Shown here: in pieces, positions 1-64,000 of the stretch
Layout of the letters: each line of letters starts with the position of its first letter
Numbering within the stretch: the first letter of the stretch is position 1
Assembly (NCBI RefSeq): GCF_000175575.2
Contig: NZ_CP005986.1
Span: forward strand, 2,499,001-2,563,000
Direction: 5' to 3'
Length of the DNA: 64,000 nt
DNA from: Acidithiobacillus caldus ATCC 51756
Lineage (GTDB): Bacteria; Pseudomonadota; Gammaproteobacteria; Acidithiobacillales; Acidithiobacillaceae
The notes under the pieces: generated by a model
Database searches by the model: none
What the model was told of the DNA's origin: nothing
Seen by the model: the letters and a program-made list of their open reading frames with translations, nothing else
Position numbers and translations under genes: made by a program

Positions 1-617
1 AGAGCTTCAGGAGGGACTGGTCAAAGGTCTGCATGCCGACATCGTTGGTGCGTGCCATGGCGTCCTTGAGCAGGCCTACCTCGCCCTTGTAGATCAGATC
101 GGCGTTGGTAATTCTTATGCAGGAACTCGATGGGGTCCTCGATGGTGAGGATGTGCCCGGGGGAGTTCTGGTTACGATACTGGATCATGGACGCAAGGGA
201 GGTACTCTTGCCCGAACCGGTTGCCCCCACGAAAAGCACCAGTCCCCGCGCCGACATAGCGAGACTCTTGAGCACGTCGGGCATCTTCAGCTGCTCAAGG
301 GTGGGGATGTCGGTCTTGATGGCGCGCAGCACGAAACCCAGCTCGCCACGCTGGAAGAAGCCATTGACGCGAAAACGGCCGATACCACTGGCCGAGATCG
401 CCATGTTGACCTCCTTTTCCTGCTGGAACTCCTGCAGACGCTCCAGACCCAGGATCTCCTTGGCCAGGGCCAAGGTTTGGCCGGGCCGCAGGGCCTCCTG
501 ACCGATGGGAACCGCGCGACCGTCGATCTTCAGGGTGGGTGGAGCACCGACGGTGAGATACAGGTCCGAGGCGTTCTTCTGCACCATCAATTGCAGCAAC
601 TGTTCGAGGGCGGCCAT
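1..617 (-). pseudogene. pilU: PilU-type twitching ATPase, internally deleted and frame-disrupted, 3' end outside window
   Basis: PilU is a hexameric cytoplasmic ATPase that assists PilT in type IV pilus retraction. The ATG at 617 follows a GAGG element and lies 8 bases after the pilT stop. Residues 1-167 look normal, with Walker A GATGSGKST at 131-139 and the IEDPIEFLH box. Near bases 110-116 the reading jumps: the next +1 frame reads ITNADLIYKGEVGLLKDAM and then GMQTFDQSLLKL, which is PilU C-terminal sequence. Against the neighbouring PilT, roughly 120 residues are missing, including Walker B and the Asp and His boxes. In the original frame the tail is nonsense that stops near base 21. As written the product cannot be an active ATPase. 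A misassembly is the main alternative to a real deletion. Confidence 0.8.
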
Positions 618-625
618 CCTGCACC

Positions 626-1675
626 TCAGGCGACGGCAGCGAAGCTGTCTTTGTTCTGCACCCGCCGAAGCGCCTCCTCGCGGGTGATACGGTGGGCGCG
701 GACGAGGTCCGCAAGACACTGATCCAGGGTCTGCATGCCCTGATTCTGACCGGTTTGAATCACCGAGTACATCTGCGCAATCTTGTTTTCGCGGATGAGG
801 TTGCGGATGGCCGGGTTGGCAATCATGATTTCGTGGGCGGCCACTCGGCCCTTGCCATCCGCCGTTTTGAGGAGGGTCTGGGAGATGACCGCGCGCAGGG
901 ACTCCGACAGCATGGCCCGCACCATGTCCTTCTCGCCGCCGGGGAAGGAGTCGACGATACGATCGATGGTTTTCGGCGCCGAGCTCGTGTGCAGGGTCGC
1001 GAAGACGACGTGGCCGGTTTCCGCAGCGGTAAGGGCCAGGCGCATGGTCTCCAGATCGCGCAACTCGCCCACGAGAATGACGTCCGGATCCTCACGCAGG
1101 GCCGAGCGCAGGGCATTGGCAAAGGAGTGGGTATGTGGCCCCACCTCGCGCTGGTTGATGAGGCATTTTTTGGGGGTGTGGAGGAATTCGATGGGATCCT
1201 CGATGGTGATGATGTGGTCGGCACGCTGCTGGTTGATGTGATCGACCATGGCGGCCAGGGTCGTGGATTTGCCCGATCCCGTGGGCCCCGTCACCAGGAC
1301 CAGACCGCGTGGAACGTTGATGATATCCTTGAAGACCTTGGGCGCATTCAGATCCTCGAGGCTCAGCACCTTGGCGGGAATGGTGCGGAAGGCCGCCGCC
1401 GGCCCACGGTCCTGATTGAAGGCATTGACACGGAAGCGCGCCACCCCGGCCAGATCGATGGCGAAGTCGATCTCGAGATTTTCTTCAAACCATTTGCGCT
1501 GGGCATCGTTCATGATGTCGTAGATCATGGCGTGTACCGTCTTGGCGTCCAGGGGCTCGACATTGAGATGGCGGATGTCGCCATGGATGCGCAACATGGG
1601 CGGCAAGCCGGCGGACATGTGGGTGTCGGAGGCATTGTTCTTGACGGCAAAAGTCAGCAGTTCGGTGATATCCAC
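626..1675 (-). CDS. pilT: Type IV pilus retraction ATPase PilT
   Basis: This cytoplasmic hexameric motor depolymerises type IV pili for twitching, DNA uptake and surface attachment. At 349 residues it is full length. Walker A GPTGSGKST is at 130-138, Walker B (DPDVILVGELRD) near 197-207, the His box (TLHT) near 227-230 and the PilT signature AIRNLIRE at 289-296. It starts with GTG at 1675, preceded by GGAGAA at good spacing. Its stop is 8 bases before pilU, so the two form the usual pilT-pilU operon. It is divergent from yggS. Confidence 0.96.
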   Translation of the reverse strand: MDITELLTFAVKNNASDTHMSAGLPPMLRIHGDIRHLNVEPLDAKTVHAMIYDIMNDAQRKWFEENLEIDFAIDLAGVARFRVNAFNQDRGPAAAFRTIPAKVLSLEDLNAPKVFKDIINVPRGLVLVTGPTGSGKSTTLAAMVDHINQQRADHIITIEDPIEFLHTPKKCLINQREVGPHTHSFANALRSALREDPDVILVGELRDLETMRLALTAAETGHVVFATLHTSSAPKTIDRIVDSFPGGEKDMVRAMLSESLRAVISQTLLKTADGKGRVAAHEIMIANPAIRNLIRENKIAQMYSVIQTGQNQGMQTLDQCLADLVRAHRITREEALRRVQNKDSFAAVA

Positions 1676-1706
1676 GGCGATTCTCCAGAGGGTGTGGAGC
1701 GACTAG

Positions 1707-1735
1707 TTGGGTTACGACGCCATGGGGACTAATAT
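1707..1735 (+). promoter_or_regulatory. Predicted sigma70-type promoter for the yggS operon
   Basis: TTGGGT at 1707-1712, a 17-base spacer and TAATAT at 1730-1735. The expected transcription start (about 1741-1742) is only 4-5 bases before the ATG at 1746, so the message would be nearly leaderless if that start is used. Predicted from sequence only. Confidence 0.45.
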
Positions 1736-1745
1736 AGTCGAGCTT

Positions 1746-2438
1746 ATGAAATCCGCCCAAGCCGTCCCAGACATTATGCTGCCGCGCCTGCGTACCCTGC
1801 AGGCGACCTTGCAGGCATACCCCACGGTGCGCCTGCTGGCGGTCAGCAAGGGGGTGGCAGCATCCCGTCTGCGTCTGGCCTACGGTCTTGGTCTGCGCCA
1901 CTTTGGCGAAAACTATCTGCAAGAGGCTCTGGACAAACAGAAAGCCCTCGCCGACCTCGACGGTATCGTCTGGCATTTCATCGGCCGCATCCAACGCAAC
2001 AAGACCCTCGCCATCGCCCGTCATTTTCAGTGGGTGGAAAGCATCGATCGTGCCCTCGTCGCCGAGCGACTCAACCATGCCCGGGCGGGCATGCCACCCC
2101 TCGATGTGCTCATCGAGGTCAATGCCGGAGGCGAGAGCAGCAAGGGTGGGGTCGGCTTGGACGCCCTGGAATCCCTGGCGCGCGCCATCGTCACCCTGCC
2201 GCACCTGCGGCTGCGTGGCCTCATGGCCCTGGTTCGCCCCGAACCCGAGCAGGCCGATGCCGACTTCGCCACCATGGCAGCGGCCTTTCAACTTCTGCAA
2301 GATACTTTTCCGAAGCAGGCCATCGATACCCTTTCCATGGGCACCTCGACGGACTATGCTCGGGCTCTGCCTATGGGCGCCACCCAGATCCGCGTAGGCA
2401 CGGCCATTTTCGGCCCCAGATCACAGGAGACCAGGTGA
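1746..2438 (+). CDS. yggS: PLP homeostasis protein, YggS/PROSC family
   Basis: YggS-family proteins bind pyridoxal phosphate in an alanine-racemase-like barrel and buffer free PLP; they have no known catalytic activity. Seen here are LLAVSKGV with the PLP lysine, the FGENYLQEA motif, WHFIGRIQRNK, and the phosphate-binding end MGTSTDY...RVGTAIFG. I chose ATG 1746 (230 residues, close to the family's usual length) because a predicted -10 lies just upstream. An in-frame ATG at 1722 and a TTG at 1707 are alternatives. The stop overlaps the proC start as GTGA, in the widely conserved yggS-proC-yggT-yggU order. Confidence 0.9.
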   Translation: MKSAQAVPDIMLPRLRTLQATLQAYPTVRLLAVSKGVAASRLRLAYGLGLRHFGENYLQEALDKQKALADLDGIVWHFIGRIQRNKTLAIARHFQWVESIDRALVAERLNHARAGMPPLDVLIEVNAGGESSKGGVGLDALESLARAIVTLPHLRLRGLMALVRPEPEQADADFATMAAAFQLLQDTFPKQAIDTLSMGTSTDYARALPMGATQIRVGTAIFGPRSQETR

Positions 2439-3439
2439 GCGAACCGCGAATAATTTTCATCGGCGCCGGCAACATGGCGCGCGCCATCATTGCCGGCCTG
2501 CGCCGCCGCGGGATCGCCGGTGGCGACATCGCCGTACACGCCCCACATCTGGAGCGCCGCGAGGCCCTGGCGCGTGAATTCGGTGTCATCAGCCGGGCTG
2601 CCGAGGCCGTGCCCGTCGCCGCCGACGCCACGGTCGTCTATGCCGCCAAACCCAAGCAGATCGGGACGATCCTGCCGAGCTGGCGCGCCGCGCTGGAGGC
2701 CGGTCCAGGTATCTTCCTATCCCTTGCCGCCGGGGTGACCAGTGCCAGCCTGAAGCGGCTTTTGGGACCCAAAGTGCCGGTCCTGCGCTGCATGCCCAAT
2801 ACCCCGGCCCAGATCGGCGCCGGGATGACGACCCTCTATGCCGATGCCTCCGTGACGGCGGAACAGCGGGCGGCGGCCGAGGCCATCCTCGCCGCTGTCG
2901 GCCGCTGCCTGTGGCTGGAGGATGAGGGACTCATGGACGCCGCAACCGCCCTGGCCGGCAGCGGCCCAGCCTACGTCCTCCTCTTCCTGGAGGCCCTGGA
3001 GGATGCCGGCGTCTTCCAGGGTCTGCCACGCGCCACGGCCCGCATCCTGGCCCAAGAGACGGTGCTGGGCGCTGCGCGCCTGGCCAAGGAAGCGCAGATG
3101 GCACCGTCCAACCTGCGGCATCAGGTGACTAGCCCAGCCGGGACCACGGCGGCCGCGCTGGCGGTCTGGGAGGAGGGATTGCGTGCCCTGGCCCAGCGCG
3201 CCGTCCAGGCCGCCGTCGACCGCGGTCGTGCACTGGCCCAGATGACCGAGGAGCATAACCAATGGATCAGCAATCTCAGCGTCAGCATTGCGCAATTGAC
3301 GAGCCTCATCCTGACCCTGCTCTCTGGGCCATTATCATCCGCGCCATCCTCTCGTGGGAGAATCCCGATCCCTACAACGCCATGGTACGCTTATTGGACA
3401 GGGTCACGGCACCCATCCTATACCCCATTCAACGGGTAG
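2435..3439 (+). CDS. proC: Pyrroline-5-carboxylate reductase, with an abnormal C-terminal extension
   Basis: ProC reduces pyrroline-5-carboxylate to proline with NAD(P)H, the last step of proline synthesis. The GTG start (VSEPRIIF) follows AGGAGA and overlaps the yggS stop. Visible are the Rossmann motif GAGNMA at the N-terminus, AAKPKQ, RCMPNTPAQIGAG, and GSGPAYV in the dimerisation domain. Family members are about 270 residues, but this frame runs to 334. The last 66 or so residues, from about base 3242, cross into yggT and look like out-of-frame translation. TGA 3243-3245 in the next frame would end the protein at the normal length, so a one-base indel near 3235-3242 is suspected. The enzyme core appears intact. 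Confidence 0.88.
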   Translation: MSEPRIIFIGAGNMARAIIAGLRRRGIAGGDIAVHAPHLERREALAREFGVISRAAEAVPVAADATVVYAAKPKQIGTILPSWRAALEAGPGIFLSLAAGVTSASLKRLLGPKVPVLRCMPNTPAQIGAGMTTLYADASVTAEQRAAAEAILAAVGRCLWLEDEGLMDAATALAGSGPAYVLLFLEALEDAGVFQGLPRATARILAQETVLGAARLAKEAQMAPSNLRHQVTSPAGTTAAALAVWEEGLRALAQRAVQAAVDRGRALAQMTEEHNQWISNLSVSIAQLTSLILTLLSGPLSSAPSSRGRIPIPTTPWYAYWTGSRHPSYTPFNG

Positions 3440-3543
3440 TACCGCTCTTCGGCGGCATCGATATCAGCCCCTTCATCGCCATGTTGCTCATCGAGCTTAT
3501 GAAGGGCTTGCTGGTGCGTGCCATTCTCAATTTGGGTGGCTGA
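3262..3543 (+). CDS. yggT: YggT-family membrane protein with a scrambled N-terminus
   Basis: YggT-family proteins are small integral membrane proteins of two hydrophobic repeats, linked to osmotic tolerance and septum-associated functions in other bacteria. ATG 3262 has a fine ribosome site (GAGGAG, 8 bases upstream). From WAIIIRAILSWENPDPYN onward the protein is typical, with a second hydrophobic segment near the C-terminus. Residues 4-21 (QSQRQHC...PDPAL) are polar, where the family has a membrane segment. The frame starting at 3272 encodes a fitting hydrophobic stretch (NLSVSIAQLTSLILTLLS) up to base 3325. Two compensating indels, near 3271 and 3324, or one indel with a start at 3242, would restore a normal protein. 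Confidence 0.75.
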   Translation: MDQQSQRQHCAIDEPHPDPALWAIIIRAILSWENPDPYNAMVRLLDRVTAPILYPIQRVVPLFGGIDISPFIAMLLIELMKGLLVRAILNLGG

Positions 3544-3547
3544 CACC

Positions 3548-3910
3548 ATGTGCTGCCCGGCGATGCAAACGCCCTGGCGTCCCAGCGGCTCGGCGGCGGG
3601 TACGCTCACCGTGCAGGTGCAACCGGGCGCGCGGGACGACTGCGTGGTGGGCTACCACGGTGATGCCCTCAAGATCCGCCTCCGCGCCCGCGCCGTGGAC
3701 GGAGCCGCCAATGCCGCGCTGCTGTCCTTTCTCGCGCGTCGTCTCGATCTTGGACCCGGGCAGGTCGTACTGCGTCACGGCACCCACTCCCGGCGCAAGG
3801 TCCTGGTCTTGAGCGAACTTTGTTCCCACCAGCGACAACTGCTGGATCTTCTTTTGTCTCAGTCTGCCCCCGTGGAGCCCCATGACCACCGCCACCGCCC
3901 CAAACCTTGA
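3548..3910 (+). CDS. yggU: DUF167 / YggU family protein
   Basis: A small cytosolic DUF167 protein of unknown function, usually of about 95-100 residues. Conserved features are the opening strand [12 protein letters not shown], the [18 protein letters not shown] core and the [13 protein letters not shown] end strand. The ATG at 3548, 4 bases after the yggT stop, gives 120 residues; the ATG at 3563 is also possible and neither has a strong ribosome site. The reading frame runs 29 bases into bioB, giving a histidine-rich tail that is probably not functional. It completes the conserved yggS-proC-yggT-yggU set. Confidence 0.82.
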
Positions 3911-4829
3911 TCAGATCCTCGAATACTTCGAACTGCCCTTCAACGACCTGATCTTTCAGGCTCAGCAGGTGCACCGGCAACATTTCGATGCCAACGCCCT
4001 GCAACATTCCACCCTGCTCTCCATCAAGACGGGTAACTGTCCGGAGGACTGCGGCTACTGCGCCCAGAGCGTTCACCATCAGAGCGATACCTTGGCCATT
4101 ACGGATCTGTTGTCGGTGGAGGCGGTGCGGGAAGCCGCTGCCCAGGCCAAGGCCGGAGGCGCCCAGCGCTTTTGCATGGGGGCAGCCTGGCGCAGTCCCC
4201 ACCACCGCGATCTGGAGCGGGTTGCGCTCATGGTTCGCGCGGTGAAGGAGCTCGGCCTGGAAACCTGCGTGACCTTGGGCATGCTCAACGCACAGCAAGC
4301 CCAACGCTTGGCCGAGGCCGGCCTCGATTACTACAACCACAATCTCGACACCTCACCGGAATTCTACGGTGAGGTCATCCACACCCGCAGTTATCAAGAG
4401 CGCTTGGACACCCTGGAGGCGGTCCGCAACGCTGGCATCAAGGTCTGTTCCGGCGGAATCCTCGGCCTTGGTGAAAGCCGCCGCGATCGTGCCCGCCTGC
4501 TGCAGGAACTGGCCAAGCTACCGACAGCGCCCGAGAGTATCCCCATCAACGCCCTGGTACCCATCCCCGGGACACCCCTGGAGCACGCGCCGGCGGTGGA
4601 TGAGATCGAGTTCGTCCGTACCATCGCCGTCGCCCGACTGCTCTTTCCGGCAAGCTACCTGCGTCTTGCTGCCGGGCGCGAGCGGATGAGCGACAGTCTC
4701 CAAGCCCTGTGCTTCCTCGCCGGGGCCAACAGCATCTTCCTGGGGGAGCGTCTGCTCACCACCCACAACGCCGAGCCGAGCCGCGATCAGCAGCTTTTCA
4801 CCCGTCTGGGACTGCATCCAGCAAGCTGA
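3882..4829 (+). CDS. bioB: Biotin synthase (radical SAM)
   Basis: BioB inserts sulfur into dethiobiotin to make biotin, using a 4Fe-4S cluster for radical SAM chemistry and a sacrificial 2Fe-2S cluster. Its 315 residues are full length. The CxxxCxxC motif is C53-C57-C60 (CPEDCGYC). [13 protein letters not shown] and the conserved [11 protein letters not shown] segment follow. It overlaps the yggU tail and ends the plus-strand operon. The other biotin genes (bioF-bioH-bioC-bioD) lie 12 kb away on the minus strand, so bioB is transcribed separately from the rest of its pathway. Confidence 0.96.
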
Positions 4830-4877
4830 GCTGCGCGGGGGAGGAACGGATTTGCCTTCCCCGGCAACAGCGCTCAG
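4826..4877. terminator. Imperfect inverted repeat between convergent bioB and the pagL-like gene
   Basis: CTGAGC at 4826-4831 pairs with GCTCAG at 4872-4877, and an inner GGGG/CCCC stem pairs around 4837-4862. The repeat spans both stop codons, as a two-way terminator between convergent genes would. There is no clear run of T, so its termination role is uncertain. Confidence 0.35.
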
Positions 4878-5428
4878 GAATGGTCGCCGAAGGACAGGGG
4901 GATGGAGTAGGTCACCAGCGCCTCGTTCTCGCCCGGGTCCTGCTGCACGATCTTGGCATTGGAAATGTGGGCAATCTTCACGCCCAAGCGCGAACCGTTG
5001 GCAAACTGATAGGCAAGACCGAGCTCCAGACGAAACTGGAAGGTACTGCCGAGATCCTTGCCGCGGCCTTTGTCGTAACCACCAAAGCCCAGCACCGGCG
5101 TCAGGATCCAGTGGTCGTTATCCCAGGCAATGTCGGAATAGAAGCCGGTATAGCCCATGATGCCGCCATCGGTATTCACCATCAGGCCGTACAGAGCGCC
5201 GATTCCAAAGAGCTTGGACGCACTCTGGTACTCCACATCGAGCTCCGGTATGCGCGGATTGGGGCCGCTTACGGGACGCACACCCACGCCGTTGAATACA
5301 CCCACCCCCGCACTGAAATAGGCAGGTCCTCCCTGAATGACGTGCAAGCCTTCGGCGTAGACCGAACCGGTTCCCGCGACAGCCAGGGCAGCGACTCCAA
5401 GCAGGGCAATTTTGACAGGGTTTTTCAT
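4874..5428 (-). CDS. PagL-like outer-membrane lipid A 3-O-deacylase
   Basis: PagL enzymes are 8-stranded outer-membrane barrels that remove the 3-linked acyl chain from lipid A. A signal peptide is clear (MKNPVKIALLGVAALAVAG..., likely cut after VYA near residue 25). Alternating beta strands follow. Near the C-terminus the motif KIAHISNAKI places His154 and Ser156 two apart, as in the PagL His-Ser pair, with glutamates following at 167 and 169. The last residues form an amphipathic strand. I chose the ATG at 5428 because AAGGAG lies at proper spacing; the GTG just before it is less likely. It diverges from the HlyD-type gene and shares its promoter region. Confidence 0.75.
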   Translation of the reverse strand: MKNPVKIALLGVAALAVAGTGSVYAEGLHVIQGGPAYFSAGVGVFNGVGVRPVSGPNPRIPELDVEYQSASKLFGIGALYGLMVNTDGGIMGYTGFYSDIAWDNDHWILTPVLGFGGYDKGRGKDLGSTFQFRLELGLAYQFANGSRLGVKIAHISNAKIVQQDPGENEALVTYSIPLSFGDHS

Positions 5429-5457
5429 CACTTCTCCTTCTTTGGTGCGGACGGAAC

Positions 5458-5486
5458 TTGCCGGGAATCCGACTTTACGCTATGGT
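5458..5486 (+). promoter_or_regulatory. Predicted promoter of the HlyD-family gene
   Basis: TTGCCG at 5458-5463, a spacer of exactly 17 bases and TATGGT at 5481-5486. The palindrome at 5490-5501 starts four bases after the -10 element, a position where a repressor would block initiation. Confidence 0.5.
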
Positions 5487-5489
5487 ATC

Positions 5490-5501
5490 GACCGAACGGT
5501 C
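5490..5501. promoter_or_regulatory. Putative TetR-family operator (copy 1)
   Basis: GACCGAACGGTC is a 5-bp inverted repeat with a 2-base centre. It differs at one base from GACCAAACGGTC upstream of the tetR gene at 8960-8971. It lies over the predicted start of the HlyD transcript and 62 bases upstream of the divergent pagL-like start, so one bound repressor might affect both. The link to this TetR protein is inference. Confidence 0.55.
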
Positions 5502-5604
5502 AGTATGCGATTCTGTCGCGGCAGCTGTCAAAGCCGAACGCTCTCGGTCGATGGTCGCAGGCAGTATAGCGTATCCCGTGACAAAACTTGCAGCGAGGGC
5601 AGCC

Positions 5605-6618
5605 ATGCGTTGGTTGAAGCGTTTCATTGTCCTGGTCATCATCGTGGTAGTCGCCTTTGGCGCCTACGCCTATTTCCAGATCGCCAATTATTATCCAAGT
5701 ACCGACGACGCCTATGTGCATGCACACATGGTCAACATCGCGCCGCGGGTGACCGGCCACATCGTTGCCCTCTACGTCCACGACAACCAGGTGGTGCACG
5801 AGGGTCAACCCCTCCTGAAGATCGATCCTCGCGCCTATCTCTATGCCCTGGAGCGTGCCGAGGCCGAGCTCGCCCAGGCAGAGCGCCAGACCACGGCCAT
5901 CCACGCCAACATCGCCGAGGCACGCGCCCAGATCGAGGCGGACCAGGTCAATTACCAGAACGCTACCCGCAATGCTCAGCGGGCGGCAGCCCTGGCGCAG
6001 CAAAAGTACATGTCTGCGCAACAGGCAGACAATGAGGCCACCACGGCCAAGGCGGCGGCAGCCAAGCTCAGTGCCGACCGGGCTGCGCTGGCCGCGCAGG
6101 AAGCACAACTCGCCCTGAACCAGGCGCGTATCCAAGCGGCCAAGGCCGCCGTGCGCAGCGCCAAGCTGGATCTTTCCGAAACCACCATCTACGCCCCGCT
6201 GACGGGTGTGGTCAGCAAGGTGGACAAGATTCACGTCGGCGACGTGGTCAACGTCAACCAAGACCTGTTTCCCCTCATCGGCAACCGTGAATACTGGATC
6301 GAGGCCAACTACAAGGAAACGGATCTGAATCGCGTGCATCCCGGCCAAAAGGCGGACGTACACATCGACATGTATCCCAACCACCGCTTTCGCGGTGTCG
6401 TCACCAGTCTCAGCGGTGGCGCTGGTAATGCCTTTTCCCTGCTGCCCCCCGAGAACGCCACGGGCAACTGGGTCAAGGTCACCCAACGCGTGCCGGTACG
6501 CATCACCATCCTCGATCCGGACCCGAAGAAGCCCCTACACATCGGCACCAGCGCCTCGGTAACCATCGACACCGGTGGCGCGCCGGGCTGGGTCAAGGCC
6601 CTGCAGCCGCTGCTCTGA
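5605..6618 (+). CDS. HlyD/EmrA-family membrane fusion (periplasmic adaptor) protein
   Basis: A 337-residue periplasmic adaptor of the kind that links an inner-membrane exporter to an outer-membrane channel. An N-terminal membrane anchor (WLKRFIVLVIIVVVAFGAYAYF) is followed by the EmrA-type motif STDDAYVHAH, a lipoyl half (VTGHIVALYVHDNQVV), a long alanine- and glutamine-rich coiled coil over roughly residues 85-185, then the second lipoyl half (TTIYAPLTGVVSKV) and a beta-barrel domain. I chose ATG 5605 because GAGGG precedes it. No MFS or ABC exporter and no outer-membrane factor lies beside it, so its partners must be encoded elsewhere. Confidence 0.9.
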   Translation: MRWLKRFIVLVIIVVVAFGAYAYFQIANYYPSTDDAYVHAHMVNIAPRVTGHIVALYVHDNQVVHEGQPLLKIDPRAYLYALERAEAELAQAERQTTAIHANIAEARAQIEADQVNYQNATRNAQRAAALAQQKYMSAQQADNEATTAKAAAAKLSADRAALAAQEAQLALNQARIQAAKAAVRSAKLDLSETTIYAPLTGVVSKVDKIHVGDVVNVNQDLFPLIGNREYWIEANYKETDLNRVHPGQKADVHIDMYPNHRFRGVVTSLSGGAGNAFSLLPPENATGNWVKVTQRVPVRITILDPDPKKPLHIGTSASVTIDTGGAPGWVKALQPLL

Positions 6619-6685
6619 AGCGGCTATAGCGCGATCCCGGGACGGTGCGCTTCACGCAGAGGCCCGGCTTGGGCCCGGACGGTAT

Positions 6686-7396
6686 TTACCCGCCTTGGTG
6701 GCGCCACTGTATCGGGGTGCGCACCCGATCGGCACCTTTGCCAGGGTGACGGCGACGGCTGATATGCACCGTGTGCATACCCAGCCAGCGCGCCGTGCGC
6801 AGATTGGCCCGGCTATCGTCAAAGAAGATACAGCGCCAGCTGGGCACCCGCAGCTCCCGCAGGATACGGCGATACACCTCGGCATCGGGTTTGCCACGGT
6901 AGCTGGCAAAGTGCATGTCGAAAATCCCGACAAACTGATCTTCCACTCCCAGCTGCGCGAGGACGCGGCGGGCGTGACTCGCCACACTATTGGTGAAGAC
7001 GAAGGCGGGGCCGGGTAGATGGCGCAGCCACTGCCGCAGCCCGGCGTCTTCCGGGACCGTCGCCGCCAGTGCCGGCGGATGGATGGCCTCCAGAAACTCC
7101 ACAGGATCCACGTCGTGGTGGCGCATGAGACCAGCCAGGGTCGTCCCATAGCGGCGCCAATAGTGCTGACGCAAGGCGCTTGCCCCGGCCTCGTCGAGAT
7201 CCAGACGCCGCATCAGGTAATCGTGGATGAACGCATGCATGCGCGGAAAGCAGTGGCAATTGGCGTCGTAGAGGGTGTTGTCCAGATCGAAGAGAAAGAT
7301 GGGTATTGGACGCCGCCGCCAACCGCAGCGCGCGGAAACGCTGCGTGCCGACGCCATGCGTCCGCGTAGTCCGGGAAACCACCTTGCCTGAGGCAC
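6686..7396 (-). CDS. HAD-superfamily phosphatase, pyrimidine 5'-nucleotidase type
   Basis: A haloacid-dehalogenase-fold hydrolase that probably dephosphorylates pyrimidine nucleoside monophosphates, judging from similarity to the Sdt1/pyrimidine 5'-nucleotidase subfamily; the substrate is inferred. The catalytic motif FLFDLDNTLYDANCHCF carries the nucleophile Asp. Motif II is FVFTNS, the lysine of motif III is in YRGKPD, and motif IV is CIFFDDS. The GTG start at 7396 (VPQARW) follows AGGAAG and lies 11 bases after the argB stop. It is the last gene of tetR-argB-HAD. The C-terminus (RRRHPGKGADRVRTPIQW) is basic. Confidence 0.82.
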   Translation of the reverse strand: MPQARWFPGLRGRMASARSVSARCGWRRRPIPIFLFDLDNTLYDANCHCFPRMHAFIHDYLMRRLDLDEAGASALRQHYWRRYGTTLAGLMRHHDVDPVEFLEAIHPPALAATVPEDAGLRQWLRHLPGPAFVFTNSVASHARRVLAQLGVEDQFVGIFDMHFASYRGKPDAEVYRRILRELRVPSWRCIFFDDSRANLRTARWLGMHTVHISRRRHPGKGADRVRTPIQWRHQGG

Positions 7397-7407
7397 GGTG
7401 AGCTTCC

Positions 7408-8929
<1,522 letters not shown>

Positions 8930-8959
8930 CCCGCTTCCTCTCAGCTTCCAGCGTGAACC

Positions 8960-8971
8960 GACCAAACGGTC
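8960..8971. promoter_or_regulatory. Putative TetR-family operator (copy 2, autoregulatory)
   Basis: GACCAAACGGTC with flanking C at 8959, so 12 of 13 bases match the site upstream of the HlyD gene (5489-5501). It lies between the predicted tetR promoter region and the tetR start codon. Confidence 0.55.
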
Positions 8972-9105
8972 GAAGGACATAGTTTAGCACCACAGCGGGT
9001 CGGGACGCCAAAAGGCGAGACGTGGCTCAGCGATGGCCTGGGGCGAGCGCGCGGCGCGTCCGATTTTGCTATGCTCTCTTAGCCACCATTCCCTCGGAAT
9101 TCACC

Positions 9106-10044
9106 ATGTTTGAGCACACACCCAGCCAAGGCGATCTTTCCTTTACCCTATTGCTGCGCGCCCTGCGCGGAATCACCCTGTGGCAACCCATACTCGTGTA
9201 TATCCTGGCGGCGACCGTGGGATTCACCATCTGGGAAGCGCTCAGTCAGTGGTCGAACGCGGAATTTCCCGTGCTCGTGGGTGCCTTGTTTTTCCTGGCC
9301 AGCATCGGGGTCGGCTACCTCGGGGCCGGCAAGGTGCTGATCTTTGAGGCGCGCGGCGAAAAACTACCCGGTATCTTCGCGAGCCTCGGTTTCGGGTTGC
9401 GGGTATTGCCCCGCCTCTTTGGCCTGCTACTGGTGGAAGCCCTGCTGCTGTTCGGAATTTTCCTGGTGGAGACCCTTGCCTTTGCCCTGTGTACCTTACC
9501 TGGGGTCGGGCCCTACCTTTTCATCGGCATTTTCCCCGCCGCGGTGGTCGTCGATGCCGTGGTCTTCGTGCTCGCCATCATCGTTTTCAACCTGTCTGGG
9601 CCAGCCCTCTGGCATGGCGAAACGGTCGCCAAGAGCCTGAGACACACCTTGGGCATCGCCCACAGCAAACCAGGCTCGGTACTGCTGATGATGCTCCTGC
9701 TGACCGTTCTCAGCCTGGGTCTTGGTCTGATCGTCTCCGTCGTCCTCTACACCGGCTACTCCATGGCCATGAGCAGCGCCTTCCCCCTGCTCGCCAGCGT
9801 ATTGCGCGACCCCGGCGACTGGGCCATGCAGCTTTTCAACATACTGCTGGGCAATGGCGACCTGCTCGGGCATCTTGCCGCGGGCACCGACGCAGCCAGT
9901 AGCTCGCTTTTTGCCCTAGGCCAGGGGCTGGGACTCGTCGTCGCGACGGCGCTGATCTTCATCCTTCCCAATGTGGTCTTCCTGCTGGGTATGGCGCACA
10001 TCTACATAGAGGCCCTCGAACTGACGGCGCCGGAAGATGTATAA
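9106..10044 (+). CDS. Polytopic inner-membrane protein of unknown function
   Basis: A 312-residue protein with about six to seven hydrophobic segments, rich in Leu, Val, Ala and Gly, and with no enzyme motif that I recognise. It opens with a polar stretch (MFEHTPSQGDLSF), has a loop WHGETVAKSLRHTLGIAHSKPG, and ends with a polar tail (LELTAPEDV). The internal spacing recalls DUF4013/EI24-like membrane proteins, but I cannot assign it. I chose ATG 9106 over upstream starts because the hydrophobic domain begins soon after. Its stop overlaps the next gene. Confidence 0.72.
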   Translation: MFEHTPSQGDLSFTLLLRALRGITLWQPILVYILAATVGFTIWEALSQWSNAEFPVLVGALFFLASIGVGYLGAGKVLIFEARGEKLPGIFASLGFGLRVLPRLFGLLLVEALLLFGIFLVETLAFALCTLPGVGPYLFIGIFPAAVVVDAVVFVLAIIVFNLSGPALWHGETVAKSLRHTLGIAHSKPGSVLLMMLLLTVLSLGLGLIVSVVLYTGYSMAMSSAFPLLASVLRDPGDWAMQLFNILLGNGDLLGHLAAGTDAASSSLFALGQGLGLVVATALIFILPNVVFLLGMAHIYIEALELTAPEDV

Positions 10045-10339
10045 TGCCTTCATGAAAAAGTTACTGCATCAGTGGGAACTGGAGAAAAGACGCTGCCAGA
10101 GCTGCGGCATGCCTCTGCAATACGATCCAAAAGGCGGCGGCAGCGAGGCCGACGGCACTACCAGCGGCCTGTATTGCAGCTACTGCTACGACCATGGTGA
10201 GTTTCGCGATCCCCATCTCAGTCTCGACCAAATGCAGGCTCGGGTACGCCAACTACTGCGTAAGCGCAATGCCCCGTGGTACATCCGCGCCTATATGGCA
10301 CACCGCATTCCTACCCTACGACGTTGGCGCAGTAGATAA
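10037..10339 (+). CDS. Small zinc-ribbon protein
   Basis: A 100-residue protein with two cysteine pairs: CQSCGMPL near the start and YCSYCYDHGEF about 30 residues on. It matches the putative zinc ribbon family whose signature includes SCGMPL and an E-x-DG segment (GSEADGTTS here). The C-terminal half is basic (RVRQLLRKRN, RRWRSR), suggesting nucleic-acid or protein contact. ATG 10037 overlaps the stop of the membrane-protein gene by 8 bases; the ATG at 10052 would give 95 residues and keep all cysteines. Function unknown. Confidence 0.75.
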   Translation: MYNAFMKKLLHQWELEKRRCQSCGMPLQYDPKGGGSEADGTTSGLYCSYCYDHGEFRDPHLSLDQMQARVRQLLRKRNAPWYIRAYMAHRIPTLRRWRSR

Positions 10340-10355
10340 GCAATATCCGAGCAAC

Positions 10356-10400
10356 ACGCAAAAGCCCTGGGCCAGGGGCCAAGGGCTTTGCGTGCGTTTT
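10356..10400 (+). terminator. Strong hairpin terminator after the zinc-ribbon gene
   Basis: The arm ACGCAAAAGCCCT (10356-10368) pairs with AAGGGCTTTGCGT (10381-10393) with one bulge, and TTTT follows at 10397-10400. It lies 17 bases past the zinc-ribbon stop and faces the end of the minus-strand coiled-coil gene, so it may serve both directions. Confidence 0.72.
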
Positions 10401-10500
10401 CCGATCTGCTTTTCAGCGGTGCGGTAGCGCCCGTCGGAGCGATCCGATGGACGAACCCTCTATACCGCTTGCCATTAACCGGGACCGCTATCGAGCGCGC

Positions 10501-10869
10501 TTATAATGCCGCGCGCGGCTTGCGCCCACGCTTCGGCTTGAGTTCCTGCATCAGCTGCTCGCCACGTTCTTTCAAGGCTTGTAGCTGGGCCTCATTGCCC
10601 CCGCTGTGATCGCGCACTTCTGCTACCGCCGCAAGAATCTGGGTCGGCTCCCACTCCGGTACCAGTCGCGTAATACGATCGAGAAGCGCGCGCCGCTGTG
10701 CCTCACGCTCCCGCCGCAGACGCGGATTTTCCTGCAGGCTGCGCTTTTGTGCCTCGATCTTGGCCAGCTGCTCACGCAGACGCATTTCCGTCTGTTGCCG
10801 CTTTGCCTCGAGATCCGCCAGACGCTCCTCTGCCGTACGCCGATGCCGCTTTTTGACCGTTGTTTCCAT
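10501..10869 (-). CDS. Small basic coiled-coil protein, unknown function
   Basis: Encodes 122 residues, strongly charged: KKRHRRTAEERLADLEAKRQ starts a predicted coiled coil that runs to about residue 65, and the tail (KPKRGRKPRAAL) is very basic, with an AT-hook-like GRKPR. I recognise no family. I chose ATG 10869 because GGGAG lies upstream; the GTG at 10908 would add 13 residues. DNA or RNA binding is a guess from composition. Confidence 0.6.
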   Translation of the reverse strand: METTVKKRHRRTAEERLADLEAKRQQTEMRLREQLAKIEAQKRSLQENPRLRREREAQRRALLDRITRLVPEWEPTQILAAVAEVRDHSGGNEAQLQALKERGEQLMQELKPKRGRKPRAAL

Positions 10870-10935
10870 GTTTTTGCTCCCGCTGTGCTGTAAGTCAATG
10901 TTGCTCACTACAACATGGCGGGAATTATGTCAGTC

Positions 10936-11946
10936 CTATTTGCTTTTGGCAAATACGAAGGCATCGGCAAATATATGCTCAGCGTCCAGCCCGGCCGCGC
11001 GCAAACGATCGGCCAGGGAAAAGACCATGTCCGGGTGTCCGCAGATATAGGCGTCAAATTCACTGGGATCGGGGAAGTCCTGGAGTATATGCTCGGTAAT
11101 GTAGCCCCGTGCTCCTGTCCACTGTGCGTCGGGACGCGAAACGATCTTGTGCACGGTGAAATCGGAGAAGGCCTGCGTCCACTCTTGTAACAACGCTTCA
11201 TAGTAAAAATCCTGGGGATGCCGCACACCCCAGTAGAGCTGTATGGGACGCTGCTGACCGTGTTCAAGCAGCCACTGGAGCATGCCCTTGATGGGCGCAA
11301 AGCCCGTGCCCGTTGCCGCCATGAGCAGCGGCCGAGTCGATTCCTCACGGATGAAAAAGGTACCCAGCGGACCCTCGAAGCGTAGGATATCCTTTTCTTT
11401 CATCTGCTCGAAGACTTGGCTCGTGAAGCGCCCTCCCGGGACCCTCTTGATGTGCAACTCCAGAATGCCGTCGGCATTGGGCGTATTGGCCAATGAAAAT
11501 CCGCGTCGCGCCCCATCCTTCAGAAGAATATCGATATACTGTCCGGGCAGAAACGGAAGTGTCTCCGTTGCCGGGATCTTCAGGAAAAGCGCCCGCACAT
11601 CCGGTGCAAGGTCCTCGATACGGTGTACCCGAGAAGGCAGGGTTTTTATGGTGATACCCTTGGCTGCTCCGACTTCCTTGATTTCTACAGTAACATCGGA
11701 AACGGGCATGGCCTGACAAAAAAGCGCAAGCCCGCTCTCGCGATCCGCCGGCGTCAGCACCGTCTCATCCACATCGCCGTAGTCTACCTGACCGTCCAGC
11801 AGTCGGCCTTTGCAGGTACCACAGGTACCGCTACGGCAACTGTAGGGAACGTTGAATCCTTGGCGTAATGCCGCCTCCAAAATGGTTTCATCGGCCTCGA
11901 TTTCGAGGTCGTGGCCACTGGGTTCAATACGCAAACGAAAAGGCAT
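10936..11946 (-). CDS. 2Fe-2S ferredoxin-type NAD(P)H flavin oxidoreductase
   Basis: A 336-residue electron-transfer reductase of the CDP-6-deoxyglucoseen reductase (AscD) / phenol hydroxylase reductase type. An N-terminal plant-type ferredoxin domain has C37, C42, C45 and C77 (CRSGTCGTCKG). The FAD domain follows, with RGFSLANTP and GGRFTSQVF, then a NAD(P)-binding domain with AATGTGFAPIKG and YWGVRHPQDFYY and the end motif YICGHPDMV. ATG 11946 is chosen because GGAGG nine bases upstream overlaps the earlier ATG. It has no partner oxygenase nearby, so the electron acceptor is unknown. Confidence 0.88.
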   Translation of the reverse strand: MPFRLRIEPSGHDLEIEADETILEAALRQGFNVPYSCRSGTCGTCKGRLLDGQVDYGDVDETVLTPADRESGLALFCQAMPVSDVTVEIKEVGAAKGITIKTLPSRVHRIEDLAPDVRALFLKIPATETLPFLPGQYIDILLKDGARRGFSLANTPNADGILELHIKRVPGGRFTSQVFEQMKEKDILRFEGPLGTFFIREESTRPLLMAATGTGFAPIKGMLQWLLEHGQQRPIQLYWGVRHPQDFYYEALLQEWTQAFSDFTVHKIVSRPDAQWTGARGYITEHILQDFPDPSEFDAYICGHPDMVFSLADRLRAAGLDAEHIFADAFVFAKSK

Positions 11947-12057
11947 CGGAATCATCCTCCAGGCAGACTACGGCTCGGCCAGCACGGTGACCGCCGCAGT
12001 TGCGCGTAAAAAAGGGAAAACCAGCATCCTCCACAAAGGACCTCGATTCTAGCAGAA

Positions 12058-12693
12058 TTAGCAGATGCTGGTGGACAGCGCCGCCCCAGCGTCATCCTCG
12101 AGACGATCGTAGCGGTTGACTATCCAGCAGAAGAGTTCGGCGGTGCGCTCGGCGTCGTACAGTGCGGAGTGCGCCTCACGTCCATCCCAGGCGAGGCCTG
12201 CTTTCTGCACGGCTTTTGCCAGTACCGTCTCGGCGAGGGCGAGGGCCGCCAACGAGACCGTATCGATGACGCTGAAGGGATGAAAAGGACTGTTCTTCAA
12301 GCGCAGACGTTTTTCTGCAGCGTGCAGGAAAGACAGATCGAAATGGGCGTTGTGCCCAACCAATACGGCGCGGCGACAATGGGCCTCCTTGACGGCTTTA
12401 CGCAAGGCGCGATAGAGCGTCCCAAAAACCTCGGCCTCTGGCAGGGCGCCGCGCAATGGTTGATAGGGATCGATACCGTTGAAGGCCAGTGCCGCGGGAT
12501 CGAGCTCGGCTCCCGCGAAGGGCTCTACGTGAAAATGGTGCCGTGGGCCGAGCTGCCACTGTCCATCGGCATGTGTGATGACGATGGCGGCTATTTCCAG
12601 CAGGGCGTGGCGATGGGCCTCGAAGCCTGCGCTCTCGACATCGACGACCACCGGCAGAAATCCGCGGAAACGCTGATTGAGCGGAAGATTCAC
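12058..12693 (-). CDS. rnt: Ribonuclease T (DEDDh 3'-5' exoribonuclease)
   Basis: RNase T trims the 3' ends of tRNA, 5S and 23S rRNA and turns over the tRNA CCA end. It is 211 residues, slightly short of the E. coli enzyme. DEDDh motifs are visible: VVVDVESAGF (Asp18, Glu20), GHNAHFD and HSALYDAERTAELF. ALAFNGIDPYQPLRGA is a strong family signature. The GTG start at 12693 overlaps the stop of the fetB-like gene as GTGA, which is an unusual partner. It ends the minus-strand bio-htpX-aat-bpt group. Confidence 0.93.
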   Translation of the reverse strand: MNLPLNQRFRGFLPVVVDVESAGFEAHRHALLEIAAIVITHADGQWQLGPRHHFHVEPFAGAELDPAALAFNGIDPYQPLRGALPEAEVFGTLYRALRKAVKEAHCRRAVLVGHNAHFDLSFLHAAEKRLRLKNSPFHPFSVIDTVSLAALALAETVLAKAVQKAGLAWDGREAHSALYDAERTAELFCWIVNRYDRLEDDAGAALSTSIC

Positions 12694-13466
12694 CCGGGCT
12701 CCCGATTGCTTTCGCCAAAACGCAGGGCCAGCGGAGCGGCCAGCAGAACGGCACTGGCCACGCTGAGGCTCACGGCAGCCGTGAGCATGATCATGACCAC
12801 GAGCTGCATGGAGACGGCCGCCACAGGCGCCATGCCCGCCAGAATCATACCTGCGGTGATACCGGGAATATGGATCATGCCAACGCTTTTAAGACTGTCG
12901 ATGGTGGGGATCAGCGAACTGCGCACCACCGTGGCGTAGAGGTGGCGCATGGCTTGACGCTCCGTCGCTCCCAGGGCAAGCATGGCCAGAAGCATGTCTT
13001 CGCGTTGATCCACCTCACTGCGCAGACGATTCAAGGCCAGGGACACGGCGTTCATCGCATTGCCGATGATCATCCCGCCGATGGGTACCAGCGACTGGCC
13101 TTTCCAGAAAACCAGGCCAGAAATCAGCATCCAGGCCAGCGTGAGTGTGCTGGCGATGGCGATGCTGGCGACGCCGATCCAGTAGGCGTGGGGGATGCCC
13201 GCACCGCGACGCCGATTGAAACGTCCCGCGAGAAGCATCATCAACACCAGAAAGGAGACCAGCAGGGCCGGCTGATCCTGACGAAAGAGCCAAGCCAGGA
13301 TGAAGCCCATGAGACCAAGCTGCACCGTCGCCCGCAGGGCTGACCAGAGCAGATCCTTACCTACGCCAAGGCCTTGCCAGACAGACAGCGCCCAAGCCGT
13401 TCCCAGCAGACCGGCGAGGCCAGCCAGGGCCAGGGGTGAATAGAAGTTGGGAGTAGCGGACATCAT
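12690..13466 (-). CDS. UPF0014 / FetB-like ABC transporter permease
   Basis: An inner-membrane protein of 258 residues with about seven membrane segments. It belongs to the UPF0014 family, whose E. coli member FetB pairs with the ATPase FetA in iron and peroxide-stress tolerance. Family features are LRATVQLGLMGFILAWLF, GMIIGNAMNAVSLALNRL and the cytoplasmic EDMLLAMLALGATERQAM followed by SLKSVGMIHIPGITAGMILAG. ATG 13466 overlaps the bpt stop as ATGA. No FetA-type ATPase is encoded beside it, so it either uses one encoded elsewhere or acts differently. Confidence 0.85.
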   Translation of the reverse strand: MMSATPNFYSPLALAGLAGLLGTAWALSVWQGLGVGKDLLWSALRATVQLGLMGFILAWLFRQDQPALLVSFLVLMMLLAGRFNRRRGAGIPHAYWIGVASIAIASTLTLAWMLISGLVFWKGQSLVPIGGMIIGNAMNAVSLALNRLRSEVDQREDMLLAMLALGATERQAMRHLYATVVRSSLIPTIDSLKSVGMIHIPGITAGMILAGMAPVAAVSMQLVVMIMLTAAVSLSVASAVLLAAPLALRFGESNREPG

Positions 13467-14170
13467 GAGAGGTCGTTGGCCGGCAACACCTGCCAGGTGC
13501 CCTGCGTATAGGCTTCGAGGGGCTGAAATTGCCTTTTGTAGGCCATCTTTTTGCTGTCCGCTATCCAATAACCCAGGTAAAGATAGGGCAGTCCCAGACG
13601 CGCGGTCCAGTGCAGTTGCGCCAGTATGGACCAGGTGCCGAGACCTCGGCGCGGCAGATCCGGCTCGTAGAAGGTATAGACGGCGGAGCAGCCCGCCGCC
13701 AGAACGTCCGTCAGAGCCACCGCCACCAAGCGATCGCCCAGGAAACTCTGGAGGAGCACAGTCTCCACGCCGCCCCGCTCTTCCATCATTTCGCGATAGA
13801 GGCGTTCTCCCTGATTATCCATCCCACCCCCAGGGTGCCGATGCCGGAGGTAGCGCAGAAACAGGGCCTCAGCCTCGGCCTCCCGCTGGGCCGGTCGCAA
13901 CTCCAGGCGGAGGTCGGCATTGCGGCGCAGGTTACGCTTTTGACTGCGATTGGGCCTGAAATCGCCAACGGGAACACGCACCGACAGGCAAGCCTGGCAA
14001 TGACGGCAGTCGGGCCGGTAGGCGACCGCACCGTTACGACGGAAACCCTCTTGCAAGAGGAAGCTGTAGCGCTCTGCACCGATGGCTTCGGCGGGGTCGC
14101 TAAGGACAAGGGTTTCCTCGCGGCCTGGTAGATAGGGACAGGCCTGCGGCAGACTGCGATAGAAATTCAT
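13463..14170 (-). CDS. bpt: Aspartate/glutamate leucyltransferase (Bpt/Ate family)
   Basis: Transfers Leu from Leu-tRNA to N-terminal Asp or Glu, creating an N-degron for ClpS/ClpAP. Of 235 residues. The N-terminal CPYLPGREETLVL and the cysteine pair CRHCQAC (YRPDCRHCQACLSVRVPV) are typical, as are FLRYLRHRHPGGGM and the C-terminal WTARLGLPYLYLGYWI with MAYKRQFQPLE. ATG 14170 overlaps the aat stop as ATGA. Having both N-degron transferases in one transcript makes a shared proteolytic role very likely. Confidence 0.93.
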   Translation of the reverse strand: MNFYRSLPQACPYLPGREETLVLSDPAEAIGAERYSFLLQEGFRRNGAVAYRPDCRHCQACLSVRVPVGDFRPNRSQKRNLRRNADLRLELRPAQREAEAEALFLRYLRHRHPGGGMDNQGERLYREMMEERGGVETVLLQSFLGDRLVAVALTDVLAAGCSAVYTFYEPDLPRRGLGTWSILAQLHWTARLGLPYLYLGYWIADSKKMAYKRQFQPLEAYTQGTWQVLPANDLS

Positions 14171-14898
14171 ACCTCGAGTCGGCCCTCGAGCAACTCCAGG
14201 GACGGTGACCAGTGTGCGGCGGGTTCCACGGAGAGGGCCAGTCGAAGGAGGCGAAGAAATTCGAAGCGGGAAAGCTCCACGGCCCCCATCCGCTGCAGAT
14301 GGGCCGTCAGGAACTGCGTGTCGATGAGGCAGAAGCCCCAAGCCTCGAGGTGCCGCGCAAGGGCATAGAGTGCCCACTTGGAGGCGTCCCGCGCCCGACT
14401 GAACATGGATTCACCAAAGAACACCCCGCCCAGGGCGACACCGTAGAGTCCACCCACCAGATCCCTTCCGGCGTAAACCTCGAAGGAATGTGCATAACCG
14501 GCCCGAAACAGCGTCTGATAGGCTAGAGCCATATCCGCGGTAATCCAGGTACCGTCCTGATCCGCGCGCGGCATGGCGCAGCCGGCCACGACTCCGGCAA
14601 AATCGCGGTCGATGGCCAACTCCCAGCCGCCACGACGGGCGCTCTTGCGCAGGCTGCGACTACCATGCACCGCCGCGGGAAAGAGTACTCCGCGCGGGTC
14701 CGGCGACCACCAGAGAATGGGATCGCCGGCGCTGAACCACGGGAAAATACCCTGGGAGTACGCCTGCAGCAGACGCTCCGCACGGAGGTCTCCACCCACG
14801 GCGACGATGTCCCCGGCCATGTGCTCGGGATCGGGAAAGGCCCGTACCTTGCGCTGCAGCAGGGCGGGCCCGAAACCGCCGGGGCGTAAGGTGGACAC
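14167..14898 (-). CDS. aat: Leucyl/phenylalanyl-tRNA-protein transferase
   Basis: Aat adds Leu or Phe to proteins with N-terminal Arg or Lys, marking them for ClpS/ClpAP. It is 243 residues. Landmarks are VGGDLRAERLLQAYSQGIFPWF, WWSPDPRGVLFP, GTWITADMALAY and the GNAT-fold LVGGLYGVALGGVFFGESMFS, then CLIDTQFLTAHLQRMGA. The start is GTG 14898 with only a weak ribosome site. It couples to bpt through an ATGA overlap and lies 68 bases downstream of htpX. Confidence 0.96.
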   Translation of the reverse strand: MSTLRPGGFGPALLQRKVRAFPDPEHMAGDIVAVGGDLRAERLLQAYSQGIFPWFSAGDPILWWSPDPRGVLFPAAVHGSRSLRKSARRGGWELAIDRDFAGVVAGCAMPRADQDGTWITADMALAYQTLFRAGYAHSFEVYAGRDLVGGLYGVALGGVFFGESMFSRARDASKWALYALARHLEAWGFCLIDTQFLTAHLQRMGAVELSRFEFLRLLRLALSVEPAAHWSPSLELLEGRLEV

Positions 14899-14966
14899 GG
14901 CTCAGACCCACCATCGGCGGGCAGCGCCGAATGGCAACGATGGCGAGGCCTGGGTGGTGCTGCTGG

Positions 14967-15869
14967 TCACACAGCCAGACCCTGGGGAGTAGCGCCCAAG
15001 GCGCGTAGGGCAGCGATGCGGTCGGCCGTGCTGGGGTGGGTAGCAAACCAGCCGTGCCAGTTTCCAAAGATGTACGACGTCGCCATGGAGTCGTGCAGGG
15101 CATCGTGCTCCAGCTGCATCCTCGCGCTGTAGTCTTCCAAACGTTGCAGGGCAGAGATCATGGCCGCCGCCCCGACCTGCTCGGCAGCAAAGCGATCGGC
15201 CGCAAACTCGCGCCGCCGCGAAAACCAGGTGATGGGAAGCAGCGCCAATATGGACAGGAAGATCTGCAGGCCCAGGGATACGGCAAAGGCCACCATGGGG
15301 CGATCGTCCAGCAGACTGCGGGCCATGCCCGCGAGCCAGAAGACGAAGGTGTTCATCAAACCCTGCAACAAGGTGGTGCTGACCATGTCGCCATTGTAGA
15401 CGTGCCCCATCTCGTGCGCCAGCACCGCCCGCCACTCCTCCGGTCGCAGTACCTGGAGCAGTCCCGTGCTCACGGCAATCATGCTGTTGTTGCGACTGGG
15501 TCCTGTGGCAAAGGCATTGGGCTCCGGGTTTTCGTAGATCCACAGTTCGGGCATGGCGATGCCCAGGCGTGCGGCGAGCTGTTCCACCGTCTGGAAAAGC
15601 AGTTGCTCGCCGGAATTCTGCGGCCTCTCGATGCGGCGCATGGGGAAGGTCTGCCGCGCCATGAACTTGGACATGGCCAAGGAAAGAAAGGCGCCGCCAA
15701 AGCCGATCACGAGGGCCCAGAGGAGGATGCGCGCGTCCACACTTCCGCGCAGATCGATGCCGAAAGCCGGCAGGATCAGATTGATGAGGAGGCTGAAGGA
15801 AATGGATAGGGTAAGGAAGATGAGCAGGTTGCTCACCAGCAACAAGGCAATGCCTCTGAATGACTTCAT
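14967..15869 (-). CDS. htpX: Membrane metalloprotease HtpX
   Basis: HtpX is an inner-membrane zinc protease that degrades misfolded membrane proteins alongside FtsH. At 300 residues it is full length. It has two N-terminal membrane segments (FRGIALLLVSNLLIFLTLSI and a second near 40-60), the zinc site HEMGH in VLAHEMGHVYNGD, two further hydrophobic segments, and the third ligand in EFAADRFAAE. ATG 15869 follows GGAGCG. It lies between bioD and aat on the same strand, so membrane proteolysis and N-degron tagging may be co-transcribed. Confidence 0.95.
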   Translation of the reverse strand: MKSFRGIALLLVSNLLIFLTLSISFSLLINLILPAFGIDLRGSVDARILLWALVIGFGGAFLSLAMSKFMARQTFPMRRIERPQNSGEQLLFQTVEQLAARLGIAMPELWIYENPEPNAFATGPSRNNSMIAVSTGLLQVLRPEEWRAVLAHEMGHVYNGDMVSTTLLQGLMNTFVFWLAGMARSLLDDRPMVAFAVSLGLQIFLSILALLPITWFSRRREFAADRFAAEQVGAAAMISALQRLEDYSARMQLEHDALHDSMATSYIFGNWHGWFATHPSTADRIAALRALGATPQGLAV

Positions 15870-15949
15870 GGGTACGCTCCGTCCGTTGACGACCGAGGCG
15901 CGCGCGGCCCACACCCCGATCAACATGCCATTTTCTTCTCGGACTGAGT

Positions 15950-16621
15950 CTAGCAGTTGTCTTCGTTCAGGGGAAGATGCAAATGCAGCGCAAGGGTCTG
16001 CGGATCGGGCTGTTCGACATGGGGTAGGAGGCCGAGAAGCGGGCCACGCAGACCGGCACGCAGGCCTTCCAGCGTGCCCGCCGCCGGCGCCCCCGGGACG
16101 GGCTGTGTGCCGATCCAGCCAGCGTAGGGCAAGGCATTGGCGAGGATAGCCTCCTCCGTCAAGCGGGCGTGATTGATGGCCCCAAGACGCAAGGCCACCA
16201 CCAGGATCAGCGGCAGACCCAGCTCCGCCGCCCAGTCACGGTAGTCCCAATCGGACCCCAGAGGCACCAGCAAGCCTCCGGCGCCCTCCACCAGGACCCG
16301 GTCGACGCGCGCGGCTGCCTGCCGGACGAAGTCCGTCAAGCGCTGGCGGTGGATGACCTGGCCGTGCAATCGTGCCGCCCAATGGGGGGCGATGGGCTCC
16401 GGAAAGGCGTAACAATTGCACTCCGCTACCGTCAGCGGCGGATGACTGTAGCGGCGCAGCCACTCGACATCGGTAAAGTGGCCATCGTCCTCGCGCCCGG
16501 ATACCACGGGCTTGAGGGCTGCGACCGTCCGACCGCGCCGGGCCAAGGCCGCCGCCAGGGTGGCCGTGGCCACGGTCTTTCCGACGCCCGTGTCGGTGCC
16601 GGTAATGAAGTAGCCCTGCAT
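15950..16621 (-). CDS. bioD: Dethiobiotin synthetase
   Basis: BioD closes the ureido ring of diaminopelargonate with CO2 and ATP. It is 223 residues long with P-loop GTDTGVGKT at 8-16, the substrate lysine in ALKPVVSG, VEGAGGLLVPL, and a C-terminal GxIG-type segment (AGWIGTQPVPG). It lies 8 bases after bioC and 80 bases before htpX. Compared with well-known BioD proteins the mid region is normal, so it should be active. Confidence 0.93.
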   Translation of the reverse strand: MQGYFITGTDTGVGKTVATATLAAALARRGRTVAALKPVVSGREDDGHFTDVEWLRRYSHPPLTVAECNCYAFPEPIAPHWAARLHGQVIHRQRLTDFVRQAAARVDRVLVEGAGGLLVPLGSDWDYRDWAAELGLPLILVVALRLGAINHARLTEEAILANALPYAGWIGTQPVPGAPAAGTLEGLRAGLRGPLLGLLPHVEQPDPQTLALHLHLPLNEDNC

Positions 16622-16629
16622 GGAGTGCC

Positions 16630-17514
16630 TCAGCCTGCGGCCTTGCCGCGCGGATGAAAGCGCAGCGGCGCGCGGGCAGGAGTTTCACCACGGACATCCC
16701 GCGGCTCCGGCGCCCAGGCATGGGCGTAGATCACTTCGTAGTGGGCGGGCAGGCGACCGTGGGTGCGCCAGCGCTCGTAGGCGGCGCTCAAGGCCCGCCA
16801 GCGCCGCGGCGTCCACAGGCCACGCGCTCGCCCGCTCAGGGCGTTTCCGGCCCCGATGCCGCGCAACTCGCGCAGGAGATGGGCAAGCTCGCCATATTCC
16901 AGGGAAAAATGATCCACGTCCAGGATCGGGTCCACGAAACCCCGCTGCTGCAGGCTATCGCCCACGTCGTGCATGTCCAGGAAGGGGTGGACGTGGGGCT
17001 GGGCATCGACCGCCGCGAAACTTTGGCGCAGTTCCGTGAGGGTATCGGGGCCCAGGGTGGTGAAAAGGAGCAGACCGCCGGGCCGCAGCACCCGGGCGAT
17101 TTCCGCGAGGGTCTGATCCAGGGCGCTCCACTGCAGACAGAGATTGGCGTAGACGAGGTCGATACTGGCGGAACGCAGGGGCAAGGCTTCGGCGTCTCCC
17201 TGACAGAAGCTCTGGCGTTGGCGCCAACCCTTGCGCCTGCGCGCCTCCAGCAGCATGGGGTGAGCGATGTCCACGGCGACTACCCGCGCCTTGGGAAAGC
17301 GTCGATTGAGACGCCGGCTCTGCAGACCGGTACCGGCCCCGAGATCCAGTATCCACTCCGGGGTACAACGCAAAAAATCGAGACGTTCCAGGAGATTCTG
17401 GCCGACGCGATCCTGGAGTACGGCCGTACTCTCATAGGCTGCAGCAGCGCGGCCAAAGTGACGACGCAGGGCGGCCTTGTCCACCAGGGGAGCTTGCCGG
17501 TCCGATTCGCTCAC
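16630..17514 (-). CDS. bioC: Malonyl-ACP O-methyltransferase
   Basis: BioC methylates malonyl-ACP so that fatty-acid synthesis can build the pimeloyl chain. It is 294 residues; the GTG start at 17514 overlaps the bioH stop as GTGA. Family features are DKAALRRHFGRAAAAYE, SAM motif I ILDLGAGTG, VVAVDIAHPML, and the post-I segment DLVYANLCLQWS with VLRPGGLLLFTTLGPDTL, which is distinctive for BioC. It works with BioH, encoded immediately upstream. Confidence 0.95.
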   Translation of the reverse strand: MSESDRQAPLVDKAALRRHFGRAAAAYESTAVLQDRVGQNLLERLDFLRCTPEWILDLGAGTGLQSRRLNRRFPKARVVAVDIAHPMLLEARRRKGWRQRQSFCQGDAEALPLRSASIDLVYANLCLQWSALDQTLAEIARVLRPGGLLLFTTLGPDTLTELRQSFAAVDAQPHVHPFLDMHDVGDSLQQRGFVDPILDVDHFSLEYGELAHLLRELRGIGAGNALSGRARGLWTPRRWRALSAAYERWRTHGRLPAHYEVIYAHAWAPEPRDVRGETPARAPLRFHPRGKAAG

Positions 17515-18263
17515 GTCAGAGCCTCCAGCAGACAGCGACCACAGGTCGCCGGGTCCGAAAGAAAAGGGGCGTGGCCGGCTTCGGCCAACAGGCGGTACTC
17601 TGCCCCCAGCGCCGCGGACAGGTGCGCGCCTGCCGCCGGGGGCACGATACGATCCCGTCCACCTTGCAGGATCGTCACGGGATAATCCAGTGGTCGCAAG
17701 CTTGGACGTAGGTCCTGGGTCGCCAACAGATTCAGTCCATCCTCCAGGCAGCCGTGGTCGGGGGCTGGCCACTGCCGGGTATCCGGCAGCCGTACCCGCG
17801 CCCCAGGGTCGCCCAAGACCTGCAGCGCCACGAAGCGTTGCCGCGTGGCGTGGGCGTCGCTACGCAGGCGCGTGGCAAACTCCGCCAGGATAGCCTCGGG
17901 TAGGGCGCAGGACCAGTCCGGCCGCTGCACGAAGCAGGGTGAGGTAGCCACCAGGTGCAGGCTGGCCAGCGCGAGCGGCTGTCGCAGGGCGAGGCCCAGC
18001 GCCAGTAGGCCGCCCAGGGACCACCCCAGCAGGTGGGGACGGGGCCAGGCGGCAAGGATCTCAGCCAGATCGTCCAGACTACGATCCCAGTGGAGCCCAG
18101 CGGCGCAAGGCGAAGCGCCGTGACCCGGAAGATCCAGGCAGATGCAGGTGAAATGTTCGACCAAGTGCGCAAGCCAAGGCCGGAAGATCCGACCCTCCAT
18201 GCCCCAGCCGTGCATCAGGATCAGGGGCGGCCCATCACCGACGCTGCTGCGCGCCCAGGTCAC
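17511..18263 (-). CDS. bioH: Pimeloyl-ACP methyl ester esterase
   Basis: BioH removes the methyl cap from pimeloyl-ACP methyl ester, ending chain growth. It is an alpha/beta hydrolase of 250 residues. Motifs are the oxyanion HGWGMEG, nucleophile Ser82 in GWSLGG, LQGGRDRIVP for the acid region and AEAGHAPFLS with the catalytic His. GTG 18263 overlaps the bioF stop as GTGA. Longer upstream readings merely retrace bioF in another frame. Confidence 0.93.
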   Translation of the reverse strand: MTWARSSVGDGPPLILMHGWGMEGRIFRPWLAHLVEHFTCICLDLPGHGASPCAAGLHWDRSLDDLAEILAAWPRPHLLGWSLGGLLALGLALRQPLALASLHLVATSPCFVQRPDWSCALPEAILAEFATRLRSDAHATRQRFVALQVLGDPGARVRLPDTRQWPAPDHGCLEDGLNLLATQDLRPSLRPLDYPVTILQGGRDRIVPPAAGAHLSAALGAEYRLLAEAGHAPFLSDPATCGRCLLEALT

Positions 18264-19432
18264 GACACTGCCAGAGCGGACTGTAGCGCCAGCGCCAGGG
18301 CGTCGACTTCCGCCGTGCCATGCCCCGCCGAGAGGGTGATTCGCAGGCGCGCACTGTGCGCCGGCACCGTCGGCGGACGCACCGCCGGGCAGTAGAATCC
18401 GGCCTCCCGCAACCTCGCGGACATGGCCAGAGCCCGCCCATTGTCGCGGAGCAACAGGGCTTGGATGGGACTTTCGCTGGGCAGCCACGGACCCTGGGGC
18501 AGGGCCTCGCGCAGACGTCGCCGCAGCGCGTGCAGATGGCGGCGCTCGGCCTCGGCCCCACGCAAAAGCGTCAGGGCTGCCAGACTCGCCGCCGCCAGGG
18601 CCGGCGGCAACGCCGTATGGTAGATGAAGCTGCGCGCCCGCTGGCGCAGCACGTCCACCAGCCACTGTGGTCCGGCGACAAAGGCGCCATAGACACCGAA
18701 GGCCTTACCCAGGGTACCCATGCGCAGCAGCGGCCCCGGCTGTTCGATGGCGAAATGCGCCAGGCTTCCCCGCCCCCCCTCGCCCAGGACCCCAAAGGCA
18801 TGAGCCTCGTCCAGGATCAGTACCGCGTCGTATTGGCGCGCAAGGTCCAGGAGCTCTGGCAGGGGCGCAATATCGCCATCCATGCTGAAAACACCGTCGC
18901 TGAGGATCCAGGCACGTCCGCCGCCCCCCTGACGCAGGCGTCTGGCCAGATCTTCGGGGTCGCCGTGGCGATAGCGCTGCAGGCTCGCCCCCGATAGCCG
19001 CGCCGCATCCACCAGGGAAGCGTGATTGAGACGATCGGCGTAAAGACGATCCTTCCGCCCCACGAGGGCCTGTACGAGGCCTAGATTGGCCAGGTAACCG
19101 CTGCCGAAGAGCAGCACGGCCTCTTCCCCGAGCCAGGCCGCCAAGGCTTTGGCCAAGGCGGCGTGGACGGGGCGCTCGCCTCCCAACAGCGGTGCGGCAC
19201 CCGCCCCTACACCGCTGTGGCCGAGTTCAGCCACAGCGGCGCGGCGCAGCTCCGGATGTCCCGACAGGGCCAGATAGTCGTTGCTGGCGAAGGAAAGCAG
19301 CTCGCGTCCTTCGGCATCGCGAAAGCGCAAACCCTCGCCGCCGACCCGATCGAGGCTCTCGAGGCTGCGGCTGAGGCCCTGGACGCGCCACTGCTGCTGC
19401 TCCGCCCGCCACTTGTGCGCCAAACTGTCCAT
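18260..19432 (-). CDS. bioF: 8-amino-7-oxononanoate synthase
   Basis: BioF joins pimeloyl-ACP and alanine in a PLP-dependent decarboxylating condensation. It is 390 residues with SFASNDYLALSGHP near the N-terminus, HSGVGAGAAPLLGG, DEAH at 208-211 and the PLP lysine K243 in GTLGKAFG. ATG 19432 follows AAGGAC. It heads the operon bioF-bioH-bioC-bioD, with a well-formed promoter immediately upstream. bioA is not in the window. Confidence 0.96.
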   Translation of the reverse strand: MDSLAHKWRAEQQQWRVQGLSRSLESLDRVGGEGLRFRDAEGRELLSFASNDYLALSGHPELRRAAVAELGHSGVGAGAAPLLGGERPVHAALAKALAAWLGEEAVLLFGSGYLANLGLVQALVGRKDRLYADRLNHASLVDAARLSGASLQRYRHGDPEDLARRLRQGGGGRAWILSDGVFSMDGDIAPLPELLDLARQYDAVLILDEAHAFGVLGEGGRGSLAHFAIEQPGPLLRMGTLGKAFGVYGAFVAGPQWLVDVLRQRARSFIYHTALPPALAAASLAALTLLRGAEAERRHLHALRRRLREALPQGPWLPSESPIQALLLRDNGRALAMSARLREAGFYCPAVRPPTVPAHSARLRITLSAGHGTAEVDALALALQSALAVS

Positions 19433-19439
19433 CCCCGTC

Positions 19440-19469
19440 CTTATAGGGAGGGGAACGCTACCTTGTCAA
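19440..19469 (-). promoter_or_regulatory. Predicted strong sigma70-type promoter of the biotin operon
   Basis: On the minus strand TTGACA (19464-19469), an 18-base spacer and TATAAG (19440-19445) precede the bioF start by 7 bases. This leaves almost no leader, so the -10 nearly abuts the ribosome site. No second half of a BirA-type operator is visible. Confidence 0.6.
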
Positions 19470-19518
19470 CGTGCGCCGCCATCGCCACAATCCAAACATC
19501 CTTCAGCCGAGGCTCGGT

Positions 19519-20250
19519 ATGGATATGGCAAGAGTCGGTGCAGCATCTCGGGAGCAGGTTCGCCGCCTGTGGCACGGTAGCGCTGCGCGCCTGCTGAACT
19601 GGCTGCTGCCAGAGCGCTGCCGTTCCTGCGATGCCCCCGGGGTCCCTTTGTGCCCAGCCTGCCTCGGTGACTGGCCGCGTCTGCCCGACGAGCGTTGCGC
19701 CTATTGTGCCTTGCCCACCGCGGCCAATGGCGATTGCCCGGTCTGTGCGCTGGAGGCACCGCCTTACGACTACTGTTTTACTCCCTTTGTCTACGCGGCA
19801 CCCCTGGATGCCGCCATCAGCGCGTGGAAATTTGGCGATCGGTTGGACTGGACGCGCCCCTTGGCCAGGGCCTGGATGACGGCCATGGGCTCCCAGCCAC
19901 CAGCACGGCCCGATTGTCTGATCCCGGTGCCGCTGCACGCGGCACGCCTGCGTGAGCGTGGGTTCAACCAGAGCGAACTGCTGGCCAGGCACTGGGGTCG
20001 AGCCTACGGGATCCCCGTGCGTGGACTGGTGCGGCGCGTGCGCAATACGCCGCACCAGGTGGGCATGAGCAGGGCGGCCCGCCGCGAAAATCTGCGCTCT
20101 GCCTTCCGTCTGCGCGGCATTCCGCCCGCCCACGTCGCCATCGTCGACGATGTCCTGACCACGGGCAGTACCCTACGAGAGATCGCCCACGTGCTGCGTT
20201 CGGCGGGGGTAGAACGTATCGATGCCTGGATCCTCGCCCGTGCCATCTGA
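19519..20250 (+). CDS. comF: ComF-family phosphoribosyltransferase-like protein
   Basis: ComF proteins are cytosolic and needed for DNA uptake or ssDNA handling in competent species. 243 residues. An N-terminal zinc-binding part has four cysteine pairs (CRSC, CPAC, CAYC, CPVC). The C-terminal phosphoribosyltransferase fold carries [22 protein letters not shown] and the PRPP loop [15 protein letters not shown] chose ATG 19519 after a GAGG; a GTG at 19471 is possible. The type IV pilus motor genes in the same window make a competence role plausible, but that is inference. Confidence 0.9.
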
Positions 20251-20746
20251 AGCCTATGTTGCCGAGGGCAGCACATCCTGGCTGGATGTGGTGCTCTTCG
20301 AGCCGGAGATCCCGCCGAACACCGGCAATGTCATCCGCCTATGTGCCAACACCGGGGTCGTTCTGCACCTCATCGAGCCCCTGGGCTTTGCCTGGGACGA
20401 TGCACGTCTGCGTCGCGCCGGTCTGGACTACTGGGAGTTCGCCCGCGTGCGCCGCCACGAGCAGTGGCAGGACTGCCGCAAGGCCCTGGGCGAGCGACGC
20501 GTCCTGGCCTTCACCACCAAGGCAGAACCCGGCAGTTTTGCCCGGGCTCGCTTTGCACCGGGTGATGTGCTCCTCTTTGGGCCAGAGACGCGGGGCTTGC
20601 CGGCGGACCTCCTGAACCAGTTCCCCGCGGAGCAAAAACTGCGGCTGCCCATGCGTCCGGGCAGCCGCAGCATGAACCTCAGCAACAGCGTCGCCGTGGC
20701 CGTTTTCGAGGCCTGGAGGCAACAGGACTTCGTCGGCGGGTGCTGA
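20222..20746 (+). CDS. trmL: tRNA (cytidine/uridine-34 2'-O)-methyltransferase, YibK family
   Basis: TrmL methylates the ribose of the wobble base in certain tRNA-Leu species. It is a SPOUT-fold enzyme with the trefoil-knot motifs [23 protein letters not shown] near the N-terminus, [11 protein letters not shown], and [19 protein letters not shown] at the end, all diagnostic. At 174 residues it is slightly longer than usual at the N-terminus; the ATG at 20222 lies inside the comF end, and a later start near residue 20 cannot be excluded. It ends 3 bases before the Pho box. Confidence 0.93.
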
Positions 20747-20749
20747 ATT

Positions 20750-20805
20750 TTGTCATAAAATTGTCATAAAAAGTTCATAAAAGTGTCACATTGCTCTGCT
20801 AGCAT
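20750..20805 (+). promoter_or_regulatory. Tandem Pho box (four repeats) and -10 element
   Basis: Four 7-base repeats with exact 11-base period: TTGTCAT (20750-20756), TTGTCAT (20761-20767), AGTTCAT (20772-20778) and GTGTCAC (20783-20789), each separated by AAAA. This is the PhoB-binding pattern (CTGTCAT repeated with 4-base spacers), doubled. A -10-like TAGCAT at 20800-20805 lies ten bases past the last repeat, the usual layout when the Pho box replaces the -35. PhoB control of the next gene is inferred. Confidence 0.85.
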
Positions 20806-20849
20806 GTGGATGCAGCAATCCAAACCACCGCAAAGCAAGGAGTTACTTC

Positions 20850-22247
20850 ATGGCATCCGCATCCAGCAGTGTGCGTGAGAGCACCGTTGCCGACGCCCTC
20901 AATACGGCAGCCTTCAGTCCGTTTCATTTGAAGGCCATGTGGGCGGCCTCCATGGGCTTTTTCACCTCGGCCTACGATCTCTTCATCATCGGTACCGCCC
21001 TCGTCCTCATCAAGGCCGAATGGCATCTGAACGCCTCCGAGGTGGGCCTCATCGGCTCCATTTCCCTCATCGCCACCTTCGTCGGCGCCTACTTCTTCGG
21101 CATCCTCGCCGACAAACTCGGGCGCAAGAAAGTGTACGGCCTCGAGGCCATCCTCATGACCATCGGCGCCCTGCTCTCCGCCGTCGCCCCCAACGTCACC
21201 GTCCTCCTCATCGCCCGCGTCATCTTGGGCCTCGGCATCGGCGGCGACTACCCCATGTCCGCCGTCCTCATGTCCGAGTACGCCAACGCCAAATCCCGCG
21301 GGCGCATGGTCTCCCTGGTCTTCTCGGCACAAGCCATCGGCCTCGTCATGGGCCCCGTCGTCGCCCTCACCCTCCTCGCCGCCGGCATGAACCACGATAC
21401 CGCCTGGCGCCTGATGCTCGGCCTCGGCGCTCTGCCCGCCATGGCCGTCATCTACATCCGCCGTACCCTCCCCGAGTCCCCGCGCTGGCTCGCCCGCGTC
21501 AAGGGCGATAGCGCCACCGCCGAGCGCCAGCTGGCTTCCTTCAGCCTCGGCACCGCCGTCGCCAACAAAAACGACAAGATCGTCAAGCAGCCCCTGTCCA
21601 AGTACTGGCTGACCCTCCTCGGCACCGCCGGCTCCTGGTTCATGTTCGACTACGCCTACTACGGCAATACCATCTCCACCCCCATGGTCATGCACCACCT
21701 GGCGCCCCACGCCGACGTGATCCAGAGTACGGCCTTGAGCCTCATCGTCTTTGCCGTGGCCGCCGTGCCCGGCTACTTCCTGGCCGCCTTCACCATCGAC
21801 CGCGTCGGCCACAAGACCCTGCAGATGCTGGGCTTCTTCATGATGGGCCTGATGTTCCTGCTCATCGGCGCCTTCCCCATCCTCACCCAGTCCATCGCCG
21901 TCTTCCTGGTCCTCTACGGTTTGTCCTACTTCTTCGCCGAGTATGGCCCCAACACCACCACCTTCGTGCTGGCCGGTGAGGTCTTCCCCGTCAACCTGCG
22001 TACCACCGGCCACGGTCTGTCCGCCGGTACCGCCAAGGTCGGCGCCTTCCTCGGTGCCCTGGTCTTCCCCATCCTTCTGGCCAAGTTCGGCCTCCACGGC
22101 ACCCTCATGATCACCTTCTTCTTCGCCCTCGCTGGCCTCCTCCTCACCGCCTTCTGCCTCAAGGAGCCCTCCGGCCGTACCCTCGAGGATATCAGCGGCG
22201 AGGACAACGTGGTGCCCGGACCCGGCAATCGACCCGTCCACGCCTGA
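20850..22247 (+). CDS. MFS phosphate:H+ symporter, Pho84/PHS family
   Basis: A 465-residue inner-membrane permease with 12 predicted segments, probably importing inorganic phosphate with protons. The segment GLGIGGDYPMSAVLMSEYAN matches the phosphate-symporter signature, and AGEVFPVNLRTTGHGLSAGTAK the late MFS motif; DKLGRKK is the loop 2-3 motif and the tail RTLEDISGE is typical. ATG 20850 follows AAGGAG. The Pho box upstream supports phosphate as the substrate. Its codons favour CTC, ATC and GTC over the CTG and GTG common in its neighbours, which may mean high expression. Confidence 0.9.
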   Translation: MASASSSVRESTVADALNTAAFSPFHLKAMWAASMGFFTSAYDLFIIGTALVLIKAEWHLNASEVGLIGSISLIATFVGAYFFGILADKLGRKKVYGLEAILMTIGALLSAVAPNVTVLLIARVILGLGIGGDYPMSAVLMSEYANAKSRGRMVSLVFSAQAIGLVMGPVVALTLLAAGMNHDTAWRLMLGLGALPAMAVIYIRRTLPESPRWLARVKGDSATAERQLASFSLGTAVANKNDKIVKQPLSKYWLTLLGTAGSWFMFDYAYYGNTISTPMVMHHLAPHADVIQSTALSLIVFAVAAVPGYFLAAFTIDRVGHKTLQMLGFFMMGLMFLLIGAFPILTQSIAVFLVLYGLSYFFAEYGPNTTTFVLAGEVFPVNLRTTGHGLSAGTAKVGAFLGALVFPILLAKFGLHGTLMITFFFALAGLLLTAFCLKEPSGRTLEDISGEDNVVPGPGNRPVHA

Positions 22248-22272
22248 ATCGCTCGCTCCTGAGCAGCGTGTC

Positions 22273-22295
22273 ACCCCGCCTCGCGCGGGGTTTTT
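22273..22295 (+). terminator. Rho-independent terminator after the phosphate permease gene
   Basis: CCCCGC (22275-22280) pairs with GCGGGG (22285-22290) across a five-base loop, followed by TTTTT at 22291-22295. It separates the permease gene from ovoA. Confidence 0.85.
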
Positions 22296-22314
22296 GTCGT
22301 CCACCGGGCTGTCC

Positions 22315-22340
22315 GACCGGACGGTATCCTGTGATATACT
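22315..22340 (+). promoter_or_regulatory. Predicted ovoA promoter with an operator-like element
   Basis: TATACT at 22335-22340 is a good -10, but no canonical -35 exists; the expected place reads TCCGAC. The segment GACCGGACGGTA (22315-22326) matches 10 of 12 bases of the putative TetR operator upstream of the HlyD gene, and GTCCG/CGGAC at 22311-22322 forms its own small palindrome. With two mismatches, a few chance matches are expected in a window this size, so regulation is only a suggestion. Confidence 0.4.
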
Positions 22341-22368
22341 GTGGCGGAACCGAGAGGAGGATATTTTC

Positions 22369-24483
22369 ATGTCTGAGTCTGTGGCCGCGCTGCGCCTGGA
22401 TGGCAACGATGCCGAGCAGAAACGTGAGGAGATCCGGCGGCTTTTTCACAGCAGTTTTTCCCGTTACGAACGCCTTTTTCAACACCTCGCCGACGATCGT
22501 GCCTGGTTCGAAAAAGCCATTAGTCTGCGCCACCCACTGATCTTCTATTTCGGCCACACGGCGACCTTCTTTACCAACAAGTTTCTGGTGGCCGGCCTCA
22601 TCGACGAGCACCTCGACCCAGACCTGGAGTCCATCTTCGCCGTGGGTGTCGATGAGATGTCTTGGGACGATCTGGACGAGTCCCACTACGATTGGCCCTC
22701 GGTGGAGGCCGTGAAAGCCTACCGCGCTCGGGTACGGGACATGGTGGATGGGGTCATCGACCGCCTGCCCCTGTCCTTGCCCATCACCTGGGACTCCCCC
22801 TGGTGGGCCGTGCTCATGGGGATCGAACACGAACATATCCATCTGGAGACCAGCTCCGTTCTCATGCGCCAACTGCCCCTGGAGCGGGTACGGGCCGTGG
22901 CCGAATTTGCCCCAGAGCCGGTCTCGGCACCACGGGCGGCCCCGCGCAATGGCCTCATCCCGGTCGCCGGGGGTGTGGTGGAACTGGGCAAGGACCGCGC
23001 CAGTCCCCTCTACGGCTGGGACAACGAATACGGCAGTCATCGGCAGGAACTCGTCGATTTTGCCGCCGCTCGCTACCTGGTCAGCAATGGCGAGTTTCTG
23101 GAATTCGTGGAGGCTGGCGGTTATGGTGAAGCCCGCTGGTGGAGCAGTGAAGGCGACGCCTGGCGCCGCTTTGCCGCCGCCCGTCATCCCACCTTCTGGC
23201 GGCGCGACGGCAATACCTGGCAGCTGCGCCTCATCGCTGAAGTGCGCGAGATGCCTTGGGACTGGCCCGTGGAGGTGAATTACCACGAGGCTGCCGCCTT
23301 CTGTGCCTGGAAATCGGCGCAGACCGGAGAAAAGCTGCGCTTGCCGTCGGAAGACGAGTGGCGTCGCCTGCGCGACCTGAGCGGACTACCCGATGCCGAC
23401 GCCTGGCACGAGGCGCCGGGACAGATCGCCCTGGCCCGCGGCTGCTCACCATGCCCCGTGGATCGTTACCGGCACGGCGAGTTTTACGACGTCGTGGGCA
23501 ATGTCTGGCAATGGACGGAAACCCCCATCTATCCCTTCCCGGGCTTCGAGGTCCACCCCTACTACGATGACTTTACGGTGCCCACCTTCGATCAGCGCCA
23601 CAATCTCATCAAAGGGGGCTCCTTCATCAGTTGCGGCAACGAGACTCAGCGCGAAGCACGCTACGCCTTTCGTCGCCACTTCTTCCAGCATGCGGGCTTC
23701 CGCTACGTGCGTTCCGCCAATCCTCTGCCGGAAGTGCCCGTCTATGAAAGCGATACTCTGGTGGCGCAGTACTGCGACTTCCATTATGGTCCGACGCACT
23801 TTGGCGTCGCCAATTATCCGGCGGCCATGGCTGAGCTCGCTCTGGAGGCCTTGGGCGATGGTCCCCACCGCCGAGCTCTCGATATCGGTTGCGCCGTCGG
23901 GCGCAGCAGTCTGGAACTGGCGCGGGTCTTCTCCGAGGTGGTGGGGATCGACTTCTCGGCCCGTTTCATCCAGGTGGGAGTCCAACTGCAAAACCGCGGA
24001 CGCTATCCCTACGCCGTCACCGAGGAGGGCGAACTCCAGAGTTACCACTGGGCGGATCTGGCGGAGCTGGGCCTGCAGGAATGCAGCGAACGTGTCCAAT
24101 TCTTTCAAGGCGATGCCAGTAATCTGAAACCCCGCTTCCGGGATTTCGATCTCGTCCTGGCGGCCAACCTCATCGACCGTCTGCGCGAACCCCGACGCTT
24201 CCTGGAGGACATGGCTGGCCGCATCCGTCCCGGGGGCCTACTGGTGATCAGCTCACCGTACACTTGGCTTGAGGAGTTCACGCCCAAGGAACACTGGCTG
24301 GGCGGCTTCAAAAAGGATGGCGAGAGTTTCAGCACGCTGCAGGGTCTACACGCCATCCTGGATGCGCATTTTCGGCTGCGGCCCGGCTTTCCCCGCGATC
24401 TTCCCTTCGTCATCCGTGAGACCGCGCGCAAGTTCCAGCATAGCATTGCCGAAGTCACGGTCTGGGAGCGTCTGCCGGGATGA
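22369..24483 (+). CDS. ovoA: 5-histidylcysteine sulfoxide synthase fused to a methyltransferase (OvoA)
   Basis: OvoA is a non-heme iron enzyme that joins cysteine to histidine using O2, the first step of ovothiol synthesis; its C-terminal domain N-methylates the thiohistidine. It is 704 residues in three parts. A DinB-like N-terminal domain carries the iron site HX3HXE (H154, H158, E160 in GIEHEHIHLE). A formylglycine-generating-enzyme/sulfatase-modifying-like middle domain holds NEYGSHRQ, LPSEDEWRRL, VVGNVWQWTE and IKGGSFISCGN. From about residue 485 a SAM methyltransferase has ALDIGCAVGRSS and VVGIDFSARF. ATG 22369 follows GAGGAGG. The stop overlaps ovoB as ATGA. Confidence 0.94.
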   Translation: MSESVAALRLDGNDAEQKREEIRRLFHSSFSRYERLFQHLADDRAWFEKAISLRHPLIFYFGHTATFFTNKFLVAGLIDEHLDPDLESIFAVGVDEMSWDDLDESHYDWPSVEAVKAYRARVRDMVDGVIDRLPLSLPITWDSPWWAVLMGIEHEHIHLETSSVLMRQLPLERVRAVAEFAPEPVSAPRAAPRNGLIPVAGGVVELGKDRASPLYGWDNEYGSHRQELVDFAAARYLVSNGEFLEFVEAGGYGEARWWSSEGDAWRRFAAARHPTFWRRDGNTWQLRLIAEVREMPWDWPVEVNYHEAAAFCAWKSAQTGEKLRLPSEDEWRRLRDLSGLPDADAWHEAPGQIALARGCSPCPVDRYRHGEFYDVVGNVWQWTETPIYPFPGFEVHPYYDDFTVPTFDQRHNLIKGGSFISCGNETQREARYAFRRHFFQHAGFRYVRSANPLPEVPVYESDTLVAQYCDFHYGPTHFGVANYPAAMAELALEALGDGPHRRALDIGCAVGRSSLELARVFSEVVGIDFSARFIQVGVQLQNRGRYPYAVTEEGELQSYHWADLAELGLQECSERVQFFQGDASNLKPRFRDFDLVLAANLIDRLREPRRFLEDMAGRIRPGGLLVISSPYTWLEEFTPKEHWLGGFKKDGESFSTLQGLHAILDAHFRLRPGFPRDLPFVIRETARKFQHSIAEVTVWERLPG

Positions 24484-25652
24484 GCGTGGACGCGCTGGAC
24501 GATTTCGATCGCATCTGGGATCGCCACGGGACGGGCTCGCTGAAGTGGGATGGGGCCAAAGCGCGCTTTGGAGCCGAGGTCTTGCCCATGTGGGTTGCGG
24601 ACATGGACCTGCCCACGGCACCGGTGGTGCTCGAGGCCCTGCGCCGCCGTTTGCAGCACCCCATCCTCGGTTATCCTTGGCTGGATCACGAGTATCGCAT
24701 GGCAGCCTGCCAGTGGATGGCGCAACGGCATGGTTGGGGGCCGGAAGTCGGACACACTCAGGTGGCCAGCGGCGTGGTGCCGGCGCTGTTCGCCGCCGTG
24801 CGCGCCCTGACTGCGCCCGGCGACACCGTCCTGACCCTGACCCCCGTCTATCCGCCCTTCTTGCAGGCCGTGCGCAGCAATGGTCGGGCGCTGCGGACCC
24901 TCACACTGGAGTGTGACGCCGAAGGCGTCTATCGCATCCCTTGGGAGCAACTCGACGATGCCCTGGCGGGAACGCGGCTGCTCCTGCTCTGTTCGCCCCA
25001 CAATCCCGTCGGACGGGTATGGACCAGCGAGGAGTTGTCGCGTTTGGTGGCGCTCTGCCGCGGTCACGGCGTACGCGTAGTCAGCGACGAGATTCACGCC
25101 GACCTCAGCGAGCTGCCGCATACCCCCCTGTCCGCGCTCATGCCCGAAGCCGTGCTCCTCAGCGCCCCGGGCAAGGCCTTCAACATGGCGGGACTTGGCG
25201 GTGCCGTCATCGCTTGCGGTGACGCCGAAGCATACCGTCTCCTGCGCGAGGAGCTAGAGCGTTCCCAGTGCCAACACGCCACCACACCCGGGCTGGTAGC
25301 GGGCATTGCCGCGTGGCGCGACGGGGCCCAGTGGCTGGACCGGGTACGCGCCTACCTGCGGGGCAATGCCCTCGCCCTTGCCCAGCGCATCGCTCGGGAC
25401 ATGCCGGCCTTGGCCTTCCGGCCACCGGAATTTGGTTACCTAGCCTGGCTCGACCTGCGGCGCTGTGGCCAGGACGATCAACGCATCGACGCGGTGCTGC
25501 GTGAGGTGGGCCTTGGGCTCAATGCCGGCGCCGATTTTGGTCCCGGTGGTGCAGGCTTCCGACGTCTCAATTTTGGCTGTCCGCGCCCGCTTCTGGAGGC
25601 CGGTCTCGACCGTCTGCAGCGGGCATTGGCCCACCTGTCGCCGCCGGCCTGA
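24480..25652 (+). CDS. ovoB: PLP-dependent C-S lyase, MalY/PatB type, probable OvoB
   Basis: A 390-residue fold-type I enzyme. Seen are VLPMWVADMDLPTAP, GYPWLDHEYR, SPHNPVGRVW, SDEIHADL and the PLP lysine K232 in SAPGKAFNMAGLGG, all typical of cystathionine beta-lyase MalY/PatB. By itself it could be a beta-lyase of methionine metabolism. Its ATGA coupling to ovoA makes the OvoB role more likely: cleaving the histidylcysteine sulfoxide to release the thiohistidine. The 3' end overlaps the waaA 3' end on the other strand by 86 bases. Confidence 0.88.
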   Translation: MSVDALDDFDRIWDRHGTGSLKWDGAKARFGAEVLPMWVADMDLPTAPVVLEALRRRLQHPILGYPWLDHEYRMAACQWMAQRHGWGPEVGHTQVASGVVPALFAAVRALTAPGDTVLTLTPVYPPFLQAVRSNGRALRTLTLECDAEGVYRIPWEQLDDALAGTRLLLLCSPHNPVGRVWTSEELSRLVALCRGHGVRVVSDEIHADLSELPHTPLSALMPEAVLLSAPGKAFNMAGLGGAVIACGDAEAYRLLREELERSQCQHATTPGLVAGIAAWRDGAQWLDRVRAYLRGNALALAQRIARDMPALAFRPPEFGYLAWLDLRRCGQDDQRIDAVLREVGLGLNAGADFGPGGAGFRRLNFGCPRPLLEAGLDRLQRALAHLSPPA

Positions 25653-26925
25653 TGGCGGCCGGCACCGGCAAGACCTGCTCCCGCGCCAGCCATTCCAGGG
25701 TTGTAGCCAGCGCCCCACGCTGGCTGCGCAGCCAGCTCGCGGCTCGCTCCCCAGCCTCTGCCCGCAATTGCGGCTCGCGCAGCAAAGCAGCGATCTGGGT
25801 GCGTAGGTCCTGCGCCCCCGCAACCGGAAAGGCCGCCCGTGCCGCCACCAGAGCCTCGGCCACGGCGGCAAAATTGTCCATGTGCGGACCAAAGATCGGC
25901 GCTCGACCCAGGATCGCTGCCTCGATGGGATTGTGTCCACCTACCGCCACGAAACTGCCGCCGATGGTGACGACATCGGCTGCGGCGTAAAAATCCAGAA
26001 CCTCACCCAGGGTGTCGATGAGAAAAATGGCCCGCTCCCCGACCTGTGGTGTCTCGGCGCGGGAACGGCGCCGACAGGGGCAGCCGGCAGCACGGATCTC
26101 GGCACATACGGCGTCGCCGCGTTCGGGGTGGCGGGGTATGAGGACGAGCAGCAGGTCCGGAAAGTCCGCCCATAGCTCCTTGAGTACGCCGAGGGCAAGG
26201 GCCTCCTCGCCAACGTGGGTGGAGGCGAATACCCACAGGGGACGACCGCCCAGTTGGAGGTGCCACGCCTGCCCTGCGGCCCGAGCCGCCTGTGGGTCCG
26301 GAAGGTCGGTTTTGATCTGCCCCAGGACCGCTACCCGCTCCGCCCCGAGCCTGGCGAAGGCGGCGGCGTCCCGGTCGGTCTGGGCCGCGATCGGCAGGTC
26401 GCGCAACAACGGCGCAAAAAGGCCGCGGAAGCGCCCATAACCCCGTTGCGAGGATGCCGACAGACGGGCGTTCAGCAGGGCCATGGGAATCTGCCGACGG
26501 CGGGCGACACGGTAGAGGTTGGGCCAGATTTCCGTCTCCAGGAAAATTCCGGCACAGGGGTCCTGGCGCCTGAGGAATCGTCCCACGGCTCCGGGAAGAT
26601 CGTAGGGGAGGTAGAAATTGGTGACTTCCCTTCCCAGGTGGCGACGGATGGTGGCAGCACCCGTGGGCGTGGTGCTGGTGACCACCAGAGGCTGCTCCGG
26701 ATATCGCTCCCGCAGGGCGCGCAGGAGGGGTAGCGCGGCCATGCTCTCGCCCACACTCACGGCGTGTACCCAGATGGGTCGCCGCCCAGATCTGCGGGGG
26801 ATCCAACCGAAACGCTCGCGCCAGCGATCCCGATAGGCAGGCCGGCGCCAGAGCTTCCAGAGGGTATACAGCCACACCAGGGGCGTCAGCAAAATGGTGA
26901 GCAGCCAGTAGAGCCGGGCCATCAT
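25567..26925 (-). CDS. waaA: Kdo transferase WaaA (KdtA)
   Basis: WaaA adds Kdo to lipid IVA at the inner face of the inner membrane, founding the LPS core. It is 452 residues with an N-terminal membrane anchor (ARLYWLLTILLTPLVWLYTL), then WVHAVSVGESMAALPLLRAL, LYLETEIWPNL-type FLETEIWPNL, ALLNARLSASSQRGY, ASTHVGEEA and IGGSFVAVGGHNPIEAA. It is longer than usual because of a proline- and alanine-rich tail of about 25 residues that overlaps ovoB. Whether it is mono- or bifunctional cannot be read here. ATG 26925 overlaps the phosphatase stop. It is the last gene of the LPS convoy. Confidence 0.95.
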   Translation of the reverse strand: MMARLYWLLTILLTPLVWLYTLWKLWRRPAYRDRWRERFGWIPRRSGRRPIWVHAVSVGESMAALPLLRALRERYPEQPLVVTSTTPTGAATIRRHLGREVTNFYLPYDLPGAVGRFLRRQDPCAGIFLETEIWPNLYRVARRRQIPMALLNARLSASSQRGYGRFRGLFAPLLRDLPIAAQTDRDAAAFARLGAERVAVLGQIKTDLPDPQAARAAGQAWHLQLGGRPLWVFASTHVGEEALALGVLKELWADFPDLLLVLIPRHPERGDAVCAEIRAAGCPCRRRSRAETPQVGERAIFLIDTLGEVLDFYAAADVVTIGGSFVAVGGHNPIEAAILGRAPIFGPHMDNFAAVAEALVAARAAFPVAGAQDLRTQIAALLREPQLRAEAGERAASWLRSQRGALATTLEWLAREQVLPVPAAIRPAATGGPMPAADGRDRPPEAGADSQN

Positions 26926-27608
26926 TCGCGCCGCAGCAGGCGATCCGTGAGCCAGTCCAGGCGATACCAGGGGCGAAAACTCGCCAGGATGGCCTCTCGG
27001 TCGTAATCCTCGGCAATCCAGCGGCGCAGATCAAAGTGCGCATCCTGCAGCGCCTGCCGCCGGGCGACCGTAAAGAACCAGTCGAGGATACCGGTATTGG
27101 CGTGGCGGATGTGTCCATAGGGCCATATACGCAGCTGAGCGCTGGCCTCTTCCAGACTTTGGCCCAGTTGCAGATGGGAGTAGAGCACACTCATGAAACC
27201 GGCTCGGTCGGCACCGGACTTGCAGTGCATGAGGAAGGGACGGGGCAGTCGCTCCAGGGTCTCGATGGCCTCCAGGAACTGCTCCCGCCGCGGTAGATCC
27301 CGGGAACCGATGCCGTGGAGGAGTACGTGCTCCATCCCCAGGGCATCGCAAACCTCCTGCTCCAACTGGAATTGCGGTTCGTGGGCGGCCGGCGCACGCA
27401 GGTTGAGAACGGCACGCAGACCGTAACGCCGATGCCAGCGGCGCAACTGGTACGGCGCGGGCTGAGCGGAACGGTAGGCGCCCATGCCCACCTCGTGGAA
27501 GTTGACATAGAGGAGTTCACGGAAGACGCCGTGATCGTTCCAGAACTGGTGCCTGCGATATTGCTGCCGTTCCTTGGCTGAAAGCAGGATGGGCGGCGGA
27601 GGCGGCAT
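26922..27608 (-). CDS. Protein tyrosine/dual-specificity phosphatase-like protein within the LPS operon
   Basis: A 228-residue protein with the Cys-based phosphatase loop HCKSGADRAG (catalytic Cys129, Arg135; the CX5R motif) and a preceding strand RAVLNLRAP. In this family an Asp general acid lies about 30 residues before the Cys (candidate Asp104 in GSRDLP). No signal peptide or membrane segment is seen, so it should be cytosolic. It lies between waaC and waaA with a 4-base gap and an ATGA overlap. Phosphatases of this kind can act on proteins, phosphoinositides or sugar phosphates; a core-sugar or Kdo-phosphate role or a regulatory role is possible but unproven. Confidence 0.82.
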   Translation of the reverse strand: MPPPPPILLSAKERQQYRRHQFWNDHGVFRELLYVNFHEVGMGAYRSAQPAPYQLRRWHRRYGLRAVLNLRAPAAHEPQFQLEQEVCDALGMEHVLLHGIGSRDLPRREQFLEAIETLERLPRPFLMHCKSGADRAGFMSVLYSHLQLGQSLEEASAQLRIWPYGHIRHANTGILDWFFTVARRQALQDAHFDLRRWIAEDYDREAILASFRPWYRLDWLTDRLLRRE

Positions 27609-27612
27609 GGGA

Positions 27613-28632
27613 TCAGTCCTCGAGAAGCGGCGTCAGCGCCGCCAACACGCTTTCCGGTGCGATGGCGCTCATGCAGGCTGCGTAGGGAGCGGGCAACGCG
27701 CATCGCAGGCGACTGCAGGACGGAGCACAGGATCGCGGGCTGTGCAAAACCAACTGCCGTGGCGCATACGGACTCTGCTCGTCGGCCGTTGGCCCGTAGA
27801 GGGTAACGCCGCGCAGGTCCACCGCCGAGGCCAGGTAGGAAAAGCCCGTATCCACCCCCACAAAGGCCCGTCCCAGGGGGAGCAGTGCCAGGATGTCCGC
27901 CACCGCCAGAGCGGGCAGCAGCCGGACATTGGCACACCGATGGGACAAGGCCGTAACGCGATCCCGCTCGGCGACATTGCCCGCCGGCATCAAAAGATTG
28001 AGGCCCCGCGATGCCAAGGACCCGGCCAAGGCTGCCCAGTGTTCCTGGGGCCAGAGCTTATTGGCCCGTGCCGAACCGTGGAAGCCCCAGACGAAGGGTC
28101 GGCAGGCCTCCACCAAGGCGCGTTCGCGGCTTGCTGGCGGCACCCGCAAGCGGGCCTCGGGTCGCCCTTGCGGCTTGGCATACCCAAGCAGATCCGCAAA
28201 GAGATACCGGTTGCGCTCCGTGGCCGGGAGATCCCAGGATACCGTGGCGGTGCGATGGTACGCTCGGCAAGCCAGAGGCTCACGGGCACTGTGGCGGTCG
28301 AGGCCAAAAACGGGTACGCCAGGCAGGCGGGCGAGCAATGCGCTTTTCACGAGACCTTGGCTGTCCAGCACGCCCGCGTACCCTTGCCTGCGCAGTTCCC
28401 TGCGTAATGCCTGGATGGCCTGCGGTGCTCGCCACCAGTGTCTTTTCAGGTCGCGCAGGGAAAAGGGCCAGACCCGGCGCACAAAAGGATGCAGAGCGGC
28501 AATGGGGGCATAGGCAGGTTCCAGCAGCCAGTGCAGTTCCCAGTCCGGATGCGCAAGGGAGAGATCCGTCACCGCCGGCAGGGTGTGCAGGACATCCCCC
28601 AAAGAACTGGTCTTCACGAGCAGCAGCTTCAT
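27613..28632 (-). CDS. waaC: Lipopolysaccharide heptosyltransferase I (GT9)
   Basis: WaaC moves heptose from ADP-heptose onto Kdo of the LPS core at the inner face of the inner membrane. It is 339 residues; the opening MKLLLVKTSSLGDVLHTLPA is the WaaC signature, and GFHGSARANKLWPQEHWAAL and GVDTGFSYLASAVDLRGVTLYGPT carry the nucleotide-binding region. ATG 28632 overlaps the upstream gene's stop as ATGA. A second GT9 protein is encoded at 31538-32647. Confidence 0.93.
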   Translation of the reverse strand: MKLLLVKTSSLGDVLHTLPAVTDLSLAHPDWELHWLLEPAYAPIAALHPFVRRVWPFSLRDLKRHWWRAPQAIQALRRELRRQGYAGVLDSQGLVKSALLARLPGVPVFGLDRHSAREPLACRAYHRTATVSWDLPATERNRYLFADLLGYAKPQGRPEARLRVPPASRERALVEACRPFVWGFHGSARANKLWPQEHWAALAGSLASRGLNLLMPAGNVAERDRVTALSHRCANVRLLPALAVADILALLPLGRAFVGVDTGFSYLASAVDLRGVTLYGPTADEQSPYAPRQLVLHSPRSCAPSCSRLRCALPAPYAACMSAIAPESVLAALTPLLED

Positions 28633-29396
28633 GGCTGCTCCCGCTGCATCTCGTAGGCGATGGCATATTTCATGAAGGATCCCAGAGCCGTGGTCCAGGC
28701 GATGGCGGCGCCATCGACACCGTCCAGAAAGCCCAGGCGCAGCACATAGCTGCGCAGAAAGGCGGCGACGGCGTGGTTCATGGCCATCCGGGAGCCGATG
28801 GGGCGACCGCGCCGATACAATTGCTCGGCATTGAGGCGCCCATACCGCGCCAATTTGGTCAGCATGTCGGCATAGGAAGCAAAGGTGTAGTGATCCAAGT
28901 GCAGACCCGGCAAGCGTTGCCCAGGCGCGGCACACCGCCAGGACTCGTGAACGAGGTCGCCGGCGTCGTAGTGACCACGACGCCGATCCAGCAGGCGCAG
29001 CACCCAGTCCTCACCCCAGTCACCGTGGCGGATGGCCCGTCTGCCGATGTAACTGCGTCGGCGCAGGGCATAGGCAGCAGCGTCCAAAGGACGCTCGAGG
29101 AGCGCGCGAATGCGTGCGCCGCCCTCAGGACGTAGCACCTCGTCGCCATCGATGACGAGGACCCAATCGGTTTTTGCCTGCTCGACGGCGTATTGCCGCT
29201 GTGCCCCAAAGCCAGGCCAGGGGCGCTGGTAGATCCGCGCACCGGCTGCCTCGGCCAGGGTCAGGGTGTCGTCACGGGAGCCCGAGTCGACGACGACGAT
29301 GTCCTCCACCAGATCGACGACACTGGCCAGGGAAGCGCGAAAATACGCGCCGGCATCCTTGGTGATATATACCGCCGAGAGTTTTACCTTGTTCAT
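28629..29396 (-). CDS. Family 2 glycosyltransferase, WaaE/KdtX type
   Basis: A 255-residue GT-A enzyme that probably adds a sugar to the LPS core. It opens with KLSAVYITKDAGAYFRASLAS, has VVVDSGSRDDTL and the metal-binding WVLVIDGDEVLRP, and ends with a basic amphipathic region and the segment RMAMNHAVAAFLRSYVLRLGFLDG typical of the WaaE/LgtF-like beta-1,4-glucosyltransferases. ATG 29396 overlaps the previous stop. The donor sugar is not readable from sequence. Confidence 0.88.
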   Translation of the reverse strand: MNKVKLSAVYITKDAGAYFRASLASVVDLVEDIVVVDSGSRDDTLTLAEAAGARIYQRPWPGFGAQRQYAVEQAKTDWVLVIDGDEVLRPEGGARIRALLERPLDAAAYALRRRSYIGRRAIRHGDWGEDWVLRLLDRRRGHYDAGDLVHESWRCAAPGQRLPGLHLDHYTFASYADMLTKLARYGRLNAEQLYRRGRPIGSRMAMNHAVAAFLRSYVLRLGFLDGVDGAAIAWTTALGSFMKYAIAYEMQREQP

Positions 29397-30364
29397 GCAG
29401 CCAACCTCGGGCACTTGTCCGGAAGACCGAGATGCGTCGGCCGACCGCGCAGGTGCCAGGCCAGGAGCCGCCCGTACACGCGAAACCGCTGTCGCGCCGA
29501 GTGCAGGGTACCGAGACTCGCCAACATGAGGATACCTTGAGCCAGCCAGTCTACGGCGGTGCGCAGGGGCAACCAGAGTCCCAGGAAGACCCAGGCCCCA
29601 AAACCCTCCACCTTGCGCGCGTAGGTGAGGCGAGAACGATGGAACTCGATCCGCGCTGCCGCCTCGAAGCGCTTGGCCGTCGCGCCCAGGTGATGACGCA
29701 CCGACGCCCCGGGGCAGAACCATACCTGCCAGCCGCGTCGCCAGGCACGTTCACACCATTCGGTCTCTTCCAAATAGAAAAAAAAGTCCTCATCCAGGGG
29801 CCCGATAGCCTCCAGAGCACTGCGGCGCAGGGCCATGGCGGCACCGATGACGCTGGCAACGCTGCGATCCTCCCGCACCTGTGCCAAGCGCCCACCAAAA
29901 TGCCCTGGTGCCAGACGCTTCAGCAGGGATCTCGGCAGAATCTCCCGCCACCACCGCGGCCAGGGAGCAGCGACGTTCTGGGGCTTGCCCGCGGCATCGA
30001 CGAGGCGCGGCGCGATCACCGCCGCCTGGGGATGGGCGGTAAAACAGGCAGAGAGAGCCGACAGGGCTCCGGGAAGGAGTTCGGCATCGTTGTTCAGGAT
30101 CAGGACGTGGCGCTCCCGAACCCGACGCAGGCCCTGATTCACGGCACGCGCAAAACCGGCATTGCACGGGTTACCCAGCCAGACCACACCCGGGAACTCC
30201 TCACGCACCAGTGCACGCGAGGCATCCCGACTACCATTGTCCACTACGACGCACGATGCCGCCGCAACACCCTGCGCCAGGCAGGATCGCAGAGCGGCCC
30301 CGAGCACGCCGGCACCGTTGTAATTGACCACGATGACGCCAAAATCGCCGCCTGCCGCCGTCAT
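29393..30364 (-). CDS. Family 2 glycosyltransferase, rhamnosyltransferase-like
   Basis: 323 residues. The N-terminus reads FGVIVVNYNGAGVLGAALRS, with VVVDNGSRDAS and LILNNDAELLPGAL (the DxD-like metal site), then ASVIGAAMALRRSALEAIGPLDEDFFFYLEETEWCERAWRRG, the strong signature of the rhamnosyl/WbbL type. A hydrophobic stretch near 275-300 suggests membrane association. ATG 30364 overlaps the waaL stop as ATGA. The exact sugar is not known. Confidence 0.88.
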   Translation of the reverse strand: MTAAGGDFGVIVVNYNGAGVLGAALRSCLAQGVAAASCVVVDNGSRDASRALVREEFPGVVWLGNPCNAGFARAVNQGLRRVRERHVLILNNDAELLPGALSALSACFTAHPQAAVIAPRLVDAAGKPQNVAAPWPRWWREILPRSLLKRLAPGHFGGRLAQVREDRSVASVIGAAMALRRSALEAIGPLDEDFFFYLEETEWCERAWRRGWQVWFCPGASVRHHLGATAKRFEAAARIEFHRSRLTYARKVEGFGAWVFLGLWLPLRTAVDWLAQGILMLASLGTLHSARQRFRVYGRLLAWHLRGRPTHLGLPDKCPRLAA

Positions 30365-31560
30365 CTCGGTGCCGCCGACCAGGATCGATGCAGGGGTAAT
30401 CCGGCAAATATGGCAATGCCAAGGGCATCGGCATAACCCCAAATCAGCGTGTTATAGAGTCCGCCGATCCAAAAAATACCGAGATAGGTCAGTACAAACC
30501 AGCCCTGTGGATTGGACCGCCCTCGCCAGGCCTCCCCACTCAGGCGCAGCAGGAACCACAGCAGCAGCAGAAGACCAGGCAGTCCCAGAACCGCAGCCTC
30601 GCTCAGGTAACTGTTGGCCGCAGAGTCGTTGCGCGTTCCCGGGGTAGCCGTGACTTCCCGCGCGCGCTGCAGCGCTTCCATGGCCGGCGCAAAATCGCCC
30701 GTTCCCACACCGAACAGCGGATGCTGCCAGAACATCTCGGCCCCGGCCCACATCGTGGCGAGGTGAATGCCCCAGCTGGTATCGGTGCTGGCTGGGTGCG
30801 CGGCGAACTGCTGCAGATTCTGATAACCAAGTTCCAGACGCGCCTGAATGAAGGGCGACAGCGTCATGAGCGCCAGCACCGCGGCAATACCACCCATGGC
30901 CCAGTAGCGCCAGGCACCGCGGTAAAGCAAAAAGACGGCCACGGGGGTGAGGAGGATGAAGAGCAACTGACCACTGCGCCCCGGCGACAGCGCCAGCTCT
31001 CCGGCAAAGATGAGCAACAGCGGCAGATTGACGATGCGAGGAAGATTCCAGACCGCCTTGATATCCCACAAAAGCCAGAGAATGGCGTGGGTGAGCGCCA
31101 TGGACCACCAGATGTGGTCGGACAAACCCACAAAAGGCATGCTCGGATCGTAGTGCCAGTGCAGAATGTGCTCGGTGATGAGGATGGCCAATAGGGCATT
31201 GACCGTCATACCGGCCAAAAAGAGGCGCAGGAATATCCGAAGATCGCGTTCTTCCCAGGCCAGGCTTGCGCCCATGAAGGCATAGATACCGTAAGCCGCC
31301 GTCGTTGCCACCTTGAAGCCGTCGTGCAGGTCCGAGGTCCACAGCAGCCCGGCGAAAGTCCACAGCATCATCAGCAGCAATGGCAGCCACCAGGGACGCT
31401 CACGCACTCGCCGCCAGTGACGCCAGCCGCCACTGAAAAGGTAGAACAGCAGGAAAAGCCCCGCCGCTATCCCGGCGCCCGCCGTGCTGAGCGGAAAAAA
31501 GAATACCGGAAGCCCGTAGAGCCAGATCAGCGAACGCTCAAGAGTGGTTTTTGGTGGCAC
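30361..31560 (-). CDS. waaL: O-antigen ligase family protein
   Basis: WaaL-type ligases move O-antigen from undecaprenyl diphosphate to the core at the periplasmic face of the inner membrane. It is 399 residues with about 11 hydrophobic segments, and between the last segments there is a long periplasmic loop with HPLFGVGTGDFAPAME, the conserved Wzy_C region, and NSYLSEAAVLG with the family His replaced by Tyr in the usual NxHn site. The GTG at 31560 follows GGGAGCAG; longer upstream readings retrace the GT9 gene. The gene overlaps its neighbour by 23 bases. Confidence 0.85.
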   Translation of the reverse strand: MPPKTTLERSLIWLYGLPVFFFPLSTAGAGIAAGLFLLFYLFSGGWRHWRRVRERPWWLPLLLMMLWTFAGLLWTSDLHDGFKVATTAAYGIYAFMGASLAWEERDLRIFLRLFLAGMTVNALLAILITEHILHWHYDPSMPFVGLSDHIWWSMALTHAILWLLWDIKAVWNLPRIVNLPLLLIFAGELALSPGRSGQLLFILLTPVAVFLLYRGAWRYWAMGGIAAVLALMTLSPFIQARLELGYQNLQQFAAHPASTDTSWGIHLATMWAGAEMFWQHPLFGVGTGDFAPAMEALQRAREVTATPGTRNDSAANSYLSEAAVLGLPGLLLLLWFLLRLSGEAWRGRSNPQGWFVLTYLGIFWIGGLYNTLIWGYADALGIAIFAGLPLHRSWSAAPR

Positions 31561-32647
31561 GATGGTTCTGCTCCCATAGCTGACAGAGCTCTGTAAACAC
31601 CTCGGAAGACGACGCCCCGACCAGGATGCGCACGTGCTTATGGTGATGGTAATGCTCGGGATTGGCAAAATTGAAATAGACGAGCGTCGGCCGTCCCAGG
31701 GCGACGGCCATATGGTAAGGACCGGAGTCGCTGGAGAGCACCAGATCGGCGCGCTGCAAGACTCCCGTGAGTTCCGTCAGCGTCGTTTTACCGGCAAGGT
31801 CTTGGATGTGCTCCGTGCTCCCGGACTGCGCCGCAAAAAGGCGGACGAAATCGGCATTGATGGGCGCTTCCTCGGCGGCGCCCAACAAGAGTAGCAGGTG
31901 CGGCTGCCGTTGGTGGAATTCCCCGAGTGCCGTCGCCAAGATCTCCAGCGCCGGTCTTTTCTGTGCCGCCCCGGCAGTGCCACAACCGATATTGAGGGCG
32001 ATCACGCTGCCCGCCCGCGGGTTGTCGCGGTTCCATTGGATCCTCCAGGCGCGGCCCGCCGGCGTTTCCTGCAGGACGATACCCTGCCCGCGGCGCGCCA
32101 GGCCAATGGCCGCCAGAGCCGCGAAATCCCGTTCCGTATAGTCCATGGGCCAGGCAAGGGAACGCTCGCGAGCGTAGCGGCGTAGAGACGGGCCAGCGTA
32201 GTCGTAGAGCCAGCCGCGGCCCGGTACTTCCGCAACTCCTACCGCCGGTGCACCACAGTGCCTTCGCCACCAGCGGGCAACGATGCTGGTCTCAATACCG
32301 TGGGGCTCATGATCGATGATGAGATCCGGCCGTATCTTCAACGATAACGCATGCAGTTGGCGGAAGATCTGCCGCCAGGCACGGGGACCCACGCCACGCA
32401 AGGATCCCCAGCGCCCCTCCCGCAGGGGTATGAAGTGTGCGCTACTGAGCAGGTGGTGCGCGGCGATGAGTTCCTCGCTGGGGTAGCCAGGCCAGCGGTT
32501 GAGAAAAAGTAGGTGCAGCTCGGCCTCTGGCCAGCGCTCCTTGAGCACGGCCCAGGCAGCGGAACTGCGCAGGATATCACCGATTCCGGCACTGTGCGCC
32601 TTTATGAGCAGGATGTGCTGCGGCCGTTGCGGAAGGGGGCGTGCCAC
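31538..32647 (-). CDS. Family 9 glycosyltransferase (heptosyltransferase-like)
   Basis: A 369-residue GT-B enzyme related to heptosyltransferases. N-terminal ILLIKAHSAGIGDILRSSAAW replaces the usual LGD with IGD, and the donor region is LVLSSDSGPYHMAVALGRPTLVYFNFANPEHYHHHKH, with the SDSGP motif of the GT9 family. It lacks the WaaC and WaaF signatures, so the third core heptose or another sugar is possible. The GTG start at 32647 lies 1 base after the GT4 stop. Confidence 0.85.
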   Translation of the reverse strand: MARPLPQRPQHILLIKAHSAGIGDILRSSAAWAVLKERWPEAELHLLFLNRWPGYPSEELIAAHHLLSSAHFIPLREGRWGSLRGVGPRAWRQIFRQLHALSLKIRPDLIIDHEPHGIETSIVARWWRRHCGAPAVGVAEVPGRGWLYDYAGPSLRRYARERSLAWPMDYTERDFAALAAIGLARRGQGIVLQETPAGRAWRIQWNRDNPRAGSVIALNIGCGTAGAAQKRPALEILATALGEFHQRQPHLLLLLGAAEEAPINADFVRLFAAQSGSTEHIQDLAGKTTLTELTGVLQRADLVLSSDSGPYHMAVALGRPTLVYFNFANPEHYHHHKHVRILVGASSSEVFTELCQLWEQNHRATKNHS

Positions 32648-32648
32648 C

Positions 32649-33740
32649 TCAGTACCACCGCAGCTGTTCCAAGAAACCCGCTGCTACCCGCTCGGCCGCA
32701 AACTGCGCAGCAAAGTCGGGCCCCAGCATGCCCGTCCGGTGTCGCGCATCGGCGTCTCGGGCCCACTCGGCAATTGCCCTGCGCCAGGCCTGAAAATCGC
32801 CGGGAGGCAATATCCGCCCACTCCTGCCGACACCCACGGCTTCGGGGATGCCCCCCATGGCGGCGCCGAGGACCGGCAGCCCAGCTGCCTGGGCCTCCAC
32901 CAGCACACGCCCAAAGGTGTCAGGCTCGATGGAAGGCAAGGCCAGGATATCCATGGCTGAGTACCAGGGAGCCACGGCATCCTGCCAACCCAGCGGATGC
33001 TGCCAATCCTTGCCAACCAGCCGCGCCCGGAGTTCGGCTTCATGGCTGCCACCGCCCAGCCAAAGACCATGCACGCGCTCATCCTCGGCGTGGACCGCAT
33101 CCACGGCATCGGCCAGGAGAAACACCCCTTTGCCCCGGTGCCAGGCACCCACGAAACCCACGAGGACATCGCCATCGTTCACCCCAAGGCGCGCGCGCAA
33201 GCTGGCGCGTGCCACTGGATCGTGGCGGAATTGGGATAGGGGCAGAGGGTTGGGACAATATTCAACCCGTGCTGCGGGCAAGCCCTGCGCACGCAAGCGC
33301 TCCTGCAGATAGTGGGAAACGGCAAAGAGGCGTAGGGGCCAGCGGGCGAGCAGCCAGCGCGTCGAGGCACGCAGACGCAAGTCCATGTGTCGAAAAAGGG
33401 CGAGGGGTACGCCTCGGGCGCGGGCAGCGAGGGCCAACGGCCAATACTCCTTGCTGAAACTCCCCACGAGCTGGCGCGGGCGCAGATGACGCAAGGCACG
33501 CAACAAAGGCAACACGCCTTTGGGGTCGGCGCTGTTGTGAAAATATCCAAAGTGCAATACCACAGCACTATCCCGCAGAGCGGCGGCAACCTGGCCGCGG
33601 GGATGGACCAGGGCGTGCACTTCCACGCCAAGCCCTGCCAGGGCCTCCAGAAAGGTGATCATGTGCGTTTCCGTGCCGCCACCTCCGGGATTCGTACCTA
33701 CCCACAGCAGCGGCCCATTCCCCCTGCCCGACGGGCTCAC
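32649..33740 (-). CDS. Family 4 glycosyltransferase
   Basis: 363 residues. The N-terminal VGTNPGGGGTETHMITFLEAL is the acceptor-side loop of GT4 enzymes, and the donor-side signature is LALPSIEPDTFGRVLVEAQAAGLPVLGAAMGGIPEAVG (E-x7-E). The start is GTG 33740, overlapping the deacetylase stop as GTGA. It probably builds core or O-antigen; the linkage is not predictable. Confidence 0.9.
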   Translation of the reverse strand: MSPSGRGNGPLLWVGTNPGGGGTETHMITFLEALAGLGVEVHALVHPRGQVAAALRDSAVVLHFGYFHNSADPKGVLPLLRALRHLRPRQLVGSFSKEYWPLALAARARGVPLALFRHMDLRLRASTRWLLARWPLRLFAVSHYLQERLRAQGLPAARVEYCPNPLPLSQFRHDPVARASLRARLGVNDGDVLVGFVGAWHRGKGVFLLADAVDAVHAEDERVHGLWLGGGSHEAELRARLVGKDWQHPLGWQDAVAPWYSAMDILALPSIEPDTFGRVLVEAQAAGLPVLGAAMGGIPEAVGVGRSGRILPPGDFQAWRRAIAEWARDADARHRTGMLGPDFAAQFAAERVAAGFLEQLRWY

Positions 33741-34456
33741 TGGTGGCGATCCTCATGGGCGGTGAGGATCTGCAGTGGAAAAACCTGCGGGCCGTGGTGT
33801 CCACCCACCGCCACCCGCGGCAGATTCCAAAGATCGTCGCCGGGGCGCGCCCGTGCACGGCGAACGCTGACGGCGGAGGCGAAACCGAGTTCCCGTACCA
33901 ACGCGCGCTCCCGCTCTCCGGCAGCCCCGTAGGGATAGCAGAAGGAGGTCACGGCACGCCCCAGAAGGTCTTCCAGAGCGGCCCGGGAGCCCTGCACCTC
34001 GGCATACAGGGCATCCTCATCCAGTTCGGGAAGGCGGGCGTGGCTACGGCTGTGCGCTCCCACCTCCATCCCCGCTGCCACCCACTGACGCAGTTCAGCG
34101 GCACTCATCACCGCCTTGCGCGCGCCCAGCTGCTCGGCATCCCAGCGATTGTAAGCACCGATGGCGTCGGAAACGACGTGGCAGGTTGCGCGGAAGCCGC
34201 AGTCGCACAGGACGGGCAGGGCATGTTCCAAATTGTCCCGATAGCCGTCGTCAAAGGTGATGACCACCACTTTACCGCTGGCCTCACCACGCAGATAGGG
34301 CACGGCCTCGGCCTGGGAAATGCCGCGATAACCCAGCCACTTGAGCAGCTGCATCTGGCGGCGAAAGCGGCCCGGGGTGACGTAGAGGCCACGCAGCCCC
34401 ACCCCCTTGGGCGCGCGCTCGACATTGTGGTACATCAGGATGGGGACGGTGTTCAT
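33737..34456 (-). CDS. Polysaccharide deacetylase (NodB fold)
   Basis: A carbohydrate esterase family 4 protein of 239 residues. Catalytic motifs are TFDDGYRDN (Asp69, Asp70) and the metal ligands HSRSH at 135-139, followed by CYPYGA. The N-terminal VPILMYHNVE is typical. No signal peptide is visible, so it may act on a lipid-linked sugar at the cytosolic side, in the manner of ArnD-like enzymes. It follows an ArnC-like glycosyltransferase gene with an ATGA overlap, which suits deacylation of an undecaprenyl-linked sugar. Confidence 0.88.
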   Translation of the reverse strand: MNTVPILMYHNVERAPKGVGLRGLYVTPGRFRRQMQLLKWLGYRGISQAEAVPYLRGEASGKVVVITFDDGYRDNLEHALPVLCDCGFRATCHVVSDAIGAYNRWDAEQLGARKAVMSAAELRQWVAAGMEVGAHSRSHARLPELDEDALYAEVQGSRAALEDLLGRAVTSFCYPYGAAGERERALVRELGFASAVSVRRARARPGDDLWNLPRVAVGGHHGPQVFPLQILTAHEDRHQ

Positions 34457-35418
34457 ATCTCCGACACGTCGATGTGGACGCTGCTGCGCACCACGTAGGT
34501 CGTCTTGTGCTGGGCCTCGTAGTAGACCCGGCTGAGCATCTCTCCCAGGATGCCGGTGTTGAGGAACTGCAGCCCTGCCAGAAAGAAGAGCACACCGGCA
34601 ATGAGCATGGGTCGACCGGAGATGGAGGCACCGTCGACGAACTTGTCGACGAAGAGATACAGGAGCATCGCCGACCCCACCGCCAGCGAGGCAAGACCAA
34701 TGGTGCCGAAAAAGTGCATGGGCCGCTGGCTATAACCCAGAAAGTATTTGACAAAAAAGAGGTCCACCAGCACCCGAAAGGTGCGGGAGATACCGTATTT
34801 ACTTTTCCCGGCGCGGCGCGGGTGATGGCGCACCGGCACTTCGAGGATGCGATCGGTGTAGGTCAAGGTGGACAGCCAGGCCGGTATGAAGCGGTGCATC
34901 TCGCCGTAGAGGCGTACGCCCTTGAGCACCGAGGCACGATAGGCCTTGAGGGTGCAGCCATAATCGTGCAGATAGACGCCGGTGAGGCGACGAATCAAGC
35001 GATTGGCAATACGCGAGGGGATCTTCCGCAGCAAAAGCCCGTCCTTACGATCCTTGCGCCAGCCTGCCACCACATCGAGATGCTCGCGCAGCAGGCGCTG
35101 GGCCAGGGGCAGGATATCCTGGGGATCGTTCTGCAGGTCGGCATCCAGAGTGACGATGACCTCACCGCGGGCCGCATCGATGCCCGCCTGCATGGCCGCC
35201 GTCTGACCAAAGTTGCGCTGCAGATGCAGGATCTTCAGCGCCGCGCCCCAGGATTGCGCCGCGTCGTCCAAGGCCCGGGCACTGCCATCCCGGCTGCCGT
35301 CGTCGACGATGATCACCTCGGCATCGGCCCCCGCCAGGGCAGCACGCAAGGCCTCGATGAGGGCGGGAATGCTCTCGATCTCATTGTACAGGGGTATGAC
35401 GACGGACAGTTGCGGCAT
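34453..35418 (-). CDS. Family 2 glycosyltransferase, ArnC/GtrB/DPM-like
   Basis: 321 residues: a GT-A domain (LSVVIPLYNEIESIPALIEAL, VIIVDDGSRDGSA, VTLDADLQNDPQDI) followed by two membrane segments near 235-285 and the tail motif GEMLSRVYYEAQHKTTYVVR, as in enzymes that load glucose, mannose or aminoarabinose onto undecaprenyl phosphate. The paired deacetylase gene downstream makes an ArnC/ArnD-like pair possible. Its stop overlaps the deacetylase start, and it starts directly after the Nudix gene. Confidence 0.9.
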   Translation of the reverse strand: MPQLSVVIPLYNEIESIPALIEALRAALAGADAEVIIVDDGSRDGSARALDDAAQSWGAALKILHLQRNFGQTAAMQAGIDAARGEVIVTLDADLQNDPQDILPLAQRLLREHLDVVAGWRKDRKDGLLLRKIPSRIANRLIRRLTGVYLHDYGCTLKAYRASVLKGVRLYGEMHRFIPAWLSTLTYTDRILEVPVRHHPRRAGKSKYGISRTFRVLVDLFFVKYFLGYSQRPMHFFGTIGLASLAVGSAMLLYLFVDKFVDGASISGRPMLIAGVLFFLAGLQFLNTGILGEMLSRVYYEAQHKTTYVVRSSVHIDVSEI

Positions 35419-36456
35419 CTAGGCGGCGTTCCAGGCATGGATCAGGGTTTGGGTGGCGGCGTGCGGATCGCTGGCCGAGAGAATTTCCGAAAGCACGGCC
35501 GCGCCCCGGGCGCCGGCCCGGCGCGCCTCGGGGATGCGGCGGGCGTCGATGCCCCCCAGGGCGATGACCGGTACGGCGACGGCGGCGGCGAGTTCGGCAA
35601 AGCGTGCCAGCCCCAGGGCGGGGGTGTGGGGGTGGGTCGCCGTGGGAAAGAGGGGCGAGAGCAAGGCATAGCTGGCGCCCAGGGCCTCGGCCCGAGCGAG
35701 CCCCGCGGCGCTGTGGCAAGACACCCCGAAGGGCGACGACGGGCTCGCGTCACAGTCCGCCAACTGTGCCTCGGTGAAGTGGCGCCCGACCACCGGCCAC
35801 GACGGCAGTGGATCCGGATGGTTGAGGTATACCTGCACGCCACGCCCTTTCGCCCTTGCAAGCCAGTCCGCGAGCGTCTCGGCATCCAGACCCGCGGGCA
35901 AGGGTCCCTTGATGCGCAGAATGAGGGCCCGCAGGCCCGCCGCGGTGGACTGTTCCAGAATCTTCAGAAAGGCCCCCGCCGCTGCGCGCTGGGGATCGGC
36001 GATCAAAAAGAGCGGGGGGCACGGCAGGGCTTCGGCCGAAAGGTCGGCAAGGATACCGCGATTGGCGGGGAGCAGGTGCAAGGCCGCTGCCGCCGCCGGC
36101 GACAGCCAGCGCAATTCCTGACCCTCCCGACCGTGCACACGGCCCTCCCAGGCCGTCACCTTGTACAGATGCAGGCGCACCCGTCGCTCGGGGTAGGCGT
36201 ATTCGCGCACCTGCCAGGGTGTGGCGGCGCGCACGGTGATACCCAGTTCCTCCGCCAGTTCGCGGTGCAGGGCGGCTTCCGGACTCTCGCCGGCTTCCAT
36301 CTTGCCACCGGGGAATTCCCAATAGCCTGGCCAGGGCTTGTCCGCCGGCCGAAGATCCAGCAGCACGCGGCCATGGGCGTCCTGCAGGATCCCCGTGGCG
36401 ACGTCCAGAACTGCCGCGCTGGCGTCAGCTACGGTAGTCGGCGTTGATACGGACAT
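35419..36456 (-). CDS. MutT-type Nudix hydrolase fused to a thiamine-phosphate-synthase-like domain
   Basis: 345 residues in two domains. The Nudix half (residues 15-150) carries WEFPGGKMEAGESPEA and RELAEELG, as in MutT, which removes 8-oxo-dGTP. The C-terminal half has YLNHPD, VGRHFTEAQL, GVSCHSAAGLARAEALGASYALLSPLF, VPVIALGGI and GARGAAVLSEIL, the phosphate-binding loops of the ThiE barrel. Such fusions are known in proteobacteria and the role of the second half is unclear. ATG 36456 and GTG 36474 are both possible starts and overlap the argJ end. The next gene begins directly after the stop. Confidence 0.87.
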   Translation of the reverse strand: MSVSTPTTVADASAAVLDVATGILQDAHGRVLLDLRPADKPWPGYWEFPGGKMEAGESPEAALHRELAEELGITVRAATPWQVREYAYPERRVRLHLYKVTAWEGRVHGREGQELRWLSPAAAAALHLLPANRGILADLSAEALPCPPLFLIADPQRAAAGAFLKILEQSTAAGLRALILRIKGPLPAGLDAETLADWLARAKGRGVQVYLNHPDPLPSWPVVGRHFTEAQLADCDASPSSPFGVSCHSAAGLARAEALGASYALLSPLFPTATHPHTPALGLARFAELAAAVAVPVIALGGIDARRIPEARRAGARGAAVLSEILSASDPHAATQTLIHAWNAA

Positions 36457-37648
36457 AATCGTAGGAGAGGTCACAGGTCCAGATGGTTTGCGCCGCTTCG
36501 CCCCGGCCGAGATCCACCTCGATGGGGATCTCGGCCCGCGCCATCACGGCCTTGCCCTGCTCTTCCCGGTAATCGGGATGACGCGCACCATCCCGGACGA
36601 TGGCCAGATCGCCGAGCCAGACCTGCACGCGCGCCACATCCAGGTCGTCCACGCCGGCAGCACCGATGGCTGCGAGGAGCCGCCCCCAGTTGGGATCCGA
36701 GGCAAAGAAAGCGGTCTTGACCAGGGGACTGTGGGCCAGGCGGTAAGCCACCCGCAGGCATTCCTCGGGGTCGCGCCCGCCCCTGACCGTGATGGGGATG
36801 AACTTGCTGGCTCCCTCACCATCGCGCACGATGGCCTGGGCAAGGATCTGCATGACCGCCACCAAGGCCTCCAAGAAGGGACCATAGCGCGGGTCGTCGG
36901 CCGACTCCAGGGGCGGTATCGCCAGCGTGCCCGTTGCCATGAGCACACAGGCGTCGTTGGTGGAGGTGTCGCCGTCCACGGTAATCCGATTGAAACTGCG
37001 GGCAAGGGCCGCATCCAGGGCTGTGCGCAGGAGTGCGTGGGCAACGGGCGCGTCGGTGGCGATGAAAGCGAGCATGGTCGCCAAGTCCGGACGGATCATG
37101 CCCGAGCCTTTGGCCATACCGGTGATGGTCACCCTGGTGCCGCCCAGGTCCACCTGCCGCGAGACGGCTTTGGGCACGGTGTCGGTGGTCATGATGGCGG
37201 CGGCGGCGGAAAGCCAACGATCCTCGGCAAGATCCGCAAGACAGGCCGGCAAGGCCGCAGCGATCTTGCCGGCAAGATCCACCGGCTCGCCGATGACGCC
37301 CGTGGAAAAAGGCAGAACCGCCTCCGCCGCGATCCCCAGCGCCTCGGCCACAGCGGCACAACTGGCCCGCGCCGTCGCCAGACCCGCCTCTCCGGTGCCG
37401 GCATTGGCATTGCCCGTGTTGACGATGAGCGCCCGCGGCGCGCTGCGCTGCAGATGCTCCTCCGCCACCAGGACGGGGGCTGCCCGAAAACGGTTGCGGG
37501 TGAAGGCCGCCACCGTGGTCGTCCCCGGCTCCAGAACGAGCAGGGTGAGATCCCGCCGCCCGGCATAGCGAACCCCCGCCGCCGTCACCCCGAGGCGCAG
37601 GCCCGTTACGGGCAAGACATGACTGGGTGCATCGAGTCCGACTGCCAT
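36425..37648 (-). CDS. argJ: Bifunctional glutamate N-acetyltransferase / ornithine acetyltransferase
   Basis: ArgJ recycles the acetyl group from acetylornithine to glutamate. At 407 residues it has the self-cleavage site at the Thr of AAIMTTDTVPK, the oxyanion region TGMAKGSGMIRPDLATML, NTGNANAGTGE near the N-terminus, DGDTSTND and SDPNWGRLLAAIGAAG. It lies 18 bases after secA. argB of the same pathway is on the same strand but 28 kb away. Mono- versus bifunctional activity cannot be told from sequence. Confidence 0.96.
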   Translation of the reverse strand: MAVGLDAPSHVLPVTGLRLGVTAAGVRYAGRRDLTLLVLEPGTTTVAAFTRNRFRAAPVLVAEEHLQRSAPRALIVNTGNANAGTGEAGLATARASCAAVAEALGIAAEAVLPFSTGVIGEPVDLAGKIAAALPACLADLAEDRWLSAAAAIMTTDTVPKAVSRQVDLGGTRVTITGMAKGSGMIRPDLATMLAFIATDAPVAHALLRTALDAALARSFNRITVDGDTSTNDACVLMATGTLAIPPLESADDPRYGPFLEALVAVMQILAQAIVRDGEGASKFIPITVRGGRDPEECLRVAYRLAHSPLVKTAFFASDPNWGRLLAAIGAAGVDDLDVARVQVWLGDLAIVRDGARHPDYREEQGKAVMARAEIPIEVDLGRGEAAQTIWTCDLSYDYVRINADYRS

Positions 37649-37666
37649 CTGCTCTCCCCGCCGCCG

Positions 37667-40405
<2,739 letters not shown>

Positions 40406-40456
40406 GCCTGTCCATCCACGGAAAAAATATGGCCGAGAGTAGCACGAAAGGGGAAG

Positions 40457-40966
40457 ATGGATAAACGAGGACAGCCGCGTCGCCTGGGCGAGTCCTGGGC
40501 AGGTACCTCCGCACTCAGCGTGCTCCAGCGTGCTCAGGCGCTGCGGGCGAGGCAGCTGGACTGGAATGCCCTACTCCCGGTGGAACTGCAGGAGCGGGCC
40601 TGGCTGGTGGACTGGCAGTCCGGGTGCCTACGGGTGATGTGCCCCGGGGCCGCCTGGCTACGTCTGCTGAAACGCCAGCAGAAAACGATCCTGCGCCGCT
40701 GGAACCAACGCTACCCTGACTCTGCGGTCACGGACCTGCAGGCCTGGATCCACCCCTGGCCCCTCGCCGCCCAGAGACCCCCGCCACCACGCCCAGCCCC
40801 CATCCGGCTGACCCAGCCGCCCGCGGCCATCGCCACCCTCGCCCGCGACCTCGATGGCGAACTGGGTGCCGCGCTTGGCCGTCTCTATCGTACCCTGGCT
40901 TCTCAGGCCGAAACCGGTACCGCAGACTCCACAAAGGAAAAAGGCGCCTTGGCTTCCGAGGAGTAA
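40457..40966 (+). CDS. DciA-like / DUF721 family protein
   Basis: A 169-residue protein with a DUF721-like fold (residues 15-95: [42 protein letters not shown]), a family that includes DciA, which helps load replicative helicase in many bacteria. A proline-rich linker and a variable C-terminal tail follow. ATG 40457 follows AAAGGGGAAG. The 3' end overlaps the lpxC 3' end on the opposite strand by 64 bases. The family match is from sequence pattern, so confidence is moderate. Confidence 0.7.
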
Positions 40967-41820
40967 TCCACGAACTCCCAGGCATCCTCGCGCTGCAGCA
41001 GGGCACGCAGAAGCTGGTTGTTGAGGGCGTGACCCGCCTTGTAGCCGGAAAAATGGCCCAGCAGAGGGTGCCCCAGAAGGTACAGATCGCCAATGGAATC
41101 GAGCACCTTGTGGCGCACGAATTCGTTGGTGTAGCGCAAACCTTCCTCGTTGAGGACCCGGTACTCGTCCACCACGATGGCGTTGTCGAGATTGCCGCCC
41201 AAGGCAAGCCCCATGCTGCGCAGGGTTTCCACCTCGCGCATGAAACCGAAGGTGCGGGCCCGCGCCACTTCCTTGAGGTAGGAGGTGCGCGCAAAATCCA
41301 CACTCACCTGCTGTCCGCCGTTGCGCACCACCGGGTGATCAAAATCGATGGTAAAGCTGATCTTGAAGCCCTCGTAAGGCTCCAGCTGCACCCAGCGGTC
41401 GCCGTCCTCGGCGCGGAGGGTCTTTTTGATGCGGATGAAGCGCTTGGCCGCATTCTGTTCCTCGATGCCGGCACACTGGATGAGGAAGACGAAGGGTGCG
41501 GCGCTGCCATCCATGATGGGCACTTCGGGACCGTCCAGATCGACATAGGCATTGTCGATACCGAGCCCGGCGAGGGCCGACATGAGGTGCTCGATGGTAC
41601 CCACGCGGATCCGCCCATCGCCGATGTTGGTGGACAGACGCGTGTCCACGACGTGGAGCGGATCCGCCTGAATCCAGGCACCTCCGTCCACATCGCTGCG
41701 GTGGAAGACGATGCCGGTATTGGCGGGCGCGGGGCGCAGACCCAGGTACACCTTGCGTCCGCTGTGCAGTCCGATGCCGGTGCCCCAGATCATGTTCTTC
41801 AGAGTTCTTTGGCGAATCAT
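40903..41820 (-). CDS. lpxC: UDP-3-O-acyl-N-acetylglucosamine deacetylase
   Basis: LpxC is the zinc enzyme that commits UDP-GlcNAc to lipid A synthesis. It is 305 residues. Zinc ligands are His78 (TIEHLMSAL), His237 and Asp241 ([16 protein letters not shown]), with catalytic Glu77 and His264 ([12 protein letters not shown]). ATG 41820 follows AAAGGA. A good promoter lies upstream, at 41913-41941. Its C-terminal tail ([20 protein letters not shown]) overlaps the convergent DUF721 gene. Confidence 0.97.
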
Positions 41821-41879
41821 CTTGGTCCTTTCGCGATCATCCAGACCGCCCTCCCGACGCAGCTTGTACACTTTACTCT

Positions 41880-41893
41880 ACAACAACTGTTGT
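41880..41893. repeat. Inverted repeat in the lpxC leader
   Basis: ACAACA (41880-41885), two bases, then TGTTGT (41888-41893), a perfect 6-bp inverted repeat. It lies 60 bases upstream of the lpxC start within the transcribed leader predicted from the promoter at 41913-41941. A regulator-binding site or a hairpin are both possible. Confidence 0.4.
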
Positions 41894-41912
41894 CTCCATA
41901 CAACTTAGACGC

Positions 41913-41941
41913 AGTGTACGCCCCAGAACCGCTCTTGACAA
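41913..41941 (-). promoter_or_regulatory. Predicted promoter of lpxC
   Basis: On the minus strand TTGTCA (41936-41941), a 17-base spacer and TACACT (41913-41918). The start would fall near 41906, giving a leader of about 86 bases that contains the inverted repeat. Confidence 0.6.
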
Positions 41942-42008
41942 CGCCAATTCACATCTCCTAACACACGCTGTTCCACCCGACGCCCGCCCCCATTGCGCCG
42001 CCACGGTG

Positions 42009-42014
42009 TATAAT
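42009..42014 (+). promoter_or_regulatory. -10 element of the sspA promoter
   Basis: A perfect TATAAT at 42009-42014, preceded directly by TG, with no clear -35. It lies 54 bases upstream of the sspA start. Confidence 0.5.
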
Positions 42015-42067
42015 GGGAGGCTGAAGTCTATGGAAATGTACCCCTGGCCAACCTCAAGGAATCGCCG

Positions 42068-42688
42068 ATGGCAACACCCAGCAACAAAAAGACCCTCATG
42101 ACCCTGTACTCGGCCCCCGACTGCGTCTTCGCCCACCGAGTGCGCTTCGTCCTGGAAGAAAAAGCGATGGAATATCAGACCATCGACGTCGACCTGACGC
42201 AAAAACCGGAGGATCTCACGGAACTGAACCCCTACGGCGAAGTGCCCACGCTGGTGGATCGAGAACTGGCCATCTACGATTCCATGCTGATCATGGAATA
42301 CCTGGACGAGCGCTTCCCCCACCCACCGCTGATACCCGTAGACCCCATCTCCCGCGCCAAGGTGCGCGTGGGCATGCTGCGCTTCGAGCGCGACTGGTTC
42401 GAGGTACTCTACCGCCCGGGCCACAGCAGCAAGGAAATCCAGCAGACCAAGGAAAACCTGCGCACGGGGCTTGCCACCCTGAGCAGCCTGTTCAGCCAGC
42501 AGCGCTTTCTCTTTGGGGACGAACTGTCCATTGCCGATGCCGCCCTGGCGCCCCTACTGTGGCGCCTGCCTGCCCTGGGCGTGGAGCTGCCCAAGGGTGC
42601 CAGAGCCACCCAGGACTACATGGAGCGGATCTTCAATATGGAGAGCTTCAAGCGCAGTCTGACCGCCACCGAGAAGGCCCTGCGCTGA
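42068..42688 (+). CDS. sspA: Stringent starvation protein A
   Basis: SspA binds RNA polymerase and alters transcription under starvation and acid stress. It has a glutathione-S-transferase fold of 206 residues: LYSAPDCVFAHRVRFVLEEKAMEYQ, LNPYGEVPTLVDRELAIYDSMLIMEYLDERFPHPPL and a helical second half with FGDELSIADAALAPLLWRLPALG. No sspB gene follows; an acyl-CoA synthetase gene starts 1 base after its stop. The acid-stress role suits an acid-living organism, though that link is general knowledge. Confidence 0.95.
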   Translation: MATPSNKKTLMTLYSAPDCVFAHRVRFVLEEKAMEYQTIDVDLTQKPEDLTELNPYGEVPTLVDRELAIYDSMLIMEYLDERFPHPPLIPVDPISRAKVRVGMLRFERDWFEVLYRPGHSSKEIQQTKENLRTGLATLSSLFSQQRFLFGDELSIADAALAPLLWRLPALGVELPKGARATQDYMERIFNMESFKRSLTATEKALR

Positions 42689-42689
42689 A

Positions 42690-44447
42690 GTGGCGCGCCC
42701 TCTCCACCACATCCCGAGCCTCGGCGCCGGTCTCCTGGCTCGCTGTGCGCAGGATCCCACCGGTATCATCGCCCTGGAGCGCAGTGGTGACCGGTACGTG
42801 GCCACCAAGGCCGCCGATTTCGCGGCACGGGTGCGGCGGCGTGCCAGCGGCCTGCTGCAACTGGGTCTGGGCACCGGCGATCGGGTCCTACTCATGGCGC
42901 GCAACGCCATGGACTGGGCAATCATGGACTTCGCCATCCTCAGTATTGGTGCAGTGACGGTACCGGTCTACCCAAATTTCGGCCAGCGCGAACTACACTA
43001 CATCCTCGGGGACTGCGCGCCCTCCTGTCTTCTGTTGCAAGACGATTCCGTGTACGCGCGGATGGCGCCACAAGCCTGGGGGATCGCGGCCGAGCGCATC
43101 TTCCTGCGGGGGTCGGGATCCGGGGAGCATTCGGAACTGCGCAGCTGGACGGATCTGGAACACCTGGGCGAAATGCTCAACCCAGCCCGCTTTCAGGAGC
43201 GTCTTGCCGGCGTCGAACGCGCGAACCTCGCCACCATCGTTTACACCTCAGGCACGACGGGCTGGCCCAAGGGCGTCATGCTCAACCACGGCAATATTCT
43301 GAGCAACATCGAGGGGTTCCTATCCTACGTACCCCTGCGCGCGGGGCAGCGGGTGCTGTCGGTGCTGCCTCTGTCCCACGTGTTCGAGCGTGGCACGAGC
43401 CACTTTGGCGCCTATCTGCTCGGTCTGGAGGTGGCCTATGCCGAGCGGCCGGAGACCCTGCTGCGGGACATGGCCGCCGCGCATCCCGAGATCGTCATCG
43501 CCGTACCGCGCGTATTTCAACTGCTCCATCAGCGCCTGCGGCGCAATCTGATGGAACGTCGCGGCTGGACCGGACACCTGCTGCGCCGCGGTCTGGGCCT
43601 GGAAAAGGGGCGCGTACTACCCGGACAGCGCGCCCTAGCACGCCGCCTGGTCGTGGACAAGCTGCGCCGTCAGCTGGGCGGCAAGCTACGCTATTTCGTC
43701 TCCGGCGGCGCGCCACTGGAGCCAGCCATCGCCGCCTTTTTCCTGGACCTTGGTCTCCCCATCGTCGAGGGCTATGGCATGACCGAGGCGAGCCCAGTCA
43801 TCGCCGCCAACCCTCTGGACGCCATCCACCCGGGCTCCGTGGGTCGCTTCTTGCCCAATCTGGAAGGCCGTGTGGCGGAGGACGGCGAAATTCTGGTCCG
43901 CGGCCCCTCCATCATGATGGGCTACTGGAACAACCCCAGCGCCACCGCCGAAGCCCTCGACGCGGGTTGGCTGCACACCGGCGATATCGGCGAACTGGAT
44001 GCCGAGGGTTATCTGCACATCACCGACCGCAAGAAGGACCTCATCGTCAACGCCGGCGGCGAGAACATCCCACCGCAGAAGATCGAGATGCGGCTCATGG
44101 CCGATCCCTATATCGAACAGGCCGTGGTCTTCGGTGACCGCCTTCCCTACCTGGTGGCCCTCGTCTACCCCCAGTGGGATCTGGTACACGAAAAACTGGG
44201 GTCGGAGCCGGGGGAAAGGGATGTGCAGCGCCTGCTGCGCCAGCACATCGACGCTGCCCTGGCCGATTTGCCTGCCTTCGAGCAGGTCCGTCGCTTCGCC
44301 CTCCTGCCCGAGGCCTGCAATGAAGTCGATGGCACCCTGACACCGACGCTGAAGATTCGCCGTCGGCAGGTGGCTGAACGCTACGCCGAACTGCTGACGA
44401 GCCTCGAGCGGGACTCGGTCAGTCGCCCAGGCGACCGCGCTTATTGA
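42690..44447 (+). CDS. Long-chain acyl-CoA synthetase (AMP-forming), FAA1/FadD type
   Basis: A 585-residue adenylating enzyme. Core motifs are TIVYTSGTTGWPKGVMLNHGN (P-loop), LPLSHVFERG, FVSGGAPLEPAIAAFFLDLGLPIVEGYGMTEASPV, GWLHTGDIGELDAEGYLHITDRKKDLIVNAGGENIPPQKIE, the last being typical of FAA1-class long-chain acyl-CoA synthetases. It probably activates fatty acids for recycling into phospholipid or lipid A; the substrate chain length cannot be read. The GTG start is 1 base after sspA, so it is co-transcribed with it. Confidence 0.92.
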   Translation: MARPLHHIPSLGAGLLARCAQDPTGIIALERSGDRYVATKAADFAARVRRRASGLLQLGLGTGDRVLLMARNAMDWAIMDFAILSIGAVTVPVYPNFGQRELHYILGDCAPSCLLLQDDSVYARMAPQAWGIAAERIFLRGSGSGEHSELRSWTDLEHLGEMLNPARFQERLAGVERANLATIVYTSGTTGWPKGVMLNHGNILSNIEGFLSYVPLRAGQRVLSVLPLSHVFERGTSHFGAYLLGLEVAYAERPETLLRDMAAAHPEIVIAVPRVFQLLHQRLRRNLMERRGWTGHLLRRGLGLEKGRVLPGQRALARRLVVDKLRRQLGGKLRYFVSGGAPLEPAIAAFFLDLGLPIVEGYGMTEASPVIAANPLDAIHPGSVGRFLPNLEGRVAEDGEILVRGPSIMMGYWNNPSATAEALDAGWLHTGDIGELDAEGYLHITDRKKDLIVNAGGENIPPQKIEMRLMADPYIEQAVVFGDRLPYLVALVYPQWDLVHEKLGSEPGERDVQRLLRQHIDAALADLPAFEQVRRFALLPEACNEVDGTLTPTLKIRRRQVAERYAELLTSLERDSVSRPGDRAY

Positions 44448-44685
44448 TGGCGCCGCGACTGCCCCATTGGTCCAGATCGTTGACCTGTACCCCTACCCAC
44501 CAGTAGGGCCCGATGCTGTCCCGCGCGTGCCCGCCCACCAGTTGCTGACCCGCCGCCAGGTGCACGTGCTCCAGCAGATCCCGGGCCGCCTCCCGTGAAC
44601 GAAAGACAGACCAGGCCACCACCCGCTCCATGGGCTCCACCGAAGGCAGGCTGCGCTCGTCATCCAAAAATCTGTCCGTAATCAT
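44419..44685 (-). CDS. Small protein of unknown function between fadD-like and rnpB
   Basis: An 88-residue protein: ITDRFLDDERSLPSVEPMERVVAWSVFRSREAARDLLEH, then GQQLVGGHARDSIGPYWWVGVQVNDLDQW and a basic end. It has two tryptophans in YWWVGV and no membrane segment or signal peptide. ATG 44685 follows GAGGAG at 8 bases. Its 3' end overlaps the acyl-CoA synthetase 3' end by 29 bases, and it is divergent from rnpB. I recognise no family. Confidence 0.6.
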   Translation of the reverse strand: MITDRFLDDERSLPSVEPMERVVAWSVFRSREAARDLLEHVHLAAGQQLVGGHARDSIGPYWWVGVQVNDLDQWGSRGAINKRGRLGD

Positions 44686-44770
44686 GGCTTGCGTCTCCTC
44701 TGCTCGGGAATGGGGCGCGCCGGCAACGCGCGACCTTAAGCTCAAGTATAGTCGAAGCTGTGTGGCCATT

Positions 44771-44799
44771 CGGACAGTTCCGCGAAAAGGGAGTATGAT
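44771..44799 (+). promoter_or_regulatory. Predicted promoter of rnpB
   Basis: CGGACA (44771-44776), a 17-base spacer and TATGAT (44794-44799). The RNA should start about 7 bases later, matching the P1 helix at 44807. Confidence 0.6.
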
Positions 44800-44806
44800 C
44801 CGCCCC

Positions 44807-45148
44807 GGAGTGGGCCAGGCGACCGCTGCGGAGCAATCCGGGGAGGAAAGTCCGGGCTCCATAGGGCAAGACGCCGGCTAACGGCCGGGAGGCGCGAGCC
44901 TACGGAAAGTGCCACAGAAAAGATACCGCCCAAGCGCGCAAGCGCCGGTAAGGGTGAAAAGGTGCGGTAAGAGCGCACCGCGCTTCCGGCAACGGAAGTG
45001 GCAGGGTAAACCCCGTCTGGAGCAAGGCCAAATAGGCGTGCCATAGCACGGCCCGTGCTGCACGCGGGTAGGCTGCTGGAGCCAGTGCGCAAGTGCTGGC
45101 CTAGAGGAATGGTCGCCCACGACAGAACCCGGCTTATCGGCCCACTCC
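44807..45148 (+). ncRNA. rnpB: RNase P RNA, type A
   Basis: The catalytic RNA that matures tRNA 5' ends. The P1 helix pairs GGAGTGGGCC (44807-44816) with GGCCCACTCC (45139-45148). Conserved pieces are GGAGGAAAGTCCGGGCTCC near the start, ACAGAAAAGATACCGCC, GTAAGGGTGAAAAGGTG, GGTAAACCCC and the 3' block AGAGGAATGGTCGCCC followed by ACAGAACCCGGCTTAT. About 342 nucleotides, a normal size for gammaproteobacteria. Confidence 0.95.
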
Positions 45149-45275
45149 CCTCTCGACCCATACCCCTCTCCAAACTTCAATATCGGAATGAGTAGCTTGC
45201 AGGAATTCCCTCAAGCGACTTGATAACATCTTTATCAGGTCTCTCTAAGATGCCGTAAAACTTCGGATTTTCCCC

Positions 45276-45304
45276 TTGACAGGACAAGCTGCAACCACTA
45301 ATCT
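45276..45304 (+). promoter_or_regulatory. Predicted promoter of the dcw cluster
   Basis: TTGACA at 45276-45281, a 17-base spacer and TAATCT at 45299-45304. Transcription would begin near 45311, directly at the MraZ repeats. A GATAAT at 45336-45341 is a weaker alternative -10. Confidence 0.6.
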
Positions 45305-45312
45305 CCGTTTTG

Positions 45313-45337
45313 TGGGGCAAAGTGGGTCAAAGTGGGA
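45313..45337. promoter_or_regulatory. MraZ-binding repeats
   Basis: Three TGGGN repeats with exact 5-base spacing: TGGGG (45313-45317), TGGGT (45323-45327) and TGGGA (45333-45337), each joined by CAAAG. This is the MraZ operator, known to allow MraZ to repress its own operon. It is 21 bases upstream of the mraZ start. Confidence 0.85.
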
Positions 45338-45358
45338 TAATCTGGAGAGCTCAAGGCC

Positions 45359-45817
45359 ATGTTTCGCGGAACACACCGGCACAGCCTGGATGGCAAAGGA
45401 CGCCTGAGCGTCCCGGCCCGCTTCCGCGACTGGCTCGCCAGCCACTGCGACGGCCAGCTGGTGGTCACCATCGACCCCTTCAGCCAGACGCAGGAAGAGC
45501 GCTGTCTGGTGGCCTACCCCTTGCCGCACTGGGAAGCGCTGGAACAGCGCGTGGCCAGCCTGCCCGGCAATAACCCCACCGCACGGCGTTTTCAGCGGCT
45601 TTTCATTGGCCACTCGGAGGAGCTGCGCCTGGATGCCCAGGCCCGGATCCTCCTTTCCCCCGGTCTACGGCAGTTTGCCAACCTGGAAAAGGACGTCGTG
45701 CTGGTGGGGCAAATCGAAAAGTTCGAGATCTGGGATGCCGTGCGCTGGGATGCGAGCCAGGAGAACTGGCTGGCAGCCCGGGAGGATTTCTCCAGTCTGG
45801 GCGATTTGGTGCTGTGA
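45359..45817 (+). CDS. mraZ: Transcriptional regulator MraZ
   Basis: MraZ is a ring-shaped DNA-binding regulator of the dcw operon. 152 residues; FRGTHRHSLDGKGRLSVPARFRDWL at the start and the second AbrB-like repeat (LDAQARILLSPGLRQFANLEKDVVLVGQIEKFEIWD) are typical. It follows the repeats at 45313-45337. The stop overlaps rsmH as GTGA. Confidence 0.96.
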   Translation: MFRGTHRHSLDGKGRLSVPARFRDWLASHCDGQLVVTIDPFSQTQEERCLVAYPLPHWEALEQRVASLPGNNPTARRFQRLFIGHSEELRLDAQARILLSPGLRQFANLEKDVVLVGQIEKFEIWDAVRWDASQENWLAAREDFSSLGDLVL

Positions 45818-46788
45818 CCGATGCCCAGGACACAGATACCAGCCACCAGCCCGTCCTCCTTGCCGAGGTGCTGGCGGCCTGCACACCGCTTCTGGGCCAG
45901 CCCGGTCCGCGCCTCTGGGTGGATGCCACGGGTGGGCGGGGCGGCCACAGTGCGGCTCTGGCCCACCTCCTTGGGGCGCAGGATCGCCTGCTCGTCCTCG
46001 ATCGCGACCCCGGGGCCATTGCCTTCTTGCGAACACGCTTTGCCGAGGACGAGCGCGTCAGCGTACGCCAGGCGGAGTTTTCCCGGGTGGCACAGGTGCT
46101 GGCAGAGATGGGCACGGGGCAGGCCCAGTTCATTCTGGCCGATCTCGGCGTCTCGTCGCCGCAGCTGGACCGCCCCGAAAGGGGTTTCAGCTTTTTGCGG
46201 GATGGCCCGCTGGACATGCGCATGAACCCCGAGCAAGGAATGAGTGCCGCACAATGGCTGGCAACCGCCGAAGCGGCGGAAATTGCGCAGGTCCTGCGCG
46301 ACTACGGCGAGGAACGGGAGGCCCGGCGTATTGCCCGCGCCATCGTCCGGGAACGGGCGGTGAGACCCCTGACCCGCACCACCCAACTTGCGGAACTCGT
46401 TGCCGGCCTTCTGCCGCGCGCCCGCGCCCAGGCCATCCACCCGGCAACCCGTACCTTTCAGGCCATCCGCATGCACATCAACGACGAGTTGGCCGAAATC
46501 CGCGCCTTCCTGCCGGCGGCCATGGACAGCCTCGGCCCAGACGGGCGGCTGGCGGTCATCAGCTTCCACTCGCTGGAGGATCGTCTGGTCAAGCGCTTTT
46601 TTCGTGCCGATACCCGCCAGCCCGATCCCGATCTGCCCCTGCGCAACTGGGAGATCCCGGAGGCTCCCTGGTTTCCCCTGGGCCGGGCCAGCCGCGCCAG
46701 CACCGAAGAAGTCGCCCACAATCCCCGCGCCCGTTCGGCCACGCTTCGGGTCGCGCAGAAGCGAGGAGATCCACATCGTGCGTCGTAG
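45814..46788 (+). CDS. rsmH: 16S rRNA m4C1402 methyltransferase
   Basis: RsmH (MraW) methylates C1402 in 16S rRNA. 324 residues: HQPVLLAEVLAAC, the SAM motif VDATGGRGGHSAALA, FILADLGVSSPQLDRPERGFSFLRDGPLDMRM and AVISFHSLEDRLVKRFFR are full family signatures. GTG start 45814 overlaps the mraZ stop. Overlaps ftsL by 11 bases. Confidence 0.97.
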   Translation: MTDAQDTDTSHQPVLLAEVLAACTPLLGQPGPRLWVDATGGRGGHSAALAHLLGAQDRLLVLDRDPGAIAFLRTRFAEDERVSVRQAEFSRVAQVLAEMGTGQAQFILADLGVSSPQLDRPERGFSFLRDGPLDMRMNPEQGMSAAQWLATAEAAEIAQVLRDYGEEREARRIARAIVRERAVRPLTRTTQLAELVAGLLPRARAQAIHPATRTFQAIRMHINDELAEIRAFLPAAMDSLGPDGRLAVISFHSLEDRLVKRFFRADTRQPDPDLPLRNWEIPEAPWFPLGRASRASTEEVAHNPRARSATLRVAQKRGDPHRAS

Positions 46789-47041
46789 CACCATCGCGCT
46801 CGTCCTGTTGATTACCCTGACCCTGCTCGGCATCGTTGCCGCGCGCGAGAGCTCTCGCAGCGTTTTCATCCAGCTGCAGGCGGCCCAGGCGCGGGCCTTC
46901 GCCCTGGATAACCGTTGGGGGCAGTTGCAACTGGAACAGGCAACCCTGGCCTCCAACGCCCGCGTCGGCGATATTGCCCGGCAGAAGCTCGGGCTGGTCG
47001 CCCCCAAGAACCAGCAGATCGTGATGGTCAAAGCTCCATGA
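46778..47041 (+). CDS. ftsL: Cell division protein FtsL
   Basis: FtsL is a single-pass membrane protein of the divisome, joining FtsB and FtsQ. Its 87 residues hold a short N-terminus, one membrane segment (STIALVLLITLTLLGIVAA) and a coiled coil (FIQLQAAQARAFALDNRWGQLQLEQATL). GTG 46778 follows GAGGAG. The stop overlaps ftsI as ATGA. It is recognised mainly by size, shape and place. Confidence 0.9.
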   Translation: MRRSTIALVLLITLTLLGIVAARESSRSVFIQLQAAQARAFALDNRWGQLQLEQATLASNARVGDIARQKLGLVAPKNQQIVMVKAP

Positions 47042-48810
47042 GCCAAAGCCGCCAACGCACCCCGATCCGTCCCCGTTCCTTGCCCGTCTGGCGGGCGAGG
47101 GCCGTGTGGACCTTGCTCGGGCTTGGTCTTGGCGGCACCATGCTGGCTTCTTACGACGCGCAGGTCGTGCGCCATCAACAACTGCGCGATGAGGGCGCCC
47201 AGCGCTATCTGCGCCAACTGCCCATGGCGGTGCCGGCGCGCGCACCCATAGTGGACCGTCACGGCCAGGTGCTGGCGGTGTCCGTACCGACCACCACGCT
47301 CTGGGCCGACCCCCGGTTTTTCCCCGACTCCGGGGCCGATTTCCGTGCCGTGGCGGCAACCTTGCACATCTCCCCGGCGGAGCTGCAGCAACGTCTGCAT
47401 CGGGGTGGCAGCCGCTTTGCCTACATTGCGCGTCAGCTGCCGCCGGATGCCGCGGCGCCAGTGCTGGCACTGAAGGTGCCGGGACTGCATCACCTGCTGG
47501 AATACCGTCGTTACTATCCCGACGCCGATGTGACCGGCCCCCTGCTGGGTTTCACCGATCTGGACGGGCACGGCATTGCCGGCCTCGAGATGAGCTACGA
47601 TGGTTGGCTGCGCAGTGAGCACGGCAAAGCGACGGGGTTGCAGGACAACCGCGGTCGCACCCTGGCCTGGGCCAGCCTGCCGGCACGCGCCAAAACCGGC
47701 CAGACCCTCGTGCTCAGCATCGACCGCAACCTGCAGTACACGGCCTACACGGCGCTGGCGGCGGCCGTACAGACCGCCGATGCCAGCTCCGGCTCGGCGG
47801 TGCTCATGGATCTGCGCAGCGGTGAGATCCTGGCGCTGGCAAGCTATCCCTCCTACAACCCCAACAATCGCGCCGATTATGTGGCGAGTCTTTACGATAA
47901 CCGCGCCCTCAATCACACCTTCGAGCCCGGTTCGGTGATGAAGCCCTTTGCCATTGCGGCGGCCCTGGACTCCGGGAGTATCGCGCCAACGAGCCGCTTC
48001 GACGTCGCCACTTCCTGCTACCGGGTCGGGCGCTATTGCATTCGCGACGATGTCCGTCACGGCACCCTCGACCTACGCCAGGTCTTGCAGTATTCCAGCA
48101 ACATCGGTGCGGCGCAGATCGCCCTGCGCACCCCTCCCGCCGCCCTCTACGGGACCCTGCAACGGGCCGGCTTCGGGCGGATCAGCGATATCGGCTTCCC
48201 GGGAGAGGCCGCCGGCAATCTCCCCAGGTGGCAAGGTTGGGATCGGAGTCGGCAGGCTGCCATGGCCTACGGTTATGGCATCTCCGTCACCACCCTGCAG
48301 CTGGCAACGGCGTATGCGGCCATTGCCCGGAATGGCCGCTATCTTCGGCCGACGCTCATCCACGGCGCCCACGCGGTGGACGAATCCGGCCCCGAGGTCA
48401 TGCGTCCCCAGACCGCGGCACTCCTGCGCCAGTGGCTGCAGGCGGTGGTGGCACCGGGCGGTACCGGCTTTCTGGCGGCGGTTCCCGGCTATTCCGTGGC
48501 GGGCAAGACGGGCACCTCGGCGCTGGCCAATGGCAAAGGTGGCTTTCACCACAGCCGTGTCAACACGAGCTTCGTTGGCTTTGCCCCGGCAGAGAACCCT
48601 CGCCTGGTGATGGCGGTGACCATCCGCGACCCCAAGCGCGGTCTGCGCTATGGCGGGGTCGTGGCGGCGCCGGTATTTCGGGTGACCATGACGGCGGCCT
48701 TGCGCGCCCTTGGTGTGGCGCCCGACCGTCCCTTTGCCGCTACGCCCGCGGGCGTCAGTGCCGTACAACAGAAACTCTGGGCCGAGGGGGCAGGCGATGT
48801 ACGCCACTGA
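47038..48810 (+). CDS. ftsI: Septal peptidoglycan transpeptidase FtsI (PBP3)
   Basis: FtsI cross-links septal peptidoglycan with FtsW. 590 residues: one membrane anchor near 22-37, a pedestal (PAPARAPIVDRHGQVLAVS), and a transpeptidase domain with SVMK (Ser299, Lys302), SSN (353-355) and KTG (490-492). ATG 47038 overlaps the ftsL stop. Overlaps murE by 14 bases. Confidence 0.97.
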   Translation: MSQSRQRTPIRPRSLPVWRARAVWTLLGLGLGGTMLASYDAQVVRHQQLRDEGAQRYLRQLPMAVPARAPIVDRHGQVLAVSVPTTTLWADPRFFPDSGADFRAVAATLHISPAELQQRLHRGGSRFAYIARQLPPDAAAPVLALKVPGLHHLLEYRRYYPDADVTGPLLGFTDLDGHGIAGLEMSYDGWLRSEHGKATGLQDNRGRTLAWASLPARAKTGQTLVLSIDRNLQYTAYTALAAAVQTADASSGSAVLMDLRSGEILALASYPSYNPNNRADYVASLYDNRALNHTFEPGSVMKPFAIAAALDSGSIAPTSRFDVATSCYRVGRYCIRDDVRHGTLDLRQVLQYSSNIGAAQIALRTPPAALYGTLQRAGFGRISDIGFPGEAAGNLPRWQGWDRSRQAAMAYGYGISVTTLQLATAYAAIARNGRYLRPTLIHGAHAVDESGPEVMRPQTAALLRQWLQAVVAPGGTGFLAAVPGYSVAGKTGTSALANGKGGFHHSRVNTSFVGFAPAENPRLVMAVTIRDPKRGLRYGGVVAAPVFRVTMTAALRALGVAPDRPFAATPAGVSAVQQKLWAEGAGDVRH

Positions 48811-50233
48811 AGGGCTGGATAGCCTGCTACCGGAACTGGAAGGCGCCGGCGCTGTGCGCGTCTGCGGAATCGAGAGCGATAGCCGACGGGTGCGTCCGGG
48901 ACAGCTTTTCGTCGGTCTCCACAGCCGCCACGGCGATGGCGCGCGTTTCCTGGCCCAGGCCTTGGCCGCCGGTGCCGCCGCGGCCTTGCTCCAGGGGCCG
49001 GAATTGCGGCGCGACACCGTGGACGGTCAGCCCGTCTGGGTCCATCCCGAGGCACCACGGCTCCTGGGCGAAGCCCTGCGCCGCTGGTACCACTGGCAAG
49101 GGCGGGCGCCCGGCCTGATTGGCGTCACCGGCACCAACGGTAAAAGCAGCGTCACCTGGCTCATCGCTCAGCTCGCTGGCGCCGAGGTCATCGGCACCTT
49201 GGGCGCCGGCCCCTTGACGGCGCTGCAGCCATTGGCCAATACCACGCCGGCGGCCGTTGAGCTCTGGTCCCTGCTGGGGGCAGCGCGCCAACGCCGAGCG
49301 CAGTGGCTCGCCATGGAGGTGTCCTCCCACGCCCTGGCCTTGGAACGGGTGGCTGGCGTACCTTTCACGGCCGCCGTCTTTACCAACCTGAGTCGCGATC
49401 ATCTGGATTTCCACGGCAGCATGGCCGCCTACGGCGCCGCCAAGGCCAAACTCTTCACCAATCCGGCGCTGCAGCTGGCGGTGCTCAATGCCGACGATCC
49501 CTTCAGCGCCGAATTGCGCACGCACCTGCACCCGGATGTGCGGATCGTGGGCTATGGCTTCGGCGCCGGCGATTACCGGGTGCGCGAATACCATCCGGGA
49601 GCACGGGCCACCCTCCTCGTCATCGATACTCCCGCGGGGACCCGACCACTGCGGATCCCGCTCATGGGAATGGCCAACGCCCGCAATTTCCTGGCTGCCC
49701 TGGCCGCCGTCGAGGGTCTGGGCATGGACGTGGATCCGCAGGTGCTGGCGGCCCTGCGTCTACCGCCGGGGCGCTATCAACGGCTGTCGCCGCGGACGCC
49801 GCAGCAGCCCGATGTCCTCGTCGATTACGCCCACACCCCAGATGCCCTGCGCCAGGTGCTGGAGGATCTGCGGACCGTGGCCAAGGGGCGGATCACGGTG
49901 GTTTTCGGCTGCGGCGGCGACCGCGACCGGGGCAAACGGCCGGAGATGGGGGCAGTGGCCGCAGCCCTGGCCGATCGGGTCCTGCTGACGGACGACAATC
50001 CGCGCTCCGAGGATCCCGCCGCCATCGTCGCCGAGATCTTGGCGGGGATGCCGGCGGGCCGCGCCGAGGTCTGCCACGATCGCGCCGCCGCCATCGCCAG
50101 AGCCATCGGCGAAGCGGAGCACGGTGACTGGGTGCTCATCGCTGGCAAAGGCCACGAGCAGACCCAGGAAAGCGCCGGTGCAAAGCGGCCCTGCGACGAC
50201 GTCGAACTGGCTACTAGGGCATTGCAGCCATGA
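48797..50233 (+). CDS. murE: UDP-MurNAc-tripeptide synthetase, meso-DAP adding
   Basis: MurE adds the third amino acid to the peptidoglycan stem. 478 residues with ATP site GVTGTNGKSSVTWL, AMEVSSHALALERV, the DNPR motif (TDDNPRSEDP) that marks meso-diaminopimelate specificity, and YAHTPDAL. The start ATG 48797 has a weak ribosome site and overlaps ftsI. The stop overlaps murF as ATGA. Confidence 0.96.
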   Translation: MYATEGLDSLLPELEGAGAVRVCGIESDSRRVRPGQLFVGLHSRHGDGARFLAQALAAGAAAALLQGPELRRDTVDGQPVWVHPEAPRLLGEALRRWYHWQGRAPGLIGVTGTNGKSSVTWLIAQLAGAEVIGTLGAGPLTALQPLANTTPAAVELWSLLGAARQRRAQWLAMEVSSHALALERVAGVPFTAAVFTNLSRDHLDFHGSMAAYGAAKAKLFTNPALQLAVLNADDPFSAELRTHLHPDVRIVGYGFGAGDYRVREYHPGARATLLVIDTPAGTRPLRIPLMGMANARNFLAALAAVEGLGMDVDPQVLAALRLPPGRYQRLSPRTPQQPDVLVDYAHTPDALRQVLEDLRTVAKGRITVVFGCGGDRDRGKRPEMGAVAAALADRVLLTDDNPRSEDPAAIVAEILAGMPAGRAEVCHDRAAAIARAIGEAEHGDWVLIAGKGHEQTQESAGAKRPCDDVELATRALQP

Positions 50234-51576
50234 TCCGCTACACGCTCAGGGAAATTGCCCAGCGCACCGGCGGTAGCCTGCTTCAGGGAACCGACCCGGA
50301 AAAGGAAATCCACGGTGTCGGCACCGATACCCGCACGCATCTGTCGGGACGGCTCTTCGTGGCCCTGCGCGGCCCGCGTTTCGACGGCCACGACTTCGTC
50401 GAGGCGGCACGCAAGGCCGGCGCGGCCGCCGTTTTGGTACAAAGGCCGAGTCCCGGGCCCGGTGTGCTGGTGGCCGATCCGCTGGCCGCACTGCAAGTCC
50501 TCGCCGCCGCCTGGCGACGGGAACTGGGTACATCCCTGGCCGCCGTCACCGGCTCCTGCGGTAAGACCACCGTCAAAGAGATCCTCGCCGCCATGCTGCG
50601 CCAGAGCGGCCCGTGCCTCGCCACCCGCGGCAATCTCAACAACCACATCGGGGTTCCGCTGACCCTGGCGGAGCTTGGCCCTGAACATCGCCACGCCGTG
50701 GTGGAGATGGGCATGAACCACGCCGGGGAAATCGCCGTGCTGACCCGCATGGCTAGGCCCGACCTTGCCCTGATCAATAACGCCGGGCCTGCCCACATCG
50801 AAAATCTCGGCAGCATCGCCGCCATTGCCGCGGCCAAGGGTGAGATCCTGGAAGGGCTATCGGCGCACGGGATCGCGGTGATCAATGGCGACGACGAGTA
50901 TGCCGATTACTGGGCCGAGCGGGCCCCGGGCGAGGTCTGGCGCTTCAGCCTCGACGACCGTCCCGCGCGGGTACGCGGTCAGTGGCGCCCACAGGGCAAA
51001 GGCGGCGTTCTGGACCTGCGCGCCCCCCAGGGCAACGTGAGCCTGCGCATCCCGCTGTCCGGTCGCCACAATGGTGCCAACGTCCTCGCCGCCACCACCG
51101 CCGCCCTTGCCCTGAACCTCGGTCTGGACCAGATCGCCCGCGCGGTGGAGGCGCTCACGCCCGCCCCCGGCCGCTTGCAGTGGCGCGAGGGCAAAGGCGG
51201 CAGCCGCATTCTGGACGACACCTACAATGCTAATCCCGCCTCGGTAGAGGCGGCACTGCGGGTCCTGGCCGAACAGCCGGGCCGGCGCTATCTGGTCCTG
51301 GGGGATATGGCAGAGCTGGGTGCCGATGCCGAACTCCATCACCAGCAGATGGGCGGCCACGCCCGCGCTCTCGGCATCGATGGCGTCTTTACCCTGGGCA
51401 GCCTGAGCCGGACCACCAGCCGCGCCTTCGGACCCGCCGGCACCCACTTCGTGGAACGCGAGGCCCTCGTCGACGCGGTGCTAAGCATGCTCGCTCCGGA
51501 CGCCGTCGTGCTCGTCAAGGGCTCTCGCGCTGCCCATATGGAACGGGTAGTAGCCGCGCTCACGGAGGCATCCTGA
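50230..51576 (+). CDS. murF: UDP-MurNAc-pentapeptide synthetase
   Basis: MurF adds D-Ala-D-Ala. 448 residues: [19 protein letters not shown] (ATP site), [60 protein letters not shown]. The stop overlaps mraY as TGATG. Confidence 0.97.
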
Positions 51577-52658
51577 TGCTCTACTACCTTTTCATGCAAT
51601 TGGGCAGCCTGTACCACGGCTTTTACGTCTTCCAGTACCTCACCCTGCGCGGCGTGATGGCTATTCTCACGGCCTTGGTCCTGTCCCTGGCGCTGGGTCC
51701 CTGGGTGATCGCGCGCCTGCGTCGCTATCGCATCGGCCAGATGGTGCGCAGCGATGGACCGGAAACCCACCTCGTCAAACAGGGTACGCCCACCATGGGC
51801 GGTGCGCTGATCCTGTTGGTGGTGCTCCTCACCACCCTGCTCTGGTCGGACCTCGGCAATCCCCTGGTCTGGGTGGCCATCGTCACGACTTCCGCCTTCG
51901 GGGCCATCGGCTTCATCGACGACTGGCGCAAGTTGCGGCGGCGTAACAGCAAGGGGCTTTCGGCGCGGGCCAAGTACGGACTGCAGTCCCTGGTCGCCCT
52001 GGCTGCCGCCGGTACCCTGTATGCCCTGGCCAGCAAGCCGGTGGAGACGAGCCTCATCATTCCTTTCGTGCCCCATGTCCTGATCCCTCTGGGGCTGGGC
52101 TTCATCGTTTTCAGCTACTTTGTCATCGTCGGCACGTCCAACGCCGTCAACCTCACCGATGGCCTGGATGGCCTCGCCATCGTCCCCACGGTGATGGTGG
52201 CGGGCGCCCTGGGCATCTTCGCCTACGTCTCGGGCAATGCCGTCTTTGCCAAATATCTGGGGGTACCCTGGGTACCGGGTGCCGGGCAGATGCTGATCTT
52301 TTGCGGCGCCCTGGTGGGGGCAGGACTGGGTTTTCTCTGGTTCAACACCTATCCCGCCGAGGTATTCATGGGCGACACCGGCGCGCTGGCCCTGGGTGCG
52401 GCTCTGGCCATCGTCGCCATCGTCGCCCGCCAGGAACTGGTGCTCTTCATCATGGGCGGTGTCTTCGTGGTGGAAACCCTTTCGGTGATGATCCAGGTGA
52501 CCTCCTTCCGCCTGACGGGAAAACGCGTCTTTCGCATGGCGCCGCTGCACCACCACTACGAGAAGAAGGGCTGGCCGGAACCGCGCGTGGCGGTGCGATT
52601 CTGGATCATCACCGTCATCCTCGTCCTCATTGGCCTTTCGAGTTTGAAGATCCGCTGA
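51576..52658 (+). CDS. mraY: Phospho-MurNAc-pentapeptide translocase
   Basis: MraY makes lipid I on undecaprenyl phosphate. 360 residues with ten membrane segments; [20 protein letters not shown], the catalytic [29 protein letters not shown] and [22 protein letters not shown] are all conserved. It ends one base before murD. Confidence 0.97.
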
Positions 52659-52659
52659 C

Positions 52660-54024
52660 ATGCACGCCTTTGCACACGATCTCGACCTGCGCATCCTCGG
52701 CCTTGGCCAGACGGGTCTGTCCTGTCTGCGTTGGGCCGTGGCGGCGGGCCTGCGACCGAAGGCCTTCGACACCCGCGCCGGGCTTGCCTCGGCCCGCCCC
52801 TGGGCCGCGGAATTCCCAGGCTGTACGCTGCATTTTGGCGATCTGCGCGCCGACGCCCTCCTTGGCGCCGACCTGGTCCTGGTGAGTCCCGGCCTGGCAC
52901 CCACCCTGCCTGCCCTGCGCGCAGCACGTGAGGCCGGGATTGCCTTGTGGAGCGACGTCGAGCTTTTCGGACGCCTGGCCCGGGCGCCCATCGCTGCCAT
53001 CACCGGCAGCAACGGCAAAAGCACGGTCACGACCCTGCTCGGCGAGATGGCCAAGGCCGCAGGACGCCGGGTGGCGGTGGGGGGTAACCTGGGCACGCCA
53101 GCCCTGGATCTTCTGCCTGAGGCGGGCGCACCCGAGCCCGAGCTTTACGTGCTGGAGCTGTCCAGTTTCCAGCTCCACTACTGCCACGCGCTCCGTCCCC
53201 GGGTGGCGGCGATCCTCAATCTCAGCCCCGATCACCTGGATTGGCACGGCGATATGGAGGCTTACCTTGCCGCCAAGGCACGCATATTCCGGACCATGGG
53301 CGAGGGCGATACGCTGGTGCTCAATGGCGAGGATCCGGCCCTGCAAAGCCTGCCTGCCAAGGCACCAGCGGGTGTGGAGATCCGCCGTTTCGGGCACACG
53401 CCCCAGCTGGACGCTTGGGCGGACGATCTCGCCCTGCATTGGCCGTCCGCCGCACCCATGCCCTTGGCGGATATCCATCTGCCAGGCAAGCACAACGGGG
53501 AAAACGTCCTGGCGGCCGCACTCATGGCCAATGCCCTGAATCTACCGGAGACGGCCATACGTCAGGCGGCTGCCGACTTCCGCGGCCTGCCGCACCGTCT
53601 GCAGTGGGTGGCCCGGGTGGGCGGCGTGGACTATTACGACGACTCCAAGGGCACCAATCTGGGGGCCAGTCTGCGCGCCATACAAGCGCTGCCCGGACCT
53701 TTGGTCCTGATTCTGGGCGGTGATGCCAAGGGTGCGGACCTCAGTCCCCTGCGCGAAGCCCTGCGGGGACAGCGAGGTGCCGTGCTCCTGGGCAAGGATG
53801 CCGCTATCCTGGAGGCCATTCTCGCCGGTTCCCTGCCAACCCTGCGCATCGGCGAGGGCGGCATGAGCAGAGCGGTGCGTGCCGCCGCCGCCATGGCCCA
53901 GCCAGGCGATCAGGTGCTGCTGTCGCCGGCCTGTGCGAGCCTCGACATGTTCCGCGACTATCGCGACCGCGGACGTCAGTTTGCCGCTGCCGTGCAGACA
54001 CTGGCAGAGGAGGTGGCGCCATGA
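52660..54024 (+). CDS. murD: UDP-MurNAc-Ala D-glutamate ligase
   Basis: MurD adds D-Glu to UDP-MurNAc-L-Ala. 454 residues: N-terminal LGLGQTGLSCLRW, ATP site AITGSNGKSTVTTL, VLELSSFQLHYC, LNLSPDHLDWHG and YYDDSKGTNLGASLRAI. The stop overlaps ftsW as ATGA. Its early place, after mraY, follows the usual dcw order. Confidence 0.97.
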   Translation: MHAFAHDLDLRILGLGQTGLSCLRWAVAAGLRPKAFDTRAGLASARPWAAEFPGCTLHFGDLRADALLGADLVLVSPGLAPTLPALRAAREAGIALWSDVELFGRLARAPIAAITGSNGKSTVTTLLGEMAKAAGRRVAVGGNLGTPALDLLPEAGAPEPELYVLELSSFQLHYCHALRPRVAAILNLSPDHLDWHGDMEAYLAAKARIFRTMGEGDTLVLNGEDPALQSLPAKAPAGVEIRRFGHTPQLDAWADDLALHWPSAAPMPLADIHLPGKHNGENVLAAALMANALNLPETAIRQAAADFRGLPHRLQWVARVGGVDYYDDSKGTNLGASLRAIQALPGPLVLILGGDAKGADLSPLREALRGQRGAVLLGKDAAILEAILAGSLPTLRIGEGGMSRAVRAAAAMAQPGDQVLLSPACASLDMFRDYRDRGRQFAAAVQTLAEEVAP

Positions 54025-55193
54025 AAAAGCCAAGCTGGTGGCTGGTGGAAGACGGACCCGCCGATCTCACATTGTGGTGGATCATCGTCGTTCTGCTCTG
54101 CTTCGGCCTGGTCATGGTGTACTCCGCCAGCGCACCCGTTGCAGAGCACGAAACCGGCAACGCTTTCTACTTTGCCGAACGGCAGGCCCTCTACGCCGTC
54201 CTGGCGGCCGCCGTTCTCTACTTTTTCAGTCGCATCGATCTGGATTTCTGGGAGCGCATGACCTTTCCCCTCATGGGGCTATCCCTGCTCACCCTGGCCA
54301 TGGTCTTCCTGCCGGTGATCGGGGTGTCCGTCAACGGCTCCCACCGCTGGCTGAACCTCATCGTGGTCCGCCTGCAACCATCGGAGCTTCTGAAGTTCGC
54401 GCTGCTGCTCTTCATTTCCCGCTATGTGGTGCGCAAGGGCGAACTCCTCGGGCGGCTCAAGGAGGGCCTGTGGCCCATCTTCCTGGTGCTCGGCCTGCTC
54501 GGTGTCCTGCTGCTGCTGCAACCGGATTTTGGCTCCTATGCCATGGTCGTCCTCATCACTGGGGTGCTGCTCTTTCTCGGTGGGCTGCCCCTGCGCTATG
54601 TACTCCTGGCCGGTCTGGTGGCCGGCGGCGCCCTGGGTTTCCTGGCCATCTCCGCACCCTACCGGCTGGCGCGTATCACCGCCTTCCAAAATCCTTGGGC
54701 CGATCCTTACGGAGCTGGCTTCCAGCTGGTGCAGTCCCTCATTGCCTTTGGCCGCGGCGGGATCTTCGGGGTGGGTCTGGGTGACGGTATCATGAAGTAT
54801 TTCTACCTGCCCGAGTCTTACACCGATTTCATTCTGGCGGTGATCGGCGAGGAACTGGGCCTCGTGGGCGTCTGGGCCCTGGCCATCCTTTACGCCATTG
54901 CCAGCTGGCGTATCTACCGCATCGGTCGGCGCGCGGCGGCGGCGGGCGACGCCTTCTATGCGCTTTTCTGTTATGGCGCCCTGACCTGGTTCGGGGGCGA
55001 GGCGGTGCTGTCCATGGGCGTGAATCTCGGCGCTCTGCCCACCAAAGGCTTTGCCCTGCCCCTCATCAGCTACGGCGGTAGCGCGCTGGTCTTTCTGTGC
55101 GCCACCCTGGGCGTGGTCTTGGCCGTGAGTCGTCGCTACCCGCCAAGCAAAGCCGCGAAGTCCACGCAATCGGCGGAGGTGGCCCATGGCTGA
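54021..55193 (+). CDS. ftsW: Septal peptidoglycan glycosyltransferase FtsW
   Basis: FtsW is the SEDS polymerase at the septum. 390 residues with about ten membrane segments; VMVYSAS, NGSHRWLNL, QPSELLKFA, LLQPDFGSYAMV, AGFQLVQSLIAFGRGGIFGVGLGDGIMKYFYLPESYTDFILAVIGEELG and PLISYGGSALV are family marks. Its C-terminus overlaps the murG start by 8 bases. Confidence 0.97.
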   Translation: MKKPSWWLVEDGPADLTLWWIIVVLLCFGLVMVYSASAPVAEHETGNAFYFAERQALYAVLAAAVLYFFSRIDLDFWERMTFPLMGLSLLTLAMVFLPVIGVSVNGSHRWLNLIVVRLQPSELLKFALLLFISRYVVRKGELLGRLKEGLWPIFLVLGLLGVLLLLQPDFGSYAMVVLITGVLLFLGGLPLRYVLLAGLVAGGALGFLAISAPYRLARITAFQNPWADPYGAGFQLVQSLIAFGRGGIFGVGLGDGIMKYFYLPESYTDFILAVIGEELGLVGVWALAILYAIASWRIYRIGRRAAAAGDAFYALFCYGALTWFGGEAVLSMGVNLGALPTKGFALPLISYGGSALVFLCATLGVVLAVSRRYPPSKAAKSTQSAEVAHG

Positions 55194-56289
55194 ACAAGCA
55201 AGGGCCGTACACGACCACCGCGGCCGGGTGCTCATCGCCGCTGGCGGGACCGGTGGTCACATCTTCCCCGCCCTGGCGGTGGCGGACTGCCTGCGCCAGG
55301 ACGGTCTGTACGTGGATTTTGCCGGCACCCCCAATGGCATGGAAAAGGAACTCGTGCCGGCGCGCAGCTATCCCCTGCATTGCCTGAACATGCGCGGTCT
55401 GCGGGGCAAGGGACTGGTGGGCTGGTTGCTCCTGCCCTGGCGTCTGGGCAGGGCCACGGTGGAGGCGCGGCGGATCCTGCGCGCCTGCCGCAGCCAGGTG
55501 GTCCTGGGCATGGGGGGTTACGTCTCGGCACCCGTGGGGCTGGCGGCCTGGTCCCTGGGTCGCCCCCTGTGCCTGCACGAGCAGAATGCCATCCCGGGTC
55601 TCAGTAACCGTCTGCTGGCACCTCTGGCGCGACGGGTCTTCCTGGGCTTTCCCCATCCCTCCTGGTCGCGGGCAGAGTGGGTGGGTAATCCGGTACGCGC
55701 GGAGATCGCCGCACTGCCAGCACCAAAGGAGCGGCTGGCGACGCACACCGGACCACGGCGTCTGCTGATTCTGGGAGGCAGCCGTGGTGCCAAGGTCCTC
55801 AACGAGATCGCCGTCGCCGCCCTGGCCGGCTTGGAGACCGATGAACGTCCGGAGATCTGGCATCAGACCGGTGCCGAACATCTCGAAAGCACGCGCAGAG
55901 CCTATGCCGAGGCCGGTGTGGTCGCGCGGGTGGAGGCCTTCATCGACGACATGGCGGCAGCCCTGGGCTGGGCCGATCTGGCCATCTGCCGGGCGGGGGC
56001 AGCCACGGTGGCGGAACTGGCGGCGGCGGGGCTCGGTGCCCTGCTGATCCCCTACCCCTATGCCGTGGACGATCACCAGGCCGCCAACGCCCAGTTCCTG
56101 GAGCGGGCTGGGGCGGGGCGTATGCTCCGCCAGGAGGGTCTGGACGGCGCCAGTCTCCGGGCCATCCTCACCCCATTGCTGGCCGATGCCGATCTCCTGC
56201 GCCGCTGGGCGGAGGCGGCCCGCGGCCAGGCGCGCACCGATGCCGCACAGCGGGTGGCCGCAGCCTGTGAGGAGCTTTGCCATGCGTAA
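55186..56289 (+). CDS. murG: Lipid II synthase (N-acetylglucosaminyltransferase)
   Basis: MurG adds GlcNAc to lipid I at the inner face of the membrane. 367 residues: IAAGGTGGHIFPALAVAD, MRGLRGKG, LGMGGYVSAPVGLAA, LHEQNAIPGLSNRLL, LILGGSRGAKVLNE and CRAGAATVAELAAAGLGALLIPYPYAVDDHQAANAQFL with the donor-binding residues. It overlaps murC by 8 bases. Confidence 0.97.
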   Translation: MAEQARAVHDHRGRVLIAAGGTGGHIFPALAVADCLRQDGLYVDFAGTPNGMEKELVPARSYPLHCLNMRGLRGKGLVGWLLLPWRLGRATVEARRILRACRSQVVLGMGGYVSAPVGLAAWSLGRPLCLHEQNAIPGLSNRLLAPLARRVFLGFPHPSWSRAEWVGNPVRAEIAALPAPKERLATHTGPRRLLILGGSRGAKVLNEIAVAALAGLETDERPEIWHQTGAEHLESTRRAYAEAGVVARVEAFIDDMAAALGWADLAICRAGAATVAELAAAGLGALLIPYPYAVDDHQAANAQFLERAGAGRMLRQEGLDGASLRAILTPLLADADLLRRWAEAARGQARTDAAQRVAAACEELCHA

Positions 56290-57679
56290 CTGGGTGCGGC
56301 AGATTCACATGGTGGGTATCGGCGGCAGCGGCATGCGCGGTATTGCCGAGGTCCTCCTCAATCTGGGTTATGCTGTGTCGGGCTCCGACCTGCGTGCCAG
56401 CGCCGCAACTCTGCGCCTGGAGGATCTCGGGGCGCGCATCTTCAGCGGGCATGAGGCCGCCAATGTGCGCGGCGCCGATGTGGTGGTCATTTCCTCCGCG
56501 GTTCCCGAAAGCAACCCCGAGGTGCAGGCGGCGCGGGAACAACGGATTCCGGTCATTCGTCGGGCCGAGATGCTGGCGGAGCTCATGCGCTTTCGCCAGG
56601 GCATTGCCGTGGCGGGCACCCACGGCAAGACGACCACCACGAGTCTCGTCGCCAGTATCCTGGCCGCAGCCGACCTCGACCCGACCTTCGTCATCGGCGG
56701 GCTGTTGAAGAGCGCCGGTACCAACGCCCGTCTTGGCGACGGCGAATATCTGGTGGCGGAGGCGGACGAGTCCGACGCCTCGTTCCTGTACCTTGCGCCG
56801 GTCATGGCCGTGGTCACCAATATCGACGCCGATCACATGGACACCTATGGCGGCAGCCTCGAGGAGTTGCGCCGCGCCTTTCTTCAGTTTCTGCAGCGCC
56901 TGCCCTTCTATGGTCTTGCGGTCCTATGCACCGACGATCCCCTGGTGCGCGGCCTCATCCCCGAACTGCGCTCACCGGTGCTGGGTTACGGCTTCTCTGC
57001 CTCTGCCGACCTGCAGGCCCGCCACTGGCACCAGGTGGGTGGGCGCTCCCGTTTCGAGGTGTGGCGCCGGGTGGATGGCGAGGCGGTCCACTGGCTGGAC
57101 GCGGAACTGGCCATTCCTGGCCGTCACAACGTGCTCAACGCCCTCGCCGCCATTGGCATCGCCAGCAAGGTCGGGGTCCGCGCCGAAACCATCCAGGCGG
57201 CCCTGGCGGATTTTCGCGGGGTCGGACGCCGCTTCGAGATCCTCGGCGATTTCGCCGGGATCACCATTGTCGACGACTATGGCCATCATCCCCGGGAATT
57301 GGAGGCAACCCTGGCGGCGGCGCGGGACATGTGGCCAGATCGCCCCATCGTGCTCGCCTTCCAGCCGCACCGCTTCAGTCGCACCCGCGATCTCTTCGCC
57401 GACTTCGTCGAGGTCCTGGGGAAGGCCGATCGCAGTGTCCTCCTGGATATCTATGGCGCCGGCGAAGCAGCCATTGCTGGGGTGGACAGCGCCCGTCTCG
57501 CCGCCGCCGTGGCGGCGACGGGCAGGCCGGCAGACTACCTGCCGGCGGCCCTCGACCATCCCGAGCTCGTCCTGCCACTGCTTCCTCGTGGGGCGGTCCT
57601 CATCTGCGCTGGTGCCGGTAGCATCGCCCGTTGGGCTGGGCTCTGGCCTGCCGTCTTTGCCCGTGGAGGTGAAGCGTGA
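56282..57679 (+). CDS. murC: UDP-N-acetylmuramate L-alanine ligase
   Basis: MurC attaches the first amino acid, L-Ala. 465 residues: IHMVGIGGSGMRGIAEVL, VAGTHGKTTTTSLVASIL, EADESDASFLYLAPVMAVVTNIDADHMDTYGG, DDYGHHPRELEATLAA and FQPHRFSRTRDLF. The upstream part of this frame is antisense-free overlap with murG only; ATG 56282 is the first sensible start. The stop overlaps murB as GTGA. Confidence 0.97.
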   Translation: MRNWVRQIHMVGIGGSGMRGIAEVLLNLGYAVSGSDLRASAATLRLEDLGARIFSGHEAANVRGADVVVISSAVPESNPEVQAAREQRIPVIRRAEMLAELMRFRQGIAVAGTHGKTTTTSLVASILAAADLDPTFVIGGLLKSAGTNARLGDGEYLVAEADESDASFLYLAPVMAVVTNIDADHMDTYGGSLEELRRAFLQFLQRLPFYGLAVLCTDDPLVRGLIPELRSPVLGYGFSASADLQARHWHQVGGRSRFEVWRRVDGEAVHWLDAELAIPGRHNVLNALAAIGIASKVGVRAETIQAALADFRGVGRRFEILGDFAGITIVDDYGHHPRELEATLAAARDMWPDRPIVLAFQPHRFSRTRDLFADFVEVLGKADRSVLLDIYGAGEAAIAGVDSARLAAAVAATGRPADYLPAALDHPELVLPLLPRGAVLICAGAGSIARWAGLWPAVFARGGEA

Positions 57680-58554
57680 GCGGTGGGCGTCTGCGCTTGG
57701 GCGAGCCCTTGGACCGGCACACCAGCTGGCGGGTGGGTGGACCGGCCGACCGCTTCTACCTGCCCCACGATCTGGCCGATCTTCAGTATTTCCTACGCCA
57801 CTTTGCCGTGCCGCCCATCCATTGGCTGGGTTTGGGCAGCAATCTGCTGGTGCGCGACGGCGGCCTGCGCGGTACCGTGGTCTGTCTTGCCCATGGTCTG
57901 CAGGGCATGGCGCTCACGGAGCCCGATCTCATCGTCGCCGAGACCGGGGTGGGTGCGGTCAAGCTGGCCCACTTCGCCGCCCGCGCCGGTTTGGCCGGTG
58001 CGGAATTCCTCGCCGGCATCCCGGGAACCCTGGGCGGTTGCCTGGCCATGAATGCCGGCGCTCACGGTGGCGAAACCTGGTCCCTGGTGGAGTGGGTGGA
58101 GCTTCTGAGTCCAGGTGGCGAGTTGCGTCGTCTACCCGCCTCGGCCTTTCGCATCGGCTATCGCGAGGTGCAGGGTCAGGGGTCGGACTGCTTTGTGCGC
58201 GCCGCCCTGCGGCTCACCGCCGATGCAGCCGATGCCGTGCAGAGGCGCCTGCGCGCCGGTCAGGAGCGCCGGGCCGCGACCCAGCCGCTGCAGTGGCCAA
58301 GCTGCGGCTCGGTCTTCCGCAATCCGCCCGGCGATTACGCGGCGCGACTCATCGAAGCGGCGGGACTCAAGGGACGGCGTATCGGCGATGCCGAAGTCAG
58401 CCCTCAGCACGCCAACTTCATCGTCAATCGCGGCGCAGCTCGGGCAGCACAGATCGAGGCCCTGGTGCAGCTGGTTCAGAACGAGGTACGGCGACGCTTT
58501 GAAGTTTTGCTGATACCGGAAATGCGGGTTGTCGGGGAGGATGACGATGTCTGA
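57676..58554 (+). CDS. murB: UDP-N-acetylenolpyruvoylglucosamine reductase
   Basis: MurB reduces the enolpyruvyl intermediate to UDP-MurNAc with FAD and NADPH. 292 residues of the type without the long insert: NTSWRVGGPAD-type HTSWRVGGPADRFYLP, LGLGSNLLVRDGGLRG, AGLAGAEFLAGIPGTLGGCLAMNAGAHGGE, the catalytic Ser region PSCGSVFRNPPG, and AEVSPQHANFIVNRG. GTG start. It overlaps ddlB by 8 bases. Confidence 0.96.
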   Translation: MSGGRLRLGEPLDRHTSWRVGGPADRFYLPHDLADLQYFLRHFAVPPIHWLGLGSNLLVRDGGLRGTVVCLAHGLQGMALTEPDLIVAETGVGAVKLAHFAARAGLAGAEFLAGIPGTLGGCLAMNAGAHGGETWSLVEWVELLSPGGELRRLPASAFRIGYREVQGQGSDCFVRAALRLTADAADAVQRRLRAGQERRAATQPLQWPSCGSVFRNPPGDYAARLIEAAGLKGRRIGDAEVSPQHANFIVNRGAARAAQIEALVQLVQNEVRRRFEVLLIPEMRVVGEDDDV

Positions 58555-59500
58555 ATGGCCACGGATCGCCCTGCTCTGCGGTGGCCCCTCGGGGGAGCGG
58601 GAGGTGTCCCTGGCCAGCGCCGCGGCGGTACGTCGCGCCCTGGAGGCGGCCGGCGTGCGCGTGGTCGCCATCGATATCGAGCCGCAGCGGATTCAGGAGC
58701 AGCTCGCGCAAAGTGGCGCAGAATTCGTCTTCAATGTCTGCCACGGGCAGTTTGGTGAGGATGGGGTATTACAGGCCTGTCTCGAGGCCAGCGGCCTGCC
58801 CTACACCGGTAGTGGAGTGCTGGCCAGTGCGCTCGCCATGGACAAGTGGCGGAGCAAGCGCCTGTGGCAGGCTGCTGGCCTACCCACGACCCGTGGCCAA
58901 TGGCTGCAGCGCGAGCATGTCACAGGCGGTTCGCCCTGCGGCCAATCGTCCGCGGACGAGTTGCACATCGCCCGCTGGCCGGTCTTTGTCAAACCCAACC
59001 GTGCGGGCTCCAGTCTTGGCATCAGTCGGGTGGAGAACGCCGCGGGTCTGGCCGAGGCCATGGCAAAAGCCTTTGCCGTGGATTCGGAGATCCTCGTGGA
59101 GGAGGCCGTGGATGGCCTGGAAGCGACGGTGGGTATCGTCGCCGGTCGCACCCTGCCCCCCATCGTCATCCGTCCCCACCGGGCCTTCTACGATTACGAG
59201 GCAAAATATCTGGCCGACGATACCGAGTATCTTCTGCCCTCGGGTCTGCCCACCGCCACGGAACGGCGACTGCAGGAGCTTGCCTTGCAGGCTTTTCGAG
59301 AACTTGGTGGACGCGATTGGGGAAGGGTGGATTTTCTGGTGGACGCCGAAGGGGGCATCCATTTGCTGGAGTTGAATGCCGTACCGGGCATGACCGATCA
59401 CAGTCTCGTACCCATGGCTGCCCGAGCCCTGGGCTGGACCATGACCAAGCTGTGTCTGGAGATCGTGAGCACCGCTCAAAGGAGACAAGATCATGGTTAG
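58547..59500 (+). CDS. ddlB: D-alanine-D-alanine ligase
   Basis: DdlB makes D-Ala-D-Ala with ATP. 317 residues: ALLCGGPSGEREVSLASAAAV, NVCHGQFGEDGVLQACLEASGLPYTGSGVLASALAMDKWRSKRL, VKPNRAGSSLGIS, YDYEAKYL and HLLELNAVPGMTDHSLVPMAARALG. ATG 58547 is chosen because GGGGAGG lies six bases before it. It overlaps ftsQ by 8 bases. Confidence 0.96.
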   Translation: MSEWPRIALLCGGPSGEREVSLASAAAVRRALEAAGVRVVAIDIEPQRIQEQLAQSGAEFVFNVCHGQFGEDGVLQACLEASGLPYTGSGVLASALAMDKWRSKRLWQAAGLPTTRGQWLQREHVTGGSPCGQSSADELHIARWPVFVKPNRAGSSLGISRVENAAGLAEAMAKAFAVDSEILVEEAVDGLEATVGIVAGRTLPPIVIRPHRAFYDYEAKYLADDTEYLLPSGLPTATERRLQELALQAFRELGGRDWGRVDFLVDAEGGIHLLELNAVPGMTDHSLVPMAARALGWTMTKLCLEIVSTAQRRQDHG

Positions 59501-60395
59501 CGTGATGCGCGACATGCGCCATTGGCGCGCCGAGAACGGCGCCGTCGTGACGGAACCGGCAGCGCTGCCGCGTCGGCGTGCGCCCGGGGCCAAGGCGCCG
59601 GTGGCGTCAGCGGCGGAAGCGACGGTGCACCGCCGACCCATTCCCTGGCGTCTCTATGCTCGGGGACTGGCGCTGGGGCTTGGCCTTGGGGTCATGGTCT
59701 GGGGCGGATGGCTCGGCTGGCAGAGCCTGCGCAGCCCATCTTTCATGCCCATCGAAACCATCCACATCGAGGGGCTGTCGTCCCAAGTCCCCTTGCCCGA
59801 GGTCAACGCCGTGCTGCGGCCTTACCTACAGCAGGGTTTTCTGTGGATGGATCCGCGCGCGCTGCGGAATGCCCTGATGCAGCTGCCCTGGGTAGCCAAT
59901 GCCGATGTCCGGCGGGTGTGGCCGGATCGCCTGGACGTGCAACTGACCCGTTATCGGGCGGCTGCGCGCTGGCTGGGTGGCAGTGGTCAACTGCTCTCGG
60001 ACCGTGGTGCGGTCTTCACGGTTCCGGAAAAGGAGATTCCGGCCGACCTGCCAAGCCTGTTCGGGCCGGTCGACTCTGGGACGGAACTGCTCGCCACCCT
60101 GAAGGAATTCGACGGCATCGTAAGCCCCCTGGGGATACGCGTGACGGCATTGGAGCAGGTACCCAGCGGCGGCTGGCGCTGCATCCTCAGCGATGGCGTG
60201 CGCCTCGTGCTGGGCGCGAAGGATCCCCAGGGGACCCTCCGCCGCTGGGTGGCGGTGGTGCCCCAGCTCAAATCCTATCTGGTCGCCGGGGCGACCATGG
60301 ATCTACGTTACGACAATGGTTTTGCGGTCGCTCTGCCGGGGGCGGCCAGGTCTGGTTCGGCACAAGGGGATGGAACATCCCAAGGAGAGAAATGA
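59493..60395 (+). CDS. ftsQ: Cell division protein FtsQ
   Basis: FtsQ is a bitopic divisome protein. 300 residues: a long basic cytosolic N-terminus rich in Ala and Arg, one membrane segment near 57-75 (LALGLGLGVMVWGGWLGW), a POTRA domain (MPIETIHIEGLSSQVPLPEVNAVL) and the FtsQ beta domain (LPWVANADVRRVWPDRLDVQLTRYRAAARW). ATG 59493 follows AAGGAG. Confidence 0.94.
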   Translation: MVSVMRDMRHWRAENGAVVTEPAALPRRRAPGAKAPVASAAEATVHRRPIPWRLYARGLALGLGLGVMVWGGWLGWQSLRSPSFMPIETIHIEGLSSQVPLPEVNAVLRPYLQQGFLWMDPRALRNALMQLPWVANADVRRVWPDRLDVQLTRYRAAARWLGGSGQLLSDRGAVFTVPEKEIPADLPSLFGPVDSGTELLATLKEFDGIVSPLGIRVTALEQVPSGGWRCILSDGVRLVLGAKDPQGTLRRWVAVVPQLKSYLVAGATMDLRYDNGFAVALPGAARSGSAQGDGTSQGEK

Positions 60396-60396
60396 C

Positions 60397-61671
60397 ATGA
60401 AGCGCAGCAATCAGGAACTCATCGTCGGCCTCGATATCGGCACCTCCAAGGTCGCCTGCATCGTCGCCCAGGCGCGCGGCGGTCGCGAGGCAGAAATCAT
60501 CGGTGTCGGCCAACACCCCTCCCGCGGACTCAAGAAGGGCGTGGTGGTGGACATAGAATCCACCGTCCAGGCCATCACCCGGGCCGTTCAGGAGGCCGAG
60601 CTCATGGCCGGGGTGCAGATCCGCGGCGCCGTCGTGGGCATCGCCGGTGGCCACATCCGCGGTTACAACAGCCACGGTATCGTCGCCATCAAGAACAAGG
60701 AGGTCAGCAACGAGGACATCGGTCGGGTCATGGATGCCGCCCGCGCCATCGTCATTCCCCAGGATCAGAACGTCATCCACATCCTGCCCCAGGAATTCAT
60801 GATCGATAGCCAGGAGGGTGTGCGCGACCCCATCGGGATGTCCGGTGTCCGCCTGGAGGCACGGGTACACATCGTCACCGGGGCCGTCAGTGCCGCCCAG
60901 AATATCAGCAAATGCGTGGAGCGCTGCGGACTGCAGGTCCAGGATCTGGTCCTGGAGCAGCTGGCATCGGCCGATGCCGTGCTCACCAGCGACGAGAAGG
61001 AACTGGGTGTCTGCCTCGTGGACATCGGCGGTGGCACCACGGACATCGCCATCTTCCGCGACGGTGCCGTGCGCCATACCGCCGTCATCCCCATCGCTGG
61101 CGACCAGATCACCAACGACATCGCCCTGGGGCTGCGCACCCCGCCCGCGGAGGCGGAGCAGATCAAGAAGCTCTACGGCTGCGCCCTCGGCGATCTCATC
61201 GAGATGGACGATGAGATCCCGGTCCCCAGCGTGGGTACCCGGCCGCCCCGCACCATCTCCCGGCGTATTCTGGGGGATATCATCGAACCCCGGGTCAAGG
61301 AACTCTTCGAACTGATCCAGGCGGAACTGCGCCGCACCGGTTACGAGGATCTGGTGGCAGCGGGTGTGGTCATCACCGGTGGCTCCAGCCGCTTGGAGGG
61401 CATGGCCGAACTGGCCGAGGAAATTCTGCACCTGCCGGTGCGCGTGGGCGAGCCCATGCACCTGCCAGGCATGGAAAGCGTGGTCCGCCTCCCCAACCAC
61501 GCCACCGGCGTGGGCCTGGTCATGTACGGACTGCACAACCAGCTGAGCGGCCAGGCCGAGCCCGTTCAGGCTCCCGCAGCCGCCCAGGTCACCCGCGAAA
61601 AATCTATGGACACGAGCTTTGCCGGTGTCTTCCGGAAGATGCGCTCGTGGGTAGAGACCAGCTTCGGTTAA
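60397..61671 (+). CDS. ftsA: Cell division protein FtsA
   Basis: FtsA is an actin-like membrane tether for FtsZ. 424 residues: LIVGLDIGTSKVACIVAQ, GVVVDIESTVQAITRAVQEAELMAGV, VCLVDIGGGTTDIAIFRDGAVRHTAVIPIAGDQITNDIALGL, VVITGGSSRLEGMAELAEEIL, and a C-terminal amphipathic membrane-binding helix (FRKMRSWVETSFG). ATG 60397, after GGAGAG. Confidence 0.97.
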   Translation: MKRSNQELIVGLDIGTSKVACIVAQARGGREAEIIGVGQHPSRGLKKGVVVDIESTVQAITRAVQEAELMAGVQIRGAVVGIAGGHIRGYNSHGIVAIKNKEVSNEDIGRVMDAARAIVIPQDQNVIHILPQEFMIDSQEGVRDPIGMSGVRLEARVHIVTGAVSAAQNISKCVERCGLQVQDLVLEQLASADAVLTSDEKELGVCLVDIGGGTTDIAIFRDGAVRHTAVIPIAGDQITNDIALGLRTPPAEAEQIKKLYGCALGDLIEMDDEIPVPSVGTRPPRTISRRILGDIIEPRVKELFELIQAELRRTGYEDLVAAGVVITGGSSRLEGMAELAEEILHLPVRVGEPMHLPGMESVVRLPNHATGVGLVMYGLHNQLSGQAEPVQAPAAAQVTREKSMDTSFAGVFRKMRSWVETSFG

Positions 61672-61717
61672 GACCAAACATCCCCACAAACCCAGGATCA
61701 GCCAAGAGGATACCGAC

Positions 61718-62878
61718 ATGTACGAACTCAGCGAATGTGAACAGGAAGGCGCCGTCATCAAGGTCATCGGTGTCGGCGGCGGCGGCGGCAATGCCGTCAA
61801 CAACATGGCCAGTGCCGGGCTCGAAGGGGTGGAGTTCATTTCTGCCAACACCGACGCCCAGGCCCTGCGCCACTCCCAGGCCAACCGTACCATCCAGCTG
61901 GGCGCCGAGTTGACGCGTGGTCTCGGGGCTGGAGCCGACCCGGAAGTCGGACGCAAGGCAGCCGAGGAGTGCCGTGAAGAAATCCGCGCCGCCCTGGAAA
62001 AGGCCGACATGGTCTTCATCACCACCGGCATGGGCGGCGGCACCGGTACGGGAGCCGCCCCAGTGGTCGCCTCCATCGCCCGCGATATGGGCATCCTCAC
62101 CGTGGGTGTGGTGACCAAGCCCTTCAACTTCGAAGGAAGAAAAAGGCAGCAGCACGCCCTGGCCGGCATCGATGAGCTGTCCCAGCACGTCGACTCTCTG
62201 GTGATCATTCCCAACGAGAAACTCCTGGCGGTGTTGGGCAAGAACGTCAGCCTCAAGGATGCCTATCAGGCCGCGGACAACATCCTGTTGGGCGCAGTGC
62301 AGGGTATTTCCGAGCTGGTCACCCGTCCGGGTCTCATGAATCTGGATTTTGCCGACGTGCGCACCGTCATGTCCGGCATGGGTCTGGCCATGATGGGCGC
62401 GGCCAGTGGCCGTGGCGAAAACCGGGCCCGGGACGCCGCCAGCCGTGCCGCCAGTAGCCCCCTGCTGGACGACATCAACCTGGCGGGAGCACGCGGCATC
62501 CTGGTCAACATCACCGCCGGTACCGACCTGACCTTGGGCGAGTTCGAGGAAGTGGGTGAGCTCATCCGCAGCTATGCCGCCGACGATGCCAACGTCAAGG
62601 TGGGAACGGTTCTGGATCCCGATCTGGACGGTGAACTGCGGGTGACGGTGGTAGCGACGGGGCTGCAACGCGAGCCCGTCCGTCTGGCCACGGACAACCT
62701 ACGCGCCCGCGGCGCCCTGGTCTCGCCCAGCACCCCCCAGGAGTGGCGCAATCTGGACAAACCCACGGGGCAGAGACGGGCGGCAGAGCAGCAAGCCGTT
62801 GCGGCGGGCGGTCGGCAGCACGTTCCGGACTACTCGGACCTGGATATCCCTGCCTTCCTCCGCCGTCAGGCGGACTGA
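61718..62878 (+). CDS. ftsZ: Cell division protein FtsZ
   Basis: FtsZ is the tubulin-like GTPase of the Z ring. 386 residues: VIGVGGGGGNAVNNM near 15-30, the tubulin signature GGGTGTG at 106-112, NLDFADVRTVMSGMGLAMMG, and the conserved C-terminal peptide DLDIPAFLRRQ that binds FtsA and ZipA. ATG 61718 follows GAGGATA. The last gene of the dcw cluster; lpxC, which often follows, is instead 20 kb upstream. Confidence 0.98.
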   Translation: MYELSECEQEGAVIKVIGVGGGGGNAVNNMASAGLEGVEFISANTDAQALRHSQANRTIQLGAELTRGLGAGADPEVGRKAAEECREEIRAALEKADMVFITTGMGGGTGTGAAPVVASIARDMGILTVGVVTKPFNFEGRKRQQHALAGIDELSQHVDSLVIIPNEKLLAVLGKNVSLKDAYQAADNILLGAVQGISELVTRPGLMNLDFADVRTVMSGMGLAMMGAASGRGENRARDAASRAASSPLLDDINLAGARGILVNITAGTDLTLGEFEEVGELIRSYAADDANVKVGTVLDPDLDGELRVTVVATGLQREPVRLATDNLRARGALVSPSTPQEWRNLDKPTGQRRAAEQQAVAAGGRQHVPDYSDLDIPAFLRRQAD

Positions 62879-62951
62879 GGACAAACCGCCCACTCCTGCT
62901 GGTAGCAGCGGGTGCGGGGGTGTCTTCCCCTATCCCGCAGCAGCAACGGGG

Positions 62952-62967
62952 GGGCTGCGAGCAGCCC
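62952..62967. repeat. Short hairpin between ftsZ and glgP
   Basis: GGGCTGC (62952-62958), two bases, GCAGCCC (62961-62967), a perfect 7-bp stem without a T run. It lies in the 147-base gap after ftsZ and may end the dcw transcript; evidence is weak. The rest of the gap is GC-rich with no other signal seen. Confidence 0.35.
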
Positions 62968-63025
62968 TTCCCAACCCGGGTGCGGCACCCTATCATGGGC
63001 CCGACGCAGACCCCAGGAGCTTCGC

Positions 63026-64000
63026 ATGTCCAGTCAGCCCACCCCATCGGAACGTCCCTGTCGCCTGGAACCCCTCGGGACCGACGCCGACACCCTGTGC
63101 CGCGACCTGCTGCGTTACCTGGAGCTGGGGCTCGGTCAGGATGCCGGCCAGGCCAGCCCGCTTGCGGTCTACACGGCCCTTGGCCTCACCCTGCGCGATC
63201 GTCTGGCACAAAACTGGAAACACACCAGTGAGCTGCGCCGCCAGCAAGGCGGCAAGCGCGCGTTCTATCTGTCCCTCGAATTCCTCCTCGGACGCGCCCT
63301 GGGCAACACCCTGCTGAATCTCGGTCTGGAAGAGGAAACACGCGAAGCCTTACACCGACAACGTCGGGATCTGCCGGAGCTTTTGGATGTGGAGCCGGAC
63401 GCTGGTCTGGGCAATGGCGGTCTGGGGCGTCTGGCTGCCTGTTTCCTCGATAGCTGCGCCACCCTGGCGCTGCCCGTGACGGGTTACGGTATCCGCTATG
63501 CCTACGGCATGTTTCGCCAGGAGATCCATGCCGGCGAGCAGCGCGAGGAACCGGATCATTGGCTGAAGCACGGCTACCCCTGGGAGCTCAAGCGGCCTGA
63601 GCGGGTCCGACGGGTGCAGTTTGGTGGACGCAGCGAAAGCTATCGCGACGGCCAGGGCCGGGAGCACCGGCGCTGGGTGGACACCCGCGATGTCTTGGCC
63701 GTTCCCTACGATATTCCCATACCCGGCTACCGCAACGGCATCGTCAATACCTTGCGTCTGTGGCGGGCAGCGGCCACCGACATCTTCGATCTCGGTGAGT
63801 TCAACGCCGGCGCCTATCCCGAGGCCGTCGCCGCCAAGAACGAGGCCGAGCACATCAGCATGGTGCTCTACCCCAACGACAGCAGCGAAAACGGCAAGGA
63901 GCTGCGGCTGCGGCAGCAGTACTTCCTGGCCTCCGCCAGCCTCCAGGATGTGCTTGCGGACTGGACCGCCGAGCGGGGCGAAGACTTTCGGGATTTTGCC
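63026..64000 (+). CDS. glgP: Glycogen/starch phosphorylase, 5' part
   Basis: GlgP releases glucose-1-phosphate from glycogen with a PLP cofactor. The first 325 residues are present and the gene runs off the window. Visible are KRAFYLSLEFLLGRALGNTLLNL, GLGNGGLGRLAACFLDSCATLALPVTGYGIRYAYGMFRQ, LPYDIPIPGYRNG-type AVPYDIPIPGYRNGIVNTLRLW, and LRLRQQYFLASASLQDVL. The PLP lysine lies beyond the edge. ATG 63026 follows CAGGAG. It is not in the dcw operon, judging from the 147-base gap. Confidence 0.95.
   Translation, partial: MSSQPTPSERPCRLEPLGTDADTLCRDLLRYLELGLGQDAGQASPLAVYTALGLTLRDRLAQNWKHTSELRRQQGGKRAFYLSLEFLLGRALGNTLLNLGLEEETREALHRQRRDLPELLDVEPDAGLGNGGLGRLAACFLDSCATLALPVTGYGIRYAYGMFRQEIHAGEQREEPDHWLKHGYPWELKRPERVRRVQFGGRSESYRDGQGREHRRWVDTRDVLAVPYDIPIPGYRNGIVNTLRLWRAAATDIFDLGEFNAGAYPEAVAAKNEAEHISMVLYPNDSSENGKELRLRQQYFLASASLQDVLADWTAERGEDFRDFA

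Follow-up and report, generated by a model that had tools for sequence, protein, structure and literature searches.

Ovothiol A is an antioxidant thiol best known from marine animals. The chemistry of the ovothiol pathway has been described (PMC9103826, PMC12631010), and the first demonstration of its lyase, OvoB, came from Erwinia tasmaniensis (PMC9103826). In OvoA of the same organism, mutation of the H170/H174/E176 site cut activity 100-fold (PMC9103826). Here we analysed a 64,000 nucleotide stretch of the genome of Acidithiobacillus caldus ATCC 51756, hereafter the window, in which an ovoA gene is followed by, and overlaps with, a gene for a PLP-dependent C-S lyase (Table 1). A pair of this kind is of an already known type, and we consider the two genes to be a two-gene ovothiol A operon, with a probability of about 0.88.

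The proposed pathway is modelled on the characterised homologues, in every reaction step as well as in the translational coupling. The N-terminal part of OvoA would use non-haem Fe(II) and O2 to join cysteine to C5 of histidine, yielding histidyl-cysteine sulfoxide, which the PLP lyase OvoB would cleave to 5-thiohistidine, pyruvate and ammonia, ovoB being probably translated in step with ovoA through the ATGA overlap. The C-terminal domain of OvoA would then carry out SAM-dependent N-methylation of 5-thiohistidine to ovothiol A.

The ovoA and ovoB genes of A. caldus

Table 1. Features of the ovoA-ovoB locus (positions are those of the window)
Feature	Position	Strand	Basis or remark
Upstream neighbour: MFS transporter, phosphate:H+ symporter-like	20850..22247	+	not at the locus in genus g2
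Terminator-like hairpin between MFS gene and ovoA	22273..22291	+	scan: 2 found, 2.3 expected as background
AGGAGG, ribosome-binding-site-like, of ovoA	22355..22360	+	direct reading; 8 bases 5' of ATG
ovoA: bifunctional 5-histidylcysteine sulfoxide synthase / 5-thiohistidine N-methyltransferase	22369..24483	+	704 aa; ATG start at 22369, stop ends at 24483; TIGR04344, TIGR04345 and 8khq match
DinB_2 domain of OvoA (residues 30-161), with metal-site histidines	22456..22851	+	Pfam PF12867
HX3HXE motif (H154/H158/E160) of OvoA	22828..22848	+	motif search; alignment with 8khq
FGE-sulfatase-like domain of OvoA (residues 195-448)	22951..23712	+	Pfam PF03781
C-terminal SAM-dependent N-methyltransferase domain of OvoA (residues about 459-701)	23743..24471	+	TIGR04345; OvoM 9bxl, 255 bits
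ATGA overlap: ovoB start codon and ovoA stop codon	24480..24483	+	same 4-base overlap in most relatives
ovoB: PLP-dependent PatB/MalY-family C-S lyase	24480..25652	+	390 aa; TIGR04350; model compared with 6qp3 and 5z0q
K232 codon, presumed PLP Schiff-base lysine (SAPGKAFN)	25173..25175	+	invariant in 25 lyases

The first-pass annotation had proposed a full-length OvoA with an intact HX3HXE site and a fused methyltransferase, and this was borne out. DinB_2, FGE-sulfatase and methyltransferase domains follow one another in a single protein (Pfam), which cleared both curated cut-offs easily, with 682 bits against TIGR04344, the NCBI ovoA model (cut-off 400), and 330 bits against TIGR04345, the NCBI model for the C-terminal part of OvoA (cut-off 170). 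Scores against SenA (169 bits, cut-off 420) and against the EgtB model TIGR03440 (178 bits, far under the cut-off of 360) did not reach the respective thresholds, EgtB of the ergothioneine pathway being a distant homologue of the N-terminal part of OvoA. A profile search of the A. caldus genome found no other EgtB-like gene. The protein aligned end to end with the crystallised 8khq, which we take to be OvoA of Methyloversatilis thermotolerans (890 bits). The OvoA proteins of 8khq and E. tasmaniensis have the same three-domain order, HX3HXE site and fused N-methyltransferase; the protein of the window, known here from its sequence, differs from 8khq in its identity of 55% and in its acidophile-family host. 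The nearest named record was OvoA of an Acidithiobacillus MAG (89% identity). In agreement with the assignment to A. caldus, a small contig of the same genome matched plasmids of A. caldus over part of its length, with about 94-99.8% identity.

The only HX3HXE motif in the protein is H154-E-H-I-H158-L-E160, without a second occurrence, and its three defining residues are invariant across the OvoA proteins of the family and 8khq in the alignment. We take H154, H158 and E160 to be the predicted counterparts of H170, H174 and E176 of E. tasmaniensis OvoA, and alignment offsets alone place Y399 as the probable equivalent of Y417, an active-site tyrosine that has been studied. The list of open reading frames would also permit a TTG at 22294 as the start of a longer OvoA; this start was disfavoured relative to the ATG at 22369 by the ribosome-binding site and by the alignment with relatives.

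The ATGA overlap of ovoA with a PLP C-S lyase gene was likewise real, and the extent given earlier for the pair (22369-25652) was exact. The lyase scored 505 bits against TIGR04350, the PatB C-S lyase model (cut-off 340), and is the only PatB over cut-off in the genome. Its predicted structure (pLDDT 94) found PatB and cystathionine beta-lyases as the best fold matches, with B. subtilis PatB (6qp3) at Z 55.7, rmsd 1.1 and 39% identity over 377 aligned residues. The structure 5z0q, 'Crystal Structure of OvoB', was matched at Z 49.2, rmsd 1.7 and 368 aligned residues, and at 1.2e-62 in the sequence search. OvoB belongs to the broad PatB/MalY family, and 5z0q and the lyase of the window share its PLP C-S lyase fold; they are, however, only 36% identical, the lyase of the window being slightly nearer to B. 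subtilis PatB. The protein has both this fold with its PLP lysine and a genetic link to ovoA. PatB-family enzymes act on many cysteine S-conjugates, and it is the gene linkage that argues for action on the ovothiol sulfoxide, similarity alone being insufficient. At their 3' ends, ovoB and the reading frame of waaA, which converges on it, share 86 bases (window 25567-25652).

Upstream of ovoA, a sigma-70-type promoter scan gave no match. The terminator-like hairpin suggests that ovoA-ovoB is its own transcription unit, the background of the scan being as high as the number of hairpins found. The MFS transporter gene that precedes it probably lies outside the ovothiol pathway. We considered the transporter as an ovothiol exporter and rejected this, since it fitted best, though under that model's cut-off, to a phosphate:H+ symporter model, is set apart from ovoA by the hairpin and has no place next to ovoA in genus g2. 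The MFS protein is 98.5% identical to its counterpart in genome G018, where flanking genes are mostly 75-92% identical; its gene has a third-position GC of 0.90 as against about 0.75 in its neighbours, a dN/dS of 0.03, and a place at the ovoA locus in genera g1 and g4 only.

Conservation and gene order in Acidithiobacillaceae

The ovoA gene was present in 27 of the 29 family genomes, including all 23 of good quality, and in 19 of 299 genomes (about 6%) of a sample of the phylum. Genera g1, g2 and g4, three out of four, have one gene order around it, in which bioF, bioH and bioC point away, comF-trmL-(MFS)-ovoA-ovoB follow and waaA is convergent; the MFS member of this block is present in g1 and most of g4. 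In genus g3 the ovoA-ovoB pair is present without the bioF/comF/trmL/waaA-type neighbours. The 4-base overlap is kept through most of the family. Between the two genomes of genus g1, dN/dS was 0.086 for ovoA and 0.094 for ovoB, and both genes are under purifying selection. Presence across the family, gene order and dN/dS thus indicate a pair of long standing in the family that selection has maintained, and ovoA is an old core trait of the family. Between waaA and waaC, the window also encodes a dual-specificity-phosphatase-like protein (26922-27608), which in most of the family is conserved with 58-92% identity and has only weak Pfam matches.

The description of the pair as coupled stood for the locus in the window but not as a rule. 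In four genomes of genus g4 (G025, L040; G026, L042; G022, L044; G028, L045), ovoA borders directly on waaA and the lyase gene that would separate them is missing, so that coupling of ovoA with the lyase is not obligatory. Each of the four carries one PatB over cut-off elsewhere in the genome, and two further g4 genomes (G021 and G023) have both the ovoA-adjacent lyase and a remote PatB. In the lyase tree, the remote copies form one clade within the lyase clade of the family (support 100/99), and where examined (L214, L215) they adjoin a convergent pyridine-nucleotide-disulfide oxidoreductase. In the four genomes the ovoB next to ovoA has been lost, and a paralogue retained at a distance may have taken over its role.

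In G026, a one-base shift within a G/C run divides ovoA into two reading frames (L042:8000-8060). We considered a natural OvoA with a separate methyltransferase; an assembly error is likelier, since gshA is likewise split in that genome. The gshA gene was found in 27 of the 29 family genomes, that of A. caldus among them, and ovothiol would therefore be an extra thiol and no substitute for glutathione.

In the literature covered, no paper was found that joins ovothiol and Acidithiobacillus, and no earlier report of family-wide ovoA-ovoB conservation; the main bacterial survey (Brancaccio 2021) lies outside this coverage, so that the distribution can be called new only provisionally.

Recurrent pairing and alternative readings

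Outside the family, 42 of 70 loci with enough flank have a PatB-type lyase directly 3' of ovoA in the same orientation, the ends of the ovoA and lyase matches being a median of 18 bases apart; 27 of the 70 have no PatB-type lyase within the flank. When the largest downstream open reading frames of 15 solitary-ovoA loci were listed, none was lyase-like by eye. Among 232 genomes of the class, PatB over cut-off was found in 10 of the 14 that have ovoA and in 27 of the other 218 (Fisher p 2e-6, with no correction for relatedness). Recurrent pairing and co-occurrence together support a functional link between ovoA and the lyase, and the frequency among distant loci makes the arrangement an ordinary one. 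The pairs in Nitrosomonas, Nitrosospira, Methylophaga and Sulfuricella resemble the one described here in that the lyase immediately follows ovoA in the same orientation, but they usually have a short gap where the window and most of the family have the 4-base overlap, and their lyases are only about 36-44% identical to that of the window. A single OvoB clade was looked for and rejected, the ovoA-linked lyases being divided between branches of the PatB tree, with those of Geobacteraceae elsewhere; hence a sequence signature of OvoB could not be drawn.

These data bear directly on whether the lyase is a general cystathionine/cysteine-S-conjugate beta-lyase that neighbours ovoA by chance, any PLP lyase being able to cleave the sulfoxide. 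PatB/MalY enzymes are indeed broad, the nearest folds are those of PatB and cystathionine beta-lyases, and four g4 genomes keep ovoA with PatB elsewhere. Against this stand the lyase found behind ovoA in most of the distant loci and the overlap maintained through most of the family. Moreover, a cystathionine beta-lyase is not needed for methionine, as homocysteine is made by direct sulfhydrylation, with no cystathionine step: the O-succinylhomoserine sulfhydrylase MetZ (652 bits, cut-off 522) is the only Cys_Met_Meta_PP protein over cut-off in the genome. We therefore regard a general lyase as improbable.

The product could also be something other than ovothiol A, namely unmethylated 5-thiohistidine, a derivative carrying further modifications or a selenium analogue, since tailoring enzymes such as a 5-thiohistidine N-acetyltransferase exist (PMC12631010), and the domains of OvoA are related to the seleno-enzymes OvsM and OvsA. 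This is somewhat less probable still: the fused methyltransferase is intact, scoring well over its cut-off, structure-sequence and profile searches gave a match to OvoA far above those to OvsA or SenA, and the conserved block holds no tailoring gene. The least probable of the alternatives, to which we give very little weight, is that the protein acts mainly as a thiol oxygenase of the cysteine dioxygenase kind and not in ovothiol synthesis. It draws on M. thermotolerans OvoA, which is called a bifunctional thiol oxygenase and sulfoxide synthase in the title of Cheng et al. 2022, as cited in PMC10903977, but a pure cysteine oxygenase would need neither the C-terminal methyltransferase nor the adjacent lyase, both of which are under purifying selection. 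The prediction made in the first-pass annotation that the organism would make ovothiol A is thus well supported as a sequence-based one, by the equivalog models, the relatives 8khq and 5z0q, the catalytic residues, purifying selection and recurrent pairing.

Ovothiol, habitat and the sister family

The first-pass annotation had also held the thiol to be suited to iron-rich acid habitats, and the distribution of the genes did not support this. Rusticyanin was over cut-off in only 8 of the 29 family genomes as against 27 for ovoA, and none was over cut-off in the A. caldus genome. The ovoA gene occurs in many non-acidophiles, and pairs of ovoA and lyase are common in ammonia oxidisers and methylotrophs, as in the Nitrosomonas, Nitrosospira and Methylophaga loci described above. 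The ovothiol genes therefore follow neither iron oxidation nor acidity, and the role of ovothiol is not specifically tied to iron.

The sister family in the same order (f76), represented by two genomes, G344 (L256) and G454 (L257), has a true EgtB, scoring 601 and 580 bits, and no OvoA over cut-off in either genome. Conversely, none of the four Acidithiobacillaceae genomes checked has an EgtB over cut-off. The contrast between the sister families, drawn from few genomes, suggests a thiol swap. That ovothiol serves all of the acidophile family as a core thiol, and was gained or retained instead of ergothioneine when this family parted from the sister family, is a tentative and rather unlikely extension from these two sister and four family genomes. 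In the reading preferred here, a two-gene ovothiol A operon, ovothiol would have been fixed early in the family as an extra thiol beside glutathione.

The conservation across the family and the contrast between EgtB and OvoA are the parts of this analysis worth keeping. The g4 lineages without an adjacent lyase and the sister family with EgtB offer a natural comparison for the role of ovothiol in bacteria. The analysis leads to a testable claim, that bioleaching acidophiles should make ovothiol A, and that nearly the whole family should do likewise.
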